DNA from: Spirochaetota bacterium
Lineage (GTDB): Bacteria > Spirochaetota > Spirochaetia > Treponematales > Rectinemataceae
Assembly: GCA_026398595.1 (NCBI GenBank)
Contig: JAPLSO010000015.1
Coordinates: 10,584 to 74,583, forward strand
Reading direction: 5' to 3'
Length of the DNA: 64,000 nt
Shown one piece after another: positions 1 through 64,000 of this stretch (position 1 is the stretch's first letter; each line of letters starts with the position of its first letter). The notes beneath the pieces are model-generated. The model ran no database searches, was not told where the DNA came from, and saw only the letters and a list, made by a program, of their open reading frames with translations. Position numbers and translations under genes: made by a program.

Positions 1-1
1 C

Positions 2-205
2 GAGGATGCTGGGAATCGCATATCGTCTATACCGACCGACGTATCCGAGAATCCTTTTTCCGTAATTCTGTCCATGCTTCATGCTGCTGATTTGAACCTT
101 ATCGGCGCCGAGCTCATGCCATGGCGCGACGAAAGGTCGAAGTCATGCGTACAAGCTTCAGCCCGCTCCATTCTTCTCTGTTCGGAGAATAAAGAAGAAA
201 TTTGA
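2..205 (+). CDS. Possible 3' end of an unrecognised gene (partial)
   Basis: An open frame enters from the left edge and runs 67 codons to a TGA at 203-205. No start is in the window, and the peptide (Ser-rich with acidic stretches, ending SENKEEI) matches no family I know. Its third codon positions are clearly less GC-rich than in the genes to the right, so it may be a chance open frame or a gene of different origin. The opposite strand offers only a 25-codon beginning (75 down to 1) in the same bases. In 206-374, between this stop and the end of carB, I see nothing I can name. Confidence 0.3.
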   Translation, partial: EDAGNRISSIPTDVSENPFSVILSMLHAADLNLIGAELMPWRDERSKSCVQASARSILLCSENKEEI

Positions 206-374
206 CTGAATGAGATTATGAGCCGCGCAAAACTCTTTCCTGCCTAGCAGGACTTAAGGACGGTTTCGCGCATCGTGATACGGTCAATCATGGCATTCTC
301 CGTGACGCGGGATGTGGACCTTGAGTCCCGCGCACGAAGACAAGATACCAGACTTCCGGAGAAAAGCAAGAGGA

Positions 375-3300
375 TCAGCGATACTCCTCCCAGGCCTTGA
401 TCTCGAAGCCTTTTTGCTTCCAGTTTTCCAGGGCGTCTATGAACTGCTTCGCCACCTTTATATTCGTGAAAAGCGGGATGTTGAAATCGATGGCCGCCCG
501 GCGGATGAGGTAGTCGTTCTTGAGCTCGCGCTCGTTGTTGTTCTTCGGGATGTTGATGACGAGGTCGAACTCGCGGTTGCGCAGCATGGGGGCGATGTTC
601 GGCTCGGTCTTTTCGAGGGGCCAGTGCAGGCGGACGCAGGGCACTTCATTGGATACCAGAAACCTGGCCGTACCGCCCGTCGCGAAAAGGGAGTACCCCA
701 TCCCGGCGAGCTTTTTCGCGCTGTCGAGGAATTCCAGCTTGTTCTCGAGGGGACCGGTCGAGAGAAGGATGTTCTTTTTCGGGATGCGATAGCCGACCGA
801 AAGGAGAGCCTTGAGAAAGCTGCCCCGTGGAGACGAGAGAAGGAGAATTGGGCTGCCTTGACTCCCACCCAGGGCAGGTCGAGGGCGGAGGAAGGAGTCT
901 CGGGTAGCTCCGCGTCGAGGATGGCCCTGGTCGCCAGGTCTATCATGTTGACCCTGGAGACCTTGGAGCAGAAGGGGAAACTCCTCGAAGCCCTCAGGTT
1001 GCACTCGATCACCTTGATCTTGTTGCGCTGGGCGATGAACTGGATGTTGAAGGGTCCCGTTATCTCGAGGGCTTCCGCTATCTCTTCGGTGATCCGCTTC
1101 ACCTGGCGTATCGTCTCGATGTAGAGCCTTTGCGCGGGAAGGACGACCGTGGCGTCGCCCGAGTGGACGCCCGCGTTCTCTATGTGCTCCGTTATCGCGT
1201 TGTAGATAATCTTGCCCCGCTTGGCCACGGCGTCTATCTCGATCTCCTTGGAGTTCTCTATGAACTTGGAGATGACGACGGGATGTTCGGACGAGACGTC
1301 GGCAGCGAGGCCCAGGAAGGTCGTGAGGCTACTCGGCCTTACGAGGACGGGATAGCCGACCTTGGCGGCGAATTCCCTTGCCTCCCCGAGGGTGGTGAGA
1401 TCCTTCCACTCGGGCTGGTCCACACCCAGCTCGTCGAGGAGCTGGGAGAACTTGTTCCTGTCCTCGGCCCTGTCGATGTTGGAAGGGGAGGTGCCCAGGA
1501 TAACGGCCCCGGCGTCGTAGAGATTCATCGCCAGGTTGTTGGGAATCTGGCCGCCCATCGAAAGGATCATGCCCTCGGGGCGCTCGAACTCGTAGATATC
1601 GAGTACCCGCTCGAGGCTAAGCTCCTCGAAATAAAGCCTGTCGCAGGCGTCGTAGTCCGTGCTGACAGTCTCGGGGTTGCAGTTCACCATGATAGTGCGC
1701 CGCCCGAGGTTCCTGGCAGTCTGGATGGCGTTGACGCAGCACCAGTCAAACTCGACCGATGAGCCTATCCTGTAGGGCCCCGAGCCGGGCACCATGACGC
1801 CCGTACCCGAGGGGGCGATGTCGTCCTTCATCCCGTTATAACTCAGGTACAGATAGTTGGTTTCGGCGGGGTACTCGGCGGCGAGGGTGTCGATCTGCTT
1901 AACCTTGGGTTTTATACCCAAGGCTTCCCTGTGGACGCGGATCTGGGCCTCGACCACGCCGAAGATCCTCGCCAGCGCCTCGTCGGAGAATCCCTGGCGC
2001 TTGGCCTTGTCGAGCAAGGGGGCGGAGAGTGCCTTCTTCCAGGCTGAGGGAGACTTGGCCACGGCCTTCACGGCTGCCTTGGCCGCCGCCGTCTTGAGTT
2101 CCTCTTCGGTGCCGTGGATGGAGGCTATCCTCTCCAGGAACCAGGGGTCGATTCGCGTCTGCCTGTGTATAGCTTCGACGCTCCAGCCCTCGGAGAAAGC
2201 GCGGTAGACGGCGAAGAGCCTTCGGTCGGTGGGCTGGCGGAGGGCCTGCTTCGTGGACTTGAACTCGATGCCGAGTAGTTTGGGGTCGTCGGAGAGGCCC
2301 TGGGCTCCCGTACCCGTCATCCTTATGGCCTTCTGGAGGGCTTCCTCGAAGGTCCGCCCTATGGACATGACCTCGCCTACCGACTTCATCTCCGACCCGA
2401 TATGGGTGTCGACTTCCTTGAACTTGGCGAGGTCCCAGCGCGGGATCTTGACGACGCAGTAGTCGAGGGCCGGCTCGAAGCAGGACTTTGTCACCTTGGT
2501 GATCTTGTTGGTGATCTCGGCCAGGGAAGCCCCGAGGGCCAGCTTGGCCGCGACGTAGGCGAGGGGGTAGCCTGTGGCTTTGGAGGCGAGAGCCGAACTC
2601 CGCGAGAGGCGAGCGTTGACTTCGATGATCCTGTACTCTTCGGAATGCGGGTCGAGGGCGTACTGGATGTTGCACTCGCCAACTATGCCTATGGACCGGA
2701 TGACCTGGAGCGCGACAGCCCTCAGGTGATGATATTCGGCGTCGGTGAGGGTCTGGGAGGGGGCTACGACGATCGACTCCCCCGTGTGGATGCCCAGGGG
2801 GTCGAAGTTCTCCATGTTGCAGACGGTTATGCAGTTGTCGAAGCGGTCGCGGACCACCTCGTACTCCACTTCCTTCCAGCCGCCCAGCCATTCCTCGACA
2901 AGGACCTGGGGGGCTATGGAGAAGGCCTTGTCACAGCGGCCTATCAGCTGTTTTTCGTTGGCGCAGAGCCCCGAACCCGCGCCGCCGAGTGCAAATGCCG
3001 CCCGGATCATGACGGGGTAGCCGATCTTCCGGGCTGCGGCAAGGGCCTCTTCGATGGTGACGGCCGCCTGGCTCCTCGGCGTGGCCACCCCTATCTCGTG
3101 GAGTCTGTCGGCGAAGAGTTCCCTATCCTCGGTGAGGCGGATAGCCTCGACGGGGGTGCCGAGTACGTCGACTCCGTACTTGTAGAGGGTTCCCTCATCG
3201 TGAAGGGCTATGCCGCAGTTGAGGGCGGTCTGGCCTCCGAAGGAGAGGAGGATGCCGTCGGGCCTCTCCTTTTCGATGACTTTCTTCACGAATTCGGGGG

Positions 3301-3499
3301 TGACGGGGAGGAAGTAGGTGGAGTCGGCCATGCCTTCGCTGGTCTGGATGGTGGCTATGTTGGGGTTGATGAGAACGGTTTTAACCCCCTCCTCTCTCAG
3401 TGCCTTGAGCGCCTGGGAACCGGAATAGTCGAATTCTCCGGCCTGGCCTATCTTGAGGCCGCCCGAACCCAGAACGAGTACTTTCTCGGGCTTTTTCAT
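375..3499 (-). pseudogene. carB: Carbamoyl-phosphate synthase large subunit, disrupted by two internal deletions
   Basis: CarB makes carbamoyl phosphate from bicarbonate, ATP and the ammonia passed on by CarA, for arginine and pyrimidine synthesis. The start ([14 protein letters not shown]) overlaps the carA stop as ATGA, and the first CPSase half is intact, including [11 protein letters not shown]. Two faults follow. Near 1328-1333 the second ATP-grasp domain runs from LVRPS directly into SLTTFLGLA, losing about 15 residues in frame, including the Gly-rich segment after RPS. Near 815-830 the sequence runs from FSFSRLHG into [11 protein letters not shown], losing about 22-23 residues and shifting frame. 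The C-terminal MGS-like domain continues intact to TGA at 375. Without the shift, the upstream frame would read to 458. This looks like a pseudogene or an assembly error; family identity is certain. Confidence 0.9.
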
Positions 3500-4626
3500 G
3501 CTTGGCTCCCTGCGTGCCGGGCTATGCGGCGCGCGGCTGTCGCGGCGGCTTCGGCGACGAAGTTCTCGAGGAGAAACTGCGTGTCCCTCGGGCCGGGGCA
3601 GCCTTCGGGGTGGAACTGGACGGCCGAGAAGGGTCCCCGCTTCGAACGGATGCCTTCTAGGGTTCTGTCGTTCCCGTTGACGAACCAGGGTTCCCAGCCC
3701 TTGGGCAGGCTGTCTTCCCTGACGGCGTAGCCGTGGTTCTGGCTCGTCATGTAACAGCGTTTCGTCCCGACCTCGAGGGCCGGCTGGTTCTGTCCCCTGT
3801 GGCCGTAGGGCAACTTGTAGGTATCGGCTCCCGCCGCCAGACCCAGGATCTGGTTGCCCAGGCAAATGCCGAAGACGGGGATCTCCCCGGCGAGGGCGCG
3901 GCGCACGGCGGCTATGGTCCTGGTGCAGGTCTTGGGGTCGCCGGGGCCGTTGGAAAGGAATATTCCGTCGCAGGATACCGACCTCAGGTCGCTGTCCCAG
4001 GGGACGCGCGCGATCGAAGCCCCCGTCGCCAGGATGATGCGCAGGATGTTGGCCTTGACCCCGCAGTCGACGACGGCGATCCTCGGCATGCCGGGCTTGC
4101 CCTTGTATTCCATCGGGCGGACGCAGGAGACGGCTGCCACGAGGTTTTCGTCTTCAGGATTTTCAAGGGCGCCTTCCTCGCCGCCGTCGACGACGATCCT
4201 CCCCCGCATCACCCCCTCCTCTCTGAGGCGTTGGGTGAGAGCCCGCGTGTCTATGCCCGAAATTCCCGATATGCCCTCGGCTTCCATCCAGGCTGAAAGG
4301 CTCCGCTTCGAACTGTAGTGGCTGGGCACCTCGCAGAGTTCCGATACGACGAGGCCCGAAACTTGAATCTTCTCCGACTCGAAATTGATTGGTATGCCGC
4401 GGCGGTCCAGGGCTTTGTCGGGGACGCCGTAGTTGCCCACGAGGGGATAGGTGAGGGTCAGGATCTGTCCGCGATAGGAGGGATCGGTGAGGGACTGGGG
4501 ATAGCCGACCATTCCCGTGGAGAAGACGACTTCCCCCGGGCTCGAGCGGGGGGCTCCGAATGACCGCCCGGGGAATTCCGTTCCGTCGGCGAGAACGAGT
4601 CGGGCTGATATCGTCTTGGATCGCAT
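3496..4626 (-). CDS. carA: Carbamoyl-phosphate synthase small (glutaminase) subunit
   Basis: CarA hydrolyses glutamine and channels ammonia to CarB in the cytoplasm. The 376-residue protein has the usual length. The N-terminal CPSase small-chain domain fills about residues 1-170 ([20 protein letters not shown]). A class I glutamine amidotransferase domain follows, with nucleophile Cys255 in FGICLGNQ and the His339/Glu341 pair in FHPEGCPGP. All catalytic residues are present, in contrast to the damaged carB with which its stop overlaps by four bases. It is preceded by a 211-base leader holding a terminator-like hairpin and an AT-rich promoter with an ARG-box-like site, which suggests arginine-responsive control. 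The annotated start gives the family's normal N-terminus. Confidence 0.96.
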
Positions 4627-4663
4627 GGGTACTCCTCGAACCGCCAGTACATCCTGGATGTAG

Positions 4664-4692
4664 AAAAAGCGGCGGCTTAACGACGCCGCCTC
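4664..4692 (-). terminator. Intrinsic terminator or attenuator in the carA leader
   Basis: On the minus strand GCGGCG (4684-4689) pairs with CGCCGC (4669-4674) across a nine-base loop and is followed by a T run. It lies about 40 bases before the carA start and downstream of the carA promoter-like region, so transcripts from that promoter must pass it. It may simply end the argG-argH-ebsC transcript, or act as an attenuator. I see no obvious PyrR-type antiterminator. Confidence 0.6.
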
Positions 4693-4798
4693 TCATCGGG
4701 ATACCCTGCGCCCTGCCGGGTTTCTCATTTGTCTCCGCGGCAGCGTCGGATCAAGCTAGCGCCGGAACGAATTTATTTCAAGGGGGCAAGAGGGTATT

Positions 4799-4828
4799 TA
4801 TGTAATAAATATGCATATTTATTCACAA
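4799..4828 (-). promoter_or_regulatory. carA promoter region with ARG-box-like palindrome
   Basis: AATAAATATGCATATTTATT (4804-4823) is a perfect 20-base palindrome. On the minus strand the overlapping 18-mer at 4810-4827, TGTGAATAAATATGCATA, fits the ArgR ARG-box pattern (TGAAT, four A/T bases, ATTCA-like) with one mismatch in the second half. A TTGTGA -35-like hexamer sits at 4823-4828; the -10 (TTACAT or TACATA) is weak. An operator within the promoter of carAB fits repression by arginine, but no argR gene lies in this window. Confidence 0.5.
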
Positions 4829-4837
4829 TCCCAAGGC

Positions 4838-5320
4838 TCAGGCGATCAGGTCGGCAAGTCCGGCTCCACACATCCCGATGAGGTCTTGAGGCCGGAGGAA
4901 GATCTGGAGCCCGCGCCTTCCCGCGCTTACGGAGATCGTGTCGAAGAGGAGAATTGTTTCGTCAAAGAAGGTCGCTAAGGCGTGTTTCATGCCGAGGGGG
5001 GAACAGCCGCCGCGGATATAGCCCGTCAGGCCCTCGAGTTCCCTTAAAGGGAGAAGGGAGGCTGACTTGTCTTTGGCTGCCTTGGCCGCTTTCTTCAGGT
5101 CTATTTCACAGGAGCCGGGGATGACGCAGACGAAGGGGCCCGTTCTTTCTCCGACGAGGACGATGGTCTTGAAGACCCGGTTGGGGTCGAGGCCGAGACT
5201 TTTAGCCGCGTGGAGAGCCGAGAGGTCGGATTCGTTCACCTCATAGCTCAACACTTCGAATTCGATGTCCGCGGCCTCGAGGAGGCGCATGACATTGGTC
5301 TTCTCCCTGGTGCCGCTCAT
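4838..5320 (-). CDS. YbaK/EbsC-type aminoacyl-tRNA deacylase
   Basis: A 160-residue, full-length member of the YbaK/EbsC editing family, which hydrolyses mischarged tRNA (typically Cys-tRNA-Pro) in the cytoplasm. The family pattern is visible from residue 6 on: the N-terminal helix (NVMRLLEAADIEFEVLSYE), FKTIVLV near 50, CVIPGSCEIDLKKAAKA near 65-81, and the Gly-rich loop GYIRGGCSPLGMK near 99-112. The last is the hallmark of the YbaK fold. Its start overlaps the stop of the preceding MocA-like gene by four bases, so the two are co-translated. It is the last gene before the carA leader. The exact tRNA substrate cannot be read from the sequence. Confidence 0.9.
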   Translation of the reverse strand: MSGTREKTNVMRLLEAADIEFEVLSYEVNESDLSALHAAKSLGLDPNRVFKTIVLVGERTGPFVCVIPGSCEIDLKKAAKAAKDKSASLLPLRELEGLTGYIRGGCSPLGMKHALATFFDETILLFDTISVSAGRRGLQIFLRPQDLIGMCGAGLADLIA

Positions 5321-5973
5321 CTGCCGCCGCCTGAGTCTGAGGCTTCGGGAAAGCCATATTTATCCAGGAGCTGCCTGTAGTCCTCGGGCGTGTCGATGTC
5401 CTCGAGAACGCCATCGCAGGCCGTCTCGACTAAGGCGGAGCCCCCGCTTTCCAGAATGCTTTTAAGCCGCTCGCCCGGGCTCAGGTCAAGGAGGTTCTTA
5501 AGTCTGGAAATGGGAAAGAGAACGGGGTGTCCAGCCTTCCCTCCTCGCGCGGCGGCAAGGGCGAGCCTCTCCCCGGGGCCTTCGGAATGCCAGGCGTCGA
5601 GGAGTGCGTCGAAGACCGCCGCATCGACGAAGGGCATGTCGCCATGGTGGATAAAAAAGCCATCGAAGATTTCGCCTGATTCGGCCCGGGAACGGAGCCA
5701 GGCTCCCCCTGCCTGGGCCGAACCCACCATGCCCTCGGCCCATGCCGCATTCTCGATGACGATGAGGCGGGGCAGGCTCTTAAGGGCCCTGGCCACGGCT
5801 TCGGCGCCCGATCCCACGACGACGACGACGTAGGGGCAGGCTTGTAGGACGATCCGGGTCGTCCTTCGGATGGCCGCCTCGCCCCCGATCGGTAAAAGGA
5901 GCTTGGGTCTGCCCATTCTTGTGCTCGCCCCGGCGGCGAGGAGAACGCAGGGGGCGACCGGCCGCAAAACCAC
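5317..5973 (-). CDS. MocA-like molybdenum-cofactor nucleotidyltransferase family protein
   Basis: A 218-residue protein of the MobA-like NTP transferase fold. Near the N-terminus is the nucleotide-binding signature LLAAGASTRMGRPKLLLP (about residues 11-28). HHGDMPFVDA near 110 supplies the metal-binding Asp, and GHPVLFP near 148 is typical of MocA. MocA adds CMP or GMP to molybdopterin; homologues also work in xanthine dehydrogenase maturation and sugar-nucleotide synthesis. No molybdoenzyme or moa/moe genes are in view, so the substrate is open. It starts three bases after argH and overlaps ebsC by four, so it belongs to the arg transcript. Confidence 0.82.
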   Translation of the reverse strand: MVLRPVAPCVLLAAGASTRMGRPKLLLPIGGEAAIRRTTRIVLQACPYVVVVVGSGAEAVARALKSLPRLIVIENAAWAEGMVGSAQAGGAWLRSRAESGEIFDGFFIHHGDMPFVDAAVFDALLDAWHSEGPGERLALAAARGGKAGHPVLFPISRLKNLLDLSPGERLKSILESGGSALVETACDGVLEDIDTPEDYRQLLDKYGFPEASDSGGGR

Positions 5974-5976
5974 CGT

Positions 5977-7407
5977 TCAGCCCTTCCGGCCGCGTCCGAG
6001 CCCTGTCTGGGCTTCGGCGATGAATCGCTCGAGCCTGGCCAGTTCCTCTTTTGTCCGCCTGGGTGCCGGGCCTCCGGCCTGGTCCCTCCGGGCGACGCAG
6101 GCAACAGGATCGAGGTAGGCCTTGAACCCGGGGACATCGAATCCTGGGCCGGCGAAGGCGGGATGGGCAGCCGCGATCTCGGAAGGCCCGAGGTCAGGCA
6201 GTCGCTTCCCCGAGGCGATGCAGAGGGACACGAGCTCCTTGGACGCTTGGTAGGCGGTTCTGAAGGGAATGCCCTCAAGCACGAGGTATTCGGCGACGTC
6301 TGTGGCCTCGAGGAAGCCTTCTTTTACGGAATCCCTGAGAGTTTCAACATCGGGCACGAGGGAGGAGACGAGGACGGCAAAGGCCTTGAGGCAGCCCGAG
6401 ATCGTGTCCTCGAGGTCGAAGAACAGTTCCTTGTCCTCCTGGAGGTCCCGGTCGTAGGCGTAGGGGAGGCCTTTCTGGAGGACGAGGAGGGCCTGCAGTC
6501 CCCCGAATATCCGCGCCGATTTGCCCCGTATCAGTTCAGCAGGGTCGGGGTTGCGCTTCTGGGGCATGATGGAGGAGCCCGTGGACGCGGCGTCGGTCAA
6601 GCCCATGAACGCGTACTCCGTCGATGTCCAGAGCACGATGTCCTCGCAGGCTCGCGACAAATGCATGGCGATGATCGAGCAGGCCGCGGCGTAGTCCACG
6701 CAAGCGTCGCGATCGGCCACGGCGTCCATCGTATTCCGCGAGGGGCGGGCGAAGCCCAGGGCTTTAGCCGTGGCTTCCCTGTCCGTGGGCAGGCCCGAAC
6801 CGGCGAGGGCTCCTGAGCCCAGAGGGCATTCATCGGCACGCTTCCCGCCGTCGGCGAGGCGACTTGCGTCCCGCTCGAGAGCCGCGGCCCAGGCAAGGAG
6901 ATGATGGGCTAAAGTGACCGGCTGGGCGCGCTGGAGGTGGGTGTAACCTGGCATGATTGTCCCGGTATGGTTTTTCGCCAGAGCCAGGACGGCATTGAGG
7001 GCGTCGAGGAGGAGGCCTTGAGTCGACGCGAAGGCCCTGAGGATGTGAAGCCTGAAGGCCACGGCGACCTGGTCGTTTCGGCTGCGTCCTGCGTGGACGG
7101 CCTTGCCCGCCTCGCCCAGCCTTTTCGTCAGCTCGGCCTCGATAAAGGAATGGATGTCCTCGCTGTCGGGGTCGACCGCAAGGCTTCCGGCCTCGAACTC
7201 GGCCAACATCTTCCCGAGTTCGGCTGCTATCGCCGTGGCCTCGGCCTCAGGGAGGATCCCCATCTCGCCCAGCATGGATGCGTGGGCTATCGAGCACTCG
7301 AGGTCCTCGGGAAAAAGCCGCGAGTCCACGGGGAGGGAGGAGAGGAAGGCCTCGACATCGGGATGGAGTCCCGAACCCGATCCGGCCTTTTGCCATAGTT
7401 TTGCCAT
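5977..7407 (-). CDS. argH: Argininosuccinate lyase
   Basis: Splits argininosuccinate into arginine and fumarate, the last step of arginine synthesis. The 476-residue chain has the family landmarks in order: HAGRSRNDQ near 105-113, GYTHLQRAQP near 154-163 (catalytic His157), and the fumarase/aspartase signature GSSIMPQKRNPD at 277-288 with the mobile catalytic serine, then QEDKELFFD. The C-terminal tail is a little longer than usual. It follows argG, but an intrinsic terminator lies between the two, so argH is reached by read-through or an unseen promoter. The start MAKLWQKAG gives the expected N-terminus. Confidence 0.96.
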   Translation of the reverse strand: MAKLWQKAGSGSGLHPDVEAFLSSLPVDSRLFPEDLECSIAHASMLGEMGILPEAEATAIAAELGKMLAEFEAGSLAVDPDSEDIHSFIEAELTKRLGEAGKAVHAGRSRNDQVAVAFRLHILRAFASTQGLLLDALNAVLALAKNHTGTIMPGYTHLQRAQPVTLAHHLLAWAAALERDASRLADGGKRADECPLGSGALAGSGLPTDREATAKALGFARPSRNTMDAVADRDACVDYAAACSIIAMHLSRACEDIVLWTSTEYAFMGLTDAASTGSSIMPQKRNPDPAELIRGKSARIFGGLQALLVLQKGLPYAYDRDLQEDKELFFDLEDTISGCLKAFAVLVSSLVPDVETLRDSVKEGFLEATDVAEYLVLEGIPFRTAYQASKELVSLCIASGKRLPDLGPSEIAAAHPAFAGPGFDVPGFKAYLDPVACVARRDQAGGPAPRRTKEELARLERFIAEAQTGLGRGRKG

Positions 7408-7422
7408 AGGAACCTTCCAATT

Positions 7423-7453
7423 AAAAAACCGGGGAGGCTTGAGGCGCCTCCCC
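7423..7453 (-). terminator. Intrinsic terminator between argG and argH
   Basis: On the minus strand GGGGAGGC (7446-7453) pairs perfectly with GCCTCCCC (7431-7438) around a seven-base loop, followed by GG and six T residues. It sits 16 bases before the argH start and would lower argH expression relative to argG unless relieved. Confidence 0.85.
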
Positions 7454-7486
7454 GTCTTGTTCCGAAGTCCCGGTCTCCCGGATCGT

Positions 7487-8764
7487 TCAGTCGCCCGAAG
7501 ATGCAGTATAGCTGGAGTTGCCGGGCTTTACCACATCGGGGCCCGAAGCCGTACCGTGGGAGGCCAGCCGGGCATTGAGACGGGCCCTGACCTTGGTGGG
7601 CAAGCCGAAGAGATTGATGAAGCCCGTCGAATCTTTATGGGAGAAGAGGGGGCCAGTCGTGAAGCTCGCGAGGCTGGCGTCATAGAGGGAATAGGGGGAG
7701 GTGGCGCCGGCCGAGAGGATGGAGCCCTTGTAGAGCTTGACCCTCACCGTGCCCGTAACGACTTCTTGAGTGGAATCGATGAAGGCGCGCAGGGCTGAGC
7801 AGAGTGGGGAGAACCACTCGCCTTCGTAGAGGATCTCGGCGAAACGCTGGGCAACCGTCATCTTGAAGGAGAGGGTCTTCTTGTCCAGGCAGAGCTGTTC
7901 GAGCTTGTCATGGGCCTCCATGATGATGGCTCCGCCCGGAGTCTCGTAAACGCCCCGCGACTTCATGCCGACGACCCTGTTCTCGACCATGTCGACGATT
8001 CCCACGCCATGGGCTCCGCCGATCTTGTTGAGCTTCTTGACGATTTCGAGCGGGCCCAGCTTCTCGCCGTTCACGGCGACAGGGACGCCCTTCTCGAAGG
8101 TGATTAAGACATACTCCGCCTTGTCCGGGGCCTTCTCGGGGGGGACGGTCATTTTGAGCATGCCCTCGAACTTGGGCTCGTTCGCGGGATCCTCGAGGTC
8201 GAGGCCCTCGTGGCTTATATGCCAGAGGTTGTCGTCGCGGGAATAGGAGTCGGACTTCTTCATGGGGATGGGGATGTTGCGCTTCTCGAGAAACTCGATC
8301 TCCTCGTCGCGGCTTGCAATATCCCAGATCCTCCAGGGGGCTATCACTTCCATCTCCGGGGCGAAAGCCTTGACCCCCAGCTCAAAGCGGACCTGGTCAT
8401 TGCCCTTGCCCGTGCAGCCATGGGCGACGGCATCGGCGCCTTCGGCCAGAGCTACCTCGGCGAGGCCCTTGGCGAGGAGAGGACGGGCGGCGGAGGTGCC
8501 GAGGAGGTACTTCTTCTCGTAGGGGCTTCCCGCCTTGACGAGGGACCAGAGATACTCGGTGACGAATACTTCCTTCTGGTCGAGCTTGATGAACTTGGTG
8601 GCGCCCGAGGCCAGGGCGCGTTTTTCCATAGCCTTCCAGTCGGCTTCTTGGCCGACGTCGCCGCAGGCGGCTACGACTTCGCAGTCGTAGTTTTCCTTGA
8701 GCCAGGGGACGATGACGGTGGTATCGAGGCCGCCTGAATACGCGAGCACGATCTTCTTTTTCAT
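7487..8764 (-). CDS. argG: Argininosuccinate synthase
   Basis: Joins citrulline and aspartate with ATP to give argininosuccinate. The N-type ATP-pyrophosphatase P-loop AYSGGLDTT is at residues 8-16. HGCTGKGNDQVRFEL and GVYETPGG are the other family signatures. Two starts are possible: an ATG at 8785 would add seven residues, but AAGGAG lies between the two and is correctly spaced only for the ATG at 8764, which gives the usual MKKKIVLAYSGG. The C-terminal 60 residues are longer and more variable than in most bacterial ArgG. A promoter with an overlapping palindrome lies about 215 bases upstream, and a perfect terminator follows. Confidence 0.96.
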   Translation of the reverse strand: MKKKIVLAYSGGLDTTVIVPWLKENYDCEVVAACGDVGQEADWKAMEKRALASGATKFIKLDQKEVFVTEYLWSLVKAGSPYEKKYLLGTSAARPLLAKGLAEVALAEGADAVAHGCTGKGNDQVRFELGVKAFAPEMEVIAPWRIWDIASRDEEIEFLEKRNIPIPMKKSDSYSRDDNLWHISHEGLDLEDPANEPKFEGMLKMTVPPEKAPDKAEYVLITFEKGVPVAVNGEKLGPLEIVKKLNKIGGAHGVGIVDMVENRVVGMKSRGVYETPGGAIIMEAHDKLEQLCLDKKTLSFKMTVAQRFAEILYEGEWFSPLCSALRAFIDSTQEVVTGTVRVKLYKGSILSAGATSPYSLYDASLASFTTGPLFSHKDSTGFINLFGLPTKVRARLNARLASHGTASGPDVVKPGNSSYTASSGD

Positions 8765-8871
8765 GGATAACTCCTTGGCAGACAATGGCGGCCGAAAGCG
8801 GCCGCGGCGGGGAGGCAGGTATGACGTAAGCCGTCCCTTGCCTATATCGGGAAGCCGTCTTTAGCGGCTAC

Positions 8872-8928
8872 GGAGGCGCGCCTTCGCATAAAGGCGCGCC
8901 TCCGCATAATGGCGCGCTTTGGCGCGGA
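8872..8928. repeat. 18-bp GC-rich tandem repeat forming a 13-bp hairpin in the argG leader
   Basis: GGAGGCGCGCCTT (8872-8884) and its exact complement AAGGCGCGCCTCC (8891-8903) flank a six-base loop. The same bases form an 18-base tandem unit (8875-8892, 8893-8910) with a third, degenerate copy to 8928. It lies in the untranslated leader between the argG promoter and start. There is no T run, so it is not a simple terminator. It may affect RNA stability or be a mobile mini-repeat. Confidence 0.7.
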
Positions 8929-8975
8929 ATCGGCAGGACATTCCACCAATATGCACAGAATTCATGATTAGGTAC

Positions 8976-9004
8976 ATTTTATGCATAAAATATGAATTGA
9001 TCAA
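8976..9004 (-). promoter_or_regulatory. argG promoter with palindrome over the -10
   Basis: On the minus strand TTGATC (8999-9004), 17 bases, then TAAAAT (8976-8981) make a good sigma-70-type promoter. The 16-base perfect palindrome ATTTTATGCATAAAAT (8976-8991) covers the -10 and part of the spacer. Like the carA site it is centred on ATGCAT, so a shared regulator such as ArgR is plausible. The remaining gap to 9197, past the 3' end of the MscS-like gene, shows nothing I recognise. Confidence 0.65.
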
Positions 9005-9197
9005 GTAGTTATTGTATTTTTTTGCAATAAATGAAGAATGTTCCATCCACGGCAGGACGGCCGATCTCATCGCTGACGATCATAACCCCTTGAGGCCAAG
9101 CTCGCCCGGTAACAGCTCAAGGCTCCCCTTCGTCGACCCCATGGAAATCCTTGCCCGAGCCCTCGCGGCCGAAGCTCGGCGGGCTTGAAGGAAGGGC

Positions 9198-9890
9198 TCA
9201 TCCCTCCAGGTCAGTTCCCCGTTTCAACCTCTCCTTCTCCCTGATGTTCCTGATGAAATCCTCGGCGTATTTCCTCGCTATGTCCTTGCACCCGAGTCCG
9301 AAAGCCAAGGCGAGAGCGAGGGCAGCCGCGGCGCAGAGGAGGAGGAATATAGTGCTGACGATAGTCTGCCCCATGCCGAGCTGTTCCAGGGCCATCGTCG
9401 CCACGACGACGAAGCCTAGGGTCTTAAGCCCCTTCCCTATCACGACGGGATTGTGGATGGCCGCGTTCCTGGCGATGGTGATGAAAAAGTTCGAGAGAAA
9501 CGTGACCACCACGACGCCGATTATCACGATGATCCCCGCGGCCATTGTCCTGGGAAAGGCGGAGGCCATCCAGAGCGAGATGGATTCGGATGCGCCCGAA
9601 TCGAGCCTGGCGACGGTATTCGACAGGACGAGGATCATCAGGAACCAGTAGAGCAGTATCCCGAAGAGCCTGGACGGCGAATGGCTGACATTCCCCTTTT
9701 TGAGGAAGCCCGATATACCCGTCTTCTCGCAGATATAATCGAAGCGAAGAAGGGTGAGGATTCTGGGGGCCAGGAATCTGGCCAGCCTGGCGGCTATCCA
9801 TCCCAGGATGAAGATGAGGATGGCGCCCGCGATTGCCGGGAGAGAATCGAAGAATCCGCGTACCGATTCGATGATTTCCGAAAAGTCCAT
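9198..9890 (-). CDS. Small membrane protein of the MscS-related conserved-TM-helix family
   Basis: A 230-residue integral membrane protein with hydrophobic spans near residues 15-40, 78-95, 110-140 and 155-190. The segment AGAILIFILGWIAARLARFLAPRIL splits into the pattern of the conserved TM helix found repeated in MscS-type channel relatives. The long Ala/Leu/Gly-rich helix near 178-195, ending AFGLGCKDIARKYAEDF, resembles the pore-lining helix and following turn of MscS. The large cytoplasmic beta domain of MscS is absent. It starts 28 bases after the opine-dehydrogenase-like gene, so it may export or sense something linked to that cluster; this is inference. Confidence 0.7.
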   Translation of the reverse strand: MDFSEIIESVRGFFDSLPAIAGAILIFILGWIAARLARFLAPRILTLLRFDYICEKTGISGFLKKGNVSHSPSRLFGILLYWFLMILVLSNTVARLDSGASESISLWMASAFPRTMAAGIIVIIGVVVVTFLSNFFITIARNAAIHNPVVIGKGLKTLGFVVVATMALEQLGMGQTIVSTIFLLLCAAAALALALAFGLGCKDIARKYAEDFIRNIREKERLKRGTDLEG

Positions 9891-9918
9891 GTATCCTCCT
9901 CCGAGTGCCGAAGCGGCG

Positions 9919-11070
9919 CTAGGCGATCCCTTCGGTCACGAGCCTGTGTATCCGTTCCACGGACATCCCTTTTATGCCAAGAGTCTCGACCGTCCTGCCG
10001 CAGGCTCGGTAGTCGGTCGCGTTCATCATGCCTGCCAGGTCAATGATCATATCGATGGTAGGCGTCCCCACGCTCAGCATCTCCCCGATGGAGGACATGG
10101 GTACGAGACTCATGGGCACATCCTCCCATACATAGCGGTGATTGATCGTCGCGGGAGCCTTTATGCCCGCGTAGCCCGTCGTCGCCCTGATGGCTGAGCA
10201 GAGGTCCTCGCCCGGCGAATCGTAGGTGAGATAGAGCCATTCGCGGGCGGAGACTGTCCGTATCCCCAAAGCCCTGGCCACGGCCAGGCGTTCGTCGTCG
10301 ATCTTCTGCAGGACACGGGCGACGGAGGGCGAGATGCCCTGCAGGTAGTACTCAAAATCGCCCCCTGTCGATTCTATCCACCCGGCGTTGAGAAGAGTCA
10401 GGGCGGGATGGAAGACGGCGCCTATGTTCTCGAGGCTCGTAGCGAGCACGTTGGAGCCGGCCGTGAACTCTGGATAAGCCTGGTTCAGCACTCCCAGGAT
10501 GTCCGGGGTCAGGTAGGACGGAAGAGCGCTCACCGGCACTCCGTTCTTGATCCTGTAGATATGTCCGCGATGATGATCGATCATCCTCGAGGCGTAAATG
10601 AAGGTCTGGGCTTCAACGATAACGGGAAGGGTGGCCGCGCCCTCCCTAGAAAGGCATGCCCTGAATTCCAGGGCCCCTCCCGTCCTGCCAGGGTTCAGGA
10701 CGACCACCTGGCCATCCGCGAGGAAGGGCGCCATGGCGGAAGCCAGGGGATAATGAGCCGTCGAAGGTGTGACGATCATAATGACGTCGGCCCCTTCCAC
10801 GGCCGCCTGGATCGAGGAAGTCGCCAGCTTCACCGGACCGAAGCCCTCGATTTCCCCTTCGAGTTCGACTCCTTTATACCAGCGGACCGCGTTGAGATGC
10901 TCGTCCGTCCTGTTGTAAAGCCTCACCTCGAAGCCCATGAAGCCAAGGTGTCCCGCCATGGAGAGGCCGCCGTTGCCGGCGCCCATGACACACCATACAG
11001 CCTTCTTTTCCTTGGCGCGTACCTGCGAAAGCCTCTCGCCCACTTTTTTCCAGTCAGCGCGATCCGACAT
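9919..11070 (-). CDS. Octopine/nopaline dehydrogenase-family oxidoreductase
   Basis: A 383-residue NAD(P)-dependent enzyme. The Rossmann motif GAGNGGLSMAGHLG lies near residues 30-43. LNPGRTGGALEF near 125-136 and the C-terminal opine-dehydrogenase domain follow, with the His/Asp region near 225-320 (GAVFHPALTLLNAG, YAGIKAPATINHRY). Opine dehydrogenases reduce the imine between an amino acid and a 2-oxoacid; the real substrates here are unknown. It overlaps the B12-binding gene by 17 bases and so is translationally coupled. Together with the ATP-grasp gene the trio suggests a dedicated route for making or breaking an unusual amino-acid derivative. Confidence 0.85.
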   Translation of the reverse strand: MSDRADWKKVGERLSQVRAKEKKAVWCVMGAGNGGLSMAGHLGFMGFEVRLYNRTDEHLNAVRWYKGVELEGEIEGFGPVKLATSSIQAAVEGADVIMIVTPSTAHYPLASAMAPFLADGQVVVLNPGRTGGALEFRACLSREGAATLPVIVEAQTFIYASRMIDHHRGHIYRIKNGVPVSALPSYLTPDILGVLNQAYPEFTAGSNVLATSLENIGAVFHPALTLLNAGWIESTGGDFEYYLQGISPSVARVLQKIDDERLAVARALGIRTVSAREWLYLTYDSPGEDLCSAIRATTGYAGIKAPATINHRYVWEDVPMSLVPMSSIGEMLSVGTPTIDMIIDLAGMMNATDYRACGRTVETLGIKGMSVERIHRLVTEGIA

Positions 11071-12949
11071 CTTTACCTCCTTGCCTCGGGATCCTGGCGA
11101 GGCGACTGGCCATGGCCTCGATCCTCTCTTCGACCCTCAGAGGAGTTCCGTCCAACCTCACGGCGGCGACGCCGCCCGAGACTATCCTCGTCGGAATAGC
11201 TGCGGCCTTGAACTCATCCCTGCAGAACTCCAGCCAGGGCAGGGCGAACATTCCCGAGGCGAGCATGGCATAAAGCCCGAAGGGCGAGTACGTGTCGGGG
11301 ATCAGCAGTTCGGCCGCTTTGATTAGTTTCACCGCGTCACGGTACAGTGACTGCTCCCTAACCGAGATCTCGGGATTCCTCACCATTCCCTCCATGAATC
11401 CTTCTTTTTTCAGGCGCCGGTACTCAGACAGGGCCCAGCGCGTGAGACGTATGCTCTCCTCGATCACGGGCGGGTCGGCCAGCCTGGAAGCCTCACAGTA
11501 GCTCACCACGTGGATTACCTGCGGGCTGGAGGAATCCTCCGGTTCGATGTCGTCCATGAGAGCGGTGACAGCCGCCAGCTGAGCCTTGGCTTTCTCCAGG
11601 TCGGGGGAGAAATAGTCCAGCCCGCCGCGAGGCTGGAGATGGACCCTGAAATCCGGGCTTTCAAGGCTCCGGACGAGACAGAGGAGGACCCTTGTCTTGG
11701 CCAGGTCCTGGATTCCCCAGGTGTATTTCGGTGTATTGAGCATGGTCTGGAGGATCAGGTCGCGGATACCCAGACGCTTGGCGGCCACGGCGGCTACGTA
11801 GCCCGAAACGACATAGCTGAGATCGTCCGCGCCTCGGAAGGCGAAATGATGAGGCACATTGGGTTCGAGGGGCTTGCCTGTCGAGGCGATGTACCGGATC
11901 GTCTCGAAATGCTCCTTCAGGTTCGCAAGGACGTCGTTGGGACCGCGGCCGTCCAGCCTGCAGAACCACCAGAAAGAGAGGGCATGCCAGGCTATGTCGA
12001 TGGTCTTTTCGTACATCCTCGCCAGTTCGGGCACTTTCTTGGTCCCTGCATAGGCGCGCACGAAAAGGGGCCGGCAGGTCTGCCACAGAAAGGCGAACTC
12101 TTCCGCTGTCGCCAAAGGAACCCCTCCCCCGTTCAGCTTTCCCTCCCAATCCTCGCCGAAGTTGGACTGGGTGAGTTGGGATGTACCTATCGAGAGGATA
12201 TCGAGGAGGCCACCGGATGCGAGACTCCGTGCCCAGTCCCCAAAGAGCCTGACCGCTTCCTTCCTGTCGGCGAGATAGGGCCCCGCATGAGCCCTCATCA
12301 GGGGCGGCAGGCCCTTGGCTTTTCCATCGGCTATCCTGTCGGTCACCTTCTCTCCCCGCAGACCGAACCGCAGGCTAGATGAACGGTCCACCGGCTTCAC
12401 GGACAGGTATTCGCGCGACCGCACGAGACCTTCGCCGAATGAAAGCCGCGCCGAATCGTACTTTAAGCCCGGCGACAGCGATTGCGGGACGAGGTTCTCC
12501 GGAACGCCCAGTCTCTCGAGTGTTTCCTGGATCGTTTCATCGCCGCGGAAGACGCCCGCGAGTTCGGGGAATCTGCGCTCGGCCTCGTCACAGGCTTCAG
12601 GCAATCCCGCGAAAAAGACCGCCCTCACCTTCCCGCCCTGGATCCTTGTGAGCCTCTCCCTGGAAAGAAAATCCTTAAGGGTTCCGAAGATTCGGAGGGC
12701 ATCGGAGGGATCCAGCCTGTAACTGAATCCCAGGACGCTCAAGGACGAGTTGGCGATCCAGGCCTTAAGATTTGCCCCTCCTTCTCCCCTGGCCAGCGCC
12801 TCAAGATCGGCTCCGATACCTTCGTCGGCGATGAGGGTCCGGATGCCGCAATCGCCGAGCACCCTGGAGAAGGACAGAATGCCGAGGCTGTGGACGTCGG
12901 CGGGGGGGTGTATGAGTCCGAAGACATCCCGAGCTTCTATCCTGAACAC
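11054..12949 (-). CDS. Cobalamin-binding protein with mutase-like C-terminal region
   Basis: A 631-residue protein I cannot assign to a known enzyme. The N-terminal 120 residues look like a B12-binding Rossmann domain: D18-x-H20-x-x-G23 is the base-off/His-on motif, with S71-x-L73 and a Gly near 115 in the later positions. Residues about 200-470 form an alpha/beta region that reminds me of the TIM-barrel subunits of glutamate or methylaspartate-type mutases, but I cannot prove this. No radical-SAM cysteines are seen. It lies between an ATP-grasp ligase (18 bases upstream) and an opine-dehydrogenase-like gene (overlapping), so an amino-acid substrate is likely. Confidence 0.65.
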   Translation of the reverse strand: MFRIEARDVFGLIHPPADVHSLGILSFSRVLGDCGIRTLIADEGIGADLEALARGEGGANLKAWIANSSLSVLGFSYRLDPSDALRIFGTLKDFLSRERLTRIQGGKVRAVFFAGLPEACDEAERRFPELAGVFRGDETIQETLERLGVPENLVPQSLSPGLKYDSARLSFGEGLVRSREYLSVKPVDRSSSLRFGLRGEKVTDRIADGKAKGLPPLMRAHAGPYLADRKEAVRLFGDWARSLASGGLLDILSIGTSQLTQSNFGEDWEGKLNGGGVPLATAEEFAFLWQTCRPLFVRAYAGTKKVPELARMYEKTIDIAWHALSFWWFCRLDGRGPNDVLANLKEHFETIRYIASTGKPLEPNVPHHFAFRGADDLSYVVSGYVAAVAAKRLGIRDLILQTMLNTPKYTWGIQDLAKTRVLLCLVRSLESPDFRVHLQPRGGLDYFSPDLEKAKAQLAAVTALMDDIEPEDSSSPQVIHVVSYCEASRLADPPVIEESIRLTRWALSEYRRLKKEGFMEGMVRNPEISVREQSLYRDAVKLIKAAELLIPDTYSPFGLYAMLASGMFALPWLEFCRDEFKAAAIPTRIVSGGVAAVRLDGTPLRVEERIEAMASRLARIPRQGGKDVGSR

Positions 12950-12967
12950 GTTTCCTCCTTTATGTCT

Positions 12968-14092
12968 TCAGAGCCGCCGGTCGAGCCATTCCGGGATGAG
13001 GGAAGACAGCCCCTCGGGCAGAAAGGCATCGAAGCCGCCTTCCCTGCCGGCGCGGCGCCAAGCGGTCACGATGACAGCCGCCAGGTACTGCTCCTCCGAA
13101 AGTCCGGCCTCCGCCATGCAGGAGCCGAACCAAGGGTCGGGGATCATCGGCTGGCCGTTGACCTCGATGCCCCAGAGTTTTCGGTTCGCATGGATTATGT
13201 CGCAGCGCGAATAGTCCTGGACGCCTAGAGACGAAAAAATCCTAAAGGCGAGGGCCTCGGCTTCCTTTCTCAACCCCGAGTCGTCGATGGGCAGCGCGAC
13301 TGCCCTGCCTTCATCCTTGTCCCCGGTAGTGATGACTTTCGTGGATCCGCTGGAGTTGAGCCTAATCTCCACCGGCAGGCAGAGCATGCCCTTCCCGTTG
13401 CCGACACAGGCGCAGGTAATCTCACGGAAGTCCGGACAGTCTCCCAGATATTCTTCGATCAGCACCTGTCTAAAATCCGGGGCGAGTCTTCCTATGGCCA
13501 GCCGAAGCCCCTCCATATCCCGGACGACCGAATCTGGATTTATCCCCCTGGAATTTCCGCCGTCCGCTGGCTTAACGATGCAGGGAAATGGAGGGATGAG
13601 GGAACCATCAAGGAGTTCCGGATCGGATTGAGTCGAACAGCTGTAGAATGCCGGGGTACGTATGCCGTCCAGCATCCATCTTCGTTTCAAGGAAGGCTTC
13701 GAGAGGGCAAGATCCAGTACTATGGCCGGAGATCCCGCGAAAGGGACACCCCGGGATTCCAGCCAGGCGTGCACGTTCACAAAAGACGCCGGATTCGAAC
13801 CAGTATCGGGCAGATGATCGGGGGCGCAAAAGACAAGGTCGGGCATGTATTGCGCGACGAAAGCGGCAAGATCGCCGATGTTGGCGACGCATGCAAGGGA
13901 TGCATTAACGCCAGCGGAACGGAGCATTGCGTCGAATCGGTCGAGACGCGATGAGGCCTCGGGCAGAGCATAGACTATCGATATTCTTCGGGGTGTCGCT
14001 TTTCGGCGGACATCCAATTCCTTACACCTCCCATGATCATAAGTCTTCACCTTCAGTCTATCACAGCATCCCGTTTGTGCCTCGCTTTTCAT
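12968..14092 (-). CDS. D-Ala-D-Ala ligase-like ATP-grasp enzyme
   Basis: About 374 residues if the ATG at 14092 is used. A TTG at 14017 has a better ribosome site (GGGAGG nine bases before it) and gives a protein starting DVRRKATPRRISIVYA, so the true start may be there. The ATP-grasp fold is visible from KRRWMLDGIRTPAFY near 140, through IVKPADGGNSRG near 175 (the Lys and Gly-rich loop), to WGIEVNGQPMIPDPW near 317, where Glu and Asn bind Mg-ATP. Such enzymes join a carboxylate to an amine through an acyl phosphate. The context (B12 protein, opine dehydrogenase) argues against cell-wall D-Ala-D-Ala synthesis. First gene of its cluster. Confidence 0.8.
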   Translation of the reverse strand: MKSEAQTGCCDRLKVKTYDHGRCKELDVRRKATPRRISIVYALPEASSRLDRFDAMLRSAGVNASLACVANIGDLAAFVAQYMPDLVFCAPDHLPDTGSNPASFVNVHAWLESRGVPFAGSPAIVLDLALSKPSLKRRWMLDGIRTPAFYSCSTQSDPELLDGSLIPPFPCIVKPADGGNSRGINPDSVVRDMEGLRLAIGRLAPDFRQVLIEEYLGDCPDFREITCACVGNGKGMLCLPVEIRLNSSGSTKVITTGDKDEGRAVALPIDDSGLRKEAEALAFRIFSSLGVQDYSRCDIIHANRKLWGIEVNGQPMIPDPWFGSCMAEAGLSEEQYLAAVIVTAWRRAGREGGFDAFLPEGLSSLIPEWLDRRL

Positions 14093-14158
14093 AAAATTTC
14101 CTGAAAGTCATCCGGACCTGAAGGTCAGAGGCGCGGATCGCTTTACTGGCTCGGTCTT

Positions 14159-15094
14159 ATGTTATATCGTACTTATCATATGTTTTTAGTCGACAGGCCG
14201 GATGGTAAAAAAGTGCGGGGGCGACAGGCCCTGAACGCTGTCATGCCCTACATGATGCCAGGGCGGAACCAGTCCGCCGTGTATTACGAAAAGGACATCG
14301 ATCTCGAGAATGCCCTGCGCCACGTACGGGCCAAGAACCTATCGGCCGGGGAAGACGCCTCCGAAGGCGGATCTGAGGATCGATATTCCCTCTTTGGCCT
14401 CGTCCTCGCCGCAGCCGTGCGTACGATAGCCCTAAAGCCCCAGCTCAACCGTTTCATCCACGGACACGCCCTCTACCAGCGCGACCGGATCGTCATATCC
14501 TTCATCGTCAAGCAGAAGCTCACCGAGGAAGCGCCTGAGGGTAGCGCCAAGATATTCTTCGAACCCGGGGACGACCTCGAGATCGTGTCCCGGAAGGTGA
14601 ACGAAGCCATAGCCTACGTGAGGCTCATGGGCGAAGGCGGCGAGGGCGAGCGGATTGCCAAGACAGCCCATGCGATCCCCGGGGCAAAGGCCCTCATCAT
14701 AGGAGCCTATAGGCTCCTGGACAGGCTCAACCTCGCTCCCTGGGCGCTCATAAAGACGGATCCCCTGTACGCGACGGCATATTTCGCCAATCTGGGAAGC
14801 CTCGGGCTGGACACGCCTTACCATCACCTCTACGAGTGGGGAAACGCGAGTCTCTTCATGGTGATGGGAAAATTGCAGCAGGCCGACGGCCGCCAGGGTC
14901 GTTTCGGCCCCGGACATCACTTCGTCAATTTCAAGGTAACGCTGGACGAGCGGATAGCCGACGGCCTGTATTTCGCCCGATCCGCCTCGATTTTTTCACG
15001 CCTCATCGCCCGGCCGGAACTCCTCGAAGCGGACCTTGAGGAAGCGCGGATTCAGATCATGGGTGAAGCTGAAAACAAGGAAGGCAGAAACTAG
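14159..15094 (+). CDS. Orphan 2-oxoacid dehydrogenase E2-like acyltransferase domain protein
   Basis: A 311-residue protein consisting only of the CAT-superfamily catalytic domain of E2 acyltransferases; there is no lipoyl or E3-binding domain. The core pattern is visible from MPYMMPGRNQSAVYYEKDID through ALKPQLNRFIHG to TLDERIADGLYFA near 285. In canonical E2 enzymes that last motif is DHRxxDG with a catalytic His; here Glu replaces the His, which I recall as usual in this stand-alone family. No E1 or E3 genes lie nearby, so it is not part of a classical complex and its acyl acceptor is unknown. It ends overlapping the convergent FmdB gene by four bases. Confidence 0.75.
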   Translation: MLYRTYHMFLVDRPDGKKVRGRQALNAVMPYMMPGRNQSAVYYEKDIDLENALRHVRAKNLSAGEDASEGGSEDRYSLFGLVLAAAVRTIALKPQLNRFIHGHALYQRDRIVISFIVKQKLTEEAPEGSAKIFFEPGDDLEIVSRKVNEAIAYVRLMGEGGEGERIAKTAHAIPGAKALIIGAYRLLDRLNLAPWALIKTDPLYATAYFANLGSLGLDTPYHHLYEWGNASLFMVMGKLQQADGRQGRFGPGHHFVNFKVTLDERIADGLYFARSASIFSRLIARPELLEADLEEARIQIMGEAENKEGRN

Positions 15095-15408
15095 GCGCTC
15101 TCTTTCTTCGCGGCCGGAGCTGACGCCGGGCTTTCCGGGACAGCCGCTGGCAGGCTTTCCGAAGCTTCGGCCTTGGCTTCCTCGCCGCGGCGTGTCTTGG
15201 ACTTCGAAAGGGAGGCAGCGGCCGAGGTCTTCTTCGAATCGGTGATGTAGAAGCCTGAGCCCTTGAATATAACGCCCATCCCGCCGCCGATCACCCGCCG
15301 CACGCTTCCGCCACAGGCAGGACAGACCCTTATGGGATCATCGGACATGGATTGGAACTTCTCGAACCTGTGCTGACAGGAACGACACTCGTATTCATAG
15401 GTCGGCAT
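15091..15408 (-). CDS. FmdB-family zinc-ribbon protein
   Basis: A 105-residue protein starting MPTYEYECRSCQHRFEKFQS, the standard FmdB start, with GAGGT eight bases before the ATG. A single zinc ribbon uses two CxxC pairs (CRSC and CPAC) within the first 40 residues, followed by the family's Gly-rich IGGGMGVIFKGSGFY. After residue 60 the chain turns into a low-complexity Ala/Ser/Lys/Glu/Pro tail, probably disordered. The family was named for a possible regulator of formamidase genes, but most members have no known role. A promoter-like pair lies upstream. Confidence 0.88.
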   Translation of the reverse strand: MPTYEYECRSCQHRFEKFQSMSDDPIRVCPACGGSVRRVIGGGMGVIFKGSGFYITDSKKTSAAASLSKSKTRRGEEAKAEASESLPAAVPESPASAPAAKKESA

Positions 15409-15435
15409 GACGCAATACCTCGATTCCACAGAGAG

Positions 15436-15463
15436 AGGATAAGGTGATTTTCATACAATGTAA
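15436..15463 (-). promoter_or_regulatory. Probable promoter of the FmdB-family gene
   Basis: On the minus strand TTACAT (15458-15463), 16 bases, then TATCCT (15436-15441), about 28 bases before the start at 15408. Both hexamers are moderate matches. Confidence 0.4.
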
Positions 15464-15532
15464 CCGTATGGTCGAAAAAGGTAAAGTGGAGGGGGAGGCC
15501 GCTCGGAGGCCGTTTCCCCTTTCCCGCCTGTC

Positions 15533-16768
15533 TCAGCGGCCCAGGACTCCCAGCTTCCTGCCCACCTTCTCGAAGGCCCGGACGGCGCGCTCGATCTGTT
15601 CGGGGCTATGGGCGGCCGACAGCTGCACTCGGATCCGCGCCTTCCCCTTCGGGACGACGGGGAAGGAGAAGCCGACCACGTAGATGCCCTCGGCGAGGAG
15701 GGCGTCGGCCATGTCATGGGCGAGTTTCTCGTCGTAGAGCATGACGGGGCAGATGGGGTGGACGCCGGGCCGCAGATCGAAACCCGCCACGACCATCAGC
15801 TTCCTGAAGAGGGCCGCGTTCGACTCGAGCCTGTCTTTAAGCTCGGTCGAGGACTTAAGGAGTTCGAGGGCGGCGAGGGTTCCGCCCACGATGGAAGGGG
15901 CGAGGCTGTTGGAGAAGAGGTAGGGCCTTGCCTTCTGACGCAGGTACTCGACGACCTCGGCCTTGGAGGCTATCACCCCGCCCGAGGCGCCGCCCAGGGC
16001 CTTTCCGAAGGTCGTGGTGATGATGTCCACCCTCCCGCCTACCCCGCAGTGCTCCCAGGTCCCCCTCCCCCGTTTGCCCATGAAGCCCGTGGCGTGGGAG
16101 TCGTCGACCATGACGAGGGCGTCGTATTTCTCAGCGAGGTCGCAGATCTCGGGAAGGCGGGCGATGTCCCCATCCATGGAGAAGACCCCATCCGTGGCTA
16201 TCATCCGTATCCGGGCGCCGAAAGACTCCTTGAGACAGCGTTCGAGGCCCTTAGCCGTCCTGTCCGTGTCGGGGTCGACTTCCTCGATATCCCGCATATC
16301 GGCGTGCTTGAAGACCCAGCGTTTGGCCTTGCAGAGCCGCACGCCGTCGATGATCGACGCGTGGTTGAGGCTGTCCGTGATGATGGCGCAGTCCTCGTCG
16401 AGGAGGGGCTCGAAGACGGCTCCGTTGGCATCGAAGCAGGAGGAGAAAAGGATGGCGTCCTCCATTCCCAGGAACTCGGCGGCCTTTTTCTCCAGGAGTT
16501 TATGCGGGCTTTGGGTGCCGCAGATGAAGCGTACCGAGGCGAGTCCATACCCCCAGTCCTCGAGGGCCTTGGCCGCCGCCGACTTCAGTAAGGGGCTGTC
16601 GGCCAAGCCGAGGTAGTTGTTGGCGCAGAAGTTGAGAACCTCGGACCCTCCCTCGACCGTGATAGCCGCGGACTGGGGTGTCGCTATGACGCGCTCGTCC
16701 TTATAGAGGCCCTCGGCCTTGATGGCCGCCAGCTTGCCGCTCAGTTCGGATTGGATCCCGGAATACAT
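15533..16768 (-). CDS. kbl: Glycine C-acetyltransferase (2-amino-3-ketobutyrate CoA ligase)
   Basis: A PLP enzyme that converts 2-amino-3-ketobutyrate and CoA to glycine and acetyl-CoA. The 411-residue chain aligns along its full length with Kbl: [15 protein letters not shown] near 45-59, [10 protein letters not shown] near 81-90, [14 protein letters not shown] near 216-229 (PLP-contacting Asp and His) and [14 protein letters not shown] with the PLP lysine at 256. No threonine dehydrogenase is adjacent, so threonine breakdown would need a distant tdh; relatives such as 8-amino-7-oxononanoate synthase are less likely given the close match. GGAGGGAG lies just before the start. It is the last gene of a minus-strand run that begins near 18.6 kb. 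Confidence 0.94.
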
Positions 16769-16811
16769 GGTTTTCTCCCTCCGATCCAGGTAGTGGACTT
16801 AGGCTTTTTGC

Positions 16812-17375
16812 CTAAACCTTCGGCTTAGCCCTGAAGAATCCCAGGAAACTCCCCACGATGCCCCCCGCTATATGGGCGAACTGGGAGATGTTGTCCTGCT
16901 TGGCGAGGGCGTCCCAGACCTGGCCGCCGAGATAGACGACCATGACGAGGATGAAGGTGAGGGGTATCTCGCCTTTATTGAAATTGGTGATGGATGCCAG
17001 GATGATCATCATAAAGACAATCCCCGAGGCGCCTAAAAGCATTGAGCCCGGGAAAAACAGGACATTGAGAAGGCCTGTCGTCACCGCGGTAATAAAAATC
17101 GAAAGTACCAGAAAGCCTGAGCCGTAAGCCGCCTCGAGGATGGGACCGAGGATGAGGATCATGGTGAAATTGCCCATGTAGTGGGTCACGTTGGCGTGTC
17201 CGAACACGTAGGTGATAAGCTTCACGTAGTCGCCGAAGTTGTTGGATTGGAATGGCGCCGGTGTGGAGAACCACTGGGATGTCAGGTTGGGCAGGATGGT
17301 GCTGGTGAGAAGAAGGACGGCGGCCGAGACAAAGGTGAAGGTGAGGGTCACCGGCGCGTTGTAGCGGAGCTTCAT
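16812..17375 (-). CDS. Rhomboid-family intramembrane serine protease
   Basis: A 187-residue membrane protein with about six hydrophobic segments. The catalytic pair is present: Ser117 in LLGASGIVF and His168 in FAHIAGG, with the supporting THYMGNF (His65, Asn69) in the second segment. Rhomboids cleave transmembrane helices within the membrane; substrates here are unknown. The start at 17375 follows a good GGAGG seven bases upstream. It lies 41 bases after xth and 43 before kbl on the same strand. The stop is followed by short palindromic GGCT-type repeats (16799-16830) that could end the transcript weakly. A second rhomboid is at 58.3 kb. Confidence 0.9.
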   Translation of the reverse strand: MKLRYNAPVTLTFTFVSAAVLLLTSTILPNLTSQWFSTPAPFQSNNFGDYVKLITYVFGHANVTHYMGNFTMILILGPILEAAYGSGFLVLSIFITAVTTGLLNVLFFPGSMLLGASGIVFMMIILASITNFNKGEIPLTFILVMVVYLGGQVWDALAKQDNISQFAHIAGGIVGSFLGFFRAKPKV

Positions 17376-17416
17376 AGAAAACCTCCAAAAAGGCTGGCCT
17401 TGTCCGGCCGCGATGC

Positions 17417-18199
17417 CTAGATATCCAGAAACAGCGAGACGGGGCAGTGGTCGGAGCCGAGGACCCCGGCCTCGATCTCCGCCTCTACGAGGACGGGACG
17501 GAACCCGGGGTCGACGCAGTGATAGTCGAGCCTCCATCCCACGTTGTTGGCTCTGGCCTGCGGAACCCTGTAGGTCCACCAGGTGTAGCGGCCCGGTTCG
17601 GGGTGGAAGCAGCGAAAGCTGTCCAGGTAGCCTGCGGTCGTGAACTTGTCCATCCAGGCCCGCTCCTCGGGGAGGTAGCCTGGGTTTCCTTCGTTCTGGG
17701 CGGGGCGGGCGAGATCGATAGGTCTGTGGGCGATGTTGTAGTCCCCAGCGACGACAAGGTGCCTTCCCGCGGCGCGCAGCGAATCGCAGAGGGTGAGGAT
17801 GGCATCGCAGAAGCGGATTTTGTACTCGATGCGCGCGCCTCTGTCCTGGCTGTTGGGAAAGTAGGCCGAGACGAGGACGAAGTCGTCGAAATCGGCAATC
17901 ACGGTTCGGCCCTCGTCGTCGAATTCCCCGATGCCAAGACTCGTCACTGAACTCGGCTCGCGCTTGGAAAGGATGAGCGTTCCCGAATAGCCCCTGCGCT
18001 TGGCACTCGACCAAAAAGCGAAATAAGGCCGGCCGGCCGAGCCCTTGGGTTCCTTGAGTTCGGCCGGAAGCTGGTCGGGATGGGCCTTCGTTTCCTGGAC
18101 GCAAACAAAGTCGGCGTCCTCGGCGGCGAGCCAGTCCAGAAAACCCTTGCCGGCGCAGGACCGTATGCCATTGACGTTCCAGGACAGGAATTTCTTCAT
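17417..18199 (-). CDS. xth: Exodeoxyribonuclease III / AP endonuclease
   Basis: A 260-residue enzyme of the ExoIII/EEP fold that nicks DNA at abasic sites and trims 3' ends in base-excision repair. All expected motifs are present: SWNVNGIRS at 6-14, CVQETK near 33-38 (metal-binding Glu), YFPNSQ near 112, GDYNIAHRPIDLARP near 153-167, NNVGWRLDYHCVD near 220-232 and GSDHCPV near 249-255 with the catalytic Asp-His. Length and order match the family. Its start overlaps the stop of the small upstream gene (18196-18591) by four bases. Confidence 0.95.
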   Translation of the reverse strand: MKKFLSWNVNGIRSCAGKGFLDWLAAEDADFVCVQETKAHPDQLPAELKEPKGSAGRPYFAFWSSAKRRGYSGTLILSKREPSSVTSLGIGEFDDEGRTVIADFDDFVLVSAYFPNSQDRGARIEYKIRFCDAILTLCDSLRAAGRHLVVAGDYNIAHRPIDLARPAQNEGNPGYLPEERAWMDKFTTAGYLDSFRCFHPEPGRYTWWTYRVPQARANNVGWRLDYHCVDPGFRPVLVEAEIEAGVLGSDHCPVSLFLDI

Positions 18200-18591
18200 C
18201 GTCCTTCCTCCTGCCCCTCAGGCGGGTGTCTAGGTTCCAGGATGGAATCGATGAGGCCCTTTAAGGCCGGATCGAGGGCAGAATCTCCCGGATTTCCTTT
18301 GATTTCAATTTGGAAAATGCCGTCTTTGAAGACTATCGGCCCCTGATCTTCGAGGCTGGGCAGGGCCTCGTCCTCCTGAGAGAGATCGGATAGTGCTCTG
18401 CGGAAGCCGTCGATCTGGCCCTTGGGGATATAGCCGAAGAAGCCGGCCGCCCTCGACTCCCTTTGTGCCGGCGCGGAGTAGCGTCTGGCCGCGGGCGAAA
18501 AACCGAAGATTCCTTTCCCCTGATTTGGCATCATATCTATGGCTGACAAGATACTCCGAAACGATGTGGCATGCCAGACCTGGCGCGCCAT
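18196..18591 (-). CDS. Small hypothetical protein upstream of xth
   Basis: A frame of up to 131 residues overlapping the xth start by four bases (ATGA), the usual sign of co-translation. I do not recognise the product. Its likely core begins at an internal Met-Met (about residue 20) and includes a Gly/aromatic stretch (AAGFFGYIPKGQID) and an acidic beta-like segment (VFKDGIFQIEIKGNPG). It has no signal peptide or membrane span. The start is uncertain: no strong ribosome site is seen, and the 5' end lies close to the divergent gene at 18632. Coding status rests on the overlap and the amino-acid make-up. Confidence 0.5.
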   Translation of the reverse strand: MARQVWHATSFRSILSAIDMMPNQGKGIFGFSPAARRYSAPAQRESRAAGFFGYIPKGQIDGFRRALSDLSQEDEALPSLEDQGPIVFKDGIFQIEIKGNPGDSALDPALKGLIDSILEPRHPPEGQEEGR

Positions 18592-18596
18592 CCCGG

Positions 18597-18625
18597 TTCA
18601 CGTCGAGGGCTTTATCTGCTAGAGT
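18597..18625 (+). promoter_or_regulatory. Possible promoter of the HExxH outer-membrane-type gene
   Basis: TTCACG (18597-18602), 17 bases, TAGAGT (18620-18625), each a four-of-six match. The GTG start at 18632 would fall almost exactly at the predicted +1, so the message would be leaderless; alternatively the promoter or the start is wrong. Confidence 0.3.
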
Positions 18626-18631
18626 GAAGCC

Positions 18632-21436
18632 GTGTTCCATGGTCATTTTCGCCGACTCGAAGCGGTGGCGGGCGCCTTGCTCTTCTTCCTGGTCCTCAAC
18701 GCCCAGCCGGTCCGGGCGCAGAATATTGGAGGTCTTAAGACTCTGTCCAGGGTGGACACTGCCCATTTCTCCATCTATTTCCCAGCCAGCCTCGAGAACC
18801 AGGCGTTGCGGCTCTCGGGATTCGCCGACTCCGTACTCGCCGACCTCGTCGCCCTCATCGGCACCAACCTCCCCGCGAAACCCATACCCGTTCTGCTTTC
18901 GAACGTGGAGATCGACCTTAATGGTTATTTCAGCCCCTATCCCTCGAATAGAATCGTCATCTATCTCGCCGGAGCCTCAGGCTCCCTCGCCTCCCTGGGT
19001 GACGAGCTCGAGGAAGTATTCCTCCATGAACTTGTCCACGCCCTCAGCCTCAACATCCGCGGCCCTTTCTGGTCCTTCCTGTCCGCCCTCGCCGGAGACA
19101 TCGTTGCCCCGGCCGCATGGGTCGCCCCCGACAGCCTCATCGAGGGCACGGCCGTCTGGGCCGAGAGCCGGGACGGATCCCGAGGAAGGCTCAACGATCC
19201 CGCCGCCCTGGAATCCGTGTACGTAGACCTGGCTGCGGGGAAAAAACGGGGGCTCTGGTCGGTCTCGGGCCTCGCCGATTTCCCCGGCTCGGGGAACCTG
19301 GCCTACTACTATGGAGGCTTGTTCGCTGCCTTCGTCGAGGAGAGTTACGGGACAGGATCGGTCGGCAAGCTCTGGGCCGAGGCCGCCAAGGGCGAGCCTT
19401 TCTCGGGCTTCGATGGCAACCTCCTGGGCGGGGGCGTCGTCGCGAGGGCTTTAGGCAGACCAGCTTCGGCCGTCTGGGACGAATTCCTCACCTGGCTTTC
19501 GGCCGGAGCCGAGAAAACTCCGCCAGCCTCGGAAAGCCGGGGAAAACCCGAAGCCCTCGAGCTGAACACGCGCAAGACAGGGCCTTTTACCGCCGGCGGC
19601 GGCTTTTTCTACTATTATGACGGCGAGCGGAAGTCGGTTTTCTCCCTCGAACTCGGGAAGAATCGGCGTAAAAAGCTCTTCGACGCCGATTACCGTCTCG
19701 AGACGATGAAGGTCTCGGAGGACGGACTTTCCCTCCTTCTCGACTGGGCGAGGAAGGGCGCGGACGGCAGGACCAGAGCACTCGCCTACCGTTACGACCT
19801 CGCCTCGGGAAGCCTCACCCTTGCCGGGCCTCGGGACGAATTGCAGGCAGGCGAGGCTCGCGCAAATCTCCGGCCTGGGCAGACTATAAGGCTTCAGACC
19901 ACCCGGCCCCCCGATGCCTCGGGCTGGAGCTACGGCCTTGCGCCCCTGGGCTCCCAGCTCCTTCCCGCCCGCGTTTGGAAATCCGGGGAAGTATACCTCA
20001 TGGATGTCGAAAGTTTCACCTTCAGGTCCATAGCATCGGAACAAGGCGGCCCGCTGCTCGTTCTCTCTGCGGTCCCTAAAGGGGGCGTATCGAGACTCGC
20101 CGTCCTTGAGTCCCAAGGCGAGGCCTGGACTCTCAGGGTCCAAAAGAAGGCGCCTCTAGGCGGTGCCCGCGACGCGGTGATCTCGGACAGAGAGGTCTTC
20201 TACAGAAGCGCCCTGGGCGAAGGGGCATACGGAATCAGGAGCCTAAAGCTCGATCAGGATATCCTTGCCGAAGATTTTTCTCGGATCGACGGAACCTGGA
20301 TACCCCTTGAGACCTGGAGGAAGAAACAAGGCAGTACGAACCTCGACCCCGAGCCGAAGGCCCCCACGAAATCCTCGGCAGGTTTTCTTTTCCCCGAGGC
20401 CTTGACTTCGACTCGCTACCCCTGGGCCGATGGCGAAGCCATCGGCCTTGCAGCCGTGGGCATGGACCTGACAAACCGGCTTTCCTGGTCGGCCCGCGCG
20501 GGCTGGGACTATGTGAACGGTGTCCCTAAAGAGGCTCTCTCGATAGGGCTCGACATAGGCTCCCAGGCCTTCACTCTCGCCCTTTCGGATGAAGCAGCCA
20601 AATCGGCCACGACCTTGCAGACCGCGCGCCGCTCATCGGCTTTCCTGTCCCACACTGCTGACTTCGACTTCGTCCCCGAGCATTTCCGTCTTGGCCTGGC
20701 CGAGACGATCTGGGCATCGGGCCTGGACCCTGATTATTCCCTTGCCGAGTTTGCCGCGCCCAGCTATTTCTACCAGTCGCTGGGAGGCAGGCTGAGCCTG
20801 GCCTGGTCGACCATGAACTACCAGGCCTTTCCTCCCTACGATATCCAGGGTTTTTCGGCCAAGGCCGGGGCTGACTACGAGGTTGTCGCGGGTCAGACCC
20901 AAGGCTGGTCGATCTTTGGTTCGGCCATCGCCGCCACGGCCCGGCCCTCCTTGCGCTTTTGCCTCTATGGGGCCTTGTCGCCCGATGGATCCCTTGCCTT
21001 TCTCCCCTCAGGCAGGCTGCTCTCCCTTGGTTCGTCAGACATTGGATCGGCAGCCGCCCCGCCCTACCCCCTCTACAAGGAATATTTGAAGGTCGTCTCA
21101 TCTTCGACCTGGTACCTCTTTACCGAAGCGTCGGCCACTCTCTTCAACCTCGAACTCTGGGACAGGCTCGGGCCCCTGCGCCTTCCCCTCCTGCCCTCCA
21201 TCGGCCTGAGACGAATCGTCTTCAGGGGAGGCCTGAGAGCGGCCGCATTCGAGTCGGCGACCGCGGTCTTCCCCTCGTCGGCCTTCGCGAGGGCTGAGGT
21301 CGACGCGGCCCTCCTTGCGGGGATAGCGGCAGAAGCCCATATATACCTCATGGGTGAGGCTTCCTACGCCTTCGCCTCCTCGCTCTCAGGCGGGGGGGCC
21401 TTCCATTTCGATTTTGGCCTCGGGGCAAGCTACTGA
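18632..21436 (+). CDS. Secreted HExxH metallopeptidase-domain protein with probable outer-membrane barrel
   Basis: A 934-residue protein starting with GTG. Residues 1-29 form a signal peptide (AVAGALLFFLVLNAQPVRAQ). Residues 38-180 resemble peptidase MA-type gluzincins: HELVH at 132-136 supplies two zinc ligands and the base, and Glu171 in LIEGTAVWAE is the likely third ligand. The middle (about 320-600) is beta-rich, with repeated SVFSLELG/LLVLSAV-like strands suggestive of a propeller. The last 300 residues show alternating hydrophobic strands and end in Tyr, as outer-membrane barrels often do. It may be a surface protease or an assembly factor. It is followed directly (TGATG) by the DinG-like gene. 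Product family not firmly recognised. Confidence 0.6.
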   Translation: MFHGHFRRLEAVAGALLFFLVLNAQPVRAQNIGGLKTLSRVDTAHFSIYFPASLENQALRLSGFADSVLADLVALIGTNLPAKPIPVLLSNVEIDLNGYFSPYPSNRIVIYLAGASGSLASLGDELEEVFLHELVHALSLNIRGPFWSFLSALAGDIVAPAAWVAPDSLIEGTAVWAESRDGSRGRLNDPAALESVYVDLAAGKKRGLWSVSGLADFPGSGNLAYYYGGLFAAFVEESYGTGSVGKLWAEAAKGEPFSGFDGNLLGGGVVARALGRPASAVWDEFLTWLSAGAEKTPPASESRGKPEALELNTRKTGPFTAGGGFFYYYDGERKSVFSLELGKNRRKKLFDADYRLETMKVSEDGLSLLLDWARKGADGRTRALAYRYDLASGSLTLAGPRDELQAGEARANLRPGQTIRLQTTRPPDASGWSYGLAPLGSQLLPARVWKSGEVYLMDVESFTFRSIASEQGGPLLVLSAVPKGGVSRLAVLESQGEAWTLRVQKKAPLGGARDAVISDREVFYRSALGEGAYGIRSLKLDQDILAEDFSRIDGTWIPLETWRKKQGSTNLDPEPKAPTKSSAGFLFPEALTSTRYPWADGEAIGLAAVGMDLTNRLSWSARAGWDYVNGVPKEALSIGLDIGSQAFTLALSDEAAKSATTLQTARRSSAFLSHTADFDFVPEHFRLGLAETIWASGLDPDYSLAEFAAPSYFYQSLGGRLSLAWSTMNYQAFPPYDIQGFSAKAGADYEVVAGQTQGWSIFGSAIAATARPSLRFCLYGALSPDGSLAFLPSGRLLSLGSSDIGSAAAPPYPLYKEYLKVVSSSTWYLFTEASATLFNLELWDRLGPLRLPLLPSIGLRRIVFRGGLRAAAFESATAVFPSSAFARAEVDAALLAGIAAEAHIYLMGEASYAFASSLSGGGAFHFDFGLGASY

Positions 21437-23898
21437 TGGTCACGTGGGAATCCTCGGGCCAGGCCGCCGCCTCGCGTCTCGGCGCCAAGGCCAGGGAGGA
21501 ACTACGGAAAGCCATCGCGCTCAACCGGAACAGGGAGGTTTTTGCCGTAGGCAGCCTGGACGGTTCAGGTCTCGTCTCCGAGATCGAGATCGTAGCCCGC
21601 GGCACCGAGGATAAAGTTCCCGCCCTTGAAGCCTACTTCGAGAAGGGCGGAATCCTCATCCACAACCACCCTTCGGGATTCCTCCATCCCTCCGAAGCCG
21701 ATGTGGATATAGCGGCCGAGGCTGGAAGCTACGGCGTGGGCTCCTACATCGTCGACAACGAGGTGGAGGAAGTCTACATCGTCGCCGAGCCGGCGCGGAG
21801 GAAAGCCATCCGGACCCTGGACGAGGAAGGCCTCGCCGGGGCCCTGGACGCCGGGGGCAAGCTCTCGGAAAAGCTGGACTCCTTCGAGCCCCGCCCCTCA
21901 CAGATTGCCATGGCCCGCGACGTTGCCGGCCTTTTCAATCGAGGCGGGATCCTGGCCGCCGAGGCGGGCACGGGCGTGGGCAAGTCCTTTGCCTACCTCG
22001 TACCCGCCCTAGCCTGGGCACAGGGCAACGAGGAGAGGGTGATCGTATCGACGGCCACGATCAACCTCCAGGATCAGCTCTTCTCCAAGGACATACCCCT
22101 CGTCTCTTCGGCTTTCAAGCGTAAGCTCAAGGCCGTCCTCGTCAAGGGAAGGTCGAACTATCTTTGCAAGCGGAGGCTGGCCGAGGCTATCGAGGAGGAA
22201 GGACTTCTCGTGGACGAGGAGAGTCCCCTTTCAAGACTCCTCGCCTGGGATAAGGCCGGGGGCTCGGGCGACAGGGCCGAGCTCTCCTTTCGGGTCGACG
22301 ACGCCTCCTGGGCCAAGGTCTGCTCCGAGGCCGATTCCTGTCTCTCCCTGCGCTGTCCCCAGCGTGAGGCCTGCCACGTAATCGCGGTGCGCAGAAACGC
22401 CGCGGACGCTCAGGTCATTGTCGTCAACCATCACCTCCTCTTCGCGGATATTGCGGCGCGGCGCAAGGCGGCTGGGCTGGAACAGACATCGATTCTCCCC
22501 GCCTATTCGGCCCTCATTTTGGACGAGGCCCACGTCATAGAATCGAGCGCGACGAGTCTTTTCACGGAGAGCCTCACCCGTCCATCCCTCCTAAAGAAAC
22601 TTTCAAGGCTCTGGAGACGAACGAGGGGAGGTCAGTTTGGTGTCTTCGCCAAGCTCGCCGCGCTTCCCGGCTCGACCCAGGATTGGACCGATGGTTTGGA
22701 TGAAGAGGTCAGGATCGTCCAATCGACCTTCGCCGAACTTGAAGCCGGCGCGCTGCGCCTGATAGGGACGGAAGGTTCGCTGAGGCTAACGACTGCCCTC
22801 GCCGATACGGTTCAAGCCTTCCGCGAACCGGCGGGAAGACTCCAGCGGGCCCTCTTGGCCCTGACGAAACGGGCCGCCGACTGCATAGCCTCCCTGCCCG
22901 ATTCCGTTCTCCAGGAGCCTTCCGTCTACGAGACGCGAATAGCCTCGCGGAGTCTCGGGGAGGCAGCCGATCTCATCGCCCGGCTCAAGGACTTCGAATC
23001 GGACCTCGCGACCGTCTATTGGCTCGAAAAGACGCGTAGTTCACAGCGGGAAATCTTCGTATCCTTCAATGCCACTCCTCTCGAGGTGGCCGGTCTTCTC
23101 CAAAAATCGGTTTTCGAAAAGGTCAGGACCGTGGTCTGCACATCGGCGACCCTCGCCGTGGGGGGTTCCTTCGACTTCTGGATGAAGCGGGTAGGTATAG
23201 ACAAGGGAAGGGAGGACGTCGAGACCAAGTCCTATCCATCGCCCTTCCCCTTCTCCACGAACGCCCTCCTCGCAATCGACCCAGAAGCCCCCCACCCCCA
23301 GAAGGCCAAGGAACGATACAAGGAGTACCTTGGAGGAGCTGTCCTCGATCTCCTTATGGCATCGCGGGGAAGGGCTCTCGTCCTCTTCACCAGCTACGAT
23401 CTCCTCGGTCACTGCTACGAGGTGGCCAAGCCTGCCCTCGAAAAGCAAGGCATCACCTGCCTGAGGCAGGGAATGGACGACAGAAGCAGGCTCCTTACCT
23501 TGTTCCGGAACGATATCTCGAGCGTCCTTTTCGCCACGGACTCCTTCTGGGAGGGGGTGGACGCCCCGGGCGAGACCCTCTCCATGGTCGTGATCGCCAA
23601 ACTGCCCTTCAAGGTACCTTCCGACCCCATCCAGCAGGCCAGGGCCGAAGCGGTCGAAGCCAGGGGAGGAAACGCCTTCGTCGAAATCAGCGTGCCCGAG
23701 GCCATCATCAAGTTCAAGCAGGGCTTCGGAAGGCTCATACGGCATTCGGAGGACAGGGGCGTCGCTGTAGTCCTCGACCAGCGTCTCGCCTCATCGAGCT
23801 ACGGTTCTCTCTTCATCGAAAGCCTTCCGCACTGCAGACTCCTTGTCGACTCTTTATCGATAATCGAAAAGGAAGTGAAGCATTTTCTGGACGACTGA
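21436..23898 (+). CDS. DinG-type DNA helicase with N-terminal JAB/RadC-like domain
   Basis: An 820-residue fusion. Residues about 20-125 form a JAB (RadC/Mov34-type) metalloenzyme domain with the complete JAMM set: Glu34, His76 and His78 in HNHPSG, and Ser86 with Asp89 in HPSEADVD. From about 150 it is a superfamily 2 helicase of the DinG/XPD type: Walker A in AEAGTGVGKS near 177, DEAH near 362, and a cysteine cluster near 294-315 (CSEADSCLSLRCPQREAC) that would hold the iron-sulfur cluster. The C-terminal motifs SFWEGVDAPG and GFGRLIRH are intact. DinG unwinds R-loops and forked DNA; the JAB domain may cut a protein or nucleic-acid partner. It overlaps the preceding stop by one base. Confidence 0.88.
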   Translation: MVTWESSGQAAASRLGAKAREELRKAIALNRNREVFAVGSLDGSGLVSEIEIVARGTEDKVPALEAYFEKGGILIHNHPSGFLHPSEADVDIAAEAGSYGVGSYIVDNEVEEVYIVAEPARRKAIRTLDEEGLAGALDAGGKLSEKLDSFEPRPSQIAMARDVAGLFNRGGILAAEAGTGVGKSFAYLVPALAWAQGNEERVIVSTATINLQDQLFSKDIPLVSSAFKRKLKAVLVKGRSNYLCKRRLAEAIEEEGLLVDEESPLSRLLAWDKAGGSGDRAELSFRVDDASWAKVCSEADSCLSLRCPQREACHVIAVRRNAADAQVIVVNHHLLFADIAARRKAAGLEQTSILPAYSALILDEAHVIESSATSLFTESLTRPSLLKKLSRLWRRTRGGQFGVFAKLAALPGSTQDWTDGLDEEVRIVQSTFAELEAGALRLIGTEGSLRLTTALADTVQAFREPAGRLQRALLALTKRAADCIASLPDSVLQEPSVYETRIASRSLGEAADLIARLKDFESDLATVYWLEKTRSSQREIFVSFNATPLEVAGLLQKSVFEKVRTVVCTSATLAVGGSFDFWMKRVGIDKGREDVETKSYPSPFPFSTNALLAIDPEAPHPQKAKERYKEYLGGAVLDLLMASRGRALVLFTSYDLLGHCYEVAKPALEKQGITCLRQGMDDRSRLLTLFRNDISSVLFATDSFWEGVDAPGETLSMVVIAKLPFKVPSDPIQQARAEAVEARGGNAFVEISVPEAIIKFKQGFGRLIRHSEDRGVAVVLDQRLASSSYGSLFIESLPHCRLLVDSLSIIEKEVKHFLDD

Positions 23899-23934
23899 GC
23901 AGGAAAGCTGGTACAATGCTCCGCGAGGTCCCGC

Positions 23935-25154
23935 ATGCACAGAAATCTGCCTTTCGTCTTTCCCCTGAGCAACCCCGTTCGCAACTACGCCTGGGGAAGT
24001 TACGACGGCCTTTCCAGGTACACAGGCATTGCCCAAGACAGGGACAAACCCATGGCCGAATACTGGATGGGCGCTCATCCCGACGATCCTTCCCTCCTTA
24101 TTCTTCCTGACGGGGAAAAGCTGACCCTGGACAAATACATAGCCGAGCAGCCGGTGAGGGCCCTCGGCGACGAGGTCTTCTCCTCCTTCGGCGAATTGCC
24201 CTTCCTCTTTAAGGTCCTCTCAGCCTCGATGCCCCTCTCCATCCAGGTCCACCCGGATAAAGCCAAGGCCGAGGCCGGTTTTGCCAGGGAAGAAACTCTG
24301 GGTATTGGGAGATCCCAGCCCGAACGCGATTACAAGGACAGAAACCACAAGCCTGAACTCGCCCTCGCCCTCTCCGACTTTTCGGCCCTCTGCGGATTCA
24401 GGGAAGCCCGGGAGATCGAGGAGCTTCTGGGGCCCGAACTTTCCGCTTTTTTCTCCTTTTCGGCCGAGCAGGGAGAAGCCTCGCTGAGAGCCCTCATCGA
24501 CAAAGCCTTTCGGCTCAGGGAAAAAGAGAAGCTCTCCCTCGAACGTCTGCTCGAAGGCAGGGCTCGAGCCCTCGCGGGAAGCGCGGACGCTAACGAGAGG
24601 CTCGCGGGCGAGACCGTCCTCCTCTGCAGCGCTCATTATCCCCACGACCCGGGCGCCCTCTCCCCCCTCTTCCTCCAGGTCCTGAACCTGAAGCCTGGCC
24701 AGGCTATCTATGTCCCGGCGGGAGTCATGCACGCCTACCTCCTCGGGACGATCCTGTCATACGCGGCGGTCTCACCCAGAAACACATCGACGTCGACGAA
24801 CTCCTGGACATTCTGGATTTTCAGGCCGCGCCAAGCCTCGTCGAAGCCAGTCAAGGAATTGAAGTCGGAGTCTCGAACTGGGAAAGTCCAGCCGAGGAAT
24901 TCTCGCTTTCACGCATAGACCTCGAGGCTGGCCATCCCCTTGCCATGAGGCCACAGGGCCCCGAGATTCTCCTCTGCACCGAAGGCGCGGGGCTGATTGC
25001 GCGCGCCGAAGGCGGTGGAAGTTCCTCAGGTACATGGCGGCTCGCCCGCGGTGATTCGGCCTTCGTCTCGGCGGCATGCGGTCCCTACAGCCTCTCGGGT
25101 TCGGGCAGGATATACCTGGCCCAAAGCGGACTGGGCGCGAAGGCTGGATCGTGA
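23935..25154 (+). pseudogene. manA: Mannose-6-phosphate isomerase (type I), frameshifted by an internal deletion
   Basis: Interconverts mannose 6-phosphate and fructose 6-phosphate using zinc. The first 265 residues are normal: NPVRNYAWGSYDGL, QVHPDKAKAEAGF, HKPELALAL and PAGVMHAYLLGT. At 24748-24755 the frame breaks: the segment that normally follows (GIE-x-M-x-x-SDN) is absent, and VIRGGLTQKHIDVDELLDIL continues in another frame to TGA at 25152-25154. The upstream frame would instead run to 24918 with an unrelated tail. About ten to eleven residues plus the frame are lost near the active site. So it is a pseudogene or an assembly error. GAGGT precedes the ATG by six bases. Confidence 0.85.
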
Positions 25155-25618
25155 CGATCTGGGTGGACGGGGACTCCCTGCCCCGTGACCTGCGGATACT
25201 CCTCCTCAGGCGGCAGGGAAAGGAACTCTCGCCCGGCAAAAAAATCACCCTGCGATTTGTCTCGGTGAGGCCCCTCCCGGACATCCCCGATGAGCTCGCC
25301 CTCCAGGTCGAATCGGGGCCGGACGCGGCGGACGATGTCATTCTCGCAGCCGCCGTCCCAGGCGACCTCATCGTGACGAGGGATATTCCCTTGGCGGAAC
25401 GTGTCGTCTCCAAGGGCCTCGCCTGCATCAACGACAGAGGTGGCGTCTTCACCAAAACCGCTGTTTCCGAACGTCTTTCCCTGCGCGACGCGGCGGCCGA
25501 ATTGCGGCTTTTGGGACTGGCTCCCGTTTCGCCCAAGGGCAGTTCCAGGACTGCGCGGGACGTGAAGCGCTTCGCCGATGCCTTGGACAGGACCTTGGCT
25601 GGTTTGAGGAAGAACTGA
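25151..25618 (+). CDS. YaiI/YqxD family protein (UPF0178)
   Basis: A 155-residue protein starting with GTG at 25151, which overlaps the manA stop as GTGA. The family core is visible throughout: TIWVDGDSLPRDLRILLLRR at the start, ADDVILAAAVPGDLIVTRDIPLA near 82-105, and the end of the domain near FADALDR. It resembles PIN-like nucleases, with conserved aspartates (WVDGD, GPDAADD, VTRDIPLA), but no activity has been established for the family. It is the last gene of the plus-strand run that starts at 18.6 kb. Longer upstream starts would overlap manA extensively and are unlikely. Confidence 0.88.
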   Translation: MTIWVDGDSLPRDLRILLLRRQGKELSPGKKITLRFVSVRPLPDIPDELALQVESGPDAADDVILAAAVPGDLIVTRDIPLAERVVSKGLACINDRGGVFTKTAVSERLSLRDAAAELRLLGLAPVSPKGSSRTARDVKRFADALDRTLAGLRKN

Positions 25619-25650
25619 AGAGACTATCGCCCTAGGGGGCGGCGGTAGGT

Positions 25651-26601
25651 CTAAGGGCTCTGCGCCGTCTGGCTTTCCTGATCGGCGGCTGGGCTTTCCT
25701 GATCGGCGGCTGGGCTCTCCTGATCGGCGGCTGGGCTTGCCTGATCGGCGGCTGGGCTTGCCTGATTGGCAGCCTGGACCTCCTCGGGGAGATCGACTCC
25801 GGGCTCCACGGAAGGTGGCGGCGCCTCGTCGATCGGCCCGTCAGGGGGTTCGATCGCAGGGGCGACGAATCTCCGCACCAGGTAGGAGTACCTTTCCCTC
25901 AGAATGCCGGACTTGCTCAAGGTAGCGGGATTGTACTTGATCGGCGAGGAGAGAAGGGCGATGAGCCTGGCGGCCTGGTCGCGGTCCAGCGAGGATACGC
26001 TGGTCTTATAGTAGTTCCTGGCGGCCGCCTCCATCCCGAATATCCCTTTCCCCCACTCGGCGTAACCGAAATACAGCTCCAAGATCCTGTCTTTGGATAA
26101 AAAAAGTTCGAGCTCGAGGGCCGTGATGACCTCGAAATATTTCCTGACATAGCTTTTCTCGGGGACGAGGAAGAGCGTCCTCGCCACTTGCATGGTGAGG
26201 GTCGAGCCCCCGTACAAGGGCTTGCCAACCTTGGCGTTTATCTCCCTCGCCCGCTTGAAGGCCTCCATCTCGATGCCATGATGCTGGTAGAAATTGCCAT
26301 CCTCGACGCTGATCAGCATCCATTTTATATATGCAGGCACTTTCTTGAGAGGCAGGGGAATGGGCTTCTGCAGTTTCCATCCGTAGCCGATCGCCCTGTA
26401 GGGCATGAGGATGGTAAAGGGCGGATTCACGAATTTATAAGAAAAGATGAAAACCGAAGTCAGCACGATGTAGACGATATGGACGATGACGATAGCCTTG
26501 AGGCTCAAGAGAAGTACACGCTTGAGGGACAGGCGGGCCTTGGGTTCCTCGGAGTTCACGTTCCTGAGTATATCGAAGCGACGGGGAGGCCGTACAGCCA
26601 C
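25651..26601 (-). CDS. mtgA: Monofunctional biosynthetic peptidoglycan transglycosylase
   Basis: A 316-residue GT51 enzyme that polymerises lipid II glycan strands at the outer face of the inner membrane. A cytoplasmic stretch of about 28 residues precedes one transmembrane helix (about 29-55). The GT51 domain follows with its signature ISVEDGNFYQHHGIE near 97-111 (catalytic Glu), GGSTLTMQVARTLFL near 130-144 and the second Glu near 165-170. From residue 260 the tail is disordered and repetitive: four to five copies of ADQ(E/A)SPA, encoded by a 21-base tandem repeat. The GTG start has GAGG about six bases before it. It follows vorC by 61 bases that hold a 12-base repeat. Confidence 0.92.
   Translation of the reverse strand: MAVRPPRRFDILRNVNSEEPKARLSLKRVLLLSLKAIVIVHIVYIVLTSVFIFSYKFVNPPFTILMPYRAIGYGWKLQKPIPLPLKKVPAYIKWMLISVEDGNFYQHHGIEMEAFKRAREINAKVGKPLYGGSTLTMQVARTLFLVPEKSYVRKYFEVITALELELFLSKDRILELYFGYAEWGKGIFGMEAAARNYYKTSVSSLDRDQAARLIALLSSPIKYNPATLSKSGILRERYSYLVRRFVAPAIEPPDGPIDEAPPPSVEPGVDLPEEVQAANQASPAADQASPAADQESPAADQESPAADQESQTAQSP
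25671..25775. repeat. 21-bp tandem repeat in the 3' end of mtgA
   Basis: Five consecutive 21-base units starting at 25671, 25692, 25713, 25734 and 25755. The first four are nearly identical (GGCTTTCCTGATCGGCGGCT plus G); the last is degenerate. They encode the SPAADQE tail of MtgA in frame, so copy number can change without breaking the gene. Confidence 0.9.
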
Positions 26602-26628
26602 GGTATCCTCGCCTCGAAAATCCGCCTG

Positions 26629-26664
26629 AGCCTGCGGCTCAGCCTGCGGCTCAGCCTGCGGCTC
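26629..26664. repeat. 12-bp tandem repeat between vorC and mtgA
   Basis: Three exact copies of AGCCTGCGGCTC (26629-26640, 26641-26652, 26653-26664), followed by AGCCGCAGG, which is complementary to the unit. The array touches the vorC stop codon. The unit is itself partly palindromic and could fold in the RNA between the two genes. Confidence 0.85.
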
Positions 26665-27208
26665 AGCCGCAGGCCAGGCAAGCCTTTTTCCCGGCCTCGA
26701 TAGCCTCGAGGTTCTTGGGGATGAGACCGTGCTTGGAGGGAGGGAAAAAAGACTTGAGGATCATGTCGGCCAGGTCCAGCTTCACCGCTCCGGTGGCCTG
26801 ACTCAGGGCTCCGAGCATCACCATGTTGGCGATGCGGCCATCACCGATCTTCTCGGCTATCTCGTTGCAGGGGATATGAAGTATTCTGGCGTCGGGGCGG
26901 TTCGGGTCGGTCTTCACGAGGCTCGAGTTGAGGAGGATGAGCCCCCCTGGAGCGCACTTCTCCTCGGCTATCGCGATCGAATCCTGGCTCATGATGACGA
27001 CGGAATCGGCCTTGGCGACAATGGGGCTCGCGATCTCCTCCTCGCTGACGATCACGGACGCCCGGGCTATGCCGCCGCGCTTCTCCGCGCCGTAGAAAGG
27101 AAAGAAGGATACGATGAGACCCTCTTTCATGGCGGAGTAAACCCACATCTGGCCAAGGGAGATGACACCCTGGCCCCCGAAACCCGCGATAAATGTCTTT
27201 TCGGTCAT
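26663..27208 (-). CDS. vorC: 2-oxoacid:ferredoxin oxidoreductase gamma subunit
   Basis: A 181-residue POR gamma-type subunit, which binds and positions CoA-linked chemistry in 2-oxoacid oxidoreductases. Landmarks are GFGGQGVISLGQ at 9-20, YGAEKRGGIARASVIVS near 39-55, and an acidic/Gly stretch before RIANMVMLGAL near 125. It ends in KKACLACG, with two cysteines right at the C-terminus. It lies ten bases downstream of the beta subunit, last of the vorDBAC block. The stop lies inside a 12-base repeat array. Assignment to branched-chain rather than 2-oxoglutarate or pyruvate use rests on the neighbouring subunits and ptb-buk. Confidence 0.88.
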   Translation of the reverse strand: MTEKTFIAGFGGQGVISLGQMWVYSAMKEGLIVSFFPFYGAEKRGGIARASVIVSEEEIASPIVAKADSVVIMSQDSIAIAEEKCAPGGLILLNSSLVKTDPNRPDARILHIPCNEIAEKIGDGRIANMVMLGALSQATGAVKLDLADMILKSFFPPSKHGLIPKNLEAIEAGKKACLACG

Positions 27209-27218
27209 AGCGCCATCC

Positions 27219-27989
27219 TCACTTGGCCGCCGACGGAGAATCGGCCGCGGTGGACAGGGTATTCTTGATCTCGCCCAATGGATAGAAAGGGATCATGTTC
27301 TGCTGGAGCCAGTCGATGGAGTCGTGGGGGCTCAGCTTCCAGTTCGTTGGGCACTGGGAGAGGATCTCGACGAGCGTGAAGCCCTCGCCTTGCATCTGGG
27401 CATCGAAGGCCGTGCGGATCATCTTCTTCGTCTTCTTGATGTTGAGGGGAGTGTCGACCGCGCCGCGCGCGAGATACCGCGTTCCTCCGAGGGTGGAAAG
27501 GAGCTCGCAGACTTTGATGGGATAGCCCATAGTCTCCGGGTCGCGTCCCTTGGGCGCCGTAGTCGCGTACTGTCCCACCAGGGTCGTAGGCGCCATCTGC
27601 CCGCCTGTCATCCCGTAGATGGCGTTGTTGACGAAGATCGTGGTGAACTTCTCGCCGCGGTTAGCTGCGTGGATGATCTCGGCAGTGCCGATGGCGGCGA
27701 GGTCGCCGTCGCCCTGGTAGCAGACGACGAGGTGGTCGGGAAGCATGCGCTTGACGCCGGTCGCCGCGGCCGGAGTGCGGCCGTGGGCGGGCTGGACGGA
27801 ATCGAAGTCGAAGTACATGTCGGCGTAGATCGAGCAGCCCACGGGATTTGTGATGATGGCCTTGGTCTGCAGTCCCATTTCGTCGACAACCTCGGCGATC
27901 AATCTGTGAATGACGCCGTGGCCGCAGCCGGGACAGTACTTGGTCTGGATGGGCTTGAGGCTTTTAGGATGGCCGTATACTAGTTCCAT
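27219..27989 (-). CDS. vorA: 2-oxoacid:ferredoxin oxidoreductase beta subunit (TPP-binding)
   Basis: A 256-residue TPP-binding subunit that decarboxylates the 2-oxoacid and passes electrons to ferredoxin. CPGCGHGVIHRL at 19-30 is the family signature; YQGDGDLAAIG near 95-105 is the TPP/Mg site, with NNAIYGMTGGQMAPTT near 125-140. The start is the ATG at 27989, which has AAGGAG eight bases upstream and gives MELVYGHPKSLKP; an ATG 14 codons earlier would overlap the alpha subunit and lacks support. It lies 16 bases after vorB and ten before vorC. Confidence 0.93.
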   Translation of the reverse strand: MELVYGHPKSLKPIQTKYCPGCGHGVIHRLIAEVVDEMGLQTKAIITNPVGCSIYADMYFDFDSVQPAHGRTPAAATGVKRMLPDHLVVCYQGDGDLAAIGTAEIIHAANRGEKFTTIFVNNAIYGMTGGQMAPTTLVGQYATTAPKGRDPETMGYPIKVCELLSTLGGTRYLARGAVDTPLNIKKTKKMIRTAFDAQMQGEGFTLVEILSQCPTNWKLSPHDSIDWLQQNMIPFYPLGEIKNTLSTAADSPSAAK

Positions 27990-28005
27990 GATGAACTCCT
28001 TGGAT

Positions 28006-29073
28006 TCAGGCGCCGAGCATCCGCTCGGCAACAGCGAGGACTTCGTCCTCGTCGTAGATCATGCCGCCGACCCTGCCGTAATGCTGTACCGATGCCTGGC
28101 CGTTCACAGCGAGCCTGACATCCTCGACCATCTGTCCCATGCTCATCTCGACGGAGAGAAATTTCCTTCCCTTCACGGCGAGGGCATTCAGCCTTTCGTA
28201 AGGGAAGGGCCAGAGGGTTATTGGGCGGAAGAGGCCGATCTTGAGGCCCTTGGCCCGGGCTGTCTGGACCGTACTCATGGAGACGCGGGCCGAGGTGCCG
28301 TAGGCCACGAGGATCAGGTCCGCATCCTCGGTCTGGAGTTCCTCCCAGCGGCAGAGCTCCTTCTTGACCAGGTCGTACTTCTTCTCCCGCGCGAGGATCA
28401 AGAGTTCGAGTTTCTCCGGTTCGAGGTTGATGGAGGTTATATGGTTGGCCCCCACTCCCGGCCCGGTCTGGTTGCCCACGGCCCAGGGCTTGTTGGAAAG
28501 GGTCGCCGGGTCTATGGGCTTCGGGAGCCTGACCGCCTCCATCATCTGCCCGATGAGGCCGTCGGCGAGGATGAGGACGGGGATCCTGTAGCGGTCCGAG
28601 ATTTCAAACCCTTCGTAGGTGAGGTCGGCGGCTTCCTGAACGCCCTTGGGCGCCAGGACGATGGTGTGGTAGTCGCCGTGGCCGCCGCCCCTGGTCGACT
28701 GGAAGTAATCGCCCTGGGACGGGGCTATGCCGCCAAGGCCCGGCCCGGCCCTGACGACGTTGACGATGAGGGCGGGGAGATCCGCCCCGCAGAGGTAGGA
28801 GATTCCCTCCTGCTTGAGCGAGATGCCGGGGCTCGAGGACGAAGTCATCGCCCGGGCGCCCGTGGAGGCCGCGCCATAGACCATGTTAATGGCGGCCACC
28901 TCGCTTTCGGCCTGGATGAAAACCCTGCCGGCGGGAGGCATATTCGTCGCCATGTAGGCGATCAACTCGTTCTGCGGCGTGATGGGGTAGCCGAAATAGG
29001 CCTGACAGCCCGCCCGCATCGCGGCTTCGCCGATTGCCTCGTTGCCTTTCATGAGGCGCGTTTCGTTATCCAT
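28006..29073 (-). CDS. vorB: 3-methyl-2-oxobutanoate dehydrogenase (ferredoxin) alpha subunit
   Basis: A 355-residue alpha subunit. It begins with the family pattern KGNEAIGEAAMRAGCQAYFG and continues through GYPITPQNE, QAESEVAAINMVYGAASTGARAMTSSSSPG (substrate and TPP contact region near 55-85) and GDYFQSTRGGGHGDY near 120-134. Length and motifs match the VorB type, which oxidises branched-chain 2-oxoacids derived from Val, Leu and Ile to acyl-CoA. It follows the ferredoxin gene by 12 bases. Substrate preference is inferred from VorB-like length and from the Ptb-Buk partners; 2-oxoglutarate (KorA) is the main alternative. Confidence 0.9.
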   Translation of the reverse strand: MDNETRLMKGNEAIGEAAMRAGCQAYFGYPITPQNELIAYMATNMPPAGRVFIQAESEVAAINMVYGAASTGARAMTSSSSPGISLKQEGISYLCGADLPALIVNVVRAGPGLGGIAPSQGDYFQSTRGGGHGDYHTIVLAPKGVQEAADLTYEGFEISDRYRIPVLILADGLIGQMMEAVRLPKPIDPATLSNKPWAVGNQTGPGVGANHITSINLEPEKLELLILAREKKYDLVKKELCRWEELQTEDADLILVAYGTSARVSMSTVQTARAKGLKIGLFRPITLWPFPYERLNALAVKGRKFLSVEMSMGQMVEDVRLAVNGQASVQHYGRVGGMIYDEDEVLAVAERMLGA

Positions 29074-29085
29074 GATCGCCTCCTC

Positions 29086-29301
29086 CTAGAGTTTGTAGAC
29101 CGTGATCGCCACGTCGGGGCAGACCTGAAAACAGTTGCCGCAGGCGATGCACTTTTCGGGGGCTATGGGCATGGAAGGATAGTAGCCCCAAGAATTGGGT
29201 TTGGAATCGGGCCCGAGCACCTTCACGGGACAGGCTCGCACGCAGAGCAGACAGCCTTTGCATCGCTCCCGGTCGATAACCGGCTTCCCCTTGTTCACCA
29301 T
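29086..29301 (-). CDS. vorD: 2[4Fe-4S] ferredoxin subunit of the 2-oxoacid oxidoreductase
   Basis: A 71-residue ferredoxin-like subunit with two classic clusters: CKGCLLCVRACP near 14-25 and CIACGNCFQVCP near 51-62. It carries electrons from the TPP centre to soluble ferredoxin. The spacer between clusters (GPDSKPNSWGYYPSMP) is typical of the delta subunits of KorD/VorD. It is the first vor gene, 22 bases after ptb, and starts MVNKGKPVIDRERC. Confidence 0.93.
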   Translation of the reverse strand: MVNKGKPVIDRERCKGCLLCVRACPVKVLGPDSKPNSWGYYPSMPIAPEKCIACGNCFQVCPDVAITVYKL

Positions 29302-29323
29302 GCTGGACTCCTTTGCGCCTGCG

Positions 29324-30244
29324 TCAGCCGGCCCGTCTGCCCACGAGGGCGGCGAGGGCTATCGAGGCCAGTTTTGTTTCCGCTGCATCGGAGCGGCTCG
29401 TGAGGATGACGGGTTTAGCCGCACCCATGACGATTCCCGCACCCTTGGCCTGGGCCAGATCGAGCAGGCATTTGTAGAGAATGTTCCCCGCCTCGATGTC
29501 CGGGGCGATCAGGATATCAGCGTCCCCCGCCACTTCGGATTGGATTCGCTTGATCCTGGCGCTCTCTGCGCTTATGGCGTTGTCGAGCGCGAGCGGTCCG
29601 TCGACCAGGCAGCCGGGTATCTGACCCCTGCGGTTCATCTGGCTCAAGACAGCCGCGACAGCCGTCCAGGGCATCTTCTCGGCGTTCACCTTCTCCACGG
29701 CCGCGAGGAGGGCGACCTTGGGCCTTTCGATCCCGATGGCCGCGGCGACCTTGACCGCCGACGCGATGATGTCGACGAAAGCCAAAAGATCGGGGGCGAT
29801 GTTGATGGCCGCGTCGCTCAGGATGAGGAGCTTGTGATAGGTGGGGACTTCCAAGACCGCCACATGGCTTGCGAGGCGGCCGGCATTGATGCCTGTCTCC
29901 TTGTTGAGGACGGCCTTGAGGAGTATGGATGTGTCGATGATACCCTTCATCAGGAAGTCGGCCCGGCCCGATTTGACGAGTCCGACGGCTATGGCTGCCG
30001 CCGAAGGAAGATCCGGCGCGGGAATCAGTTCGAATCGCGAGATATCGAGGCCCTTTTTATCCCTGGCCTCTGCGGCCGCCGCGGCAATAGCCCCTGGATC
30101 GCCGACCAGAATAGGTTCGGCTATGCCTGCCTCGTAGGCCGTGACCACGGCCTCCAGCACCGAAGATTCCTGGGAGGCTGCCACTGCCAGCCTCGTGCGG
30201 CCCGCGGCGGCCGCGGCCGATAGTATTCCGGCTATGCTCTTCAT
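29324..30244 (-). CDS. ptb: Phosphate butyryltransferase-type acyltransferase
   Basis: A 306-residue enzyme of the PTA/PTB family that exchanges CoA for phosphate on a short acyl group. The start at 30244 overlaps the buk stop (ATGA). Family patterns include AVAASQESSVLEAV near 20-33, PILVGDP near 44, FLMKGIIDTSILLKAVLN near 97-114, DGPLALDNAISAESARIK near 218-235 and GNILYKCLLDLAQAKGAGIVMG split near 258-280. Paired with buk and vorDBAC it would convert branched-chain acyl-CoA from VorABCD to an acyl phosphate. Whether it prefers butyryl, isobutyryl or isovaleryl cannot be told from sequence. Confidence 0.92.
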   Translation of the reverse strand: MKSIAGILSAAAAAGRTRLAVAASQESSVLEAVVTAYEAGIAEPILVGDPGAIAAAAAEARDKKGLDISRFELIPAPDLPSAAAIAVGLVKSGRADFLMKGIIDTSILLKAVLNKETGINAGRLASHVAVLEVPTYHKLLILSDAAINIAPDLLAFVDIIASAVKVAAAIGIERPKVALLAAVEKVNAEKMPWTAVAAVLSQMNRRGQIPGCLVDGPLALDNAISAESARIKRIQSEVAGDADILIAPDIEAGNILYKCLLDLAQAKGAGIVMGAAKPVILTSRSDAAETKLASIALAALVGRRAG

Positions 30245-31314
30245 GGCAGGTAGTCCTCGACGCGAAGTGCGCCCGAGAGCGCCCCATAGCCCGCCTGGGC
30301 CAAGGCTTCGAGTTCGCCCTCGCCGGGGTAGACGACGATGGGAGCGATGAAGGAGCACATCGCCTTGAGGCTCTCGACTATCTCCTTGCCGTAGGCAATG
30401 CCGCCGGTGAGTATGATGGCGTCCACCTTCCCATAGGCGGCTGCCGCAAGGGCGCCGATGGCCTTGCCGACCTGGTAGATGAAGGCTTTGTAGTAGAGGA
30501 TTCCCTCGGGATCTCCAGCCCTGTACAGTTTCTCGACGTCCCTCATATCGTTGGTGCCGAGGAAGGAGACCATGCCGCCCTCTCCCGTTATCATCCTCAA
30601 GACTTCCTTTTCGGAATACCTGCCGGAAAAACAAAGTTTCGCGAGTGCGGCCGCGGGCAATGTACCCGAACGCTCCGGGCCGAAAGGCCCTTCCCCGTTG
30701 AGGCCGTTATTCACGTCGACGACCTTGCCTGCCATATGCAAGCCCACAGTCACCCCGCCGCCCATATGGGCAATGATGAGGTTCAGATCCTCATACTTTC
30801 TGCCCTCAGCCGCGGCGAAACGCCGAGCGACGGCCTTATGGTTAAGAGCGTGAAATATGGAAATCCTCGAAAACAACTTGTGGCCCGACACTCTGGCCAG
30901 ATCGGAAAGTTCATCCACCACGATGGGATCGGCTATAAATGCGGGTATACCGAGGGGGAAGGCTATGCCGTCTGCCAGGAGGGCACCTAAGTTGGAGGCG
31001 TGATCGCCGTACCTAGCCGCGAGGAGATCGGCCTTCATGGCCTCGTCGACTCTGTAAACGCCGCTGGGTATCGGGTGGAGGCCCCCTCCCCTGCCGACGA
31101 CGGCGACCAGCCTGTGCAGATCGAAGTCGACGGAGGCAAGTTTCGCCATGATGGCCTTCCGCCTGAAATCGTACTGCGAGGCAGTGGTCTTGAAGACGGC
31201 CAGTTCTTCCGACGAATGGCTCAGCGTGTTGTCGAAGATACGGTTCTCGCCTTCAAAGACCGCCATTTTGGTGGAAGTAGATCCCGGATTGATGACGAGT
31301 ACGGATTGAACCAT
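30241..31314 (-). CDS. buk: Butyrate (branched-chain acyl) kinase
   Basis: A 357-residue ASKHA-fold acyl kinase that makes ATP from an acyl phosphate and ADP. NPGSTSTKMAVF at 9-20 is the phosphate-1 motif. VVGRGGGLHPIPSGVY near 73-88, FHALNHKAVARRFA near 155-168, IIAHMGGGVTVG near 180-191 and AIILTGGIAYG near 309-319 follow in the family order. It is the first gene of the buk-ptb-vorDBAC operon, with a clear promoter and a large palindrome upstream. Ptb and Buk together give substrate-level phosphorylation from amino-acid or butyrate fermentation. Confidence 0.94.
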   Translation of the reverse strand: MVQSVLVINPGSTSTKMAVFEGENRIFDNTLSHSSEELAVFKTTASQYDFRRKAIMAKLASVDFDLHRLVAVVGRGGGLHPIPSGVYRVDEAMKADLLAARYGDHASNLGALLADGIAFPLGIPAFIADPIVVDELSDLARVSGHKLFSRISIFHALNHKAVARRFAAAEGRKYEDLNLIIAHMGGGVTVGLHMAGKVVDVNNGLNGEGPFGPERSGTLPAAALAKLCFSGRYSEKEVLRMITGEGGMVSFLGTNDMRDVEKLYRAGDPEGILYYKAFIYQVGKAIGALAAAAYGKVDAIILTGGIAYGKEIVESLKAMCSFIAPIVVYPGEGELEALAQAGYGALSGALRVEDYLP

Positions 31315-31344
31315 CGGTTCCTTTCCTTGGGTCAGTATAATCCG

Positions 31345-31372
31345 AGTATAGCACTTATTCCGGGCTTGACAA
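31345..31372 (-). promoter_or_regulatory. buk-ptb-vor promoter
   Basis: On the minus strand TTGTCA (31367-31372), 16 bases, then TATACT (31345-31350), each five of six. The start of buk (31314) is about 30 bases from the -10, with AAGGAAAGGAACC as ribosome site. Confidence 0.75.
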
Positions 31373-31383
31373 GAGATTTAATG

Positions 31384-31412
31384 CATTATTTGAAAGCACG
31401 TTTCAAATAATG
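31384..31412. promoter_or_regulatory. Perfect 12-bp inverted repeat upstream of the buk promoter
   Basis: CATTATTTGAAA (31384-31395), the five-base spacer GCACG, and TTTCAAATAATG (31401-31412) form an exact dyad 11 bases upstream of the -35. No T run follows on either strand, so it is not the ftsH terminator. Its form and place suggest a dimeric regulator, perhaps one sensing acyl-CoA or amino-acid supply. The regulator is unknown. Confidence 0.75.
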
Positions 31413-31436
31413 AAACGATATTCCCGAACTGTCCCT

Positions 31437-33275
31437 TTAGCAGACCTTGCATTCGCTTGATTCGTTCAACACGGCCATGAACTCCTCGCCCGTCAAGGTT
31501 TCCTTCTTGAGGAGGCATTCCGTGAGCTCATCGAGCTTGGTCCTGTTCTCCTTGAGGATGCCCATCGCCCTGGCGTAGGACGCGTTGATAATCTTCAAAA
31601 CCTCATCGTCTATCTTGGCCGCGGTCTGGGGTGAGACGAGGAGCGTCGTATCTTCGCCGAGATAGGGATTGTTGTTGGTCTCGAGGGCCATCATGCCGAA
31701 GGCTTCGCTCATGCCGAACCGGGTGACCATGGCCCGTGCCATCTTCGTCGCCTGTTCGATGTCGTTGGAAGCCCCCGAGGTCACGGTGTCGAAGACAAGT
31801 TCCTCGGCCGCTCTGCCGCCCATGAGGGTAGCTACCTTGTCGAGTGCCTGCTCTTTGCTGAGCAATATCTGTTCACCCTCGTCCAACTGCATCGTATAAC
31901 CGAGGGCGCCCGAGGTCCTGGGCACGATGTTTATCTTGTGAACCGGTGCGGAGTTCTTCTGTTTGGCGGCGACAAGGGCATGGCCTATTTCGTGGTAGGC
32001 TATCGTGCGTTTGTCCTTCGTCGAGATGACGGCGTTCTTGCGCGCATAGCCAGCGATGACTACTTCGACGGACTCATCGAGGTCGCTCTGGATTACCTCC
32101 TGCCGCCCCAACTTCACGGCCCTTAAGGCAGCCTCGTTGATGAGATTGGCGAGATCGGCGCCCGAGGCGCCCGAAGTAGCCCTGGCTATGGCGTTGAAAT
32201 CAACGCCCTGGCCTATCTTCACATCCTTGGCATGGACCTCGAGGATGGCTTCCCTGCCAGCCAGATCAGGTAGTTCCACCGGAATGCGGCGGTCGAAACG
32301 TCCAGGCCGCAGGAGAGCCTTGTCTAGGGTTTCCGGCCTGTTGGTGGCCGCCAGGATGACGACGCCCTTGTCGGCTTCGAAACCGTCCATCTCGGTTAGG
32401 AGCTGGTTCAGGGTCTGCTCACGTTCATCGTTGCCGCCGAAGCCTCCCACGTTCCGCGTCTTGCCGATTGTATCGATCTCGTCGATGAACACGATACAGG
32501 GCGCCTTCTCCTTGGCCTGCTTGAAAAGATCGCGGACCCGGGCTGCCCCCATGCCTACGAACATCTCCACGAATTCCGGGCCTGATATGGAGAAAAAGGG
32601 GACTTTGGATTCCCCGGCCACGGCCTTGGCCAGAAGGGTCTTCCCTGTGCCCGGAGGCCCTACGAGGAGAGCTCCCCTGGGGACTCTGGCGCCGATCTCC
32701 TTGTATTTCCCGGGATCGTGGAGGAAGTCCACGATCTCCTTGAGAGCTTCCTTGGCTTCATCCTCGCCGGCAACATCGGCGAAGGATTTCCCGGTCTGGG
32801 CTTCCACATATATTTTCGCCTTGCTGCCGCCGAAGGACATGGCGTTGCCCATACCGCCCATCTTGCCGGCCAGCTTACTGGAGAGGAGTTGTCCTATACC
32901 CATGAAGAGGACGAAAGGCAGTATCCAGCTGAGGAGGGAGAGGAGGGGGGAATTCTCCTTGGGAATCACCTGGCTGAACTCGACGCCGGCGGAGTAGAGT
33001 CTGTCGACGAGCTCGGGATCATCGACACGCCCGGTCACATAGATGACTTCCTTGCCTTCTGAGTCCTTAGCCGTGTAGCGGATCTGGTTCGTGTCTATCT
33101 GAACTTTCTTGACCGCGCCCGAACTCACCTGGGAGAGGAAGTTGTGGTAGTCGGTCTGTATGATAGTCTCGGACGTCAAGGCCGGCATGATGAAGGTGTT
33201 GAGGACGATGATAACGAGGAGCACGATCCCGTAGTAGTAGTATAAAGACTTCTTGGGATTGTTCTGGACTTTCAA
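31437..33275 (-). CDS. ftsH: ATP-dependent zinc metalloprotease FtsH
   Basis: A membrane-anchored AAA protease that degrades misfolded membrane proteins and regulators. I place the start at the TTG at 33275: AAGGAG lies six bases upstream and the product (612 residues) begins just before the first membrane helix (YYYYGIVLLVIIVLNTFIMP). A longer frame to 33392 exists but runs over the upstream terminator tail. Two N-terminal helices flank a periplasmic segment. The AAA domain carries GPPGTGKT, FIDEID and the second region of homology (ATNRPETLDKALLRPGRFDR). The protease domain has HEIGH with the distal Asp in SGASNDIEQAT. It ends in ECKVC, an unusual Cys-containing tail. Confidence 0.96.
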   Translation of the reverse strand: MKVQNNPKKSLYYYYGIVLLVIIVLNTFIMPALTSETIIQTDYHNFLSQVSSGAVKKVQIDTNQIRYTAKDSEGKEVIYVTGRVDDPELVDRLYSAGVEFSQVIPKENSPLLSLLSWILPFVLFMGIGQLLSSKLAGKMGGMGNAMSFGGSKAKIYVEAQTGKSFADVAGEDEAKEALKEIVDFLHDPGKYKEIGARVPRGALLVGPPGTGKTLLAKAVAGESKVPFFSISGPEFVEMFVGMGAARVRDLFKQAKEKAPCIVFIDEIDTIGKTRNVGGFGGNDEREQTLNQLLTEMDGFEADKGVVILAATNRPETLDKALLRPGRFDRRIPVELPDLAGREAILEVHAKDVKIGQGVDFNAIARATSGASGADLANLINEAALRAVKLGRQEVIQSDLDESVEVVIAGYARKNAVISTKDKRTIAYHEIGHALVAAKQKNSAPVHKINIVPRTSGALGYTMQLDEGEQILLSKEQALDKVATLMGGRAAEELVFDTVTSGASNDIEQATKMARAMVTRFGMSEAFGMMALETNNNPYLGEDTTLLVSPQTAAKIDDEVLKIINASYARAMGILKENRTKLDELTECLLKKETLTGEEFMAVLNESSECKVC

Positions 33276-33378
33276 ATTCTTCTCCTTAAGGGGCAGGAGG
33301 CGAGACTGCCATCTCTGTTGGGCGCCCCGGATGTTCTTCTTAAAATATACTAGGATCAGACCAAAAAAGCATTCGAGC

Positions 33379-33408
33379 AAAAAAAAGACCACCCAAAGGG
33401 TGATCTTT
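33379..33408 (-). terminator. Intrinsic terminator upstream of ftsH
   Basis: On the minus strand a ten-base stem (AAGATCACCC at 33398-33407 with GGGTGGTCTT at 33385-33394, one G-T pair, three-base loop) runs into eight T residues. It ends the transcript of the small ribosomal-type gene at 33428 and separates it from ftsH. Confidence 0.85.
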
Positions 33409-33427
33409 CAGCAAAAATAAGCGACTA

Positions 33428-33523
33428 TCAGGTAACTCTGGTCTTGTGCCGATTCAATCTTCTCTTCTTCTTCCGCTTGTGTGTCGCTATTTTCTTAAGC
33501 TTTCGCTTTCTACCACAGGGCAC
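33428..33523 (-). CDS. 31-residue basic protein of the AURKAIP1/COX24 (mS38/bS22-like) family
   Basis: A very small gene starting with GTG at 33523, with AAGGAG seven bases upstream. The product (MPCGRKRKLKKIATHKRKKK, then RRLNRHKTRVT) has the Lys/Arg-rich pattern with IATHKRKKKRRLNRHK that I know from AURKAIP1/COX24-domain proteins of Bacteroidetes and spirochaetes. Related proteins (mitochondrial mS38, bacterial bS22) bind the decoding region of the small ribosomal subunit. A terminator begins about 20 bases after the stop. It lies between the P-loop/Gls24-like gene and ftsH. Longer readings of the frame lack ribosome sites. Confidence 0.75.
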   Translation of the reverse strand: MPCGRKRKLKKIATHKRKKKRRLNRHKTRVT

Positions 33524-33620
33524 GACTGTTCTCCTTGGATACGTTTGCCACGAAGTGAGGCTCATCCACCGCGCAACATCGTCTATAGTACATGGATCGC
33601 CAAGGATCGTCAATATGTCT

Positions 33621-34505
33621 TCAACGCTTGGATACGTGCTTCTTTCTCGTCGTCAACCTATCGATGACGATGTTGACCTCGGCGATAAGAATTCCGGTGA
33701 AGCGCTCGATCGAGTCGACGATGTACTCCTGGAGAGCATGGGCATTGGAGGCCAGCCTGGTTCCGAAGGGTACTTCGAGGACGACCGTTATCCTGTAACC
33801 CTGACTGTCCTCTTTTATCGCCAGACGCTTGACCTTGACCGTTGAGTCGTACTCGTCGACGCAGTGTACGACCATCTGGGAGAGAGCTGCCTCCGAAATG
33901 GCCACCCTGCCCCGCTTGGTGTATTCGGGCCGGACGACGGCCTTCTCGTAGATCTTGGGCAGGGAGACTCCGGTGCCGAAGCTCCGCTTCAGGAAGACAC
34001 GCACGCTGTCGTAGAAGATCGAGGGGTAGTACTTTCGGATCTCCAGGGCCGGTACCGGGATGACATGTTTACCTTCGACCTGCCTGGATTGCATGGCCTT
34101 CTCAATCTCCTCCTTGGTCGCGATGTCCTCGATCTTGGTGATCTTGAAGGGCTGGGGTATCTGGAGGCGCTCGCAGATGCGCTGGACCATCTTTTCGCTC
34201 GTCCCGATAACGAGGATCTTGCGGAACTTGGAGCGCTGGAGTGCCTTGGCCACCTCATCCCTGTGGACTTTCTCGTGGAAGAGGGCTGTCTTGACCGCTC
34301 CCAGGTAGAGCGCTTCTTTCTTGGCCGATTTGCCGGCGATGAGTTGGTCGCCTTCTATGAGGAGGCCGTCGTCGATAATCATCTCGATACCGTATTTCTG
34401 GGCGACGAGCTTAGCCCTGAAGCTCTTTCCCGTCCCCGTCGAGCCGACGAGAGCATAAACCCTGACTCCCCGAAGAAGCCAGAAAAGCGCGTTAAAAAGT
34501 CTCAT
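33621..34505 (-). CDS. P-loop NTPase fused to an Asp23/Gls24-like domain
   Basis: A 294-residue protein. Walker A GSTGTGKS is at 21-28, followed by IIDDGLLIEGDQLIAGKSAKKEA, so the N-terminal 150 residues look like a small kinase-like NTPase; no obvious Walker B is seen beyond ILVIGT. A linker near 150-195 (VEGKHVIPVPALEIRKYYPS) leads to about 90 residues resembling the Asp23/Gls24 envelope-stress domain (GRVAISEAALSQMVVHCVDE and DSIERFTGILIAEVNIVID). The function is not known; such domains may act in envelope stress or dosage of wall enzymes. It lies 12 bases downstream of the membrane protein gene at 34518. Confidence 0.65.
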   Translation of the reverse strand: MRLFNALFWLLRGVRVYALVGSTGTGKSFRAKLVAQKYGIEMIIDDGLLIEGDQLIAGKSAKKEALYLGAVKTALFHEKVHRDEVAKALQRSKFRKILVIGTSEKMVQRICERLQIPQPFKITKIEDIATKEEIEKAMQSRQVEGKHVIPVPALEIRKYYPSIFYDSVRVFLKRSFGTGVSLPKIYEKAVVRPEYTKRGRVAISEAALSQMVVHCVDEYDSTVKVKRLAIKEDSQGYRITVVLEVPFGTRLASNAHALQEYIVDSIERFTGILIAEVNIVIDRLTTRKKHVSKR

Positions 34506-34517
34506 GATCCAAAATCA

Positions 34518-35618
34518 CTATAGGTCGGCGGCCAAGTGCCGTAAAGAGTCCCTGAAGGCGGTGAGGGAGCCTGTGAGGCTTGAGAGGCCAGGGGCCAAAA
34601 GGACACCGTCCGTGAGGGCGAGAAGGTCGGCGATGGCCCAGAAACGTACGAGCGTGGGGTCGAGACCCTTAGGCGCCAGGGCGGAAGGCAGGACGGCGGC
34701 GAAGACTGCCCAGCTTCCCGCCGGAGGAAAGCCCGCGCCTTGGAAGAGACGGCCGGGATCGAAGGAGGCCTGAGGGTCGGCGGCGAGACCGCCCTTTCCA
34801 TCGGCCAGGAAAAGGGGGCGCAGGGCGAGGGGCGTGTATGAAGAGTCTGTCCGGGCGATGTCAATTCCGAACCTCGCAAGGCCCGCTGCCATGCTCTCCT
34901 GCATTTCCTGGAGGGAAGAAGCCTTTCCGCCCAAGGGATCGTCCCATAGATCCAGAGCCTCGCGCCCCGGTCGCGCCGCGAATACCTTTCCAGCCTCGTC
35001 GAAGAGAACGATGCGCCATTCGATGGAAGGCCCGCCCCGGACGGCGCGGACCGATCCAAGCCGAGCTTTTCTCCTCTCCCCGGCGAAGCGCCAGACGAAG
35101 ACGGCGCCAAGCAGGATGTAGAGCAGGCCGCCCGAGACAAATCCCCAGACCGCGGCGCTGGCCGCGAGAGCTGCCCAGGTCGTCGCGAGGGCGTGGATGA
35201 GCAGGACTCCCATAATGATTGCCAGGTTCTTCCGGAGGCTCCTCATCGCCTCGTCGCCGAACTCGATGCCTCGGATCTGCCGTCCGAAGTATTCCTTGAG
35301 GAGGATGTCCGGCAAAAACAAAAGGACAGCCATGCCCAGGGCAGTCAACGCCTCGGTCACCGCAGGCTTGAGCCTGAAGAAGATGCTGTTCCCGCTGATA
35401 AGGGAGAGGGCTCCCATGGCCGCCAAGAGGACCGTCTCGGCCAGGGCGAAGAGGTCGGCCTTTCTATCCTTAACGAGTCGAAAGAGAAATTCGGCGACTC
35501 CGAGGCTTATGCCCACGAAAAGGCCCACACGCTCGCCGAACATGAGTTCGGCTCCCAGGTAGGCGAAGAGAGGGAGAAAGCCTGGCGCCAGGGTTTTAAG
35601 CAGATCGAGAGGGTTCAC
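34518..35618 (-). CDS. Membrane protein with IspZ/YciB-like N-terminus and soluble C-terminal domain
   Basis: A 366-residue protein beginning with GTG. The first 180 residues hold about five hydrophobic segments; FFRLKPAVTEALTALGMAVLLF splits like the segment around the KWKP motif of septation protein A (YciB/IspZ). Residues about 195-280 form a soluble alpha/beta stretch (EWRIVLFDEAGKVFAARP, DDPLGGKASSLQEMQESMAA) that recalls a Nudix domain whose catalytic Glu residues are missing. The rest is not recognised. The weak ribosome site overlaps AGGGCGGA. It starts a minus-strand group with the P-loop/Gls24 gene. Confidence 0.55.
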   Translation of the reverse strand: MNPLDLLKTLAPGFLPLFAYLGAELMFGERVGLFVGISLGVAEFLFRLVKDRKADLFALAETVLLAAMGALSLISGNSIFFRLKPAVTEALTALGMAVLLFLPDILLKEYFGRQIRGIEFGDEAMRSLRKNLAIIMGVLLIHALATTWAALAASAAVWGFVSGGLLYILLGAVFVWRFAGERRKARLGSVRAVRGGPSIEWRIVLFDEAGKVFAARPGREALDLWDDPLGGKASSLQEMQESMAAGLARFGIDIARTDSSYTPLALRPLFLADGKGGLAADPQASFDPGRLFQGAGFPPAGSWAVFAAVLPSALAPKGLDPTLVRFWAIADLLALTDGVLLAPGLSSLTGSLTAFRDSLRHLAADL

Positions 35619-35677
35619 TCCGCCCTAGCATATCGATTCCGGCAAGAAGCGGAAAGCCTGCCGCGGAATTTTTCACG

Positions 35678-35706
35678 ATGACAGGCTCCTCGCGTCCGCG
35701 TATACT
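35678..35706 (+). promoter_or_regulatory. Promoter of the phosphohexomutase gene
   Basis: ATGACA (35678-35683), 17 bases, TATACT (35701-35706), 32 bases before the ATG at 35739, which has AAGGAG as ribosome site. Confidence 0.65.
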
Positions 35707-35738
35707 GTAGCTGGTAACCCGCCATCAAGGAGAGGACG

Positions 35739-37718
35739 ATGTCACTGATCTACAACCCCCAGACTGGACTCGATATCGGGGACCCGGACAGAGTACCCCT
35801 CTTGCCGAAGAATCTGCCCCAAGCCTCGGCGGTGAGGGAATCAGCCGCGTCCTTCATCCTCTCCGCCTCAGGCTGGAGGAAGGTTTTCGCCTTCCCTTCC
35901 CGTGGCGATCCGCGGGCGCCCTGGAGTTCGTCCTCCGACTCCGAGGATTCGCTTACGACCAGCATCTCCGATGCCGACAAGGTCCTCTCTGCCCTCATGG
36001 CCAGGACTTTCGGCGCCTTCGTCCTTGAAAAAGCCGGGAAGCCCGGGCGGAAACCGGCTGTCCTCCTGGGAATGGACTCGAGACCCACGGGTCCGGCCAT
36101 CGCCGACATCTTTGCCCGCTGCCTCCTGGGTATGGGCCTGGAAGTCCGATACTGCTTCATCATTTCAGCGCCGGAGATCATGACTTACGCCGGTGTCTGC
36201 GGCCACCTTCCCGAGGGCGAGTTCGGGAAGGTGGCGGGCTTCGCCTACATCTCCGCGAGTCACAACCCTCCCGGACACAATGGAGTGAAGTTGGGTCTGG
36301 GCACGGGAGGAGTGCTGAACGCCCAGGAGATAGGACCCCTCATCGCTTCCTTCAAGGCCTCGGTCGCCTCGACCGATCCCTCCTTGGAAGCCTTAGCCCT
36401 CGTATCGGCCGTCTCCAGGGAGGCGATCGCTTCATGTTTCAGGGACTGTTCGATCTGGAAACGCCGCGCCCTCTCGGCCTACACCCTCTTCACGCATCGC
36501 GTTGTGACGGACGAGGAAGAGCTCGAGGATCAGGCCCGAAGCCTCGACGAGCTGGCCGAAGCCTGCGCAGCACGCCCCCTGGGTGTCGTCGCCGAACTCA
36601 ATGGTTCGGCCCGAAGCCTCTCCATAGACAGGGATTTCTTCGAAGCCCTCGGCCTGAGGACGAAATTTTTCAACGATGAACCGCGGCGCTTTGCGCGACG
36701 GATCGTCCCCGAGGGGGAGTCCCTCTTTCTCTGCATGAGACTCCTGGACGAAGCCCATGCCGCCGATTCCTGCTTCCAGATCGGCTACGCCCCCGACTGC
36801 GACGGGGACAGGGGAAATCTGGTGATATGGGATGAAGGAAAGTTTGGATCGAGGGCGCTGGAAGCCCAGGAGGTTTTCGCCCTCTCATGCCTGGCCGTAC
36901 TCTCATGCCTGGAGCGATCGGGAAAGGGCTCAAGGATAGCCATCGTCGTCAACGACGCGACGAGCATACGCATCGAGTGGATAGCCGACAAATTCGGTGC
37001 CAAGGTCTTCCGGGCCGAAACCGGGGAAGCCAACGTCGTCGCTCTCGCCGAATCCTTGAGAAGCGAAGGCTGGACAGTCCGGATTCTCGGCGAGGGATCG
37101 AATGGGGGCACGATAGTCTATCCGGCCAAGGTGCGGGATCCGCTCGCCACGATGACCGCGATGCTGCAGCTTCTGCGGCTGCCCGATTCCGAAAAGGCGC
37201 CCAGCCCTTACAGGATATGGCTTTCCGCCTGCGGTCGAGAATCCGAGTATCGAAAGGACTACAACCTGGGCGACGTTATCGCCACCCTCCCCCAGTGGGC
37301 GACCACCTCGGTCTTCGAGCCAAGGGCCGCCCTCAAGGTTTCGAGCCAGGATAAATCGGCCCTCAAGGCTTCCTACGCCGAGATCTTCGCCTTGGCCTGG
37401 GAAACACGAAAAGCCGAACTCGGCAGACGCTACGGTATCGTATCGTGGAAGGCCTTCGCTACTCTCGGCACGAGAGAAGTGGAGGTGGGCGCCGATTTCG
37501 CGGCCTCGGGAGCTGGAGGCTTGCGGATCGTCTTCCTTTCAGAGGACCGGGAAGCCCTCGCCCACCTCTGGATGCGGGGTTCTGGCACCGAACCTGTGTT
37601 CAGGATCCAAGCCGACGTCGCCGATGGAACCTCTGAAGATGAAGAATATTTCCTTTCCTGGCACTTAGCCATGGTGAAGGAGGCCGACGCCGCGGTCATG
37701 GCGGCGAAACAAGGCTGA
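35739..37718 (+). CDS. Alpha-D-phosphohexomutase (phosphoglucomutase/phosphomannomutase family)
   Basis: A 659-residue phosphosugar mutase, longer than the usual 450-580. The phosphoserine loop ISASHNPPGHNGVK is at 171-184 (Ser174). The metal loop PDCDGDRGN is near residue 350, the sugar-binding loop appears as GEGSNGG near 452, and the phosphate-binding loop RGSGTEP is near 618. The extra length is an insert near residues 205-290 and another near 470-590. It should interconvert hexose 1- and 6-phosphates (glucose or mannose). The family includes Glu and Man specific members that sequence alone does not resolve here. It has its own promoter and stands 96 bases before bpuR. Confidence 0.9.
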   Translation: MSLIYNPQTGLDIGDPDRVPLLPKNLPQASAVRESAASFILSASGWRKVFAFPSRGDPRAPWSSSSDSEDSLTTSISDADKVLSALMARTFGAFVLEKAGKPGRKPAVLLGMDSRPTGPAIADIFARCLLGMGLEVRYCFIISAPEIMTYAGVCGHLPEGEFGKVAGFAYISASHNPPGHNGVKLGLGTGGVLNAQEIGPLIASFKASVASTDPSLEALALVSAVSREAIASCFRDCSIWKRRALSAYTLFTHRVVTDEEELEDQARSLDELAEACAARPLGVVAELNGSARSLSIDRDFFEALGLRTKFFNDEPRRFARRIVPEGESLFLCMRLLDEAHAADSCFQIGYAPDCDGDRGNLVIWDEGKFGSRALEAQEVFALSCLAVLSCLERSGKGSRIAIVVNDATSIRIEWIADKFGAKVFRAETGEANVVALAESLRSEGWTVRILGEGSNGGTIVYPAKVRDPLATMTAMLQLLRLPDSEKAPSPYRIWLSACGRESEYRKDYNLGDVIATLPQWATTSVFEPRAALKVSSQDKSALKASYAEIFALAWETRKAELGRRYGIVSWKAFATLGTREVEVGADFAASGAGGLRIVFLSEDREALAHLWMRGSGTEPVFRIQADVADGTSEDEEYFLSWHLAMVKEADAAVMAAKQG

Positions 37719-37762
37719 AGCCGGCTCCCGGGAATGGACCGGCCAGCTTCAGGGCGCCAGAC

Positions 37763-37791
37763 TTGTGCAACCCGGCTCCCTCGTGTACGAT
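37763..37791 (+). promoter_or_regulatory. bpuR promoter
   Basis: TTGTGC (37763-37768), 17 bases, TACGAT (37786-37791), about 23 bases before the ATG, which follows AAGGAG by five bases. Confidence 0.65.
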
Positions 37792-37814
37792 GACCGAGGC
37801 TGTAAGGAGCGTGC

Positions 37815-38402
37815 ATGGGTATCCGCGGAGAACTTTTTTCGACGAGATTTGCCTGCGAGGGCAGAACATATTTCTTCAACGTGAAACAGAACCGGAATGG
37901 CGACGTCTTCCTCAGCATCGTCGAAAGCAAGCCAAGCGAAGGCGAGAGCTTCGATCGCCGCTCCGTCGTCGTCTTCGGGGAATCCATGGAAGGCTTCCTC
38001 AAGTCCTTCCAGTCAGCCCTCAAGTACATGGACAAGACAGGGAATAAAGTCGACCCCGATCCCACCGCTTCCAACAGATACGATGAGAACGAGAGACCTG
38101 CCCGATCCGAGGCTCCCAGGCGGAGAACCGAAGGCCAGAGATCCGAGCGGAGCTCATCCTTCCGCGAAGGGCCAAGGCCGGAAGGCCGACCCACCCGAAA
38201 ATACACACTCAAGCCTCGCGAGGGAACCTCGCGCGAGGGATCTTCACGGGATAGCTCGCCAAGGATCGGCGCGCCTAGGGAAAGTTCGCTTAAGGCGGGT
38301 GCGCCAAGGTATCCGGCTCCCCCTGCCGAGGCGCGCAGGCAGGATAAGCCCGTGAAGCGCATCGTCGTACGCAGGGTCAAGGGCAAAGACAGCGAAGCCT
38401 GA
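37815..38402 (+). CDS. bpuR: BpuR-like PUR-domain DNA/RNA-binding protein with long basic tail
   Basis: A 195-residue protein. The first 75 residues are a PUR-domain (DUF3276) resembling Borrelia BpuR: GIRGELFSTRFACEGRTYFF, NGDVFLSIVESKPS, and VVFGESMEGFLKSFQSALKYM. In Borrelia this protein binds RNA and DNA and regulates gene expression, including its own. Unlike that short protein, this one carries about 110 more residues rich in Arg, Ser, Pro and Gly (repeated PREG/SREG/SPRIGAPRES type phrases) ending KRIVVRRVKGKDSEA. The tail is likely disordered and could add nucleic-acid binding. It has its own promoter and a terminator that overlaps the convergent rnhB. Confidence 0.88.
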   Translation: MGIRGELFSTRFACEGRTYFFNVKQNRNGDVFLSIVESKPSEGESFDRRSVVVFGESMEGFLKSFQSALKYMDKTGNKVDPDPTASNRYDENERPARSEAPRRRTEGQRSERSSSFREGPRPEGRPTRKYTLKPREGTSREGSSRDSSPRIGAPRESSLKAGAPRYPAPPAEARRQDKPVKRIVVRRVKGKDSEA

Positions 38403-38414
38403 TTTTTTTAAAGA

Positions 38415-39014
38415 TTACGAGATTTTAAAACCGGGTCTCGCCCAAAGCGAGGGCCCGATTTTTTTTATAACCTCTCGATGCGCGGCGGTAGGATAACCCC
38501 GATGGGCGGCGAAACCGTATTCAGGCTCGATCCTGTCTAGCCTGTCCATGAGCCTGTCCCGTGCCACTTTGGCCAGAATGGATGCCGCCATGATGGCGGG
38601 CACGAGAGAATCGCCCTTGATCACGGCCATGGTCTTGGCGGGGATATCGGGAAGTGTATTGCCGTCGACAAGGACAAGCTTTGGGTTGACCGAGAGTGCG
38701 AGAAAGGAACGCCGCATCGCGAGGAGGCTCGCTCTCAGGATGTTGATCTCTCCGATTTCCTCGTAAGTAGCCCAGGCGATGGCCCAGTCGAGAGCACCCG
38801 TAACGATGATATCGTATGCCTTTACCCTCTTTGCCGGACTTAAGGCCTTGGAGTCGTCGAGGATCGCGATCGGGAAATCCCGAGGCAGAATGACCGAGAC
38901 GGCGCAGACGGGGCCGGCGAGCGGGCCGCGCCCAGCCTCATCGATGCCGCAGACGGATTCACCCTGAAAATCCAGGCCTTTCAAGTCCGCGGCGCGCAGC
39001 ACGAGTCCCTTCAT
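38415..39014 (-). CDS. rnhB: Ribonuclease HII
   Basis: A 199-residue RNase HII that removes ribonucleotides from DNA. VCGIDEAGRGPLAGPV at 21-36 carries the first catalytic pair (Asp25, Glu26); DDSKALSPAKR near 53-63 and VDGNTLPDIPAK near 115-126 supply the remaining acidic residues and the family signature. AASILAKVARDRLM near 143-156 and YGFAAHRGYPTAAH near 166-179 complete it. It is the last gene of a HK-trxB-nagZ-rnhB group, seven bases after nagZ. Its last codons contain the bpuR terminator stem on the opposite strand. Confidence 0.95.
   Translation of the reverse strand: MKGLVLRAADLKGLDFQGESVCGIDEAGRGPLAGPVCAVSVILPRDFPIAILDDSKALSPAKRVKAYDIIVTGALDWAIAWATYEEIGEINILRASLLAMRRSFLALSVNPKLVLVDGNTLPDIPAKTMAVIKGDSLVPAIMAASILAKVARDRLMDRLDRIEPEYGFAAHRGYPTAAHREVIKKIGPSLWARPGFKIS
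38432..38467 (+). terminator. bpuR terminator inside the rnhB 3' end
   Basis: CGGG and CTCGC (38432-38441) pair with GCGAG and CCCG (38447-38457) with one G-T pair and a bulged G; ATTTTTTTTA follows. It stops plus-strand transcription while the same bases encode the last residues of RNase HII on the minus strand. Confidence 0.75.
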
Positions 39015-39021
39015 GGAGTTC

Positions 39022-41628
39022 CTACCTCATAACCGAGAGGGGAACACGTCCTTTAGCCTTCAGTTTCCCCGTGAGCACGGCGAAACCGGCCTTCAGGCAG
39101 ATGGGCGCGTAGTGGTAGACGGCAACGACAGCGCTGGCCCAAGCGGCGCTCTTGACCCAGATGGGCGAGAGAACGGAGACGATGGCTACTGGCTTGCCTT
39201 CGGATCGCGCGGTCTCGGCGAATTCCATGCCAGTCCTGTTCCCCACGCAGATGATGACAGCGTCATAGCTTCGGACGATCCTGGCGAACTCCAGGAGTTC
39301 TTCCATCGAAGCGTCTGCGCCGCTAAAGCCTCCTGAGAAAAGGAAGCCCTCCGAATTTGGGTAGGCGGCCTTGCCGATCGAGACGAATGACGGAATGGGT
39401 CCTGCGATGAGAAACCTGCCTGTTGGGTGGAAGGGGATCGTCCTGGACGGGCCAACGAGGGAGCAAGCCCGTTTCGCGAGATCGGCGAAAAAGATCTGGG
39501 CTTTCGAATCGGGCAGGGACACAGTCAAGGCGGCAGGATCGGGGACAAGGCCCTTCCTTCCCCAGGGCCCAAGGCGAACGAGCTTGGTCGCAAGCACCCG
39601 CTCGGCTCCCTTTCTGACCCGGGCGGAAAAGACCTTGTCCTTTCTGAACCGGGCGAGAAGGCCTGTCCAGAGCGAACCAGAGTACTCAGGCTCGGCCGAA
39701 AGAAGGACCATGTCGTTGCCCGCCATGAGGGCGGAGACACAGGTCTCGAGGATGCCGCCGGCCGAATCCGCCCCCGTCATGTAGAGATCGTCCGTGATGA
39801 CGAGACCATCGTAGCCCAGGTTTTGTCTCAGCCTGCCCTCGATCAGCTTGGAAGAAAGGGAGGCAGGAGTCCTGTCTTGCGTCAGCCGGGGAAAGGCGAT
39901 GTGACCGCTCATCATGGCGGGGACGCCCGCCTTAGCGAGCCTGGCGAAGGGTAGGAGTTCCCGCCGCGCGAAAGTAGCCGGGTCGACCTGGACGACAGGG
40001 AGAGCACCATGGGAATCCAGGATCGTCGCCCCATGGCCGGGATAATGCTTGGCCGTAGGCACAACGCCTGAGGCCATCGAGCCTTGGGCAAAGGCGAGGC
40101 CGAGTTCAGCGGTTAGCCTTGGATCGTCGGAGAAGGCCCTGGGGCCTATAATCGAGCTTTCGGGCTCCGTGGCCAAGTCGACGTCGGGGGCGAAATTCAT
40201 GTTGATGCCGAGCAGCTTGAGTTCCTTGCCCAGGTAGTATCCGGCTCTCCAAGCGTCGGCCCGGGATCGGGTAGCACCAATAGCCATGTTCCCCGGCGAT
40301 TCGGAGGTCGCACCCTTGACGTGGCGTATCCAGCCTCCCTCCTGATCGGTCGCGACGAGGAGGGGGATGGAAGATCCATTCGTCAAGGCCGTGGACTGGA
40401 GTTTCGCGACCGCCTCGACAAGGATCTCCGTGTCTTCGGCGTTCCATCCGAAGATCTTAACGCCCCCCAAACCCAGCTTTGCGATCCACCTGAGGATCGA
40501 GGCCGAGGGTGCTGTGCCGCTGTATCCCACCATGAAGATTTGGGAGAGTATCTCCTCGTCCGGCATCGAGTCGAGGGCCTTCGATGCCTCTTTCCTGGCC
40601 CAGGATTCCCGCAGGGCTAGGGGAGCGAAGGTCCAGAAGCTTCGGCTCTGCAAGCTTCGGCTTTGCAAGCCGCGGCTTGGAAAGCCGCCCCGCCAGAAAT
40701 CGAAGCCTGCAGCCGCGCCAGCCGCCTGGGCAGGCGCTGGCAGGAGGATGACGAGGCTGACGAGGATGATACTCTTGCGGATCGTTTTCCACCCATCGTG
40801 GAGGACCCCCGCCGCGAAGAGGCCGGGAATGGAAGTGGCCATTCGCTCGTCCGTCGCGATATATCCGTTCTCATCGAGGACGGAAGGAGGCACGATACCC
40901 GTAACGGGGTCGGAGCCTATGAAGACGAAGACCGCGTCGAAGGCTTTATCCTCGATTTGGCCCGTCTTCAGGTTCCTGAGCCTCACCGACTGGACCTTGC
41001 TCGTCCCCATGATCTCCTCGGCGACCGTATCGAAGATCACCGATATGGAAGGAGAGGAGAGGACCCTTTCGGCGAGGGCCTTTTGGGCCCTTAACCTGTC
41101 CTTGCGATGTACCATCGTCACCTTGTCGGAGAGATTGGAGAGGTACATGGCCTCGTCGCAGGCCGAGTCCCCTCCCCCCACCACGAGGATCCGCCTTCCC
41201 TTGAAGAAGGGGCCGTCGCAAGTCGCGCAGTAGGATACGCCTTTCCCCACGAAGTGGTCCTCGCCGGGGATACTCAGCTTCCTGTGCTTGGCGCCCGTGG
41301 CGACAATGATGGCCTCGGCAAAAAGCTGACCCTCGGTCGTGGCGATCGTAAAGCCTTCGGCCGTCTTCTCCACCGACTCGACCGAGGTCGAAAGGAACTT
41401 TGCGCCAAAGCGCTCGGCCTGCTTGACCATGGTGTCGGCCAGGGAATACCCCGAGATGGGATCGAGAAAGCCGGGGTAATTCTCCAGCTTGTCGATGACG
41501 AGAGCTAGGCCGCCGGGCGCTAGCTCCTCGAGGACCAGTGTCTTCAGGTTCGCTCGAGCCCCATACTGAGCCGCGGCGAGTCCCGCGGGCCCCGCCCCCA
41601 CGATCACCAGATCGTATTTCGATTCCAT
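39022..41628 (-). CDS. Fused frame: truncated thioredoxin reductase (TrxB) joined to GH3 beta-N-acetylhexosaminidase (NagZ)
   Basis: The start at 41628 gives a normal TrxB N-terminus (FAD motif GAGPAGLAAAQYGA, redox Cys134/Cys137 in YCATCDGPF, NADPH motif VVGGGDSACDEA). TrxB stops being recognisable after SIPGLFAAG (residue 274): the essential GD motif and the last 35-45 residues are missing. The frame continues into what looks like the signal peptide of a separate exported protein (KSIILVSLVILLPAPAQA). A full GH3 domain follows: ATDQEGGWIRHVKG, AKHYPGHGATILDSHG and DGLVITDDLYMTG with the nucleophile Asp. No start codon for nagZ is visible in frame. A deletion at about 40790-40812 probably joined the two genes; a true fusion would place TrxB's body and a signal sequence in one chain, which is unlikely to work. 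Confidence 0.85.
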   Translation of the reverse strand: MESKYDLVIVGAGPAGLAAAQYGARANLKTLVLEELAPGGLALVIDKLENYPGFLDPISGYSLADTMVKQAERFGAKFLSTSVESVEKTAEGFTIATTEGQLFAEAIIVATGAKHRKLSIPGEDHFVGKGVSYCATCDGPFFKGRRILVVGGGDSACDEAMYLSNLSDKVTMVHRKDRLRAQKALAERVLSSPSISVIFDTVAEEIMGTSKVQSVRLRNLKTGQIEDKAFDAVFVFIGSDPVTGIVPPSVLDENGYIATDERMATSIPGLFAAGVLHDGWKTIRKSIILVSLVILLPAPAQAAGAAAGFDFWRGGFPSRGLQSRSLQSRSFWTFAPLALRESWARKEASKALDSMPDEEILSQIFMVGYSGTAPSASILRWIAKLGLGGVKIFGWNAEDTEILVEAVAKLQSTALTNGSSIPLLVATDQEGGWIRHVKGATSESPGNMAIGATRSRADAWRAGYYLGKELKLLGINMNFAPDVDLATEPESSIIGPRAFSDDPRLTAELGLAFAQGSMASGVVPTAKHYPGHGATILDSHGALPVVQVDPATFARRELLPFARLAKAGVPAMMSGHIAFPRLTQDRTPASLSSKLIEGRLRQNLGYDGLVITDDLYMTGADSAGGILETCVSALMAGNDMVLLSAEPEYSGSLWTGLLARFRKDKVFSARVRKGAERVLATKLVRLGPWGRKGLVPDPAALTVSLPDSKAQIFFADLAKRACSLVGPSRTIPFHPTGRFLIAGPIPSFVSIGKAAYPNSEGFLFSGGFSGADASMEELLEFARIVRSYDAVIICVGNRTGMEFAETARSEGKPVAIVSVLSPIWVKSAAWASAVVAVYHYAPICLKAGFAVLTGKLKAKGRVPLSVMR
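40638..40682. repeat. 15-bp tandem repeat in the nagZ part
   Basis: Two near-identical 15-base copies (AGCTTCGGCTCTGCA at 40638-40652, with one change at 40653-40667) and a diverged third (40668-40682). They encode SRGLQSRSLQSRSF in the linker after the signal sequence and resemble the GGCT-rich mini-repeats at 16.8 and 26.6 kb. Confidence 0.75.
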
Positions 41629-41641
41629 CCGTCGTTCTCCC

Positions 41642-43102
41642 TTATAACGCGGGGGGTGGGAGACAGACGCGCACGGTCGTCCCCCTCCCGCCAACGAGGC
41701 TCAGAGTTCCCCCGAGCTGAGCGGCAAGACCTTCCGCTATCTCGAAATCCGGCTCGGCCTTGTAGCGTTCCAAACAATCGGAGCCGTCCTCTATGAGAAC
41801 AAGCTCGGTGCCTGCGGGTCCGGCCGTAAAACCAATCTCGATCAGCCCGCCCGTGCCTGAAGGTAATGCCTGCCCAAAAGCTATGGCGGCGAAGCCGCTC
41901 GCGATGAGCGCGAGATAGGAGAGACTGTCGGCATCCAGGCGCAACGCCCTGTCGCCCTTGACCTTGAAGGAGACAGGCGAACCCACCTTGCCATAGGTCT
42001 CGCTTAAGAGGCCGGCAAGCCTTTCGAAATACTCGACAACACCGACGTCCCTGAGGTTTTCGGTCGAATAAAGCGCCTCGTGCACCATGGCTATGGAACG
42101 GATTTGGGCGGAAATGCACTCAAGGCTCGCCCGAGCCCCATCCTCAAGCCCTTGCTCCTTGAGGCGAACGAGGCTGGCTACCACCTGAAGGTTGTTCCTC
42201 ACCCGCTGATGGAGTTCACGTAAAAGGAGGGCCTTCGAAACCAGATTCTCCTCAAGGCTTCGTTGGTAGAGGATGGAGGTGGTAATATCGTGGATGACAC
42301 CGACCGTCACTGGACCGTCACAATCGAAGAGTTCCAAAAGAGCGGAGTCGGTGATAGGTACGCCGTACGCGTTGACCGAGCCATACATAGGCCCGCATCC
42401 ATCGCCACGCATCAGTCTCACCTGGAGATTGCGCGTCATCCTTTCCCCCGAGCGCCGTTCGTCGAAGAGCTTGGGGGGATCGGCGGGAAGGCTCCCCCCC
42501 AGGCGTATCCTGGTCACGACAGTCTCCCGCGAGACGAGGTCTCTTTCCTCGGGGTGGATGATCTCGGCGAAATGGCGTCCGATCAGGTCCTTAGGCGAAT
42601 AGCCGAGGTTTTCGACCGAAGAGTTGAGGAAGACGAAACGTCCATCTCCATCGAGGACATAGATGATATCGGGAAGAGCCGCTATGAGGTTCCTGAAACT
42701 CCAGGTGGGGCCGGCGCCTCCGGTCTTCCCCGGTTGCCCTGCCTTCGCCAAGGCAAGGTCGCGGAGGGCGGCGCCGATTTCCCACGGCTCAAAGCGAGCC
42801 GAATTCGGCAGGATGCGCAGAGAGGGCGAAAATCTGGAAAGGATGAGGTCACCGTCAGTATTGTCCGGTCCGCAGATGGCGACGAAGCCTGCCGGACAGC
42901 CCCGGGATTCCGCCTCCGGATTTTTAGGCAGACAATCGAGTTCCACGACCCAGAACAGCTCAGGGAGGATTAATGAGGGATCGAAGCCCTTTGCCTCGAA
43001 AATCCAGCTTTCACAGAGGGATGAAAATCCTGACAAGGCCTTCGCGATGCGATCGGAAAGGTTCGGGTCGCCAAGGGAGATGTAGGCTTTATTCCTCTTC
43101 AT
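41642..43102 (-). CDS. PAS-containing histidine-kinase-like protein with eroded ATPase domain
   Basis: A 486-residue soluble sensor. Residues 1-120 are not recognised. A PAS domain covers about 135-275 (ALPDIIYVLDGDGRFVFLNSS). The dimerisation/phosphoacceptor region resembles HisKA_2: LLLRELHQRVRNNLQVVAS with His298. The following ATPase domain is degenerate: where the N box should read like ELxxNAxKHA it reads LIASGFAAIAFGQ, and the G1 motif is reduced to IEDGSD. The last strands (GGRGTTVRVCLPP) are normal. It may have lost kinase activity and act as a phosphatase, scaffold or receiver of signals. It precedes trxB by 13 bases; no response regulator is nearby. Confidence 0.75.
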   Translation of the reverse strand: MKRNKAYISLGDPNLSDRIAKALSGFSSLCESWIFEAKGFDPSLILPELFWVVELDCLPKNPEAESRGCPAGFVAICGPDNTDGDLILSRFSPSLRILPNSARFEPWEIGAALRDLALAKAGQPGKTGGAGPTWSFRNLIAALPDIIYVLDGDGRFVFLNSSVENLGYSPKDLIGRHFAEIIHPEERDLVSRETVVTRIRLGGSLPADPPKLFDERRSGERMTRNLQVRLMRGDGCGPMYGSVNAYGVPITDSALLELFDCDGPVTVGVIHDITTSILYQRSLEENLVSKALLLRELHQRVRNNLQVVASLVRLKEQGLEDGARASLECISAQIRSIAMVHEALYSTENLRDVGVVEYFERLAGLLSETYGKVGSPVSFKVKGDRALRLDADSLSYLALIASGFAAIAFGQALPSGTGGLIEIGFTAGPAGTELVLIEDGSDCLERYKAEPDFEIAEGLAAQLGGTLSLVGGRGTTVRVCLPPPAL

Positions 43103-43184
43103 GAGGTCAGATATTAGATTCCGCAGCGGAACAGCGTCAAGTTCCAGGCTAGCCCAGCCAGAGTTCTTCCTATATTATTTGGAA

Positions 43185-44057
43185 ATGAGGTTCTCCTACC
43201 ACACACACTGCGAATACTGCGATGGAAAAGCGACGGCCGCCGAGATGGCAGGGGCCGCCGCCGCCGCGGGCTATTCCATTCTCGGATTCTCCTCGCACGC
43301 TCCCCTGCCCTTCAAGACCAGTTGGAACATGGATTGGACAGACCTCAGGGCCTATGCAGACGTCATCCTGGGCTTGAAGGAGAAATGGGGCAGGGAAGGC
43401 CTGCAGATCCTTCTGGGACTCGAGGTCGATTACATCCCTGGACTGGCCTCTCCGGCCGACGAAGCATACAGGGTCATTCCCCTCGATCATGTCATCGGCT
43501 CGGTGCATTACATAGTCGGCCTGCCGGGCGGAGCCTTCACCGTGGACGAATCTGCCGGCGTATTCGAGCGGCACCTTGCCAAGGCGACCGGAGGCGACGC
43601 CAGGCCCCTGTGGAAGGAATACTATCGTGCCATGATCGGCATGATCGAGGCCGGGGGCTTCGACATCATCGGCCACTTTGATCTTGTCAAGAAAAACAAG
43701 AGCCACGCCCATGGATTCGACGAGGAGGACTCAGCCTATCTGGACGCGGCATTCGAGGCGGCTGACAGGGCGGGAGAGCTGAGCTGTATCGCCGAAATCA
43801 ACACCGGAGGCATCGCCCGCGGCAAGACCGGAAGTGTCTATCCTTCATTGACAATACTGAAACGGATGCGGGAAGCCGGAGTGCGCCTGACCATTGGAGA
43901 CGACGCCCACGCTCCCTGCCACTTGGGCTCCTATCAGGGAAAGGCTATCGAGGCAGCGGCGACCGCGGGCTACAAGAGCCTCTGGTACCTAGGCACGGAC
44001 AGATCCTGGAAAGAGATAGGACTGGACGAAGCCGCCTTGCCTGCGCCGCGAGACTGA
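43185..44057 (+). CDS. PHP-family histidinol-phosphatase-like phosphoesterase
   Basis: A 290-residue PHP-domain protein starting RFSYHTHCEYCDGKATAAEM, whose HTH is the first metal-binding motif. LGLEVDYIPG near 96-105 (Glu), DHVIGSVHYIVG near 121-132 (His), DIIGHFDLVKK near 170-180 and TIGDDAHAP near 240-248 complete the PHP metal site. HisJ-type members dephosphorylate histidinol phosphate, but many relatives have other phosphate-ester substrates and no his genes are here. An upstream ATG at 43101 would add 28 residues not seen in the family. A bidirectional terminator follows. Confidence 0.85.
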   Translation: MRFSYHTHCEYCDGKATAAEMAGAAAAAGYSILGFSSHAPLPFKTSWNMDWTDLRAYADVILGLKEKWGREGLQILLGLEVDYIPGLASPADEAYRVIPLDHVIGSVHYIVGLPGGAFTVDESAGVFERHLAKATGGDARPLWKEYYRAMIGMIEAGGFDIIGHFDLVKKNKSHAHGFDEEDSAYLDAAFEAADRAGELSCIAEINTGGIARGKTGSVYPSLTILKRMREAGVRLTIGDDAHAPCHLGSYQGKAIEAAATAGYKSLWYLGTDRSWKEIGLDEAALPAPRD

Positions 44058-44078
44058 ACGGCGACCTATAGCCGAATA

Positions 44079-44114
44079 AAAAGGCCGCGGGAGAAACATT
44101 CCCCGCGGCCTTTT
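44079..44114. terminator. Bidirectional intrinsic terminator
   Basis: GGCCGCGGG (44083-44091) and CCCGCGGCC (44102-44110) form a perfect nine-base stem around ten bases, flanked by AAAA on the left and TTTT on the right. It ends both the PHP phosphatase gene (plus) and the DksA-type gene (minus). Confidence 0.9.
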
Positions 44115-44140
44115 GCTTTCCGGATGACGCCGGAGCCTGT

Positions 44141-44497
44141 TTAACGGTTTCGCCGTTCCTCGATCTTCTGGCATTCGATGCAGAGAACGGCGGAAGGGAG
44201 GGCGGTGAGACGCTCCTGCGGAATCTTCTTACCGCAGGACATGCAGAGTCCATATCTTCCCTGACTTATCCTCGTCAATGCGGCGTCGATAGCCCTGAGC
44301 CGCTTGATGTCCTGGGAGCCCAGGGCTTCGATCATCTTTCTGTCGATATCGTCGGAGGCGACGTCGGCGACATCCTTGGGGTCCATCTCGGCGACGATAG
44401 CCCTGAATTCCTCGTTCGTCGCCGCAAGAGCCTCCAATATGCCGCGTTTCTGCGAGATGAGGAGGTCTTTCATCTGTTCGGTAAAGCTCTTTTCCAT
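44141..44497 (-). CDS. DksA/TraR-family zinc-finger protein
   Basis: A 118-residue protein starting MEKSFTEQMKDLLISQK. The N-terminal half is a coiled coil with DPKDVADVASDDIDRK near 39-54, which contains a DxxDxA-like tip similar to DksA. A C4 zinc finger follows: Cys85, Cys88, Cys106 and Cys109 in LCMSCGKKIPQERL and LCIECQ. DksA-type proteins enter the RNA polymerase secondary channel and change transcription with ppGpp; short relatives act similarly. The start at 44497 has GGGGGATC before it; an ATG at 44551 would add an unlikely N-terminus. It lies divergent from infA. Confidence 0.9.
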   Translation of the reverse strand: MEKSFTEQMKDLLISQKRGILEALAATNEEFRAIVAEMDPKDVADVASDDIDRKMIEALGSQDIKRLRAIDAALTRISQGRYGLCMSCGKKIPQERLTALPSAVLCIECQKIEERRNR

Positions 44498-44603
44498 GCT
44501 GATCCCCCGATTCGTATCGCTTATAGTGCCAGTCTTAGTTTGGATGCGCACAATGCATCATCTGTCCCCAAGATGTCAAGACGGGAGCGCTTCCGTCCCC
44601 TTG

Positions 44604-44632
44604 TTGACATTCGCCACGGCGGTACATACTAT
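44604..44632 (+). promoter_or_regulatory. infA promoter
   Basis: TTGACA (44604-44609, perfect), 17 bases, TACTAT (44627-44632). The GTG start is 66 bases downstream with AAAGGAG seven bases before it. Confidence 0.85.
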
Positions 44633-44697
44633 TTCACTACGATCTTGGGCGCAAGTGCCGCCTTAAGAATCGACGATTAAAGCGAAAAGGAGCAATT

Positions 44698-44916
44698 GTG
44701 GCCAAAGAAGAAGCCATAGAGGTAGAGGGCATAGTCCGCGAGGCCCTGCCCAATACCATGTTCAGGGTCGAAATTCAGAACGGCCACATCATCCTCGCCC
44801 ATCTTTCGGGCAAAATGCGAAAGCACTACATCCGCATCGTGCCGGGAGACAAGGTACGCATCGGACTCTCTCCCTACGACCTCTCCCGGGGCAGAATCAT
44901 CTACCGCGAAAAATGA
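44698..44916 (+). CDS. infA: Translation initiation factor IF-1
   Basis: A 72-residue OB-fold protein starting with GTG at 44698. The full family pattern is present: [39 protein letters not shown] (RNA-contacting basic patch) and [19 protein letters not shown], ending IIYREK. IF-1 binds the A site of the 30S subunit at initiation. It overlaps the convergent Smr-domain gene by 16 bases. The AAAAGGAG ribosome site and a perfect TTGACA -35 upstream fit high expression. Confidence 0.97.
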
Positions 44917-45467
44917 ACCTTCTCCCTGATCAGGACCCACGTAGCTCCACGCCCTCCGTATTCTTTAGCCGCTGGGCCGAAGGAACCGGCGAGATCGCTT
45001 TCCTCCAGAACACTCCGCACCAGATCGGACATGATCGGCTCTGAATTCGAATGCAGTCCCTTTCCGTGGATGACGAGAACTTTATCTAGGCCAGAGCGGG
45101 AACTCGAACCCAGGAATTCCGAGAGCAGGGCCTGGGCCTCGATGGCTGTCCTCCCATGAAGGTCAAGACTTGCCTGGGGCTTGAGCTTCCTGAGCCGCTG
45201 TGCTTCCTTTATTTTCTCCGATCTATCACCGTCATCGGCGCCTTCATGCTCGGCATCCTTGTCGCTCACGCCGTGCGACGCGATCCATCGCTCCAGCGAG
45301 TGTTGGACGTCGTCTTTAGGCGGCACGGCGAGGGCTTTTTGTGACCTCGATGCCTCTTGAGCCTTCGAGGCGTTGGCCTTCTTGCCCGGCCCCTTCTCAT
45401 GCTTCTTTCCGGAGGCCTCTTCCTTCTGGAGTTTGTCCCAGCGCCGCAGCGTTTCTTCGAAATCCAT
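44901..45467 (-). CDS. Smr-domain protein
   Basis: A 188-residue protein starting [14 protein letters not shown] at 45467 (a longer frame to 45509 has no ribosome site). The first 105 residues are charged and probably coiled or disordered (Lys/Glu/Ala-rich). A C-terminal Smr domain follows: [20 protein letters not shown] near 110-129, [15 protein letters not shown] near 142-156, and [11 protein letters not shown] near the end. Stand-alone Smr proteins, such as SmrA and SmrB, are nucleases that cut mRNA at stalled or collided ribosomes; the DLHG and HGKG motifs here are intact. It converges on infA. Confidence 0.88.
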
Positions 45468-45578
45468 CAGTATCCTCGATGGGCAAAGATATATAAAAAC
45501 GCTCTTCACCGTAAAGCCGAACGCGCACCCTGTTGCGGGACGGGCATTTCTCTTTCATACTTTGGCCTGGAGTTCCCC

Positions 45579-46790
45579 ATGATCAGCGCTCGCAGATACA
45601 GACCGACGAACACCAGGTTCTTTGCTTGGCTTATGAGGCACAGCTACGGAACCTGCCTCGGCAGGGCCTACAAGGCTAAGGCGGAGGGGCTGGAACTCGT
45701 ACGGACACTCAAGCCTCCCTACATCGTCGTGGGCAACCACTCGACCCTCCTCGATCCTTTCCTCACTAGCTTCTTCGTGCCCCAGCCCATTCACTGGGTG
45801 GCGAGCGACGGCAACATGCGCAATCCCCTGATGCGTTTCCTCCTCATCAAGCTCGCGGGCTCGATCCCCAAGTCCAAGGCCATCCCTGATATCGAGACGG
45901 TCAACTGGATCGTCCAGTTCATCAGGAAGAAGAAGGCTGTGGTGGGCATCTATCCCGAGGGCCAATCATCCTGGAACGGCTCGTCCCTTCCCTCGTTCGA
46001 ATCGACAGCCAAACTGCTCAAGCTCCTCACGGTACCCGTCGTCCTCGCCCTGACGAAGGGCGCCTACATGACCAAACCCCGCTGGGGGTATACACGGAGA
46101 GAGGGCAGGGTTGAAATCGTCTTCTCCCTCCTCTTCCGGCCTGAAGAACTCAAGGCTTTATATGTCGGGGAGATAGATCGGAGGCTCGACGCCGCCATTG
46201 CCCATAACGATCCGGCCTGGGCCAAGGCGGAGGGGATTCGATTCCTCGATCCCAGGCGGGCCGAGTGCCTCGAACTTCTTCTCTATGCCTGTCCTGCCTG
46301 CAAAGCCCTCCAGAGTCTCGAATCCAAGGGAAGCAGACTGATCTGCAAGACTTGCGGAGCCAAGACTGAATACGGGGAGGACGGAACCTTCGGCCCACCC
46401 TTCCCTTCCGGACTCAAGGCATGGGATAGCTGGCAGGAAGCTCATCTCGCCAGTCTCCTCGCGGAGAAATACCTGCCTGATCCCTCCCTGACTATATTCT
46501 CCGACGATGATGTCATCCTCCTCGCGGGAAAGCGGATGAACACCATGCGAATACTGGGCGTCGGACGACTCAGCCTGAACTCAGGCGGCCTCGAATTCCT
46601 GACGAGGCTGGGCAGGATACTGGTTTTCTGCCGAGAGGATATAGAGGGACCCGGCATTCTCAAGTGGAATTTCTTCGAGTTCTATGTGGGCAAGACGGTG
46701 TATCGGGCGAGGTTCAGGGATAGGGCCGCGTCGGGAAGAAAGTACGCCGTCGCCCTGGAATTGCTTGCCAAGGTTGCGAAAACAGCGTAA
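45579..46790 (+). CDS. PlsC-type acyltransferase with zinc ribbon and extra C-terminal domain
   Basis: A 403-residue protein starting at 45579 with GGAG seven bases upstream. The 1-acylglycerol-3-phosphate acyltransferase core has NHSTLLDP at 53-60 (HxxxxD catalytic pair, His54 and Asp59), and the YPEGQSSWNG glycerol-phosphate motif near 126-135. Beyond residue 215 it departs from PlsC: CPAC and CKTC pairs form a small zinc ribbon near 233-258, and a further 130 residues of beta-rich sequence end the protein. Related forms with this architecture are known to me only vaguely. The core should acylate lysophospholipid or a glycolipid on the inner membrane. Confidence 0.82.
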   Translation: MISARRYRPTNTRFFAWLMRHSYGTCLGRAYKAKAEGLELVRTLKPPYIVVGNHSTLLDPFLTSFFVPQPIHWVASDGNMRNPLMRFLLIKLAGSIPKSKAIPDIETVNWIVQFIRKKKAVVGIYPEGQSSWNGSSLPSFESTAKLLKLLTVPVVLALTKGAYMTKPRWGYTRREGRVEIVFSLLFRPEELKALYVGEIDRRLDAAIAHNDPAWAKAEGIRFLDPRRAECLELLLYACPACKALQSLESKGSRLICKTCGAKTEYGEDGTFGPPFPSGLKAWDSWQEAHLASLLAEKYLPDPSLTIFSDDDVILLAGKRMNTMRILGVGRLSLNSGGLEFLTRLGRILVFCREDIEGPGILKWNFFEFYVGKTVYRARFRDRAASGRKYAVALELLAKVAKTA

Positions 46791-46811
46791 ACCGCCGCCG
46801 CGGGCAGTGGC

Positions 46812-48221
46812 TTAATCCTTATACCAGAGCTGGCCGAACTTGGCGAAGCTTTTCTTTTTCGCCAGGACTATGTAGATGGCGAGGACATAAACCAGGTAGG
46901 CCGCGGCCACTACCATCATCATCCAGTAATAAGACATATTGCCTGTCGTATAGGCCATTGCCGGGAGATTTATCGCAAGTATGAATGGGATGGCAACAAC
47001 GAAGGTGAGCCCCGCCGAAAGCATGTAGTCGGAGGAGACTTTGGTCTTGAACTCGGGGTCCATGACCCTGAGAAGGGCAAGGCCTGTGGAGAGGGTGCCT
47101 GTCGATACTCCATACAGCATGAGCATACGCTCGAACTTGAAGTCCTTGAACATCCTGGAGGACATCCAGGGTACCGTGATGGTGACCATGAGGCCGCAGA
47201 TTGTGGACATCACGAGGATGGAAAACCAGTACCTGCCGATGAAGACGAGAGAGATCGCCCCGAGGGCGCCGGCGACCATGAAATCCACGGAGAAACCCGA
47301 GATTCGCGTCAGTGTGTCGTCGTCCAGGACATGGCTTATCTTGAACAGATCCATCAGCTTTCGCACGAAGATGGCCGATATGGCCGAGAAGATGAAGTTG
47401 ACCCCCCAGAAGTTCGTCGCGAGGTCCATGCCCGTCTTGCCCGCGAAACTGAGGAGGAAGGTGAGTCCTTTCAGAAGAAGGAAGGACATGAAGTAGACGA
47501 CGACCACGATCCCCGTGTGGAAGCTGAAGGAATCGATAGCCTCGGAGTCCGTAGTGAGCCTGCCTCCTATGGGTTTGACATCGTCTTTTCCCATGACACC
47601 CCTCATCAGGGACTTGTTCTTCATGAAGGAAAGGGCTTCGGCGCCGATCCAGCCTTTCCTGATGCCCATGTTGATGAGGACGACGCCGCCGAAACATGCC
47701 CAGAGATAGCCGATGGCGGCGAAGGTGAGGCCGACCGTAGCCCCGCCTTCGAAGCCCATGGCCTCCCAGCCCTTGCCGATCGCATAGGCCTGGCCCGGCC
47801 CCAGGGCGAAGCCTAGGGGAAGATGGAGGCCGAAGGCCGGATGAATGTTGGGAAGAAAGAGGAGGGTCAGGCCGAGGCCGAGAAGGGCCTGGGTCGCGTA
47901 GCCCATTATGATGCCCGTGGACATGCCCAGTACCCCGCCAGAGCCCTTGCTCCCCTTTACCTTAGGGGGGGAGGACCGCAGGGACATCGATATGAAGGAA
48001 ATATTCAGAAGGTGGTAGACGAGGTCGCCCAGCCTGTTCTGGTTGTATCCCATGGAGGGCAGGAGGAAGTTGTAGACAGGGAGAAGGATAAAGCCGGCCG
48101 TAAGGGCATTGGGAATCAGATATTTCTGGAAGAATTTCACCTTGGAGCGGATAATGGTTGCGAGAAGAAGAGCCGCCGAAATGAGTCCCGCATCTATGAC
48201 CACTTTCCAGGAAAAGTCCAT
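46812..48221 (-). CDS. GltS-like sodium/glutamate symporter
   Basis: A 469-residue membrane protein with about 11-12 hydrophobic segments. GltS-family signs are LIPNALTAGFILLPVY near 36-51, the two Gly/Ala-rich re-entrant-type segments (GFALGPGQAYAIGKGW near 137-152 and GVSTGTLSTGLALLRVMDPEF near 365-385 split) and GATVGLTFAAIGYLWACFGG near 161-180. It is slightly longer than E. coli GltS. It should import glutamate or a related anion with Na+. It has its own promoter and follows nudC by 111 bases on the same strand. Confidence 0.85.
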   Translation of the reverse strand: MDFSWKVVIDAGLISAALLLATIIRSKVKFFQKYLIPNALTAGFILLPVYNFLLPSMGYNQNRLGDLVYHLLNISFISMSLRSSPPKVKGSKGSGGVLGMSTGIIMGYATQALLGLGLTLLFLPNIHPAFGLHLPLGFALGPGQAYAIGKGWEAMGFEGGATVGLTFAAIGYLWACFGGVVLINMGIRKGWIGAEALSFMKNKSLMRGVMGKDDVKPIGGRLTTDSEAIDSFSFHTGIVVVVYFMSFLLLKGLTFLLSFAGKTGMDLATNFWGVNFIFSAISAIFVRKLMDLFKISHVLDDDTLTRISGFSVDFMVAGALGAISLVFIGRYWFSILVMSTICGLMVTITVPWMSSRMFKDFKFERMLMLYGVSTGTLSTGLALLRVMDPEFKTKVSSDYMLSAGLTFVVAIPFILAINLPAMAYTTGNMSYYWMMMVVAAAYLVYVLAIYIVLAKKKSFAKFGQLWYKD

Positions 48222-48241
48222 GCTGGTCTCCTTCTGCGTAA

Positions 48242-48270
48242 ATGGTAGGCAGCATACGGACTGGATGCAA
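48242..48270 (-). promoter_or_regulatory. Promoter of the GltS-like gene
   Basis: On the minus strand TTGCAT (48265-48270), 17 bases, TACCAT (48242-48247). The start at 48221 is 20 bases downstream with AAGGAG seven bases before it. Confidence 0.6.
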
Positions 48271-48332
48271 GGGGGGCGGGCGTAATCACCTGAAGAAGGA
48301 AGCTTCCCGGCTCTCGGCGCCTTTGGTGAGTA

Positions 48333-49175
48333 TTAGGAATTCGAAAGGCCGTGGCGCGCGGCGATGAACCGTTCGATGAGTTGCCAGGCTACGCTGCCGG
48401 GCGGGGGAATATCGGGGAGCGCATCTATCGAGAACCAGCCCACCTGATCGATCTCTATGCCGTCGGGTCTCGCTTCGCCTGAAAGGTACTCGGCTTCGAA
48501 GCCCAGCATGAGGGAGTCGGGGAAGGGCCAGGGCTGGGAACGCACGTACCGGGGCTCCCCCACCTCGATGCCCGCCTCCTCCATCACCTCCCTCCTCAGC
48601 GTGTCTTCAAGGGTCTCCCCCAGTTCGACGAAGCCTGCGATGAGACCATGCCTCCCCTGCGGGAATTTGACGTTGTGCGCCAGGAGGATTTCGTCGCCTC
48701 TCGAGATGAGGACGATGACAGCCGGGGAGATGCGGGGGAAGAAAATCCTGCCGCAGTTTCCGCAGAGCCTGCCGCCCTCGCCATCGGGGCCGCATCCCCG
48801 CGAAAGGGGGGAGCCGCAGGCCGAACAGTATCGCGAGATGGATGCCCAGTGGGCATAGGCCCTGGCCTTGAGGGCGAATGAAGAGACCAGTTCGGGGATG
48901 GAGCCGATGAATTGCCTCAGGGGCAGGCGGACGAGGACCGAGGGAATCGCGGTCTCCCCTTCCCTAAGTTCGGCGGCCTGGTAACCTGCGCCCTTGAAGC
49001 TGAATGCCGCGGTGTCAACGCCTTGGGGCAGCAGAGAAGGATCGAGCACGGGAAGGGATTCGGGTCTGTCTTTCCTGTCTTCTCCGAAAAGGATGTCGGC
49101 GCCGCAGAAAAGGACGACGGGCGTTGCGCTGGCTGCCTTCTCGGCATCGGCGGCGCTCGGGAAGCTATCTATCAT
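48333..49175 (-). CDS. nudC: NAD(+) diphosphatase, NudC family
   Basis: A 280-residue Nudix enzyme that splits NAD(H) to NMN and AMP and removes NAD caps from RNA. A four-cysteine zinc site uses Cys117, Cys120, Cys138 and Cys141. The Nudix box GFVELGETLEDTLRREVMEE is at 181-200 and continues AGIEV; the diagnostic SQPWPFPDS is at 213-221. The N-terminal 100 residues are the usual variable domain. It starts seven bases after the uracil phosphoribosyltransferase-like gene and so is probably in the same transcript, which fits nucleotide salvage. Confidence 0.94.
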   Translation of the reverse strand: MIDSFPSAADAEKAASATPVVLFCGADILFGEDRKDRPESLPVLDPSLLPQGVDTAAFSFKGAGYQAAELREGETAIPSVLVRLPLRQFIGSIPELVSSFALKARAYAHWASISRYCSACGSPLSRGCGPDGEGGRLCGNCGRIFFPRISPAVIVLISRGDEILLAHNVKFPQGRHGLIAGFVELGETLEDTLRREVMEEAGIEVGEPRYVRSQPWPFPDSLMLGFEAEYLSGEARPDGIEIDQVGWFSIDALPDIPPPGSVAWQLIERFIAARHGLSNS

Positions 49176-49182
49176 GCCCGAC

Positions 49183-50244
49183 CTAGCGGTGGAGGACCGT
49201 CTCCTCGATGATCCTCAGCTGGGAGCGGTAGAGGCCCGTAATGTTCGTGCCGTAATCGGCGACGAGGCGCAGCATGTCCCTGGGGTGCTCGTCGTCCATG
49301 CCGTTGATCCTGTCGCCTGCATCGCCCAGGCCGGGCATGATGTAGGCCCTGTCGTTGAGGACGGGATCCATCCAGAGGGTATAGACCGTCACGTTCTCGA
49401 TAGCACGGATGATGCGCAAGGAACCCTTGAGGGCCGAGATCACATTCAGGAATCGGATCGACTTGGGCTTGACCCCATTGTCGAGCAGATATTTGACCGT
49501 GGTGACGAGGGAACCTCCCGTGGCGTTCATGGGGTCGGCGAAGATGAGATTCTTGTCATCCAGTTCCTTGAGCTTGAAGTAGGAGCGGTCGAGGTCGAGG
49601 ATGTACTCCATCGTGTGCTCGTTCTTGGTATCGTCACGCTTGATCTTGAAGAGGGCGAAGGGCGTGAGGTAGCCCGTGGAGGAATATTCCTGTATCTCCT
49701 TGGAAATGATCATGGAAGGCAGGAGAGCTCCCCTCAGCATGACGCACATCACGGTGTCCTCGAGCTGGGCGTCGATGTTCGGGATCTTGTGGACGGCGAA
49801 GTTCTGGACAGGAATATTCACGGGCGTCTTCACGATGAGGTAGTTCTTCTTCGGATTGGCCGAGCCTCCAAAGGCGAGGTTGAAGAGGAGTTCGAAGGCT
49901 CTCTGGATATAATAGACGAACTCCTGCCGTTCCGTGGACTGATCCCTCAGCTTGGCGATGAGGCGGGAGGCCTCGCCATGGTTTTCCTGGGGTGTGGCGA
50001 AGGAATAAACCTGAATCCTCGGTTCAAAGGCGCAGATTTCCTGCATGAGTCCGCCCATCTGGTTGTAAAGTTCGACGAGGGTCGTCTCTTCTCGCTTTCT
50101 CGCACCCTCGGAGGAGCTCGTGTTGAGGATGTTGAAGGACACCATAGCCCGCCGGTAGAGGCCATCCATCCTGGACAGATTGGTATTGTCTTCGCTCGTC
50201 AGATAGCCGTCCAGGTCCTGGGCCTTCAGGATCACTTTATTCAT
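49183..50244 (-). CDS. Uracil phosphoribosyltransferase-family protein with N-terminal extension
   Basis: A 353-residue protein starting [10 protein letters not shown] at 50244 with GGGAGA seven bases upstream. Residues about 150-353 match uracil phosphoribosyltransferase: the PRPP loop DPMNATGGS at 237-245 and the uracil-binding [12 protein letters not shown] at 301-312. Ordinary Upp is about 208 residues; here roughly 145 residues precede it, mostly helical ([33 protein letters not shown]) with no known domain. It should make UMP from uracil and PRPP, or be a regulated variant. It lies 29 bases after pduL and seven before nudC. Confidence 0.82.
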
Positions 50245-50273
50245 CGCTACGTCTCCCTTGGAATGCGGCGCTG

Positions 50274-50855
50274 TCAGCGTCCGACGATCTCGCCCAGGCT
50301 GCCGTTCCCGATGCCGACGGCATTGCCCTCGTCGAAGTCGAGGTGGCACTCCAAGGCATAGTTGCTGCCTACCCTGCATACCACGTTGAGGAAGATGGCG
50401 CCGCGTTCGCTCCCTACCTTGAGGGATACTTCCTGCTTGTCCACAACCCCGAATCGCAGGCCGTCGGCGGGACTGAAGTGAATATGGCGCTTGGCTATGA
50501 TGAGGCCCTTGTCCTTCTTCAGCGATCCAGCGGGGCCGATGACCTCGAAGGGAGCGCTTCCCCCGAGCTGACCCGATTCGCGGACCGGGCAGCCCGGCAC
50601 GCCGAGCTTGAACTGGTCTGAGGCGAGGATCTCACATTGGGTTTCCTTGCGTTCGGGTCCCAGGATGCGGACGCTCTCGAAGCTGCCCTTGGGACCCTTG
50701 ATGGTCACGGTCTCTGCGCAGGCAAACTGGCCGGGCTGAATGAGATCCTTGGTCTTGGTGAGCTTGTGGCCCTTGCCGAAGAGGATTTCCAGGTCCTCGG
50801 CGGAGACATGAATGTGACGGTTGGACAAGTTGACGATCATTTTGGATTCGGGCAT
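50274..50855 (-). CDS. pduL: Phosphate propanoyltransferase / phosphotransacetylase PduL
   Basis: A 193-residue PduL-type acyltransferase that exchanges CoA and phosphate on acetyl or propionyl groups, unrelated to Pta. Two-domain signatures are intact: [19 protein letters not shown] near 11-29 (zinc-binding His pair), [31 protein letters not shown] near 93, and [17 protein letters not shown] near 121-137 with the second zinc-binding His set. The start at 50855 has GGGGGAAAA before it. There is no shell-targeting N-terminal extension and no microcompartment genes, so it is probably cytoplasmic. It lies between an FGGY kinase and a uracil PRTase. Confidence 0.93.
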
Positions 50856-50903
50856 TTTTTCCCCCTTCAAGGCCGCGTGGTATTCAGTGTCGTGTAAAGA
50901 ATT

Positions 50904-52355
50904 TTAGCCTTCCCGGCGAAGATGGGTCAAGGCCCCGAAGAGGGGCTTGAGAGATGGATAAGCCGAGCGGTAGATGCCGAAAAGCTCATCGTACAGGACC
51001 CCGACCGAGGCATTTGGCTCGTAGACTCTGTCGATCCTGACCAATTTCTCGGCAGCGTCAGTCACCTTTCCATAGTCCCCCAGGGCCACGAGGCCGAGGC
51101 ATAGTCCGCCCAGGAGTTCGGACTCCCAAAAGGCGGGAACAGCGATGGGCTTGCGCGTGATATCAGCTTTAATCTGGTTCCAGACTCCGTTCCCCGAGGG
51201 CTGTCCCGTCGCCCTCAGCTCCTTCACTTCCGCTCCCGTCGACTCCATGACGTCGATGATATCCCTCATGGCGAAGCCTGTAGACTCGGCCACGGCCCTC
51301 GCCATCTCGGGCTGACCTTGCTCCATGGAGAGGCCGAGGAAGGCTCCCCGCGCGTCGGGGTCCCAGAGAGGAGCCCGCTCCCCCGCAAGGTAGGGAAGGA
51401 AGAGAAGGGAGCCGGCCCCGGGCTTAGTCGCCGAGACGAGACGGAAGAATTCTTCATGGTCCATCCCGGGTTCGGCCTTTTCCATGAACCAGGAGACGGC
51501 GCCGCCCGTCGCCGAGATGACCCCCGAAATGTTCTCGTAGGGAGAGACGAAGTGGGGCATGTAGAGAAGCCGCGGATCGCGTGGGAGGCCCTTCTCCCAG
51601 CAGAGGTTGATGCCCTCGGAGGTGCCCGACCTGTCGCATGCCCTCCTGGGAGCGACGGTGGCCGTGCCGATGAGGGAGACGATGAAGTCGGGCCCTCCGG
51701 CGACGACAAGTGTACCCGCGGGAAGACCCGTCTCGGCCGAAGCCTTGGGCAATACACGGCCGATGACAGAGCCTAAGGCGGCGAAAGGAGGGAACTTGGC
51801 TTTGTCCAGGCCCAGCTTATCGAGGGAAGCATCATCCCAGATAATGGCCTCGTAGCCTTCTGCCGGAAGGAAGGTGACCCAGGAACCGCAGAGGTAGGCG
51901 CATACAAACTCCGGACATGAGGAAAACCAGCGCGTCCGTTCGTAGATTTCGGGAAGGTGTTCTTTGAACCAGAGTGCCTTGGGCAGGTTATAGGCAGGAT
52001 CGAGCGGTCTGCCCAATGCAGCCTCCACCGCGGCGGATTCGGCCGCAGCTCTCCTGTCCATCCAGGTGATGGCCGGGTGGAGGACCTCGCCCGACGGGCC
52101 TACAGGGAATATGGTGGGGCCCTGCCCGCTTACGACGACGCATTCGACCAAAGCAAGGCTTCCGAAGTCCGAGGCGAGAAAGGTTATGATTGTCCTGAAT
52201 GCTGCAAGCCAGGACTCGGGGTCGATCTCCAGGCCGCGGGGCCCATTTCCCTGTCTCGCCCTAACGTCGGCCCGGGCCGTGGAGACGCAGCTTCCATCTC
52301 TGCCGAAGAGGGCGGCTTTGGCGCTTGTCGTGCCTATATCCACGGCCAGGATCAT
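50904..52355 (-). CDS. FGGY-family carbohydrate kinase (xylulokinase-like)
   Basis: A 483-residue sugar kinase starting MILAVDIGTTSAKAALFG at 52355; the start overlaps the merR stop by four bases. The phosphate-1 motif DIGTTSAK is at 6-13, ITWMDRRAAAES near 94-105, and the catalytic Asp region GGPDFIVSLIG near 221-231. ATGGAVSWFMEK near 286 and LFLPYLAGERAPLWDPDARG near 330-349 split match FGGY_C. Xylulose, or a related ketose, is the likely substrate; glycerol and ribulose cannot be excluded. Its transcript starts with a MerR regulator and continues to pduL. Confidence 0.88.
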   Translation of the reverse strand: MILAVDIGTTSAKAALFGRDGSCVSTARADVRARQGNGPRGLEIDPESWLAAFRTIITFLASDFGSLALVECVVVSGQGPTIFPVGPSGEVLHPAITWMDRRAAAESAAVEAALGRPLDPAYNLPKALWFKEHLPEIYERTRWFSSCPEFVCAYLCGSWVTFLPAEGYEAIIWDDASLDKLGLDKAKFPPFAALGSVIGRVLPKASAETGLPAGTLVVAGGPDFIVSLIGTATVAPRRACDRSGTSEGINLCWEKGLPRDPRLLYMPHFVSPYENISGVISATGGAVSWFMEKAEPGMDHEEFFRLVSATKPGAGSLLFLPYLAGERAPLWDPDARGAFLGLSMEQGQPEMARAVAESTGFAMRDIIDVMESTGAEVKELRATGQPSGNGVWNQIKADITRKPIAVPAFWESELLGGLCLGLVALGDYGKVTDAAEKLVRIDRVYEPNASVGVLYDELFGIYRSAYPSLKPLFGALTHLRREG

Positions 52356-52828
52356 GGTCTGCCAGCCTTGGCCGCCGATTCGATACCGTCTTGGCAGTAA
52401 TCCGCCGCCGGGCAATCCTCGCAGTCCGAACCCGGGCAGTTGAGGAATGGGGCTGTCTCTTTCACTCTTTCCGCCCTTGCCGAGAGCTCTTCGAGCCTGT
52501 GCCGCGCCTCCTCCATCGCATTTCTCTCCTGATCCATCATCTCATCGTATTTCCTCACGAGAAGGGCCTTACAGAGCCCGCCTGAAGGGTCGCGTTCAGC
52601 GAGGTCGAAAAATTCCTTGATCTCCATCAGGCTCAGGCCGAGAGCCTTTAGGTTTTTAATCCGCTTTAGCGAAGAGAGGTTCCTGGCGGGATAGCGGCGG
52701 TGGATGCCCTCGTTCCGGTCGCTCGACTTGAGAAGGCCCAGCTCCTCGTAGTAGCGTACGGTTCGCGCCGTGAGGCCGAACATCGAGGCGAGGTCGCCGA
52801 TCCTGTAGCCGCCCTGTGGTTTCTTCAT
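52352..52828 (-). CDS. MerR-family regulator with a C-terminal four-cysteine cluster
   Basis: A 158-residue regulator. The winged-helix DNA-binding domain (YRIGDLASMFGLTARTVRYYEELGLL, given here in parts: RIGDLASMFGLTARTVRYY at 9-27) is followed by a dimerising helix near 85-120. Near the C-terminus Cys131, Cys136, Cys139 and Cys145 form C-x4-C-x2-C-x5-C, which could bind a metal or an Fe-S cluster and recalls, but does not equal, the SoxR pattern. The start at 52828 lies only about 12 bases after its -10, with no ribosome site, so translation may be nearly leaderless. It is divergent from the nucleoside importer and upstream of xylB-like and pduL. Confidence 0.85.
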   Translation of the reverse strand: MKKPQGGYRIGDLASMFGLTARTVRYYEELGLLKSSDRNEGIHRRYPARNLSSLKRIKNLKALGLSLMEIKEFFDLAERDPSGGLCKALLVRKYDEMMDQERNAMEEARHRLEELSARAERVKETAPFLNCPGSDCEDCPAADYCQDGIESAAKAGRP

Positions 52829-52840
52829 ACAACGAATACT

Positions 52841-52869
52841 ATCATATCCCGCTTGCAAAACTTTGAAAA
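52841..52869 (-). promoter_or_regulatory. merR promoter
   Basis: On the minus strand TTTTCA (52864-52869), 17 bases, TATGAT (52841-52846). It overlaps the divergent promoter of the importer, so the regulator could control both. Confidence 0.55.
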
Positions 52870-52883
52870 TACGTTTATATAAA
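52853..52883 (+). promoter_or_regulatory. Importer promoter with 19-bp spacer
   Basis: TTGCAA (52853-52858), 19 bases, TATAAA (52878-52883). Long 19-20 base spacers are characteristic of promoters activated by MerR-type proteins, and a MerR gene is adjacent and divergent. AAAC (52858-52861) and GTTT (52873-52876) form a short dyad within the spacer. Confidence 0.5.
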
Positions 52884-52938
52884 TCTTACGTAAATTTTCA
52901 TCGACGTCATATTTCCATTTCGTCCGTCTTGGAGAAAG

Positions 52939-53949
52939 ATGATGCTACGAAAACCCGCCTTGTTGTTCTGTCTCGCCGCGATCGCGATTTTCCCCGTCCT
53001 CGCTAGCCCACCCCGGATCGGGGTTTTCATACCCGGGGTACGCGAGGGGAGCCCGACCTACGACGACCTCGCCAAGGGCGCCGAACGCTTTGTATCCGAG
53101 ATCCCCGGCGCCAGTCTTAAGGTCTTCGAGGCCGGTTTCGACCAGGCCGAATGGCAGGAGAAGCTCACCAGCTTCGTCGCCACGGGATCCTTCGACATCG
53201 TGATCACCTCGAACCCCTCCCTCCCTGACCTCATCGACAAGATAAGCCCCCTCTTCCCCAGGCAGAACTTCATCTGTCTGGATGGCATGAAGGCAGGAAA
53301 TCCCAGGCTCTACACCGTACTCTACAACCAGACCGAGCAGGGCTACCTGACGGGTTACCTCGCCGGCCTCATATCCACGAGCGCCCTGCATGGAGCCAAC
53401 CCCGCCAAAAAAGCCGGAATGATCATCGGCCAGCACTACCCCGTCATGGACCAACTGATCGTTGCCGGATTCGAGCAAGGGATCAAGGCAGTCGACCCCG
53501 GTTTCCTCCTTGACCTGCGTGTCCTCGGAAACTGGTTCGACGCGACCAAGGCGGCCGAACTCGCCAAGAGTATGTTTTCAGGCGGGGTCGACGTCATTCT
53601 GCCGATCTGCGGCTCGGCGAGCCAGGGCGTCATCAAGGCGGCCCAGGAGGAAGGGAAATACCTCCTCTTCATCGACAGCGAGGAGTACGGCAGGGCTCCC
53701 GCCTCCATACTCGGCTGTACGGCCCTTCGACAGGAGAAGCTTGCCTATGGCAAGCTCAAGGAGGCCTTCGAAGGGAGGCTCAAGTACGGTTCTGCCGATG
53801 TCGTCGGCGTCAAGGAAGGCTGCATCGAGTTCCTGGACAAGAGCCCCTCCTATCTGAAAGGAGTGCCCGAGGCCGCGAGGGCCAAAATGGATGCCCTTAT
53901 CACCAGGCTCAAGAGCGGCGCCTTGAGTTTCCCCATCCCCAAGCTGTGA
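52939..53949 (+). CDS. BmpA/PnrA-type substrate-binding protein of a nucleoside ABC importer
   Basis: A 336-residue periplasmic binding protein of the BMP family. Residues 1-23 form a cleavable signal peptide (PALLFCLAAIAIFPVLAS) without a lipobox cysteine, so it is probably not a lipoprotein, unlike TmpC and BmpA. The core shows RIGVFIPGVREGSPTYDDLAKG, FDIVITSNPSLPDLI, NQTEQGYLTGYLAG near 132-145 and DVILPICGSASQGVIKAA near 213-230. BMP proteins such as PnrA bind purine or pyrimidine nucleosides. Two ATG codons (52939, 52942) follow GGAGAAAG. It is first in a four-gene importer operon. Confidence 0.9.
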   Translation: MMLRKPALLFCLAAIAIFPVLASPPRIGVFIPGVREGSPTYDDLAKGAERFVSEIPGASLKVFEAGFDQAEWQEKLTSFVATGSFDIVITSNPSLPDLIDKISPLFPRQNFICLDGMKAGNPRLYTVLYNQTEQGYLTGYLAGLISTSALHGANPAKKAGMIIGQHYPVMDQLIVAGFEQGIKAVDPGFLLDLRVLGNWFDATKAAELAKSMFSGGVDVILPICGSASQGVIKAAQEEGKYLLFIDSEEYGRAPASILGCTALRQEKLAYGKLKEAFEGRLKYGSADVVGVKEGCIEFLDKSPSYLKGVPEAARAKMDALITRLKSGALSFPIPKL

Positions 53950-54012
53950 TTGAAACTCCGGAATTCCGAAGGCAACACTCAATTCCGCGGCCCCATCCGG
54001 AAAGGTGAGTAC

Positions 54013-55560
54013 GTGAAGCACGTCGTGATGCTCGACATCTACAAGGCATACTCCGAAAGCGGAACGCAAGCCAACTGCGGCGCCTGCCTCGAACTCAAGG
54101 CGGGAACGATACACGCCATCGTTGGGGAGAACGGCGCGGGAAAGACCACCCTCATGAAGATCCTCGCTGGCCTTGAGCGTCCCGATTCGGGCAGAATACT
54201 CGTGGACGACATCGAGGTCGAATTCGGAAGTCCAGCCGACGCGGCAAGGCTGGGGATCGGGATGGTCCACCAGCATTTCATGATCATACCTGGATTCACC
54301 GCGGCAGAGAACGTCGTGTTCGGCGCCGAACCCCGGCGAGCTAATTTCTTCCTCGACGGAGCCGCGGCGATCGCTCGGGCGAGGGAGGAAGCCCTGCGCT
54401 ACGGCTTCTCCGTCGACCCGGCCAAACAGGCATCGGAGCTGTCGGTGGGCGAGCGCCAGCAGGTGGAGATCCTCCGCCTCCTCCACAGGGACGGGAGCAT
54501 CCTCATCCTCGACGAACCGACCTCGGTGCTGACCGAACAGGAGACAAAGGTCTTCTTCGGCATCCTGAGGTCCCTTGCCGCCAGAGGTAAAATCATCGTC
54601 CTCGTCAGCCACAAGATCCGAGAGGTCCTTAAGATATCCGATAAGATAACGGTGATGAGGAGGGGGAAGACCCTGGGTGAATTTCCCTCGATGAAGATGA
54701 CCGAGACGAAGCTCTCGGCCCTTGTCATGGGGAGAAAGCCCGTTTCACGGCGCGAACCTGTCCGGCCCTGGCCGCCTGAGGTACCTGTCCTGGTCTTCGA
54801 TTCCGTCGTCGCGGCCGGAAAGCATCGCGGCCCGCCTAAACTGGACCATTTGAGCTTTTCGGCGTTTCCTGGGAGGATTCTCGGACTCTGCGCCCTTGCG
54901 GGCAATGGACTCGCCGAAGTGGAAGAGATGCTCGCCGGGAAGCTGCGGCCATCGAAGGGAAGGATCGGTTTCAAGGGTGGAGCCTATCCGCGGCTCCGAA
55001 AAGCTCCCTGGCTCGAGGGAGGCATAGGCTATGTTCCTTCGGACAGGGTGGGAAGGGGTTCCTGTCCTGGCGTGACCATCTGGGAGAACTTCGCCGCCCT
55101 GGACAGAAAGGGCTTCTTCCCCATGGGTATGGTGGACGGGAAGAGAGCGAAGAAGGTGGCAGCGTCGGCCATCGCCGGCTACTCCATCCAGGCCGCCCCT
55201 GACAGCACCGTCGGTGAACTATCGGGCGGGAATATCCAGAGGATGATCCTAGCGAGGGAACTCTCCGATCCGCCGCCCGAACTCCTTGTCCTCTGCGAGC
55301 CTTCCTGGGGCCTCGACCTCACCGCTACCGACCATCTCTACGGCCGAATCGAGGCCCTCAAGGCAAAGGGCTCTACCATACTTCTCATCTCCTCCAACCT
55401 CGACGAGATCCTCGGCTTGACCGACGAGATCATCGTCCTCCACGAAGGGAAGACGCAGGGTCGTCTCGCCAATTCCCCCGATCTATCGAGGGAGAGTCTC
55501 GGCGCGCTGATGTTGGGACTCGAGTCCCGAGAGACAGCGCCTATAGCGGCGGGAACCTGA
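54013..55560 (+). CDS. Two-domain ABC transporter ATPase of the nucleoside importer
   Basis: About 515 residues from a GTG at 54013 that follows AAAGGTGA; a TTG at 53950 would add 21 residues. The first ABC domain is complete: GENGAGKT at 38-45, LSVGERQQVEI near 154-164, and ILILDEPT just after. The second domain lacks a normal Walker A (LAGNGLAEVEE in its place) but keeps LSGGNIQRMILARE and a Walker-B-like LVLCEPSWGLD. That asymmetry is usual in this sugar/nucleoside ATPase family, where only the first site hydrolyses efficiently. It lies between the BMP protein and the two permeases. Confidence 0.93.
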   Translation: MKHVVMLDIYKAYSESGTQANCGACLELKAGTIHAIVGENGAGKTTLMKILAGLERPDSGRILVDDIEVEFGSPADAARLGIGMVHQHFMIIPGFTAAENVVFGAEPRRANFFLDGAAAIARAREEALRYGFSVDPAKQASELSVGERQQVEILRLLHRDGSILILDEPTSVLTEQETKVFFGILRSLAARGKIIVLVSHKIREVLKISDKITVMRRGKTLGEFPSMKMTETKLSALVMGRKPVSRREPVRPWPPEVPVLVFDSVVAAGKHRGPPKLDHLSFSAFPGRILGLCALAGNGLAEVEEMLAGKLRPSKGRIGFKGGAYPRLRKAPWLEGGIGYVPSDRVGRGSCPGVTIWENFAALDRKGFFPMGMVDGKRAKKVAASAIAGYSIQAAPDSTVGELSGGNIQRMILARELSDPPPELLVLCEPSWGLDLTATDHLYGRIEALKAKGSTILLISSNLDEILGLTDEIIVLHEGKTQGRLANSPDLSRESLGALMLGLESRETAPIAAGT

Positions 55561-55561
55561 T

Positions 55562-56596
55562 ATGAAAACCGGAAAGCCTAGGCTTCAGCTCAAGATCCTC
55601 CTCTTCACTCTCATCAGCGCGGCCACCGCCGCATGCGTTCTGCTTTTAGCCTTCGCGCCCGATTTCGCCGCCGCGTTGGGACAATTCTTCGTCGCGCCCT
55701 TTTCCAACGGTTATTACTTCGGCAACATTCTCGCCGGCATGGCTCCACTCATCGTGGCCGGACTAGGGGTCGCCGTCGCTTTTTCTTCCCGAAACTTCAA
55801 CCTCGGCGGCGAAGGCCAGATCTATGCGGGAGGTCTCGCCGCCGCCCTGGCGGCTCTCGTGATCCAGGGAAGTCCGTTCTGGGTCAGCCTCCTCGCCTTC
55901 GCCGCGGCGGCCGTGACAGGGGGCATCCTTGGCGGCTTCTCCGGTTTCTTGAAGCGCCGCCTGGGCATAGACGAGCTGATATCCTCGTTCCTGATATCGG
56001 CGATTACCGTCCTCGCCGTGGACTACCTCATCTCAGGCCCCTTCAGGGACGGCTCGAGCAATTTCCAGACGACGGCGCCGATCGGGGCTTCCCTCGCCTT
56101 TGCCAAGCTGCTGCCCCCCTCGTCCTTAAGCGCTGGCATCTTCATCGCCCTGGCGGCGGCCGCGATAGGCAAGCTGGTATTCGACAAGACCCGTTTCGGC
56201 TTCGAGTTGAAGCTCTGCGGGACAAGCAGGGAGTTCGCCCGCTACGCCGGCATAGACGGCGGCTTTTACACGACGGCGCCGCTTGCCCTTTCGGGAGCCC
56301 TCCATGGCATAGCCGGAGCTCTCCTCGTCTTCGGCTCCTATGGGGCGGCAATCAAGGGATTCTCCTCGGGAACGGGATGGAACGCCATCGCCGTCGCCCT
56401 CATCGCCCGCAACGATCCGGCAGCTCTTCTTCCTGCAGCCTTTTTCTACTCCTACCTCGAGACCGGGGCGCAGAGCGTCCAGCTAGGTTCCGATATAAGC
56501 TCAGAGATGATCGCCGTCGTGCAGGCAGTCATCCTCCTCTTCGTAACGGCGCGATCCCTGCCATTTACGACTCGTAAAAAGGCGGCCAAGCAATGA
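55562..56596 (+). CDS. Nucleoside ABC importer permease, first subunit
   Basis: A 344-residue membrane permease of the BPD_transp_2 (RbsC/NupP-like) type with about ten hydrophobic segments. SSRNFNLGGEGQIYAGGLAA near 75-94 is the conserved loop that contacts the ATPase family, and GTSREFARYAGIDGGFY near 219-235 is the coupling helix region. It starts one base after the ATPase stop and overlaps the next permease by four bases (ATGA). The basic C-terminus (TTRKKAAKQ) is cytoplasmic. Confidence 0.92.
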   Translation: MKTGKPRLQLKILLFTLISAATAACVLLLAFAPDFAAALGQFFVAPFSNGYYFGNILAGMAPLIVAGLGVAVAFSSRNFNLGGEGQIYAGGLAAALAALVIQGSPFWVSLLAFAAAAVTGGILGGFSGFLKRRLGIDELISSFLISAITVLAVDYLISGPFRDGSSNFQTTAPIGASLAFAKLLPPSSLSAGIFIALAAAAIGKLVFDKTRFGFELKLCGTSREFARYAGIDGGFYTTAPLALSGALHGIAGALLVFGSYGAAIKGFSSGTGWNAIAVALIARNDPAALLPAAFFYSYLETGAQSVQLGSDISSEMIAVVQAVILLFVTARSLPFTTRKKAAKQ

Positions 56597-57507
56597 GCGG
56601 ACAGGGAACAGCCGTCCTCATTGCGGCGAACGCCGTCTCGGCGATGACTCCCCTCCTTCTCGCCGCCCTGGGAGGGCTGTTCACGGAACTTTCCGGAACT
56701 CTCAACATCGCCCTCGAGGGCTTGATGCTTATCGGTGCCTTTTTCGGCGCGGCATCGGCATCAGCCTCGGGCAGCGTCCTACTGGGCATGGCGGGAGGCA
56801 GCCTCGCGGGGGCCTTACTTGCCTGGGCCTATGGTTCAGCGACGATCAACCTGGACGCCAACCCCTTCATCACGGGACTCGCGACGAATATCTTCGCCTC
56901 GGGCTCTTCCGTTCTCCTCTCGAAGCGGCTCTTCGGCAGCAAGAGCGTTGTCACCTTCGTCATCCCCGCGATACAAAAACCTTTCGCACGCGCCCTGGGC
57001 GGAATTCCAGTCCTGGGGCCGATCCTCTTCTCCCAGTCCTGGATCGTCTATGCCTCCTGGCTGGCGGCCTTCACCGCCTGGGTGCTCATTTCGCGGACAG
57101 TCTTCGGCGCCCGGATCCGAGCGACGGGAGCCAACAGCGAGGCGGTGTCGGCCTCGGGCTTTTCACCAGATCGGTACCGCCTCGCCGCCATCGTCATTTC
57201 CGGAGTATTATCTGGGGCGGCGGGCGCAAGCCTTTCCCTTCCGCTCTCTGCCTATGTCCCGAACATGAGCGCAGGTCGTGGCTGGATAGCCCTCGTCGCC
57301 GTCTACCTCGGCTTCAGGAAACCCTGGGGCATAGCCCTTGCCTGCTTTACCTTCGCCCTGGCCGAAAGCTATTCAAACTACGCCCAGGGCTTTCGCGGAC
57401 TGCCTTCGGAATTCATTCTCGTCATCCCCTACGCCGCCAGCCTCCTGGCTCTCGCCGTCGGGACTATCGCACGGCGCGCCGGGGTTAAACGCGGCGGGAA
57501 TCTGTAA
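56593..57507 (+). CDS. Nucleoside ABC importer permease, second subunit
   Basis: A 304-residue permease paired with the preceding one. LFTELSGTLNIALEGLMLIGAFFGA near 28-52 (the family's first conserved loop, seen in parts) and GARIRATGANSEAVSASGFSP near 173-193 (coupling helix) place it as the second subunit. It has about eight to nine hydrophobic segments and a short basic end (RRAGVKRGGNL). It is the last gene of the importer operon; no clear terminator follows before the convergent HAD gene. Confidence 0.92.
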   Translation: MSGQGTAVLIAANAVSAMTPLLLAALGGLFTELSGTLNIALEGLMLIGAFFGAASASASGSVLLGMAGGSLAGALLAWAYGSATINLDANPFITGLATNIFASGSSVLLSKRLFGSKSVVTFVIPAIQKPFARALGGIPVLGPILFSQSWIVYASWLAAFTAWVLISRTVFGARIRATGANSEAVSASGFSPDRYRLAAIVISGVLSGAAGASLSLPLSAYVPNMSAGRGWIALVAVYLGFRKPWGIALACFTFALAESYSNYAQGFRGLPSEFILVIPYAASLLALAVGTIARRAGVKRGGNL

Positions 57508-57534
57508 TAGGGAATCCAGGAATCAGGATAGAAT

Positions 57535-58161
57535 TCAGAGAAGAAAGTTCAGTTCGGCGAGGCTTTCGATGCGTTCGAAGCCCTTGTCCAGAAAACGTCT
57601 GCCCTCGTCCTTGAGAATCGATCTCCCGCCCAGGGCCTGATAACCCAGGATGTACTTGGGAAGATCATCGACAAAGACCGTGGATTCCACCTTGAAGCCC
57701 GCGGCCTCGATGGCGCGGAGGAAGGACTTGGGGTGGGGCTTGCCCACGAGGCCGTTGAAGCGAATGTCGTAGATCGCCTGAAATCTGTCCTCGACCCCCA
57801 GTGCGGCGAGTACCCGCTGGGCGTGTTCGAAGGGCGAGTTGGTGAGGACGATCTTGGGATAGGGCAGGGAATCGAGGATAGCCTTGAGTTCGGGATCGGG
57901 GCCGAGGAGCTCGGCCTCCTCCTCGGGGTGTATATAGGAGAAGTAGGCTTCGGAATCGTCGAATCCCTTTTCGAAGATCAGCCATTCGAGGGTAGTGCCG
58001 TAATACCTGACGCCTTCCCTGCGCACCCGGTTTGCTTTGTCCGGAGGCAGATCCAGAATGGCGCCCACGAACTCGTTGATAGCCCTGAGGACTCGCGTCT
58101 CCATCCCTGACTTCTCGGAATAGAGGGTGTTGTCGAGGTCGAACATGAGGGCTTCGGTCAT
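57535..58161 (-). CDS. HAD-family hydrolase, probable pyrimidine 5'-nucleotidase
   Basis: A 208-residue HAD phosphatase. Motif I is FDLDNTLYSEKSGM with Asp8 and Asp10; motif II is IVLTNSP near 103-109; the motif III lysine is in VGKPHPKSF near 138-146; motif IV is VFVDDLPKY near 162-170. The cap is the small helical type seen in SDT1/Phm8-like pyrimidine 5'-nucleotidases, which release nucleosides from UMP or CMP. The location between a nucleoside importer and a pyrimidine-nucleoside phosphorylase gene supports that role; other phosphate esters are possible. It converges on the importer operon. Confidence 0.85.
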   Translation of the reverse strand: MTEALMFDLDNTLYSEKSGMETRVLRAINEFVGAILDLPPDKANRVRREGVRYYGTTLEWLIFEKGFDDSEAYFSYIHPEEEAELLGPDPELKAILDSLPYPKIVLTNSPFEHAQRVLAALGVEDRFQAIYDIRFNGLVGKPHPKSFLRAIEAAGFKVESTVFVDDLPKYILGYQALGGRSILKDEGRRFLDKGFERIESLAELNFLL

Positions 58162-58269
58162 CGCTCCAGTAGTAGCATAGGAGGAAGGATTCCATCAATC
58201 AGAGGGTCTTGCTTGCGGTAGCCCCGGACCTGCTTTTAGACTATATTCTTCAGTACAGGGGAACAGAGC

Positions 58270-58992
58270 ATGATTCCAATAGGTGACGAAAACTCAGGCA
58301 GAAGGGGTTCGGCCAGCGTGACCTGGATCCTCATAGCCTTGAATATACTCGTCTTTATATTCTTCCAGCGCTTTGGGTTCGATGGGAACAGGACCCTCGC
58401 CCTGTCCCTCATTCCCTCGGAACTGACGGCCGGAAAGGGAATCCTCAAGCTGCTGACGAGCCAGTTTGCCCATGCGAGCATCGGCCACCTGGCCGGCAAC
58501 ATGCTCTTCCTGGGCATCTTCGGCGACAACGTCGAATGCAGGGTGGGACACGGGCGCTACCTTGCACTCTACCTCATCTCGGGGATCATCGGCCTTTTGG
58601 CCCACGTCGGCATGGCACTAGCCCTAGGCGGAGCCGCGGCGAAAGTGCCCCTTGTGGGCGCGTCGGCCGCGATTTCAGGAATACTAGCTGCCTACCTCGT
58701 CCTTTTCCCGGGGAACAGGGTTGTCGTCCTGCTCTTCAACTTCATCCCCACGGCCCTCTCGGCATGGATCGTCATAGGCTTCTGGTTCGCCCTCCAGATT
58801 GTAGGCGGCTTGAGTGGCCCCGGATCCAGCATCGCCTATATAGCCCATATCGGTGGTTTTATTTCCTCCTGGCTTTGGTCCAGGAACTACAAGCGAAAGG
58901 AACTCGAGCGCGTTGAAAAAGAGAAAAATGATCGCCTGCAGAGGGGAGAATCGGGCGGCGTGCGCTGGTGGATTGCCAACGACGACCGCTGA
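58270..58992 (+). CDS. Rhomboid-family intramembrane serine protease
   Basis: A 240-residue rhomboid with six predicted membrane helices between residues 18 and 200. The active-site pair is Ser132 in VPLVGASAAISGILAAY and His193 in IAHIGGF; the residue after the serine is Ala where most have Gly. The second-helix motif FAHASIGHLAGNMLFLGIFG (His73, Asn77) is normal. The C-terminal 40 residues are charged and cytoplasmic. It starts with AGGGGAAC seven bases before the ATG and lies seven bases before recO. Confidence 0.92.
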   Translation: MIPIGDENSGRRGSASVTWILIALNILVFIFFQRFGFDGNRTLALSLIPSELTAGKGILKLLTSQFAHASIGHLAGNMLFLGIFGDNVECRVGHGRYLALYLISGIIGLLAHVGMALALGGAAAKVPLVGASAAISGILAAYLVLFPGNRVVVLLFNFIPTALSAWIVIGFWFALQIVGGLSGPGSSIAYIAHIGGFISSWLWSRNYKRKELERVEKEKNDRLQRGESGGVRWWIANDDR

Positions 58993-58998
58993 GTACCC

Positions 58999-59742
58999 AT
59001 GGCAGAAAGGAACACAAGCTTCGACGCTCTGGTTCTAAGGACCAAGGAAAGCCCTTCGGGCGATAGGATCGCCACCTTTCTTGGCGCCGAGGAGGGTATT
59101 GTCGACACCTTTATTTTCGGAGGCGCGAAGAGCTCCCTGCGTTCCTCGGCCTCGCCTTTCGTGCACGCGCGAGTCTTCATTTACACCGATCCCGTCAAGC
59201 AATACAGAAAGCTGAGCGATATGAGCATACTGGAGTCATTTCCCGGGCTCCGAGATTCCTACGAGCGGCTGATGGCTGCCTCGGCTATTTCGGAACTACT
59301 GATCCGAACCTCGGGCTGCGGCGGGGAATACGGCCCCGTCTTCGACCTCGCCCTGCGAAGCCTCAGGCTTCTCGATAAAGCCAACTCGTCCCAGACCGAG
59401 TTTCTTCTCCTCGCCTTCCTCTGGAAAATTCTGGACATCATGGGTCTTAAGCCTGACCTTAAGCTTTGCTCGGCCTGCGGTCGCCCTTTAGGTGGGGAAC
59501 AGGGAGCCGGCCTCAGGTACTCCGAATTCCAGGGGGGCTTCCTCTGCCCCCGCTGCTCGGGTGAAACCCGGGAACTCGAGGCGGGCGCTGCCTTCTTCCT
59601 CCGTTCCTTTTCCGAAGAACCGATGGAAGCCATACCGGCCCTGGCAGCCAAGGCTCCCCCGCCCCCTTCCTTGAGTTCCTTTTTACGAAGTCTCGCGCAG
59701 CAGGCAGCCGAAGGCAGCCTCAACTGCCTCTTCAGCCCTTGA
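58999..59742 (+). CDS. recO: DNA repair protein RecO
   Basis: A 247-residue RecO. An N-terminal OB fold (FDALVLRTKESPSGDRIATFLG, in parts, near 9-30; IVDTFIFGGAKSS) is followed by a helical domain and a C4 zinc finger: CSACG near 154-158 and CPRCSG near 180-185. RecO loads RecA on SSB-coated DNA with RecR. The final 50 residues include a Pro-rich loop (AKAPPPPSLSSF). It is seven bases after the rhomboid gene. A separate promoter and 138-base gap separate it from the phosphorylase. Confidence 0.9.
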   Translation: MAERNTSFDALVLRTKESPSGDRIATFLGAEEGIVDTFIFGGAKSSLRSSASPFVHARVFIYTDPVKQYRKLSDMSILESFPGLRDSYERLMAASAISELLIRTSGCGGEYGPVFDLALRSLRLLDKANSSQTEFLLLAFLWKILDIMGLKPDLKLCSACGRPLGGEQGAGLRYSEFQGGFLCPRCSGETRELEAGAAFFLRSFSEEPMEAIPALAAKAPPPPSLSSFLRSLAQQAAEGSLNCLFSP

Positions 59743-59782
59743 GGAAAGCCTTTCTCGGTCCCATCGACGAGCAGCGGCGGTA

Positions 59783-59811
59783 TTCATCGAAGCGCTTTCT
59801 TGAAGTATACT
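59783..59811 (+). promoter_or_regulatory. Promoter of the pyrimidine-nucleoside phosphorylase gene
   Basis: TTCATC (59783-59788), 17 bases, TATACT (59806-59811). The ATG at 59881 is 69 bases downstream, preceded by AAAGGGAAAG. Confidence 0.6.
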
Positions 59812-59880
59812 GAGGTTTCAAGTCCGTATTTCAAGCGGAGGCTCAGGCGGCCTGACAACGGCAGCCCAAAGGGAAAGAAC

Positions 59881-61188
59881 ATGAGAACAGTCGATGTCAT
59901 CATGCGCAAACGCTCGGGTCTCTCCCTCTCCGACGAGGAACTGGGTTTCATGATACAGGGTTACGTCGACGGCTCAATACCCGATTACCAGATCTCTGCC
60001 CTCCTGATGGCCATCTACTTCAAGGGCATGTCGGCCAGGGAGACTGCATCACTCACCCGGCTCATGCTCGATTCAGGCGAGGTGATGGACCTTTCGGGCA
60101 TACCCGGCCCCTTCGTCGATAAGCATTCCACGGGAGGCGTCGGCGACAAGATCTCCCTTCCCCTCGCCCCGCTCGTCGCGGCCTGCGGCGCCAGAGTCCC
60201 CATGATGTCGGGCAGAGCGCTTGGCCACACGGGGGGAACCCTCGACAAGCTGGAGTCTATCCCCGGCTACCGCACAGGCCTCGATCTCGCCGCCTTCAGA
60301 GCCGGCCTTCAGGCTGAAGGCTTCGCCATGACAGGGCAGACAGCGAAGGTCGTCCCCGCGGACAAGAAGCTCTACGCGCTGAGGGACGTCACGGCCACGG
60401 TTGAATCCATACCCCTTATAACGGCATCCATACTCTCCAAGAAAGTGGCGGAAGGAGCGGATTCCCTCGTCTTTGACGTCAAATCGGGCCCAGGCGCCTT
60501 TATGAAGACACGTACAGATGCCAGAGCCCTCGCCGAAAGTCTCGTGAATACAGGCGCGGCCATGGGTAAGCGGATCGTCGCCGTGATCACGGACATGTCG
60601 AACCCCTTGGGCCTCAAGGTGGGCAACTTCTTCGAGATCGAGGAGACCCTCGATTGTCTTGAGGGAAAGGGGCCTAAGGACGTCATGGACCTTGTCTTCC
60701 GGCTCGGTGCCTGGATGCTCGTCTGTTCCGGCATAGTCGCCGACCTCGCGACCGGGGAAAAGCGCTGCGCCGAAGCCCTCGCCTCAGGTCGTGCGCTCGA
60801 GCTTTTCCTGGCCAATGTACGGCGACAGGGCGGCGACGTCGAAAAGATGCTTGAACTGAGGGGAAAATACCGTTCCCGGTATTCGGCCGAACTGAAGGCG
60901 CCCGCTTCCGGCTGGATCGCCAAGGTGGATGCCTGGAAGATAGGCCTCGCCGGCGTCGATCTCGGCGTGGGCAGGAACCGGACCGAGGACGCCGTCAGCC
61001 CCGACGTGGGTTTCATCTTCGATCGAATCAAGAGCGACCGCGTCCAGGCGGGCGACAAGGTGGCGACGCTCTTCGGGGCCACTGAATCCGGCCTCGCCTC
61101 GGCCTTGGTCCTCGCCACCCAATCCCTTGAAATCGCCGTTGATGAGCCGGCTCCGAGCCAGCTCATCCTCGAGGAGCTGGCCTCCTGA
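59881..61188 (+). CDS. Pyrimidine-nucleoside (thymidine) phosphorylase
   Basis: A 435-residue enzyme that splits pyrimidine nucleosides with phosphate, giving the base and (deoxy)ribose 1-phosphate. It matches Pyn/DeoA along its whole length: MRTVDVIMRKRSGLSLSDEE, DKHSTGGVGDKISLPLAPLV near 82-101, MSGRALGHTGGTLDKLESIPG near 112-132 (in parts) and PADKKLYALRDVTATVESIP near 160-179, which is the signature. The start at 59881 gives the normal N-terminus; a longer frame from 59800 overlaps the promoter. Its stop overlaps the recJ-like start by one base. Together with the importer and UPRTase it completes a salvage route. Confidence 0.94.
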   Translation: MRTVDVIMRKRSGLSLSDEELGFMIQGYVDGSIPDYQISALLMAIYFKGMSARETASLTRLMLDSGEVMDLSGIPGPFVDKHSTGGVGDKISLPLAPLVAACGARVPMMSGRALGHTGGTLDKLESIPGYRTGLDLAAFRAGLQAEGFAMTGQTAKVVPADKKLYALRDVTATVESIPLITASILSKKVAEGADSLVFDVKSGPGAFMKTRTDARALAESLVNTGAAMGKRIVAVITDMSNPLGLKVGNFFEIEETLDCLEGKGPKDVMDLVFRLGAWMLVCSGIVADLATGEKRCAEALASGRALELFLANVRRQGGDVEKMLELRGKYRSRYSAELKAPASGWIAKVDAWKIGLAGVDLGVGRNRTEDAVSPDVGFIFDRIKSDRVQAGDKVATLFGATESGLASALVLATQSLEIAVDEPAPSQLILEELAS

Positions 61189-63344
61189 TGAGATGGATCA
61201 AGAGCGAGATCGACCAGGACCTCGTACGGTCCATGTCCCGGTCCTACGGCGTGGACCTCCTCACCGCCTCGATACTGGCGCGGCGCAAGGTGACCGAACC
61301 CGAGCAGGTTCTCTACTTCCTCGAGAACGACCTTCGGCATCTCCACAACCCTTTCCTTTTCCACGCGATGGAAGATGCTGTCGACAGGATCCTCCTTGCA
61401 GCCGAGGAAACTGAAAAGGTATTGGTATTTGGCGACAGCGACACGGACGGCGTCACCGCCACGACCCTCATGGTCGAGGCCCTGGCCGAGGTTGGCCTCA
61501 AGGCCTCCTTCCGCGTACCGAGGGGAGAGGAGCCCTACGGGCTCAGCCTTGCCGCTGTCGAGGATTTTGCCGCCGAAGGCGGCAGCCTTATCATAACGGT
61601 AGACTGCGGAATCTCGAACCACGAGGAAGTGCAAAAGGCGGCTGAGCTCGGGATCGATGTCATACTCTGCGATCACCACAGGCTCCAGACCGGAAAAGCC
61701 CCCGACGCTCTGGCCGTCATCGACCCCAAGGTCGAGGGCTGCGGCTACCCCTTCCGCGACCTCGCCGGCGCGGGCGTTGCCTTCAAGATGGCTATGGCCC
61801 TACGCTTTGCCCGGACCGGCCTCTACAAGCAGTCGGTGGCCCTGCTCTCGATACGAGCGACCGAAACCAAGGGAGAAACAGCGTCGAAGAAATACGAGAT
61901 TCAGGCCCTGAGGCTCCACAACCTCGTTCCCGCAGGCAGCTTTTCCGAATTCCTTGAACCCGGCTCGGTTCGTCGGGGCGAGGTCCTCGAACGCCTCGCC
62001 GCATTCCTCGTGGGCCGTTCCCTCTTCGTCTACGACGACGCTCAAACCAAGCGGGATTTTACCCTCGTTTTCGGCGGGAACGTCGACCTGGAAACCTATG
62101 ACATCCAGCCCGACATAACCGCCATCTTCCCGGAGCTGACAGGTTCGAACCTCGCGATGCTCGGCAAAGAGCTCCACATCGGCCGATACTCATCCGAACC
62201 GGAAAGGGAGATGGGAGTGCTGGAGGAGCTTTTCTCCATCCTGGCGCGGAAGAAGGCGGGAGCCTTCGGGGCGGATTCAGGCGATTTCCTGCAATTGGCC
62301 GCCCTCGGTTCGATCGCCGATCTCATGCCCTTGCGTGACGAGAACAGGATCATTGTCAAGCGGGGCGTCGAAGCCCTGGCTTCCTCGCCCAGGAAAGGGA
62401 TAAAGGAACTCCTCAAGGCCCTGGGCCTGGGACGAAGCCTCAGCGCCACTGACGTGGCATGGCAGATCACCCCCCTTCTCAACGCGGCAGGCAGGATCGG
62501 CTCGCCCGAGATAGCCTTGCGGCTCCTCATGTCGGAGGACCAGGCCGAACGGAACCTGGCCGTGGAGGAGATCCAGAAGGCCAACGGCGAGCGCAAGAAG
62601 ATGAGCGCCGAGGTCTGGGAAGTCGTCTATCCTCTCGCCGGGGAGATGTTCCAGAAGACTCAGGGCCGCTATATCCTCGTGGGCTCCCCACTCGTCAAAT
62701 CGGGAATCACGGGCCTCCTTGCCTCGCGGATCGTCGGCGTCTTCAAGGTGCCGGCCATCGTCGTCGCGTTTAGGGAGGATGGCACGGCCGTGGGCTCGGT
62801 GCGGAGCTTCAACGGTTTCAAGATTTCAAGCCTCCTCGCCGCCTGTTCTGATTTCTTCATTGATTATGGCGGCCACGATTCGGCGGCTGGTTTCTCCCTG
62901 AGGCTCTCCGACTGGGAGGTTTTTTCGGAAAAAGCCAAGGCTTACATGGACGCGGCCGAAATAACAATAGCAGAGGAAACCATCGTCATAGACGCGGAGC
63001 TTCCCCATTCCTATCTCAAGCCTGAACTGAAGAAAACCTGCGAATTTTTTGAACCCTTTGGCGAGGAGAACCGCAGTCTCGTCTTCCTGGCGCGGGACGT
63101 TCCCATGGTCGACGCCCAGATCGTCGGGAAAGCGGCAAAAAGCCACCTGAAGCTCACCCTGGATTTCGGCCAGTACAAGTGGCCCGCCCTACTCTGGGAC
63201 GGCGCCGAACGGCTGGAGCGGGATTTTTCGTTCAAGGCGCGGGATAGGCTCGATCTTCTCTTCAAGGTTACGACGAACCGATGGAACGGGGAGGAAAAAC
63301 CCCAGCTCGAACTCTACGACCTCAGACGGACGTGCCCGGACTAG
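61188..63344 (+). CDS. recJ: RecJ-like DHH-family phosphoesterase / single-strand exonuclease
   Basis: A 718-residue DHH protein. Motif I appears as FGDSDTDGVTATT (Asp83, 85, 87), motif II as TVDCGISNHEE near 138, and motif III is DHH at 162-164. The DHHA1 domain carries GGHDSAAGFSL near 564-574. RecJ degrades single-stranded DNA 5' to 3' in repair. About 130 residues between motif IV and the second half (near 215-365) are not typical and hold an EIQALRLHNLVPAG/VYDDAQTKRDFTLVFGG region. It may be a diverged spirochaete RecJ. It follows the phosphorylase with a one-base overlap and converges on the MFS gene. Confidence 0.88.
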   Translation: MRWIKSEIDQDLVRSMSRSYGVDLLTASILARRKVTEPEQVLYFLENDLRHLHNPFLFHAMEDAVDRILLAAEETEKVLVFGDSDTDGVTATTLMVEALAEVGLKASFRVPRGEEPYGLSLAAVEDFAAEGGSLIITVDCGISNHEEVQKAAELGIDVILCDHHRLQTGKAPDALAVIDPKVEGCGYPFRDLAGAGVAFKMAMALRFARTGLYKQSVALLSIRATETKGETASKKYEIQALRLHNLVPAGSFSEFLEPGSVRRGEVLERLAAFLVGRSLFVYDDAQTKRDFTLVFGGNVDLETYDIQPDITAIFPELTGSNLAMLGKELHIGRYSSEPEREMGVLEELFSILARKKAGAFGADSGDFLQLAALGSIADLMPLRDENRIIVKRGVEALASSPRKGIKELLKALGLGRSLSATDVAWQITPLLNAAGRIGSPEIALRLLMSEDQAERNLAVEEIQKANGERKKMSAEVWEVVYPLAGEMFQKTQGRYILVGSPLVKSGITGLLASRIVGVFKVPAIVVAFREDGTAVGSVRSFNGFKISSLLAACSDFFIDYGGHDSAAGFSLRLSDWEVFSEKAKAYMDAAEITIAEETIVIDAELPHSYLKPELKKTCEFFEPFGEENRSLVFLARDVPMVDAQIVGKAAKSHLKLTLDFGQYKWPALLWDGAERLERDFSFKARDRLDLLFKVTTNRWNGEEKPQLELYDLRRTCPD

Positions 63345-64000
63345 CCCTGCGCCTTCCCCCGCCTTCCAGGAGAATGACGACGATAGCCCCCAGGAAAAGA
63401 GTTGAGAGCAGGGGGATAAGTCTCGGGGCCGAGTCGTAGAAGGCCCCGAAAAGGGCACCAGAACCCATGACGAGAGCCGATGAGACTATATTCGTGATCG
63501 AGTACACACCCGCCCTCGCCTCTTCGGCTCCTTCAGTGGCTCCTAAGCCTTCCCCGAAGCAGGTGGAGAGCGCGGCGTCCACCCCCGATTTGATCATGCC
63601 GTAGCCTAAGGAAGCTCCACCCACGGCCAGGATGGCCGCGATTCCGTTCCCCGGCCTCAGGAAGACTAGGGGCAGGAAGCCCCCGAGATTGAGCATGCCG
63701 CCGAGGACAGAGCATCGCCGGGCCCCGAGCTTCTTCAGCAGTATGGGATTCAGCACAAGCATCGAGAACAGGGTTCCCGCCGAAAAGACAGCCCCGACCA
63801 GGCCCATCATGCGCGAGTCCATGCCGAGGGCGTCGGCGAAGAATGGGGCGAAATAGAAGCTGCCGATAGTGCCCACCGAATAATACACATAGAAGAGCAG
63901 GTTCGCCGAGGCCGCTGCTGCCGCGCCCCTGTCCGAACCCAGAAAGCGAAAGGCCGTGGCGTAAGGCCTGAAAAGGGCGCCGGGGTCGGCGGGCAAACGG
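63322..64000 (-). CDS. Major facilitator superfamily transporter, C-terminal half (partial)
   Basis: The frame is open to the right edge, so the N-terminal half lies outside the window. About 225 residues are visible with six hydrophobic segments, starting near NLLFYVYYSVGTIGSFYFAPFFADALG and including GLVGAVFSAGTLFSMLVL, the Gly-rich GGASLGYGMIKSGVD and SALVMGSGALFGAFYDSAP (each in parts). That is the second six-helix bundle of an MFS protein. The ligand is not recognisable. It ends in a basic, Gly-rich tail overlapping the recJ 3' end by 23 bases. Confidence 0.8.
   Translation of the reverse strand, partial: RLPADPGALFRPYATAFRFLGSDRGAAAAASANLLFYVYYSVGTIGSFYFAPFFADALGMDSRMMGLVGAVFSAGTLFSMLVLNPILLKKLGARRCSVLGGMLNLGGFLPLVFLRPGNGIAAILAVGGASLGYGMIKSGVDAALSTCFGEGLGATEGAEEARAGVYSITNIVSSALVMGSGALFGAFYDSAPRLIPLLSTLFLGAIVVILLEGGGRRRASPGTSV

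Follow-up and report, generated by a model that had tools for sequence, protein, structure and literature searches.

A B12-binding protein with a predicted glutamate-mutase-like fold is paired with an opine dehydrogenase in many bacterial lineages

A B12-binding protein that by its predicted fold resembles glutamate mutase, though in one chain, is encoded beside an opine dehydrogenase (OpDH) in bacteria of many lineages. The pair makes up the second and third genes of a four-gene operon in a stretch of 64,000 nucleotides from a Spirochaetota genome (the window, below). Gene linkage and co-occurrence show the pair to be a unit, patchily distributed. Our best reading, on which we are evenly divided, is that it is a two-enzyme biosynthetic module in which a single-chain AdoCbl mutase and OpDH would yield an N-(1-carboxyalkyl) amino acid that is then amidated in an ATP-dependent manner.

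The operon is on the minus strand throughout. It begins with an ATP-grasp ligase whose C-terminal half is D-Ala-D-Ala-ligase-like (12968..14092; 374 aa), a putative accessory amide-bond-forming enzyme, followed after 18 bases by the B12 protein (11054..12949; 631 aa, GTG start), which overlaps by 17 bases the gene for OpDH, of the CENDH type (9919..11070; 383 aa), and after a 28-base gap there is a small membrane protein with an MscS-type conserved TM helix (9198..9890; 230 aa). The initial annotation had this right: all four ORFs are where it placed them, with no gap or overlap above 28 bases, the ligase has its EVNGQP site, and the 631-residue protein carries the B12 motif D18-x-H20-x-x-G23 exactly. 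The operon promoter is probably carried by the 66-base divergent intergenic region (14093..14158) between the ATP-grasp start and a plus-strand ORF at 14159; a sigma-70 promoter scan of this gap gave no convincing match. An Rfam search of the window found no match, and so no cobalamin riboswitch in it.

How general is this arrangement? When 84,980 species genomes were scanned using nothing but the B12 protein as query, 80 loci were retained, with identities of 43-65%; they belong to Spirochaetota, Bacteroidota, Bacillota, Armatimonadota, Raymondbacteria, KSB1, PVC and other lineages, the family being often found in rumen and gut Bacteroidales; a search of plasmids gave no match. With three loci added from a Spirochaetota search the set comes to 83, of which L039 and L107 share one sequence, making the number of distinct loci one lower. 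Of the 83, 78 have OpDH close to the B12 gene, nearly always within 2.5 kb. Four of the five loci lacking it (L024, L070, L079 and L081) end at a contig edge, and the fifth, L073, is a true exception, a full-length locus with no OpDH, which counts against our best explanation. The distance matrices of the two proteins have a correlation of 0.76, to which shared phylogeny contributes, and 0 of 1000 permutations gave one as high. Among 296 Spirochaetota genomes only five have the B12 family, and exactly these five have OpDH matches below E 1e-140; in five others, where the B12 protein has no match, the OpDH match is weaker (E 1e-51 to 1e-67). Rare co-occurrence elsewhere, an outcome that the initial annotation had named as fatal to its proposal, is thus not what genomes display. 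Its set of four is nevertheless to be trimmed: the B12 protein and OpDH form a core, to which the other two do not belong, the ATP-grasp ligase being exchangeable (for another ATP-grasp family, for AsnB, or for nothing) and the MscS-like protein confined to one branch.

The B12 protein has no family match in Pfam or NCBIfam and no sequence match in the PDB, where searches with the protein or its profile returned chance matches only. Its AlphaFold2 model, built with 64 homologues (pLDDT 92.1, pTM 0.91), is more informative. The first-ranked Foldseek match in the PDB is glutamate mutase E (1cb7_B, E 2.2e-12, TMt 0.64), a second structure of that enzyme, 6h9e_B, matches at E 1.3e-11, and next comes the alpha chain of lysine 5,6-aminomutase (1xrs_A, E 5.7e-9). 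A short match of 139 columns to a 2-hydroxyisobutyryl-CoA mutase chain (4r3u_D, TMt 0.74) probably spans the cobalamin domain of the model. That domain (12500..12949, minus strand; approximately residues 1-150) has D18, H20, G23 and S76 invariant in 65 sequences of the family and G105-G106 nearly so, with Arg at position 78 where the SxL motif has Leu. PF02310 (B12-binding) is detected in 27 of the 64 homologues, at best with E 3.2e-4, and exceeds its curated cut-off (E 1.6e-9) in a divergent 541-aa paralogue from genome G163, which sits in an operon of the order B12 - AsnB - OpDH - MscS. Fused to this domain is a barrel like that of glutamate mutase E (11405..12472, minus strand; approximately residues 160-515). 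The barrel comparison that the initial annotation had proposed thus comes out in its favour, the model folding like MutE joined to a B12-binding domain, and its fear that a cobalamin pocket might be lacking from the predicted structure was not borne out.

Fold is one matter and substrate another. MutE holds glutamate in an arginine claw of R66, R100 and R149, plus E171, which contacts the free amino group. An hhalign comparison of the B12 family with MutE runs collinear over most of the barrel (169-618 against 46-451), but taken by itself the match is weak (P 0.02, and 0.005 once the paralogue is added). This weak alignment pairs R298 (VRAYAGTK) with MutE R149 (QARHGTPD) and brings the segment of E486 next to MutE E330 (KTPHEA); R219 (RAHAGPY) corresponds to R66 (QPRAGV) by motif and position. 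Arg219, Arg298 and Glu486, invariant across the family, the G163 paralogue included, are on this basis probably the counterparts of MutE Arg66, Arg149 and Glu330. At the place of R100 the weak alignment puts the invariant Q258 and Q261, and in the same weak profile alignment no Glu counterpart of E171 was found; three more arginines, R335, R372 and R441, are invariant. With no obvious counterpart of R100 and E171 the substrate may differ from free glutamate. The unmatched R100 and E171 and the weak MutE profile match, like the absence of MutL noted below, count against our best explanation.

These same residues lend some appeal to an order of events the reverse of ours, in which the OpDH reaction precedes, and it is the opine, an N-substituted amino acid, whose skeleton the B12 enzyme then rearranges. 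The apparent loss of the amine-contacting glutamate together with the keeping of R219, R298, R335, R372 and R441 would suit a polycarboxylate of larger size that has no free amine. Yet the residue mapping depends on the weak profile alignment, and no mutase of MutE-like fold is known to act on an opine; we regard the reversed order as unlikely.

The second-ranked fold raises a different possibility. Lysine 5,6- and ornithine 4,5-aminomutases (1xrs, 8t0v) are AdoCbl enzymes of amino acids that also combine a cobalamin domain with a barrel, and, given the Foldseek rank of the lysine 5,6-aminomutase alpha chain, one could imagine a PLP-dependent B12 aminomutase that shifts an amino group ahead of opine formation. 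The PLP lysine of ornithine aminomutase, Lys629, is located in the cobalamin domain (PMC4256349). The B12 family has no conserved equivalent: across residues 1-200 of the 65 sequences no Lys column is 90% conserved, the best-conserved Lys of the cobalamin domain is K14, present in 43 of 65, and the barrel K359 is absent from the G163 paralogue. Lacking a conserved lysine for the PLP link in that domain, the B12 protein is improbable as a PLP aminomutase.

To return to a mutase of the glutamate mutase kind, the source genome encodes a PduO-type adenosyltransferase, and AdoCbl can therefore be made from cobalamin. There is no MutL reactivase in that genome, a search of it for PF06368 (Met_asp_mut_E) was negative, and neither the B12 protein singly nor its family had a Pfam match to PF06368 at E 0.1. 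Because of this failure, the missing MutL and the partial matching of substrate residues, we do not class the protein as a glutamate mutase. It is like MutS/MutE or GlmS/GlmE (1cb7, 6h9e) in its best fold match and in having a DxHxxG cobalamin domain and a barrel; it is unlike them in being a single polypeptide that starts with the cobalamin domain, in its identity of about 15%, and in its partnership with an opine dehydrogenase rather than with fermentation genes.

For that partner, the octopine/nopaline dehydrogenase fold noticed at the outset is backed by PF02317 (Octopine_DH; E 1.8e-48, above the cut-off), and the model (pLDDT 95.6) has the Octopine_DH helical domain together with an NAD-binding domain. 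The nearest solved structure is that of CENDH, the N-(1-D-carboxylethyl)-L-norvaline dehydrogenase of Arthrobacter (1bg6; phmmer E 3.2e-68), on which the model superposes with TM 0.95, rmsd 1.6 and 36% identity. H221, R312 and D317 do not vary among 38 sequences and align with the catalytic His, Arg and Asp of CENDH. OpDH should be functional as an opine dehydrogenase. CENDH, however, has no known B12 partner. Staphylopine, pseudopaline and yersinopine operons, which make exported opines, likewise place an opine dehydrogenase in a small biosynthetic operon, but OpDH is structurally far from the dehydrogenases of these metallophores (TM 0.6-0.7) and the operon in the window has neither a nicotianamine-synthase-like nor a racemase gene.

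The two remaining genes are more loosely attached. The ATP-grasp protein passes PF07478 (Dala_Dala_lig_C) at E 4.6e-14, with 52.9 bits against a curated cut-off of 24, and its top PDB sequence match is D-Ala-D-Ala ligase B (8evy, E 1.8e-13), while it is far under the NCBIfam cut-offs set for true D-Ala-D-Ala ligases. A ligase of this type adjoins the pair in eight loci (L004-L007, L013, L031, L081 and L106). In the nearest relatives, L002 and L003, the order is B12 - OpDH - MscS and no ATP-grasp gene adjoins the pair, a further point against our best explanation. Most loci have an ATP-grasp or AsnB gene within 9 kb. The membrane protein has been named generously: PF05552 (MS_channel_1st_1; E 5.5e-10) is found in two stretches, so that the conserved TM-helix repeat behind the label ‘MscS-like’ stands, but this helix is all that was found of an MscS channel, which would have a beta domain and a pore helix; Pfam detects no MscS beta domain, and the protein reaches 56 of the 100 bits set by NCBIfam for NF033912. 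It is a possible pore for the product of the module.

Two genomic settings can be distinguished. Of the 83 loci 16, mostly of Spirochaetota and PVC, have the MscS-like gene by the pair; around these 16 none of the glycan genes named below occurs, and several have a ligase of the window type or AsnB. In Bacteroidota the pair lies in surface-polysaccharide clusters. An ATP-grasp_4 gene, of a different family from that of the window, is near the pair in 35 loci, of Bacteroidota and a few others, in company with DegT aminotransferases (29), glycosyltransferases (25 and 15), sugar transferases (13) and Wzx flippases (11). Mapping the labels on the B12 tree takes two changes for MscS, where shuffling gives 13.0, and nine for glycan, against 25.4 expected; the two settings follow phylogeny. 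In Bacillota there is often neither a ligase nor a glycan gene nearby.

The MscS branch invites comparison with the NAGGN operon (asnO-ngg, PA3459-PA3461), where an AsnB-type amidotransferase and an amide ligase also deal with an amino-acid conjugate, although that operon has no opine dehydrogenase and no B12 enzyme. NAGGN, N-acetylglutaminylglutamine amide, is amidated by AsnO once Ngg has formed the peptide bond, and the operon gives protection under osmotic stress (PMC8070244). By analogy the amidated opine of this branch could be a NAGGN-like osmolyte and the MscS-like protein its pressure-release pore, and the recurrence of AsnB or ATP-grasp and an MscS-type protein beside the pair is in keeping with that. 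The protein has no recognised gating domain, though, and the identical core pair serves in glycan clusters; a compatible solute seems quite unlikely.

Might the module instead break opines down, with OpDH oxidatively cleaving an opine taken from the environment and the mutase readying the freed amino acid for degradation? Glutamate mutase is fermentative in clostridia, the opine dehydrogenase reaction is reversible, and the ligase-free, glycan-free surroundings of many Bacillota loci would be congenial to such a role. Against it, no methylaspartate ammonia-lyase, MutL or opine importer was found to recur beside the pair, and the glycan clusters of Bacteroidota and the ATP-grasp or AsnB genes of most loci fit synthesis. 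We think catabolism improbable. The initial annotation had left open whether an unusual amino-acid conjugate is made, exported or degraded; making is the best reading, and degradation is disfavoured by the surface-glycan setting in Bacteroidota.

The synthetic direction is favoured by those clusters and by the spending of ATP by the ligases, and the steps of biosynthesis can be envisaged as follows. The 631-aa chain would combine a cobalamin domain in the role of MutS or GlmS with a barrel in that of MutE or GlmE and, as an AdoCbl-dependent mutase using radical chemistry, would rearrange the carbon skeleton of an acidic amino acid, the working guess being glutamate to 3-methylaspartate. OpDH would then reductively join the amino group to a 2-oxo acid, probably pyruvate, and the ATP-grasp enzyme, or elsewhere another ATP-grasp or an AsnB-type amidotransferase, would convert a carboxylate of the resulting opine to an amide or peptide bond. 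The acid would probably end up, in Bacteroidota, on an amino sugar of a surface polysaccharide; for Spirochaetota and PVC a free small molecule is the probable product, one that would cross the membrane via the MscS-like protein. Of this scheme the gene linkage, the folds, the conservation of catalytic and cofactor residues and the exchange of partners are shown; the radical chemistry, its direction, the order of the steps, substrate, product and transport are inferred. A broader proposition, to which we give slightly less than even credence, is that the B12 proteins are a widespread class of single-chain AdoCbl mutases, distinct from glutamate mutase, that act solely together with an opine dehydrogenase, rearranging an opine or its amino-acid half to give branched N-carboxyalkyl amino acids that are borne on surface glycans in gut Bacteroidales and are free amides in spirochaetes.

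There are few AdoCbl carbon-skeleton mutases. A family present in many phyla for which neither Pfam nor NCBIfam has a model would, if the proposal is true, widen the range of uses known for vitamin B12. Such a family would also tie B12 supply to the structure of surface glycans, which shapes recognition by phages and by the immune system, and it predicts a new acyl group or opine. No description of the pair was found in open-licence papers, and one in a subscription journal is possible; the opine-dehydrogenase papers examined in the open-licence literature do not mention cobalamin. Because the pairing is fixed, two purified proteins would suffice for a direct test of the chemistry.

A minor observation concerns argG and argH, the next genes downstream of the operon. 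They begin after a gap of 412 bases and so probably lie outside the four-gene unit. As candidate parts of the module they were set aside, being linked to it, besides in the window, only in the related spirochaete loci L002, L003 and L005, in two of which other genes intervene.

After the pair formed by the B12 gene and the opine dehydrogenase gene, two of the compared loci (L010, 5329-5961, and L014, 9883-10515) carry a putative cyclase, assigned to PF04199 by a Pfam search of the L010 copy, which occupies the place of the amide ligase found in other loci. In L018, where the pair lies within a surface-polysaccharide cluster, HpcH/HpaI-aldolase-like and mesaconyl-CoA-hydratase-like genes are also present (14362-15646) and may hint at C5-dicarboxylate chemistry.

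A YbaK-like tRNA-editing deacylase gene follows the B12 gene, at a distance of ~1.2-1.3 kb, in four Bacillota loci (L068, L071, L074 and L075), and the window has a YbaK homologue at 4838-5320, downstream of argH. If an unusual amino acid were wrongly loaded onto tRNA, such an enzyme could remove it, although the arrangement may be coincidence. argG and argH come after the module in the window (5977-8785), as they do in three related spirochaete loci, an arrangement that is probably local synteny.

One Spirochaetota genome, G087, encodes a 639-aa glutamate mutase E subunit (L097, 1024-2940) whose gene adjoins MutL, the reactivase gene, and a glycyl-radical-activase-like gene. Its B12 domain is C-terminal, the reverse of the domain order in the window B12 protein.
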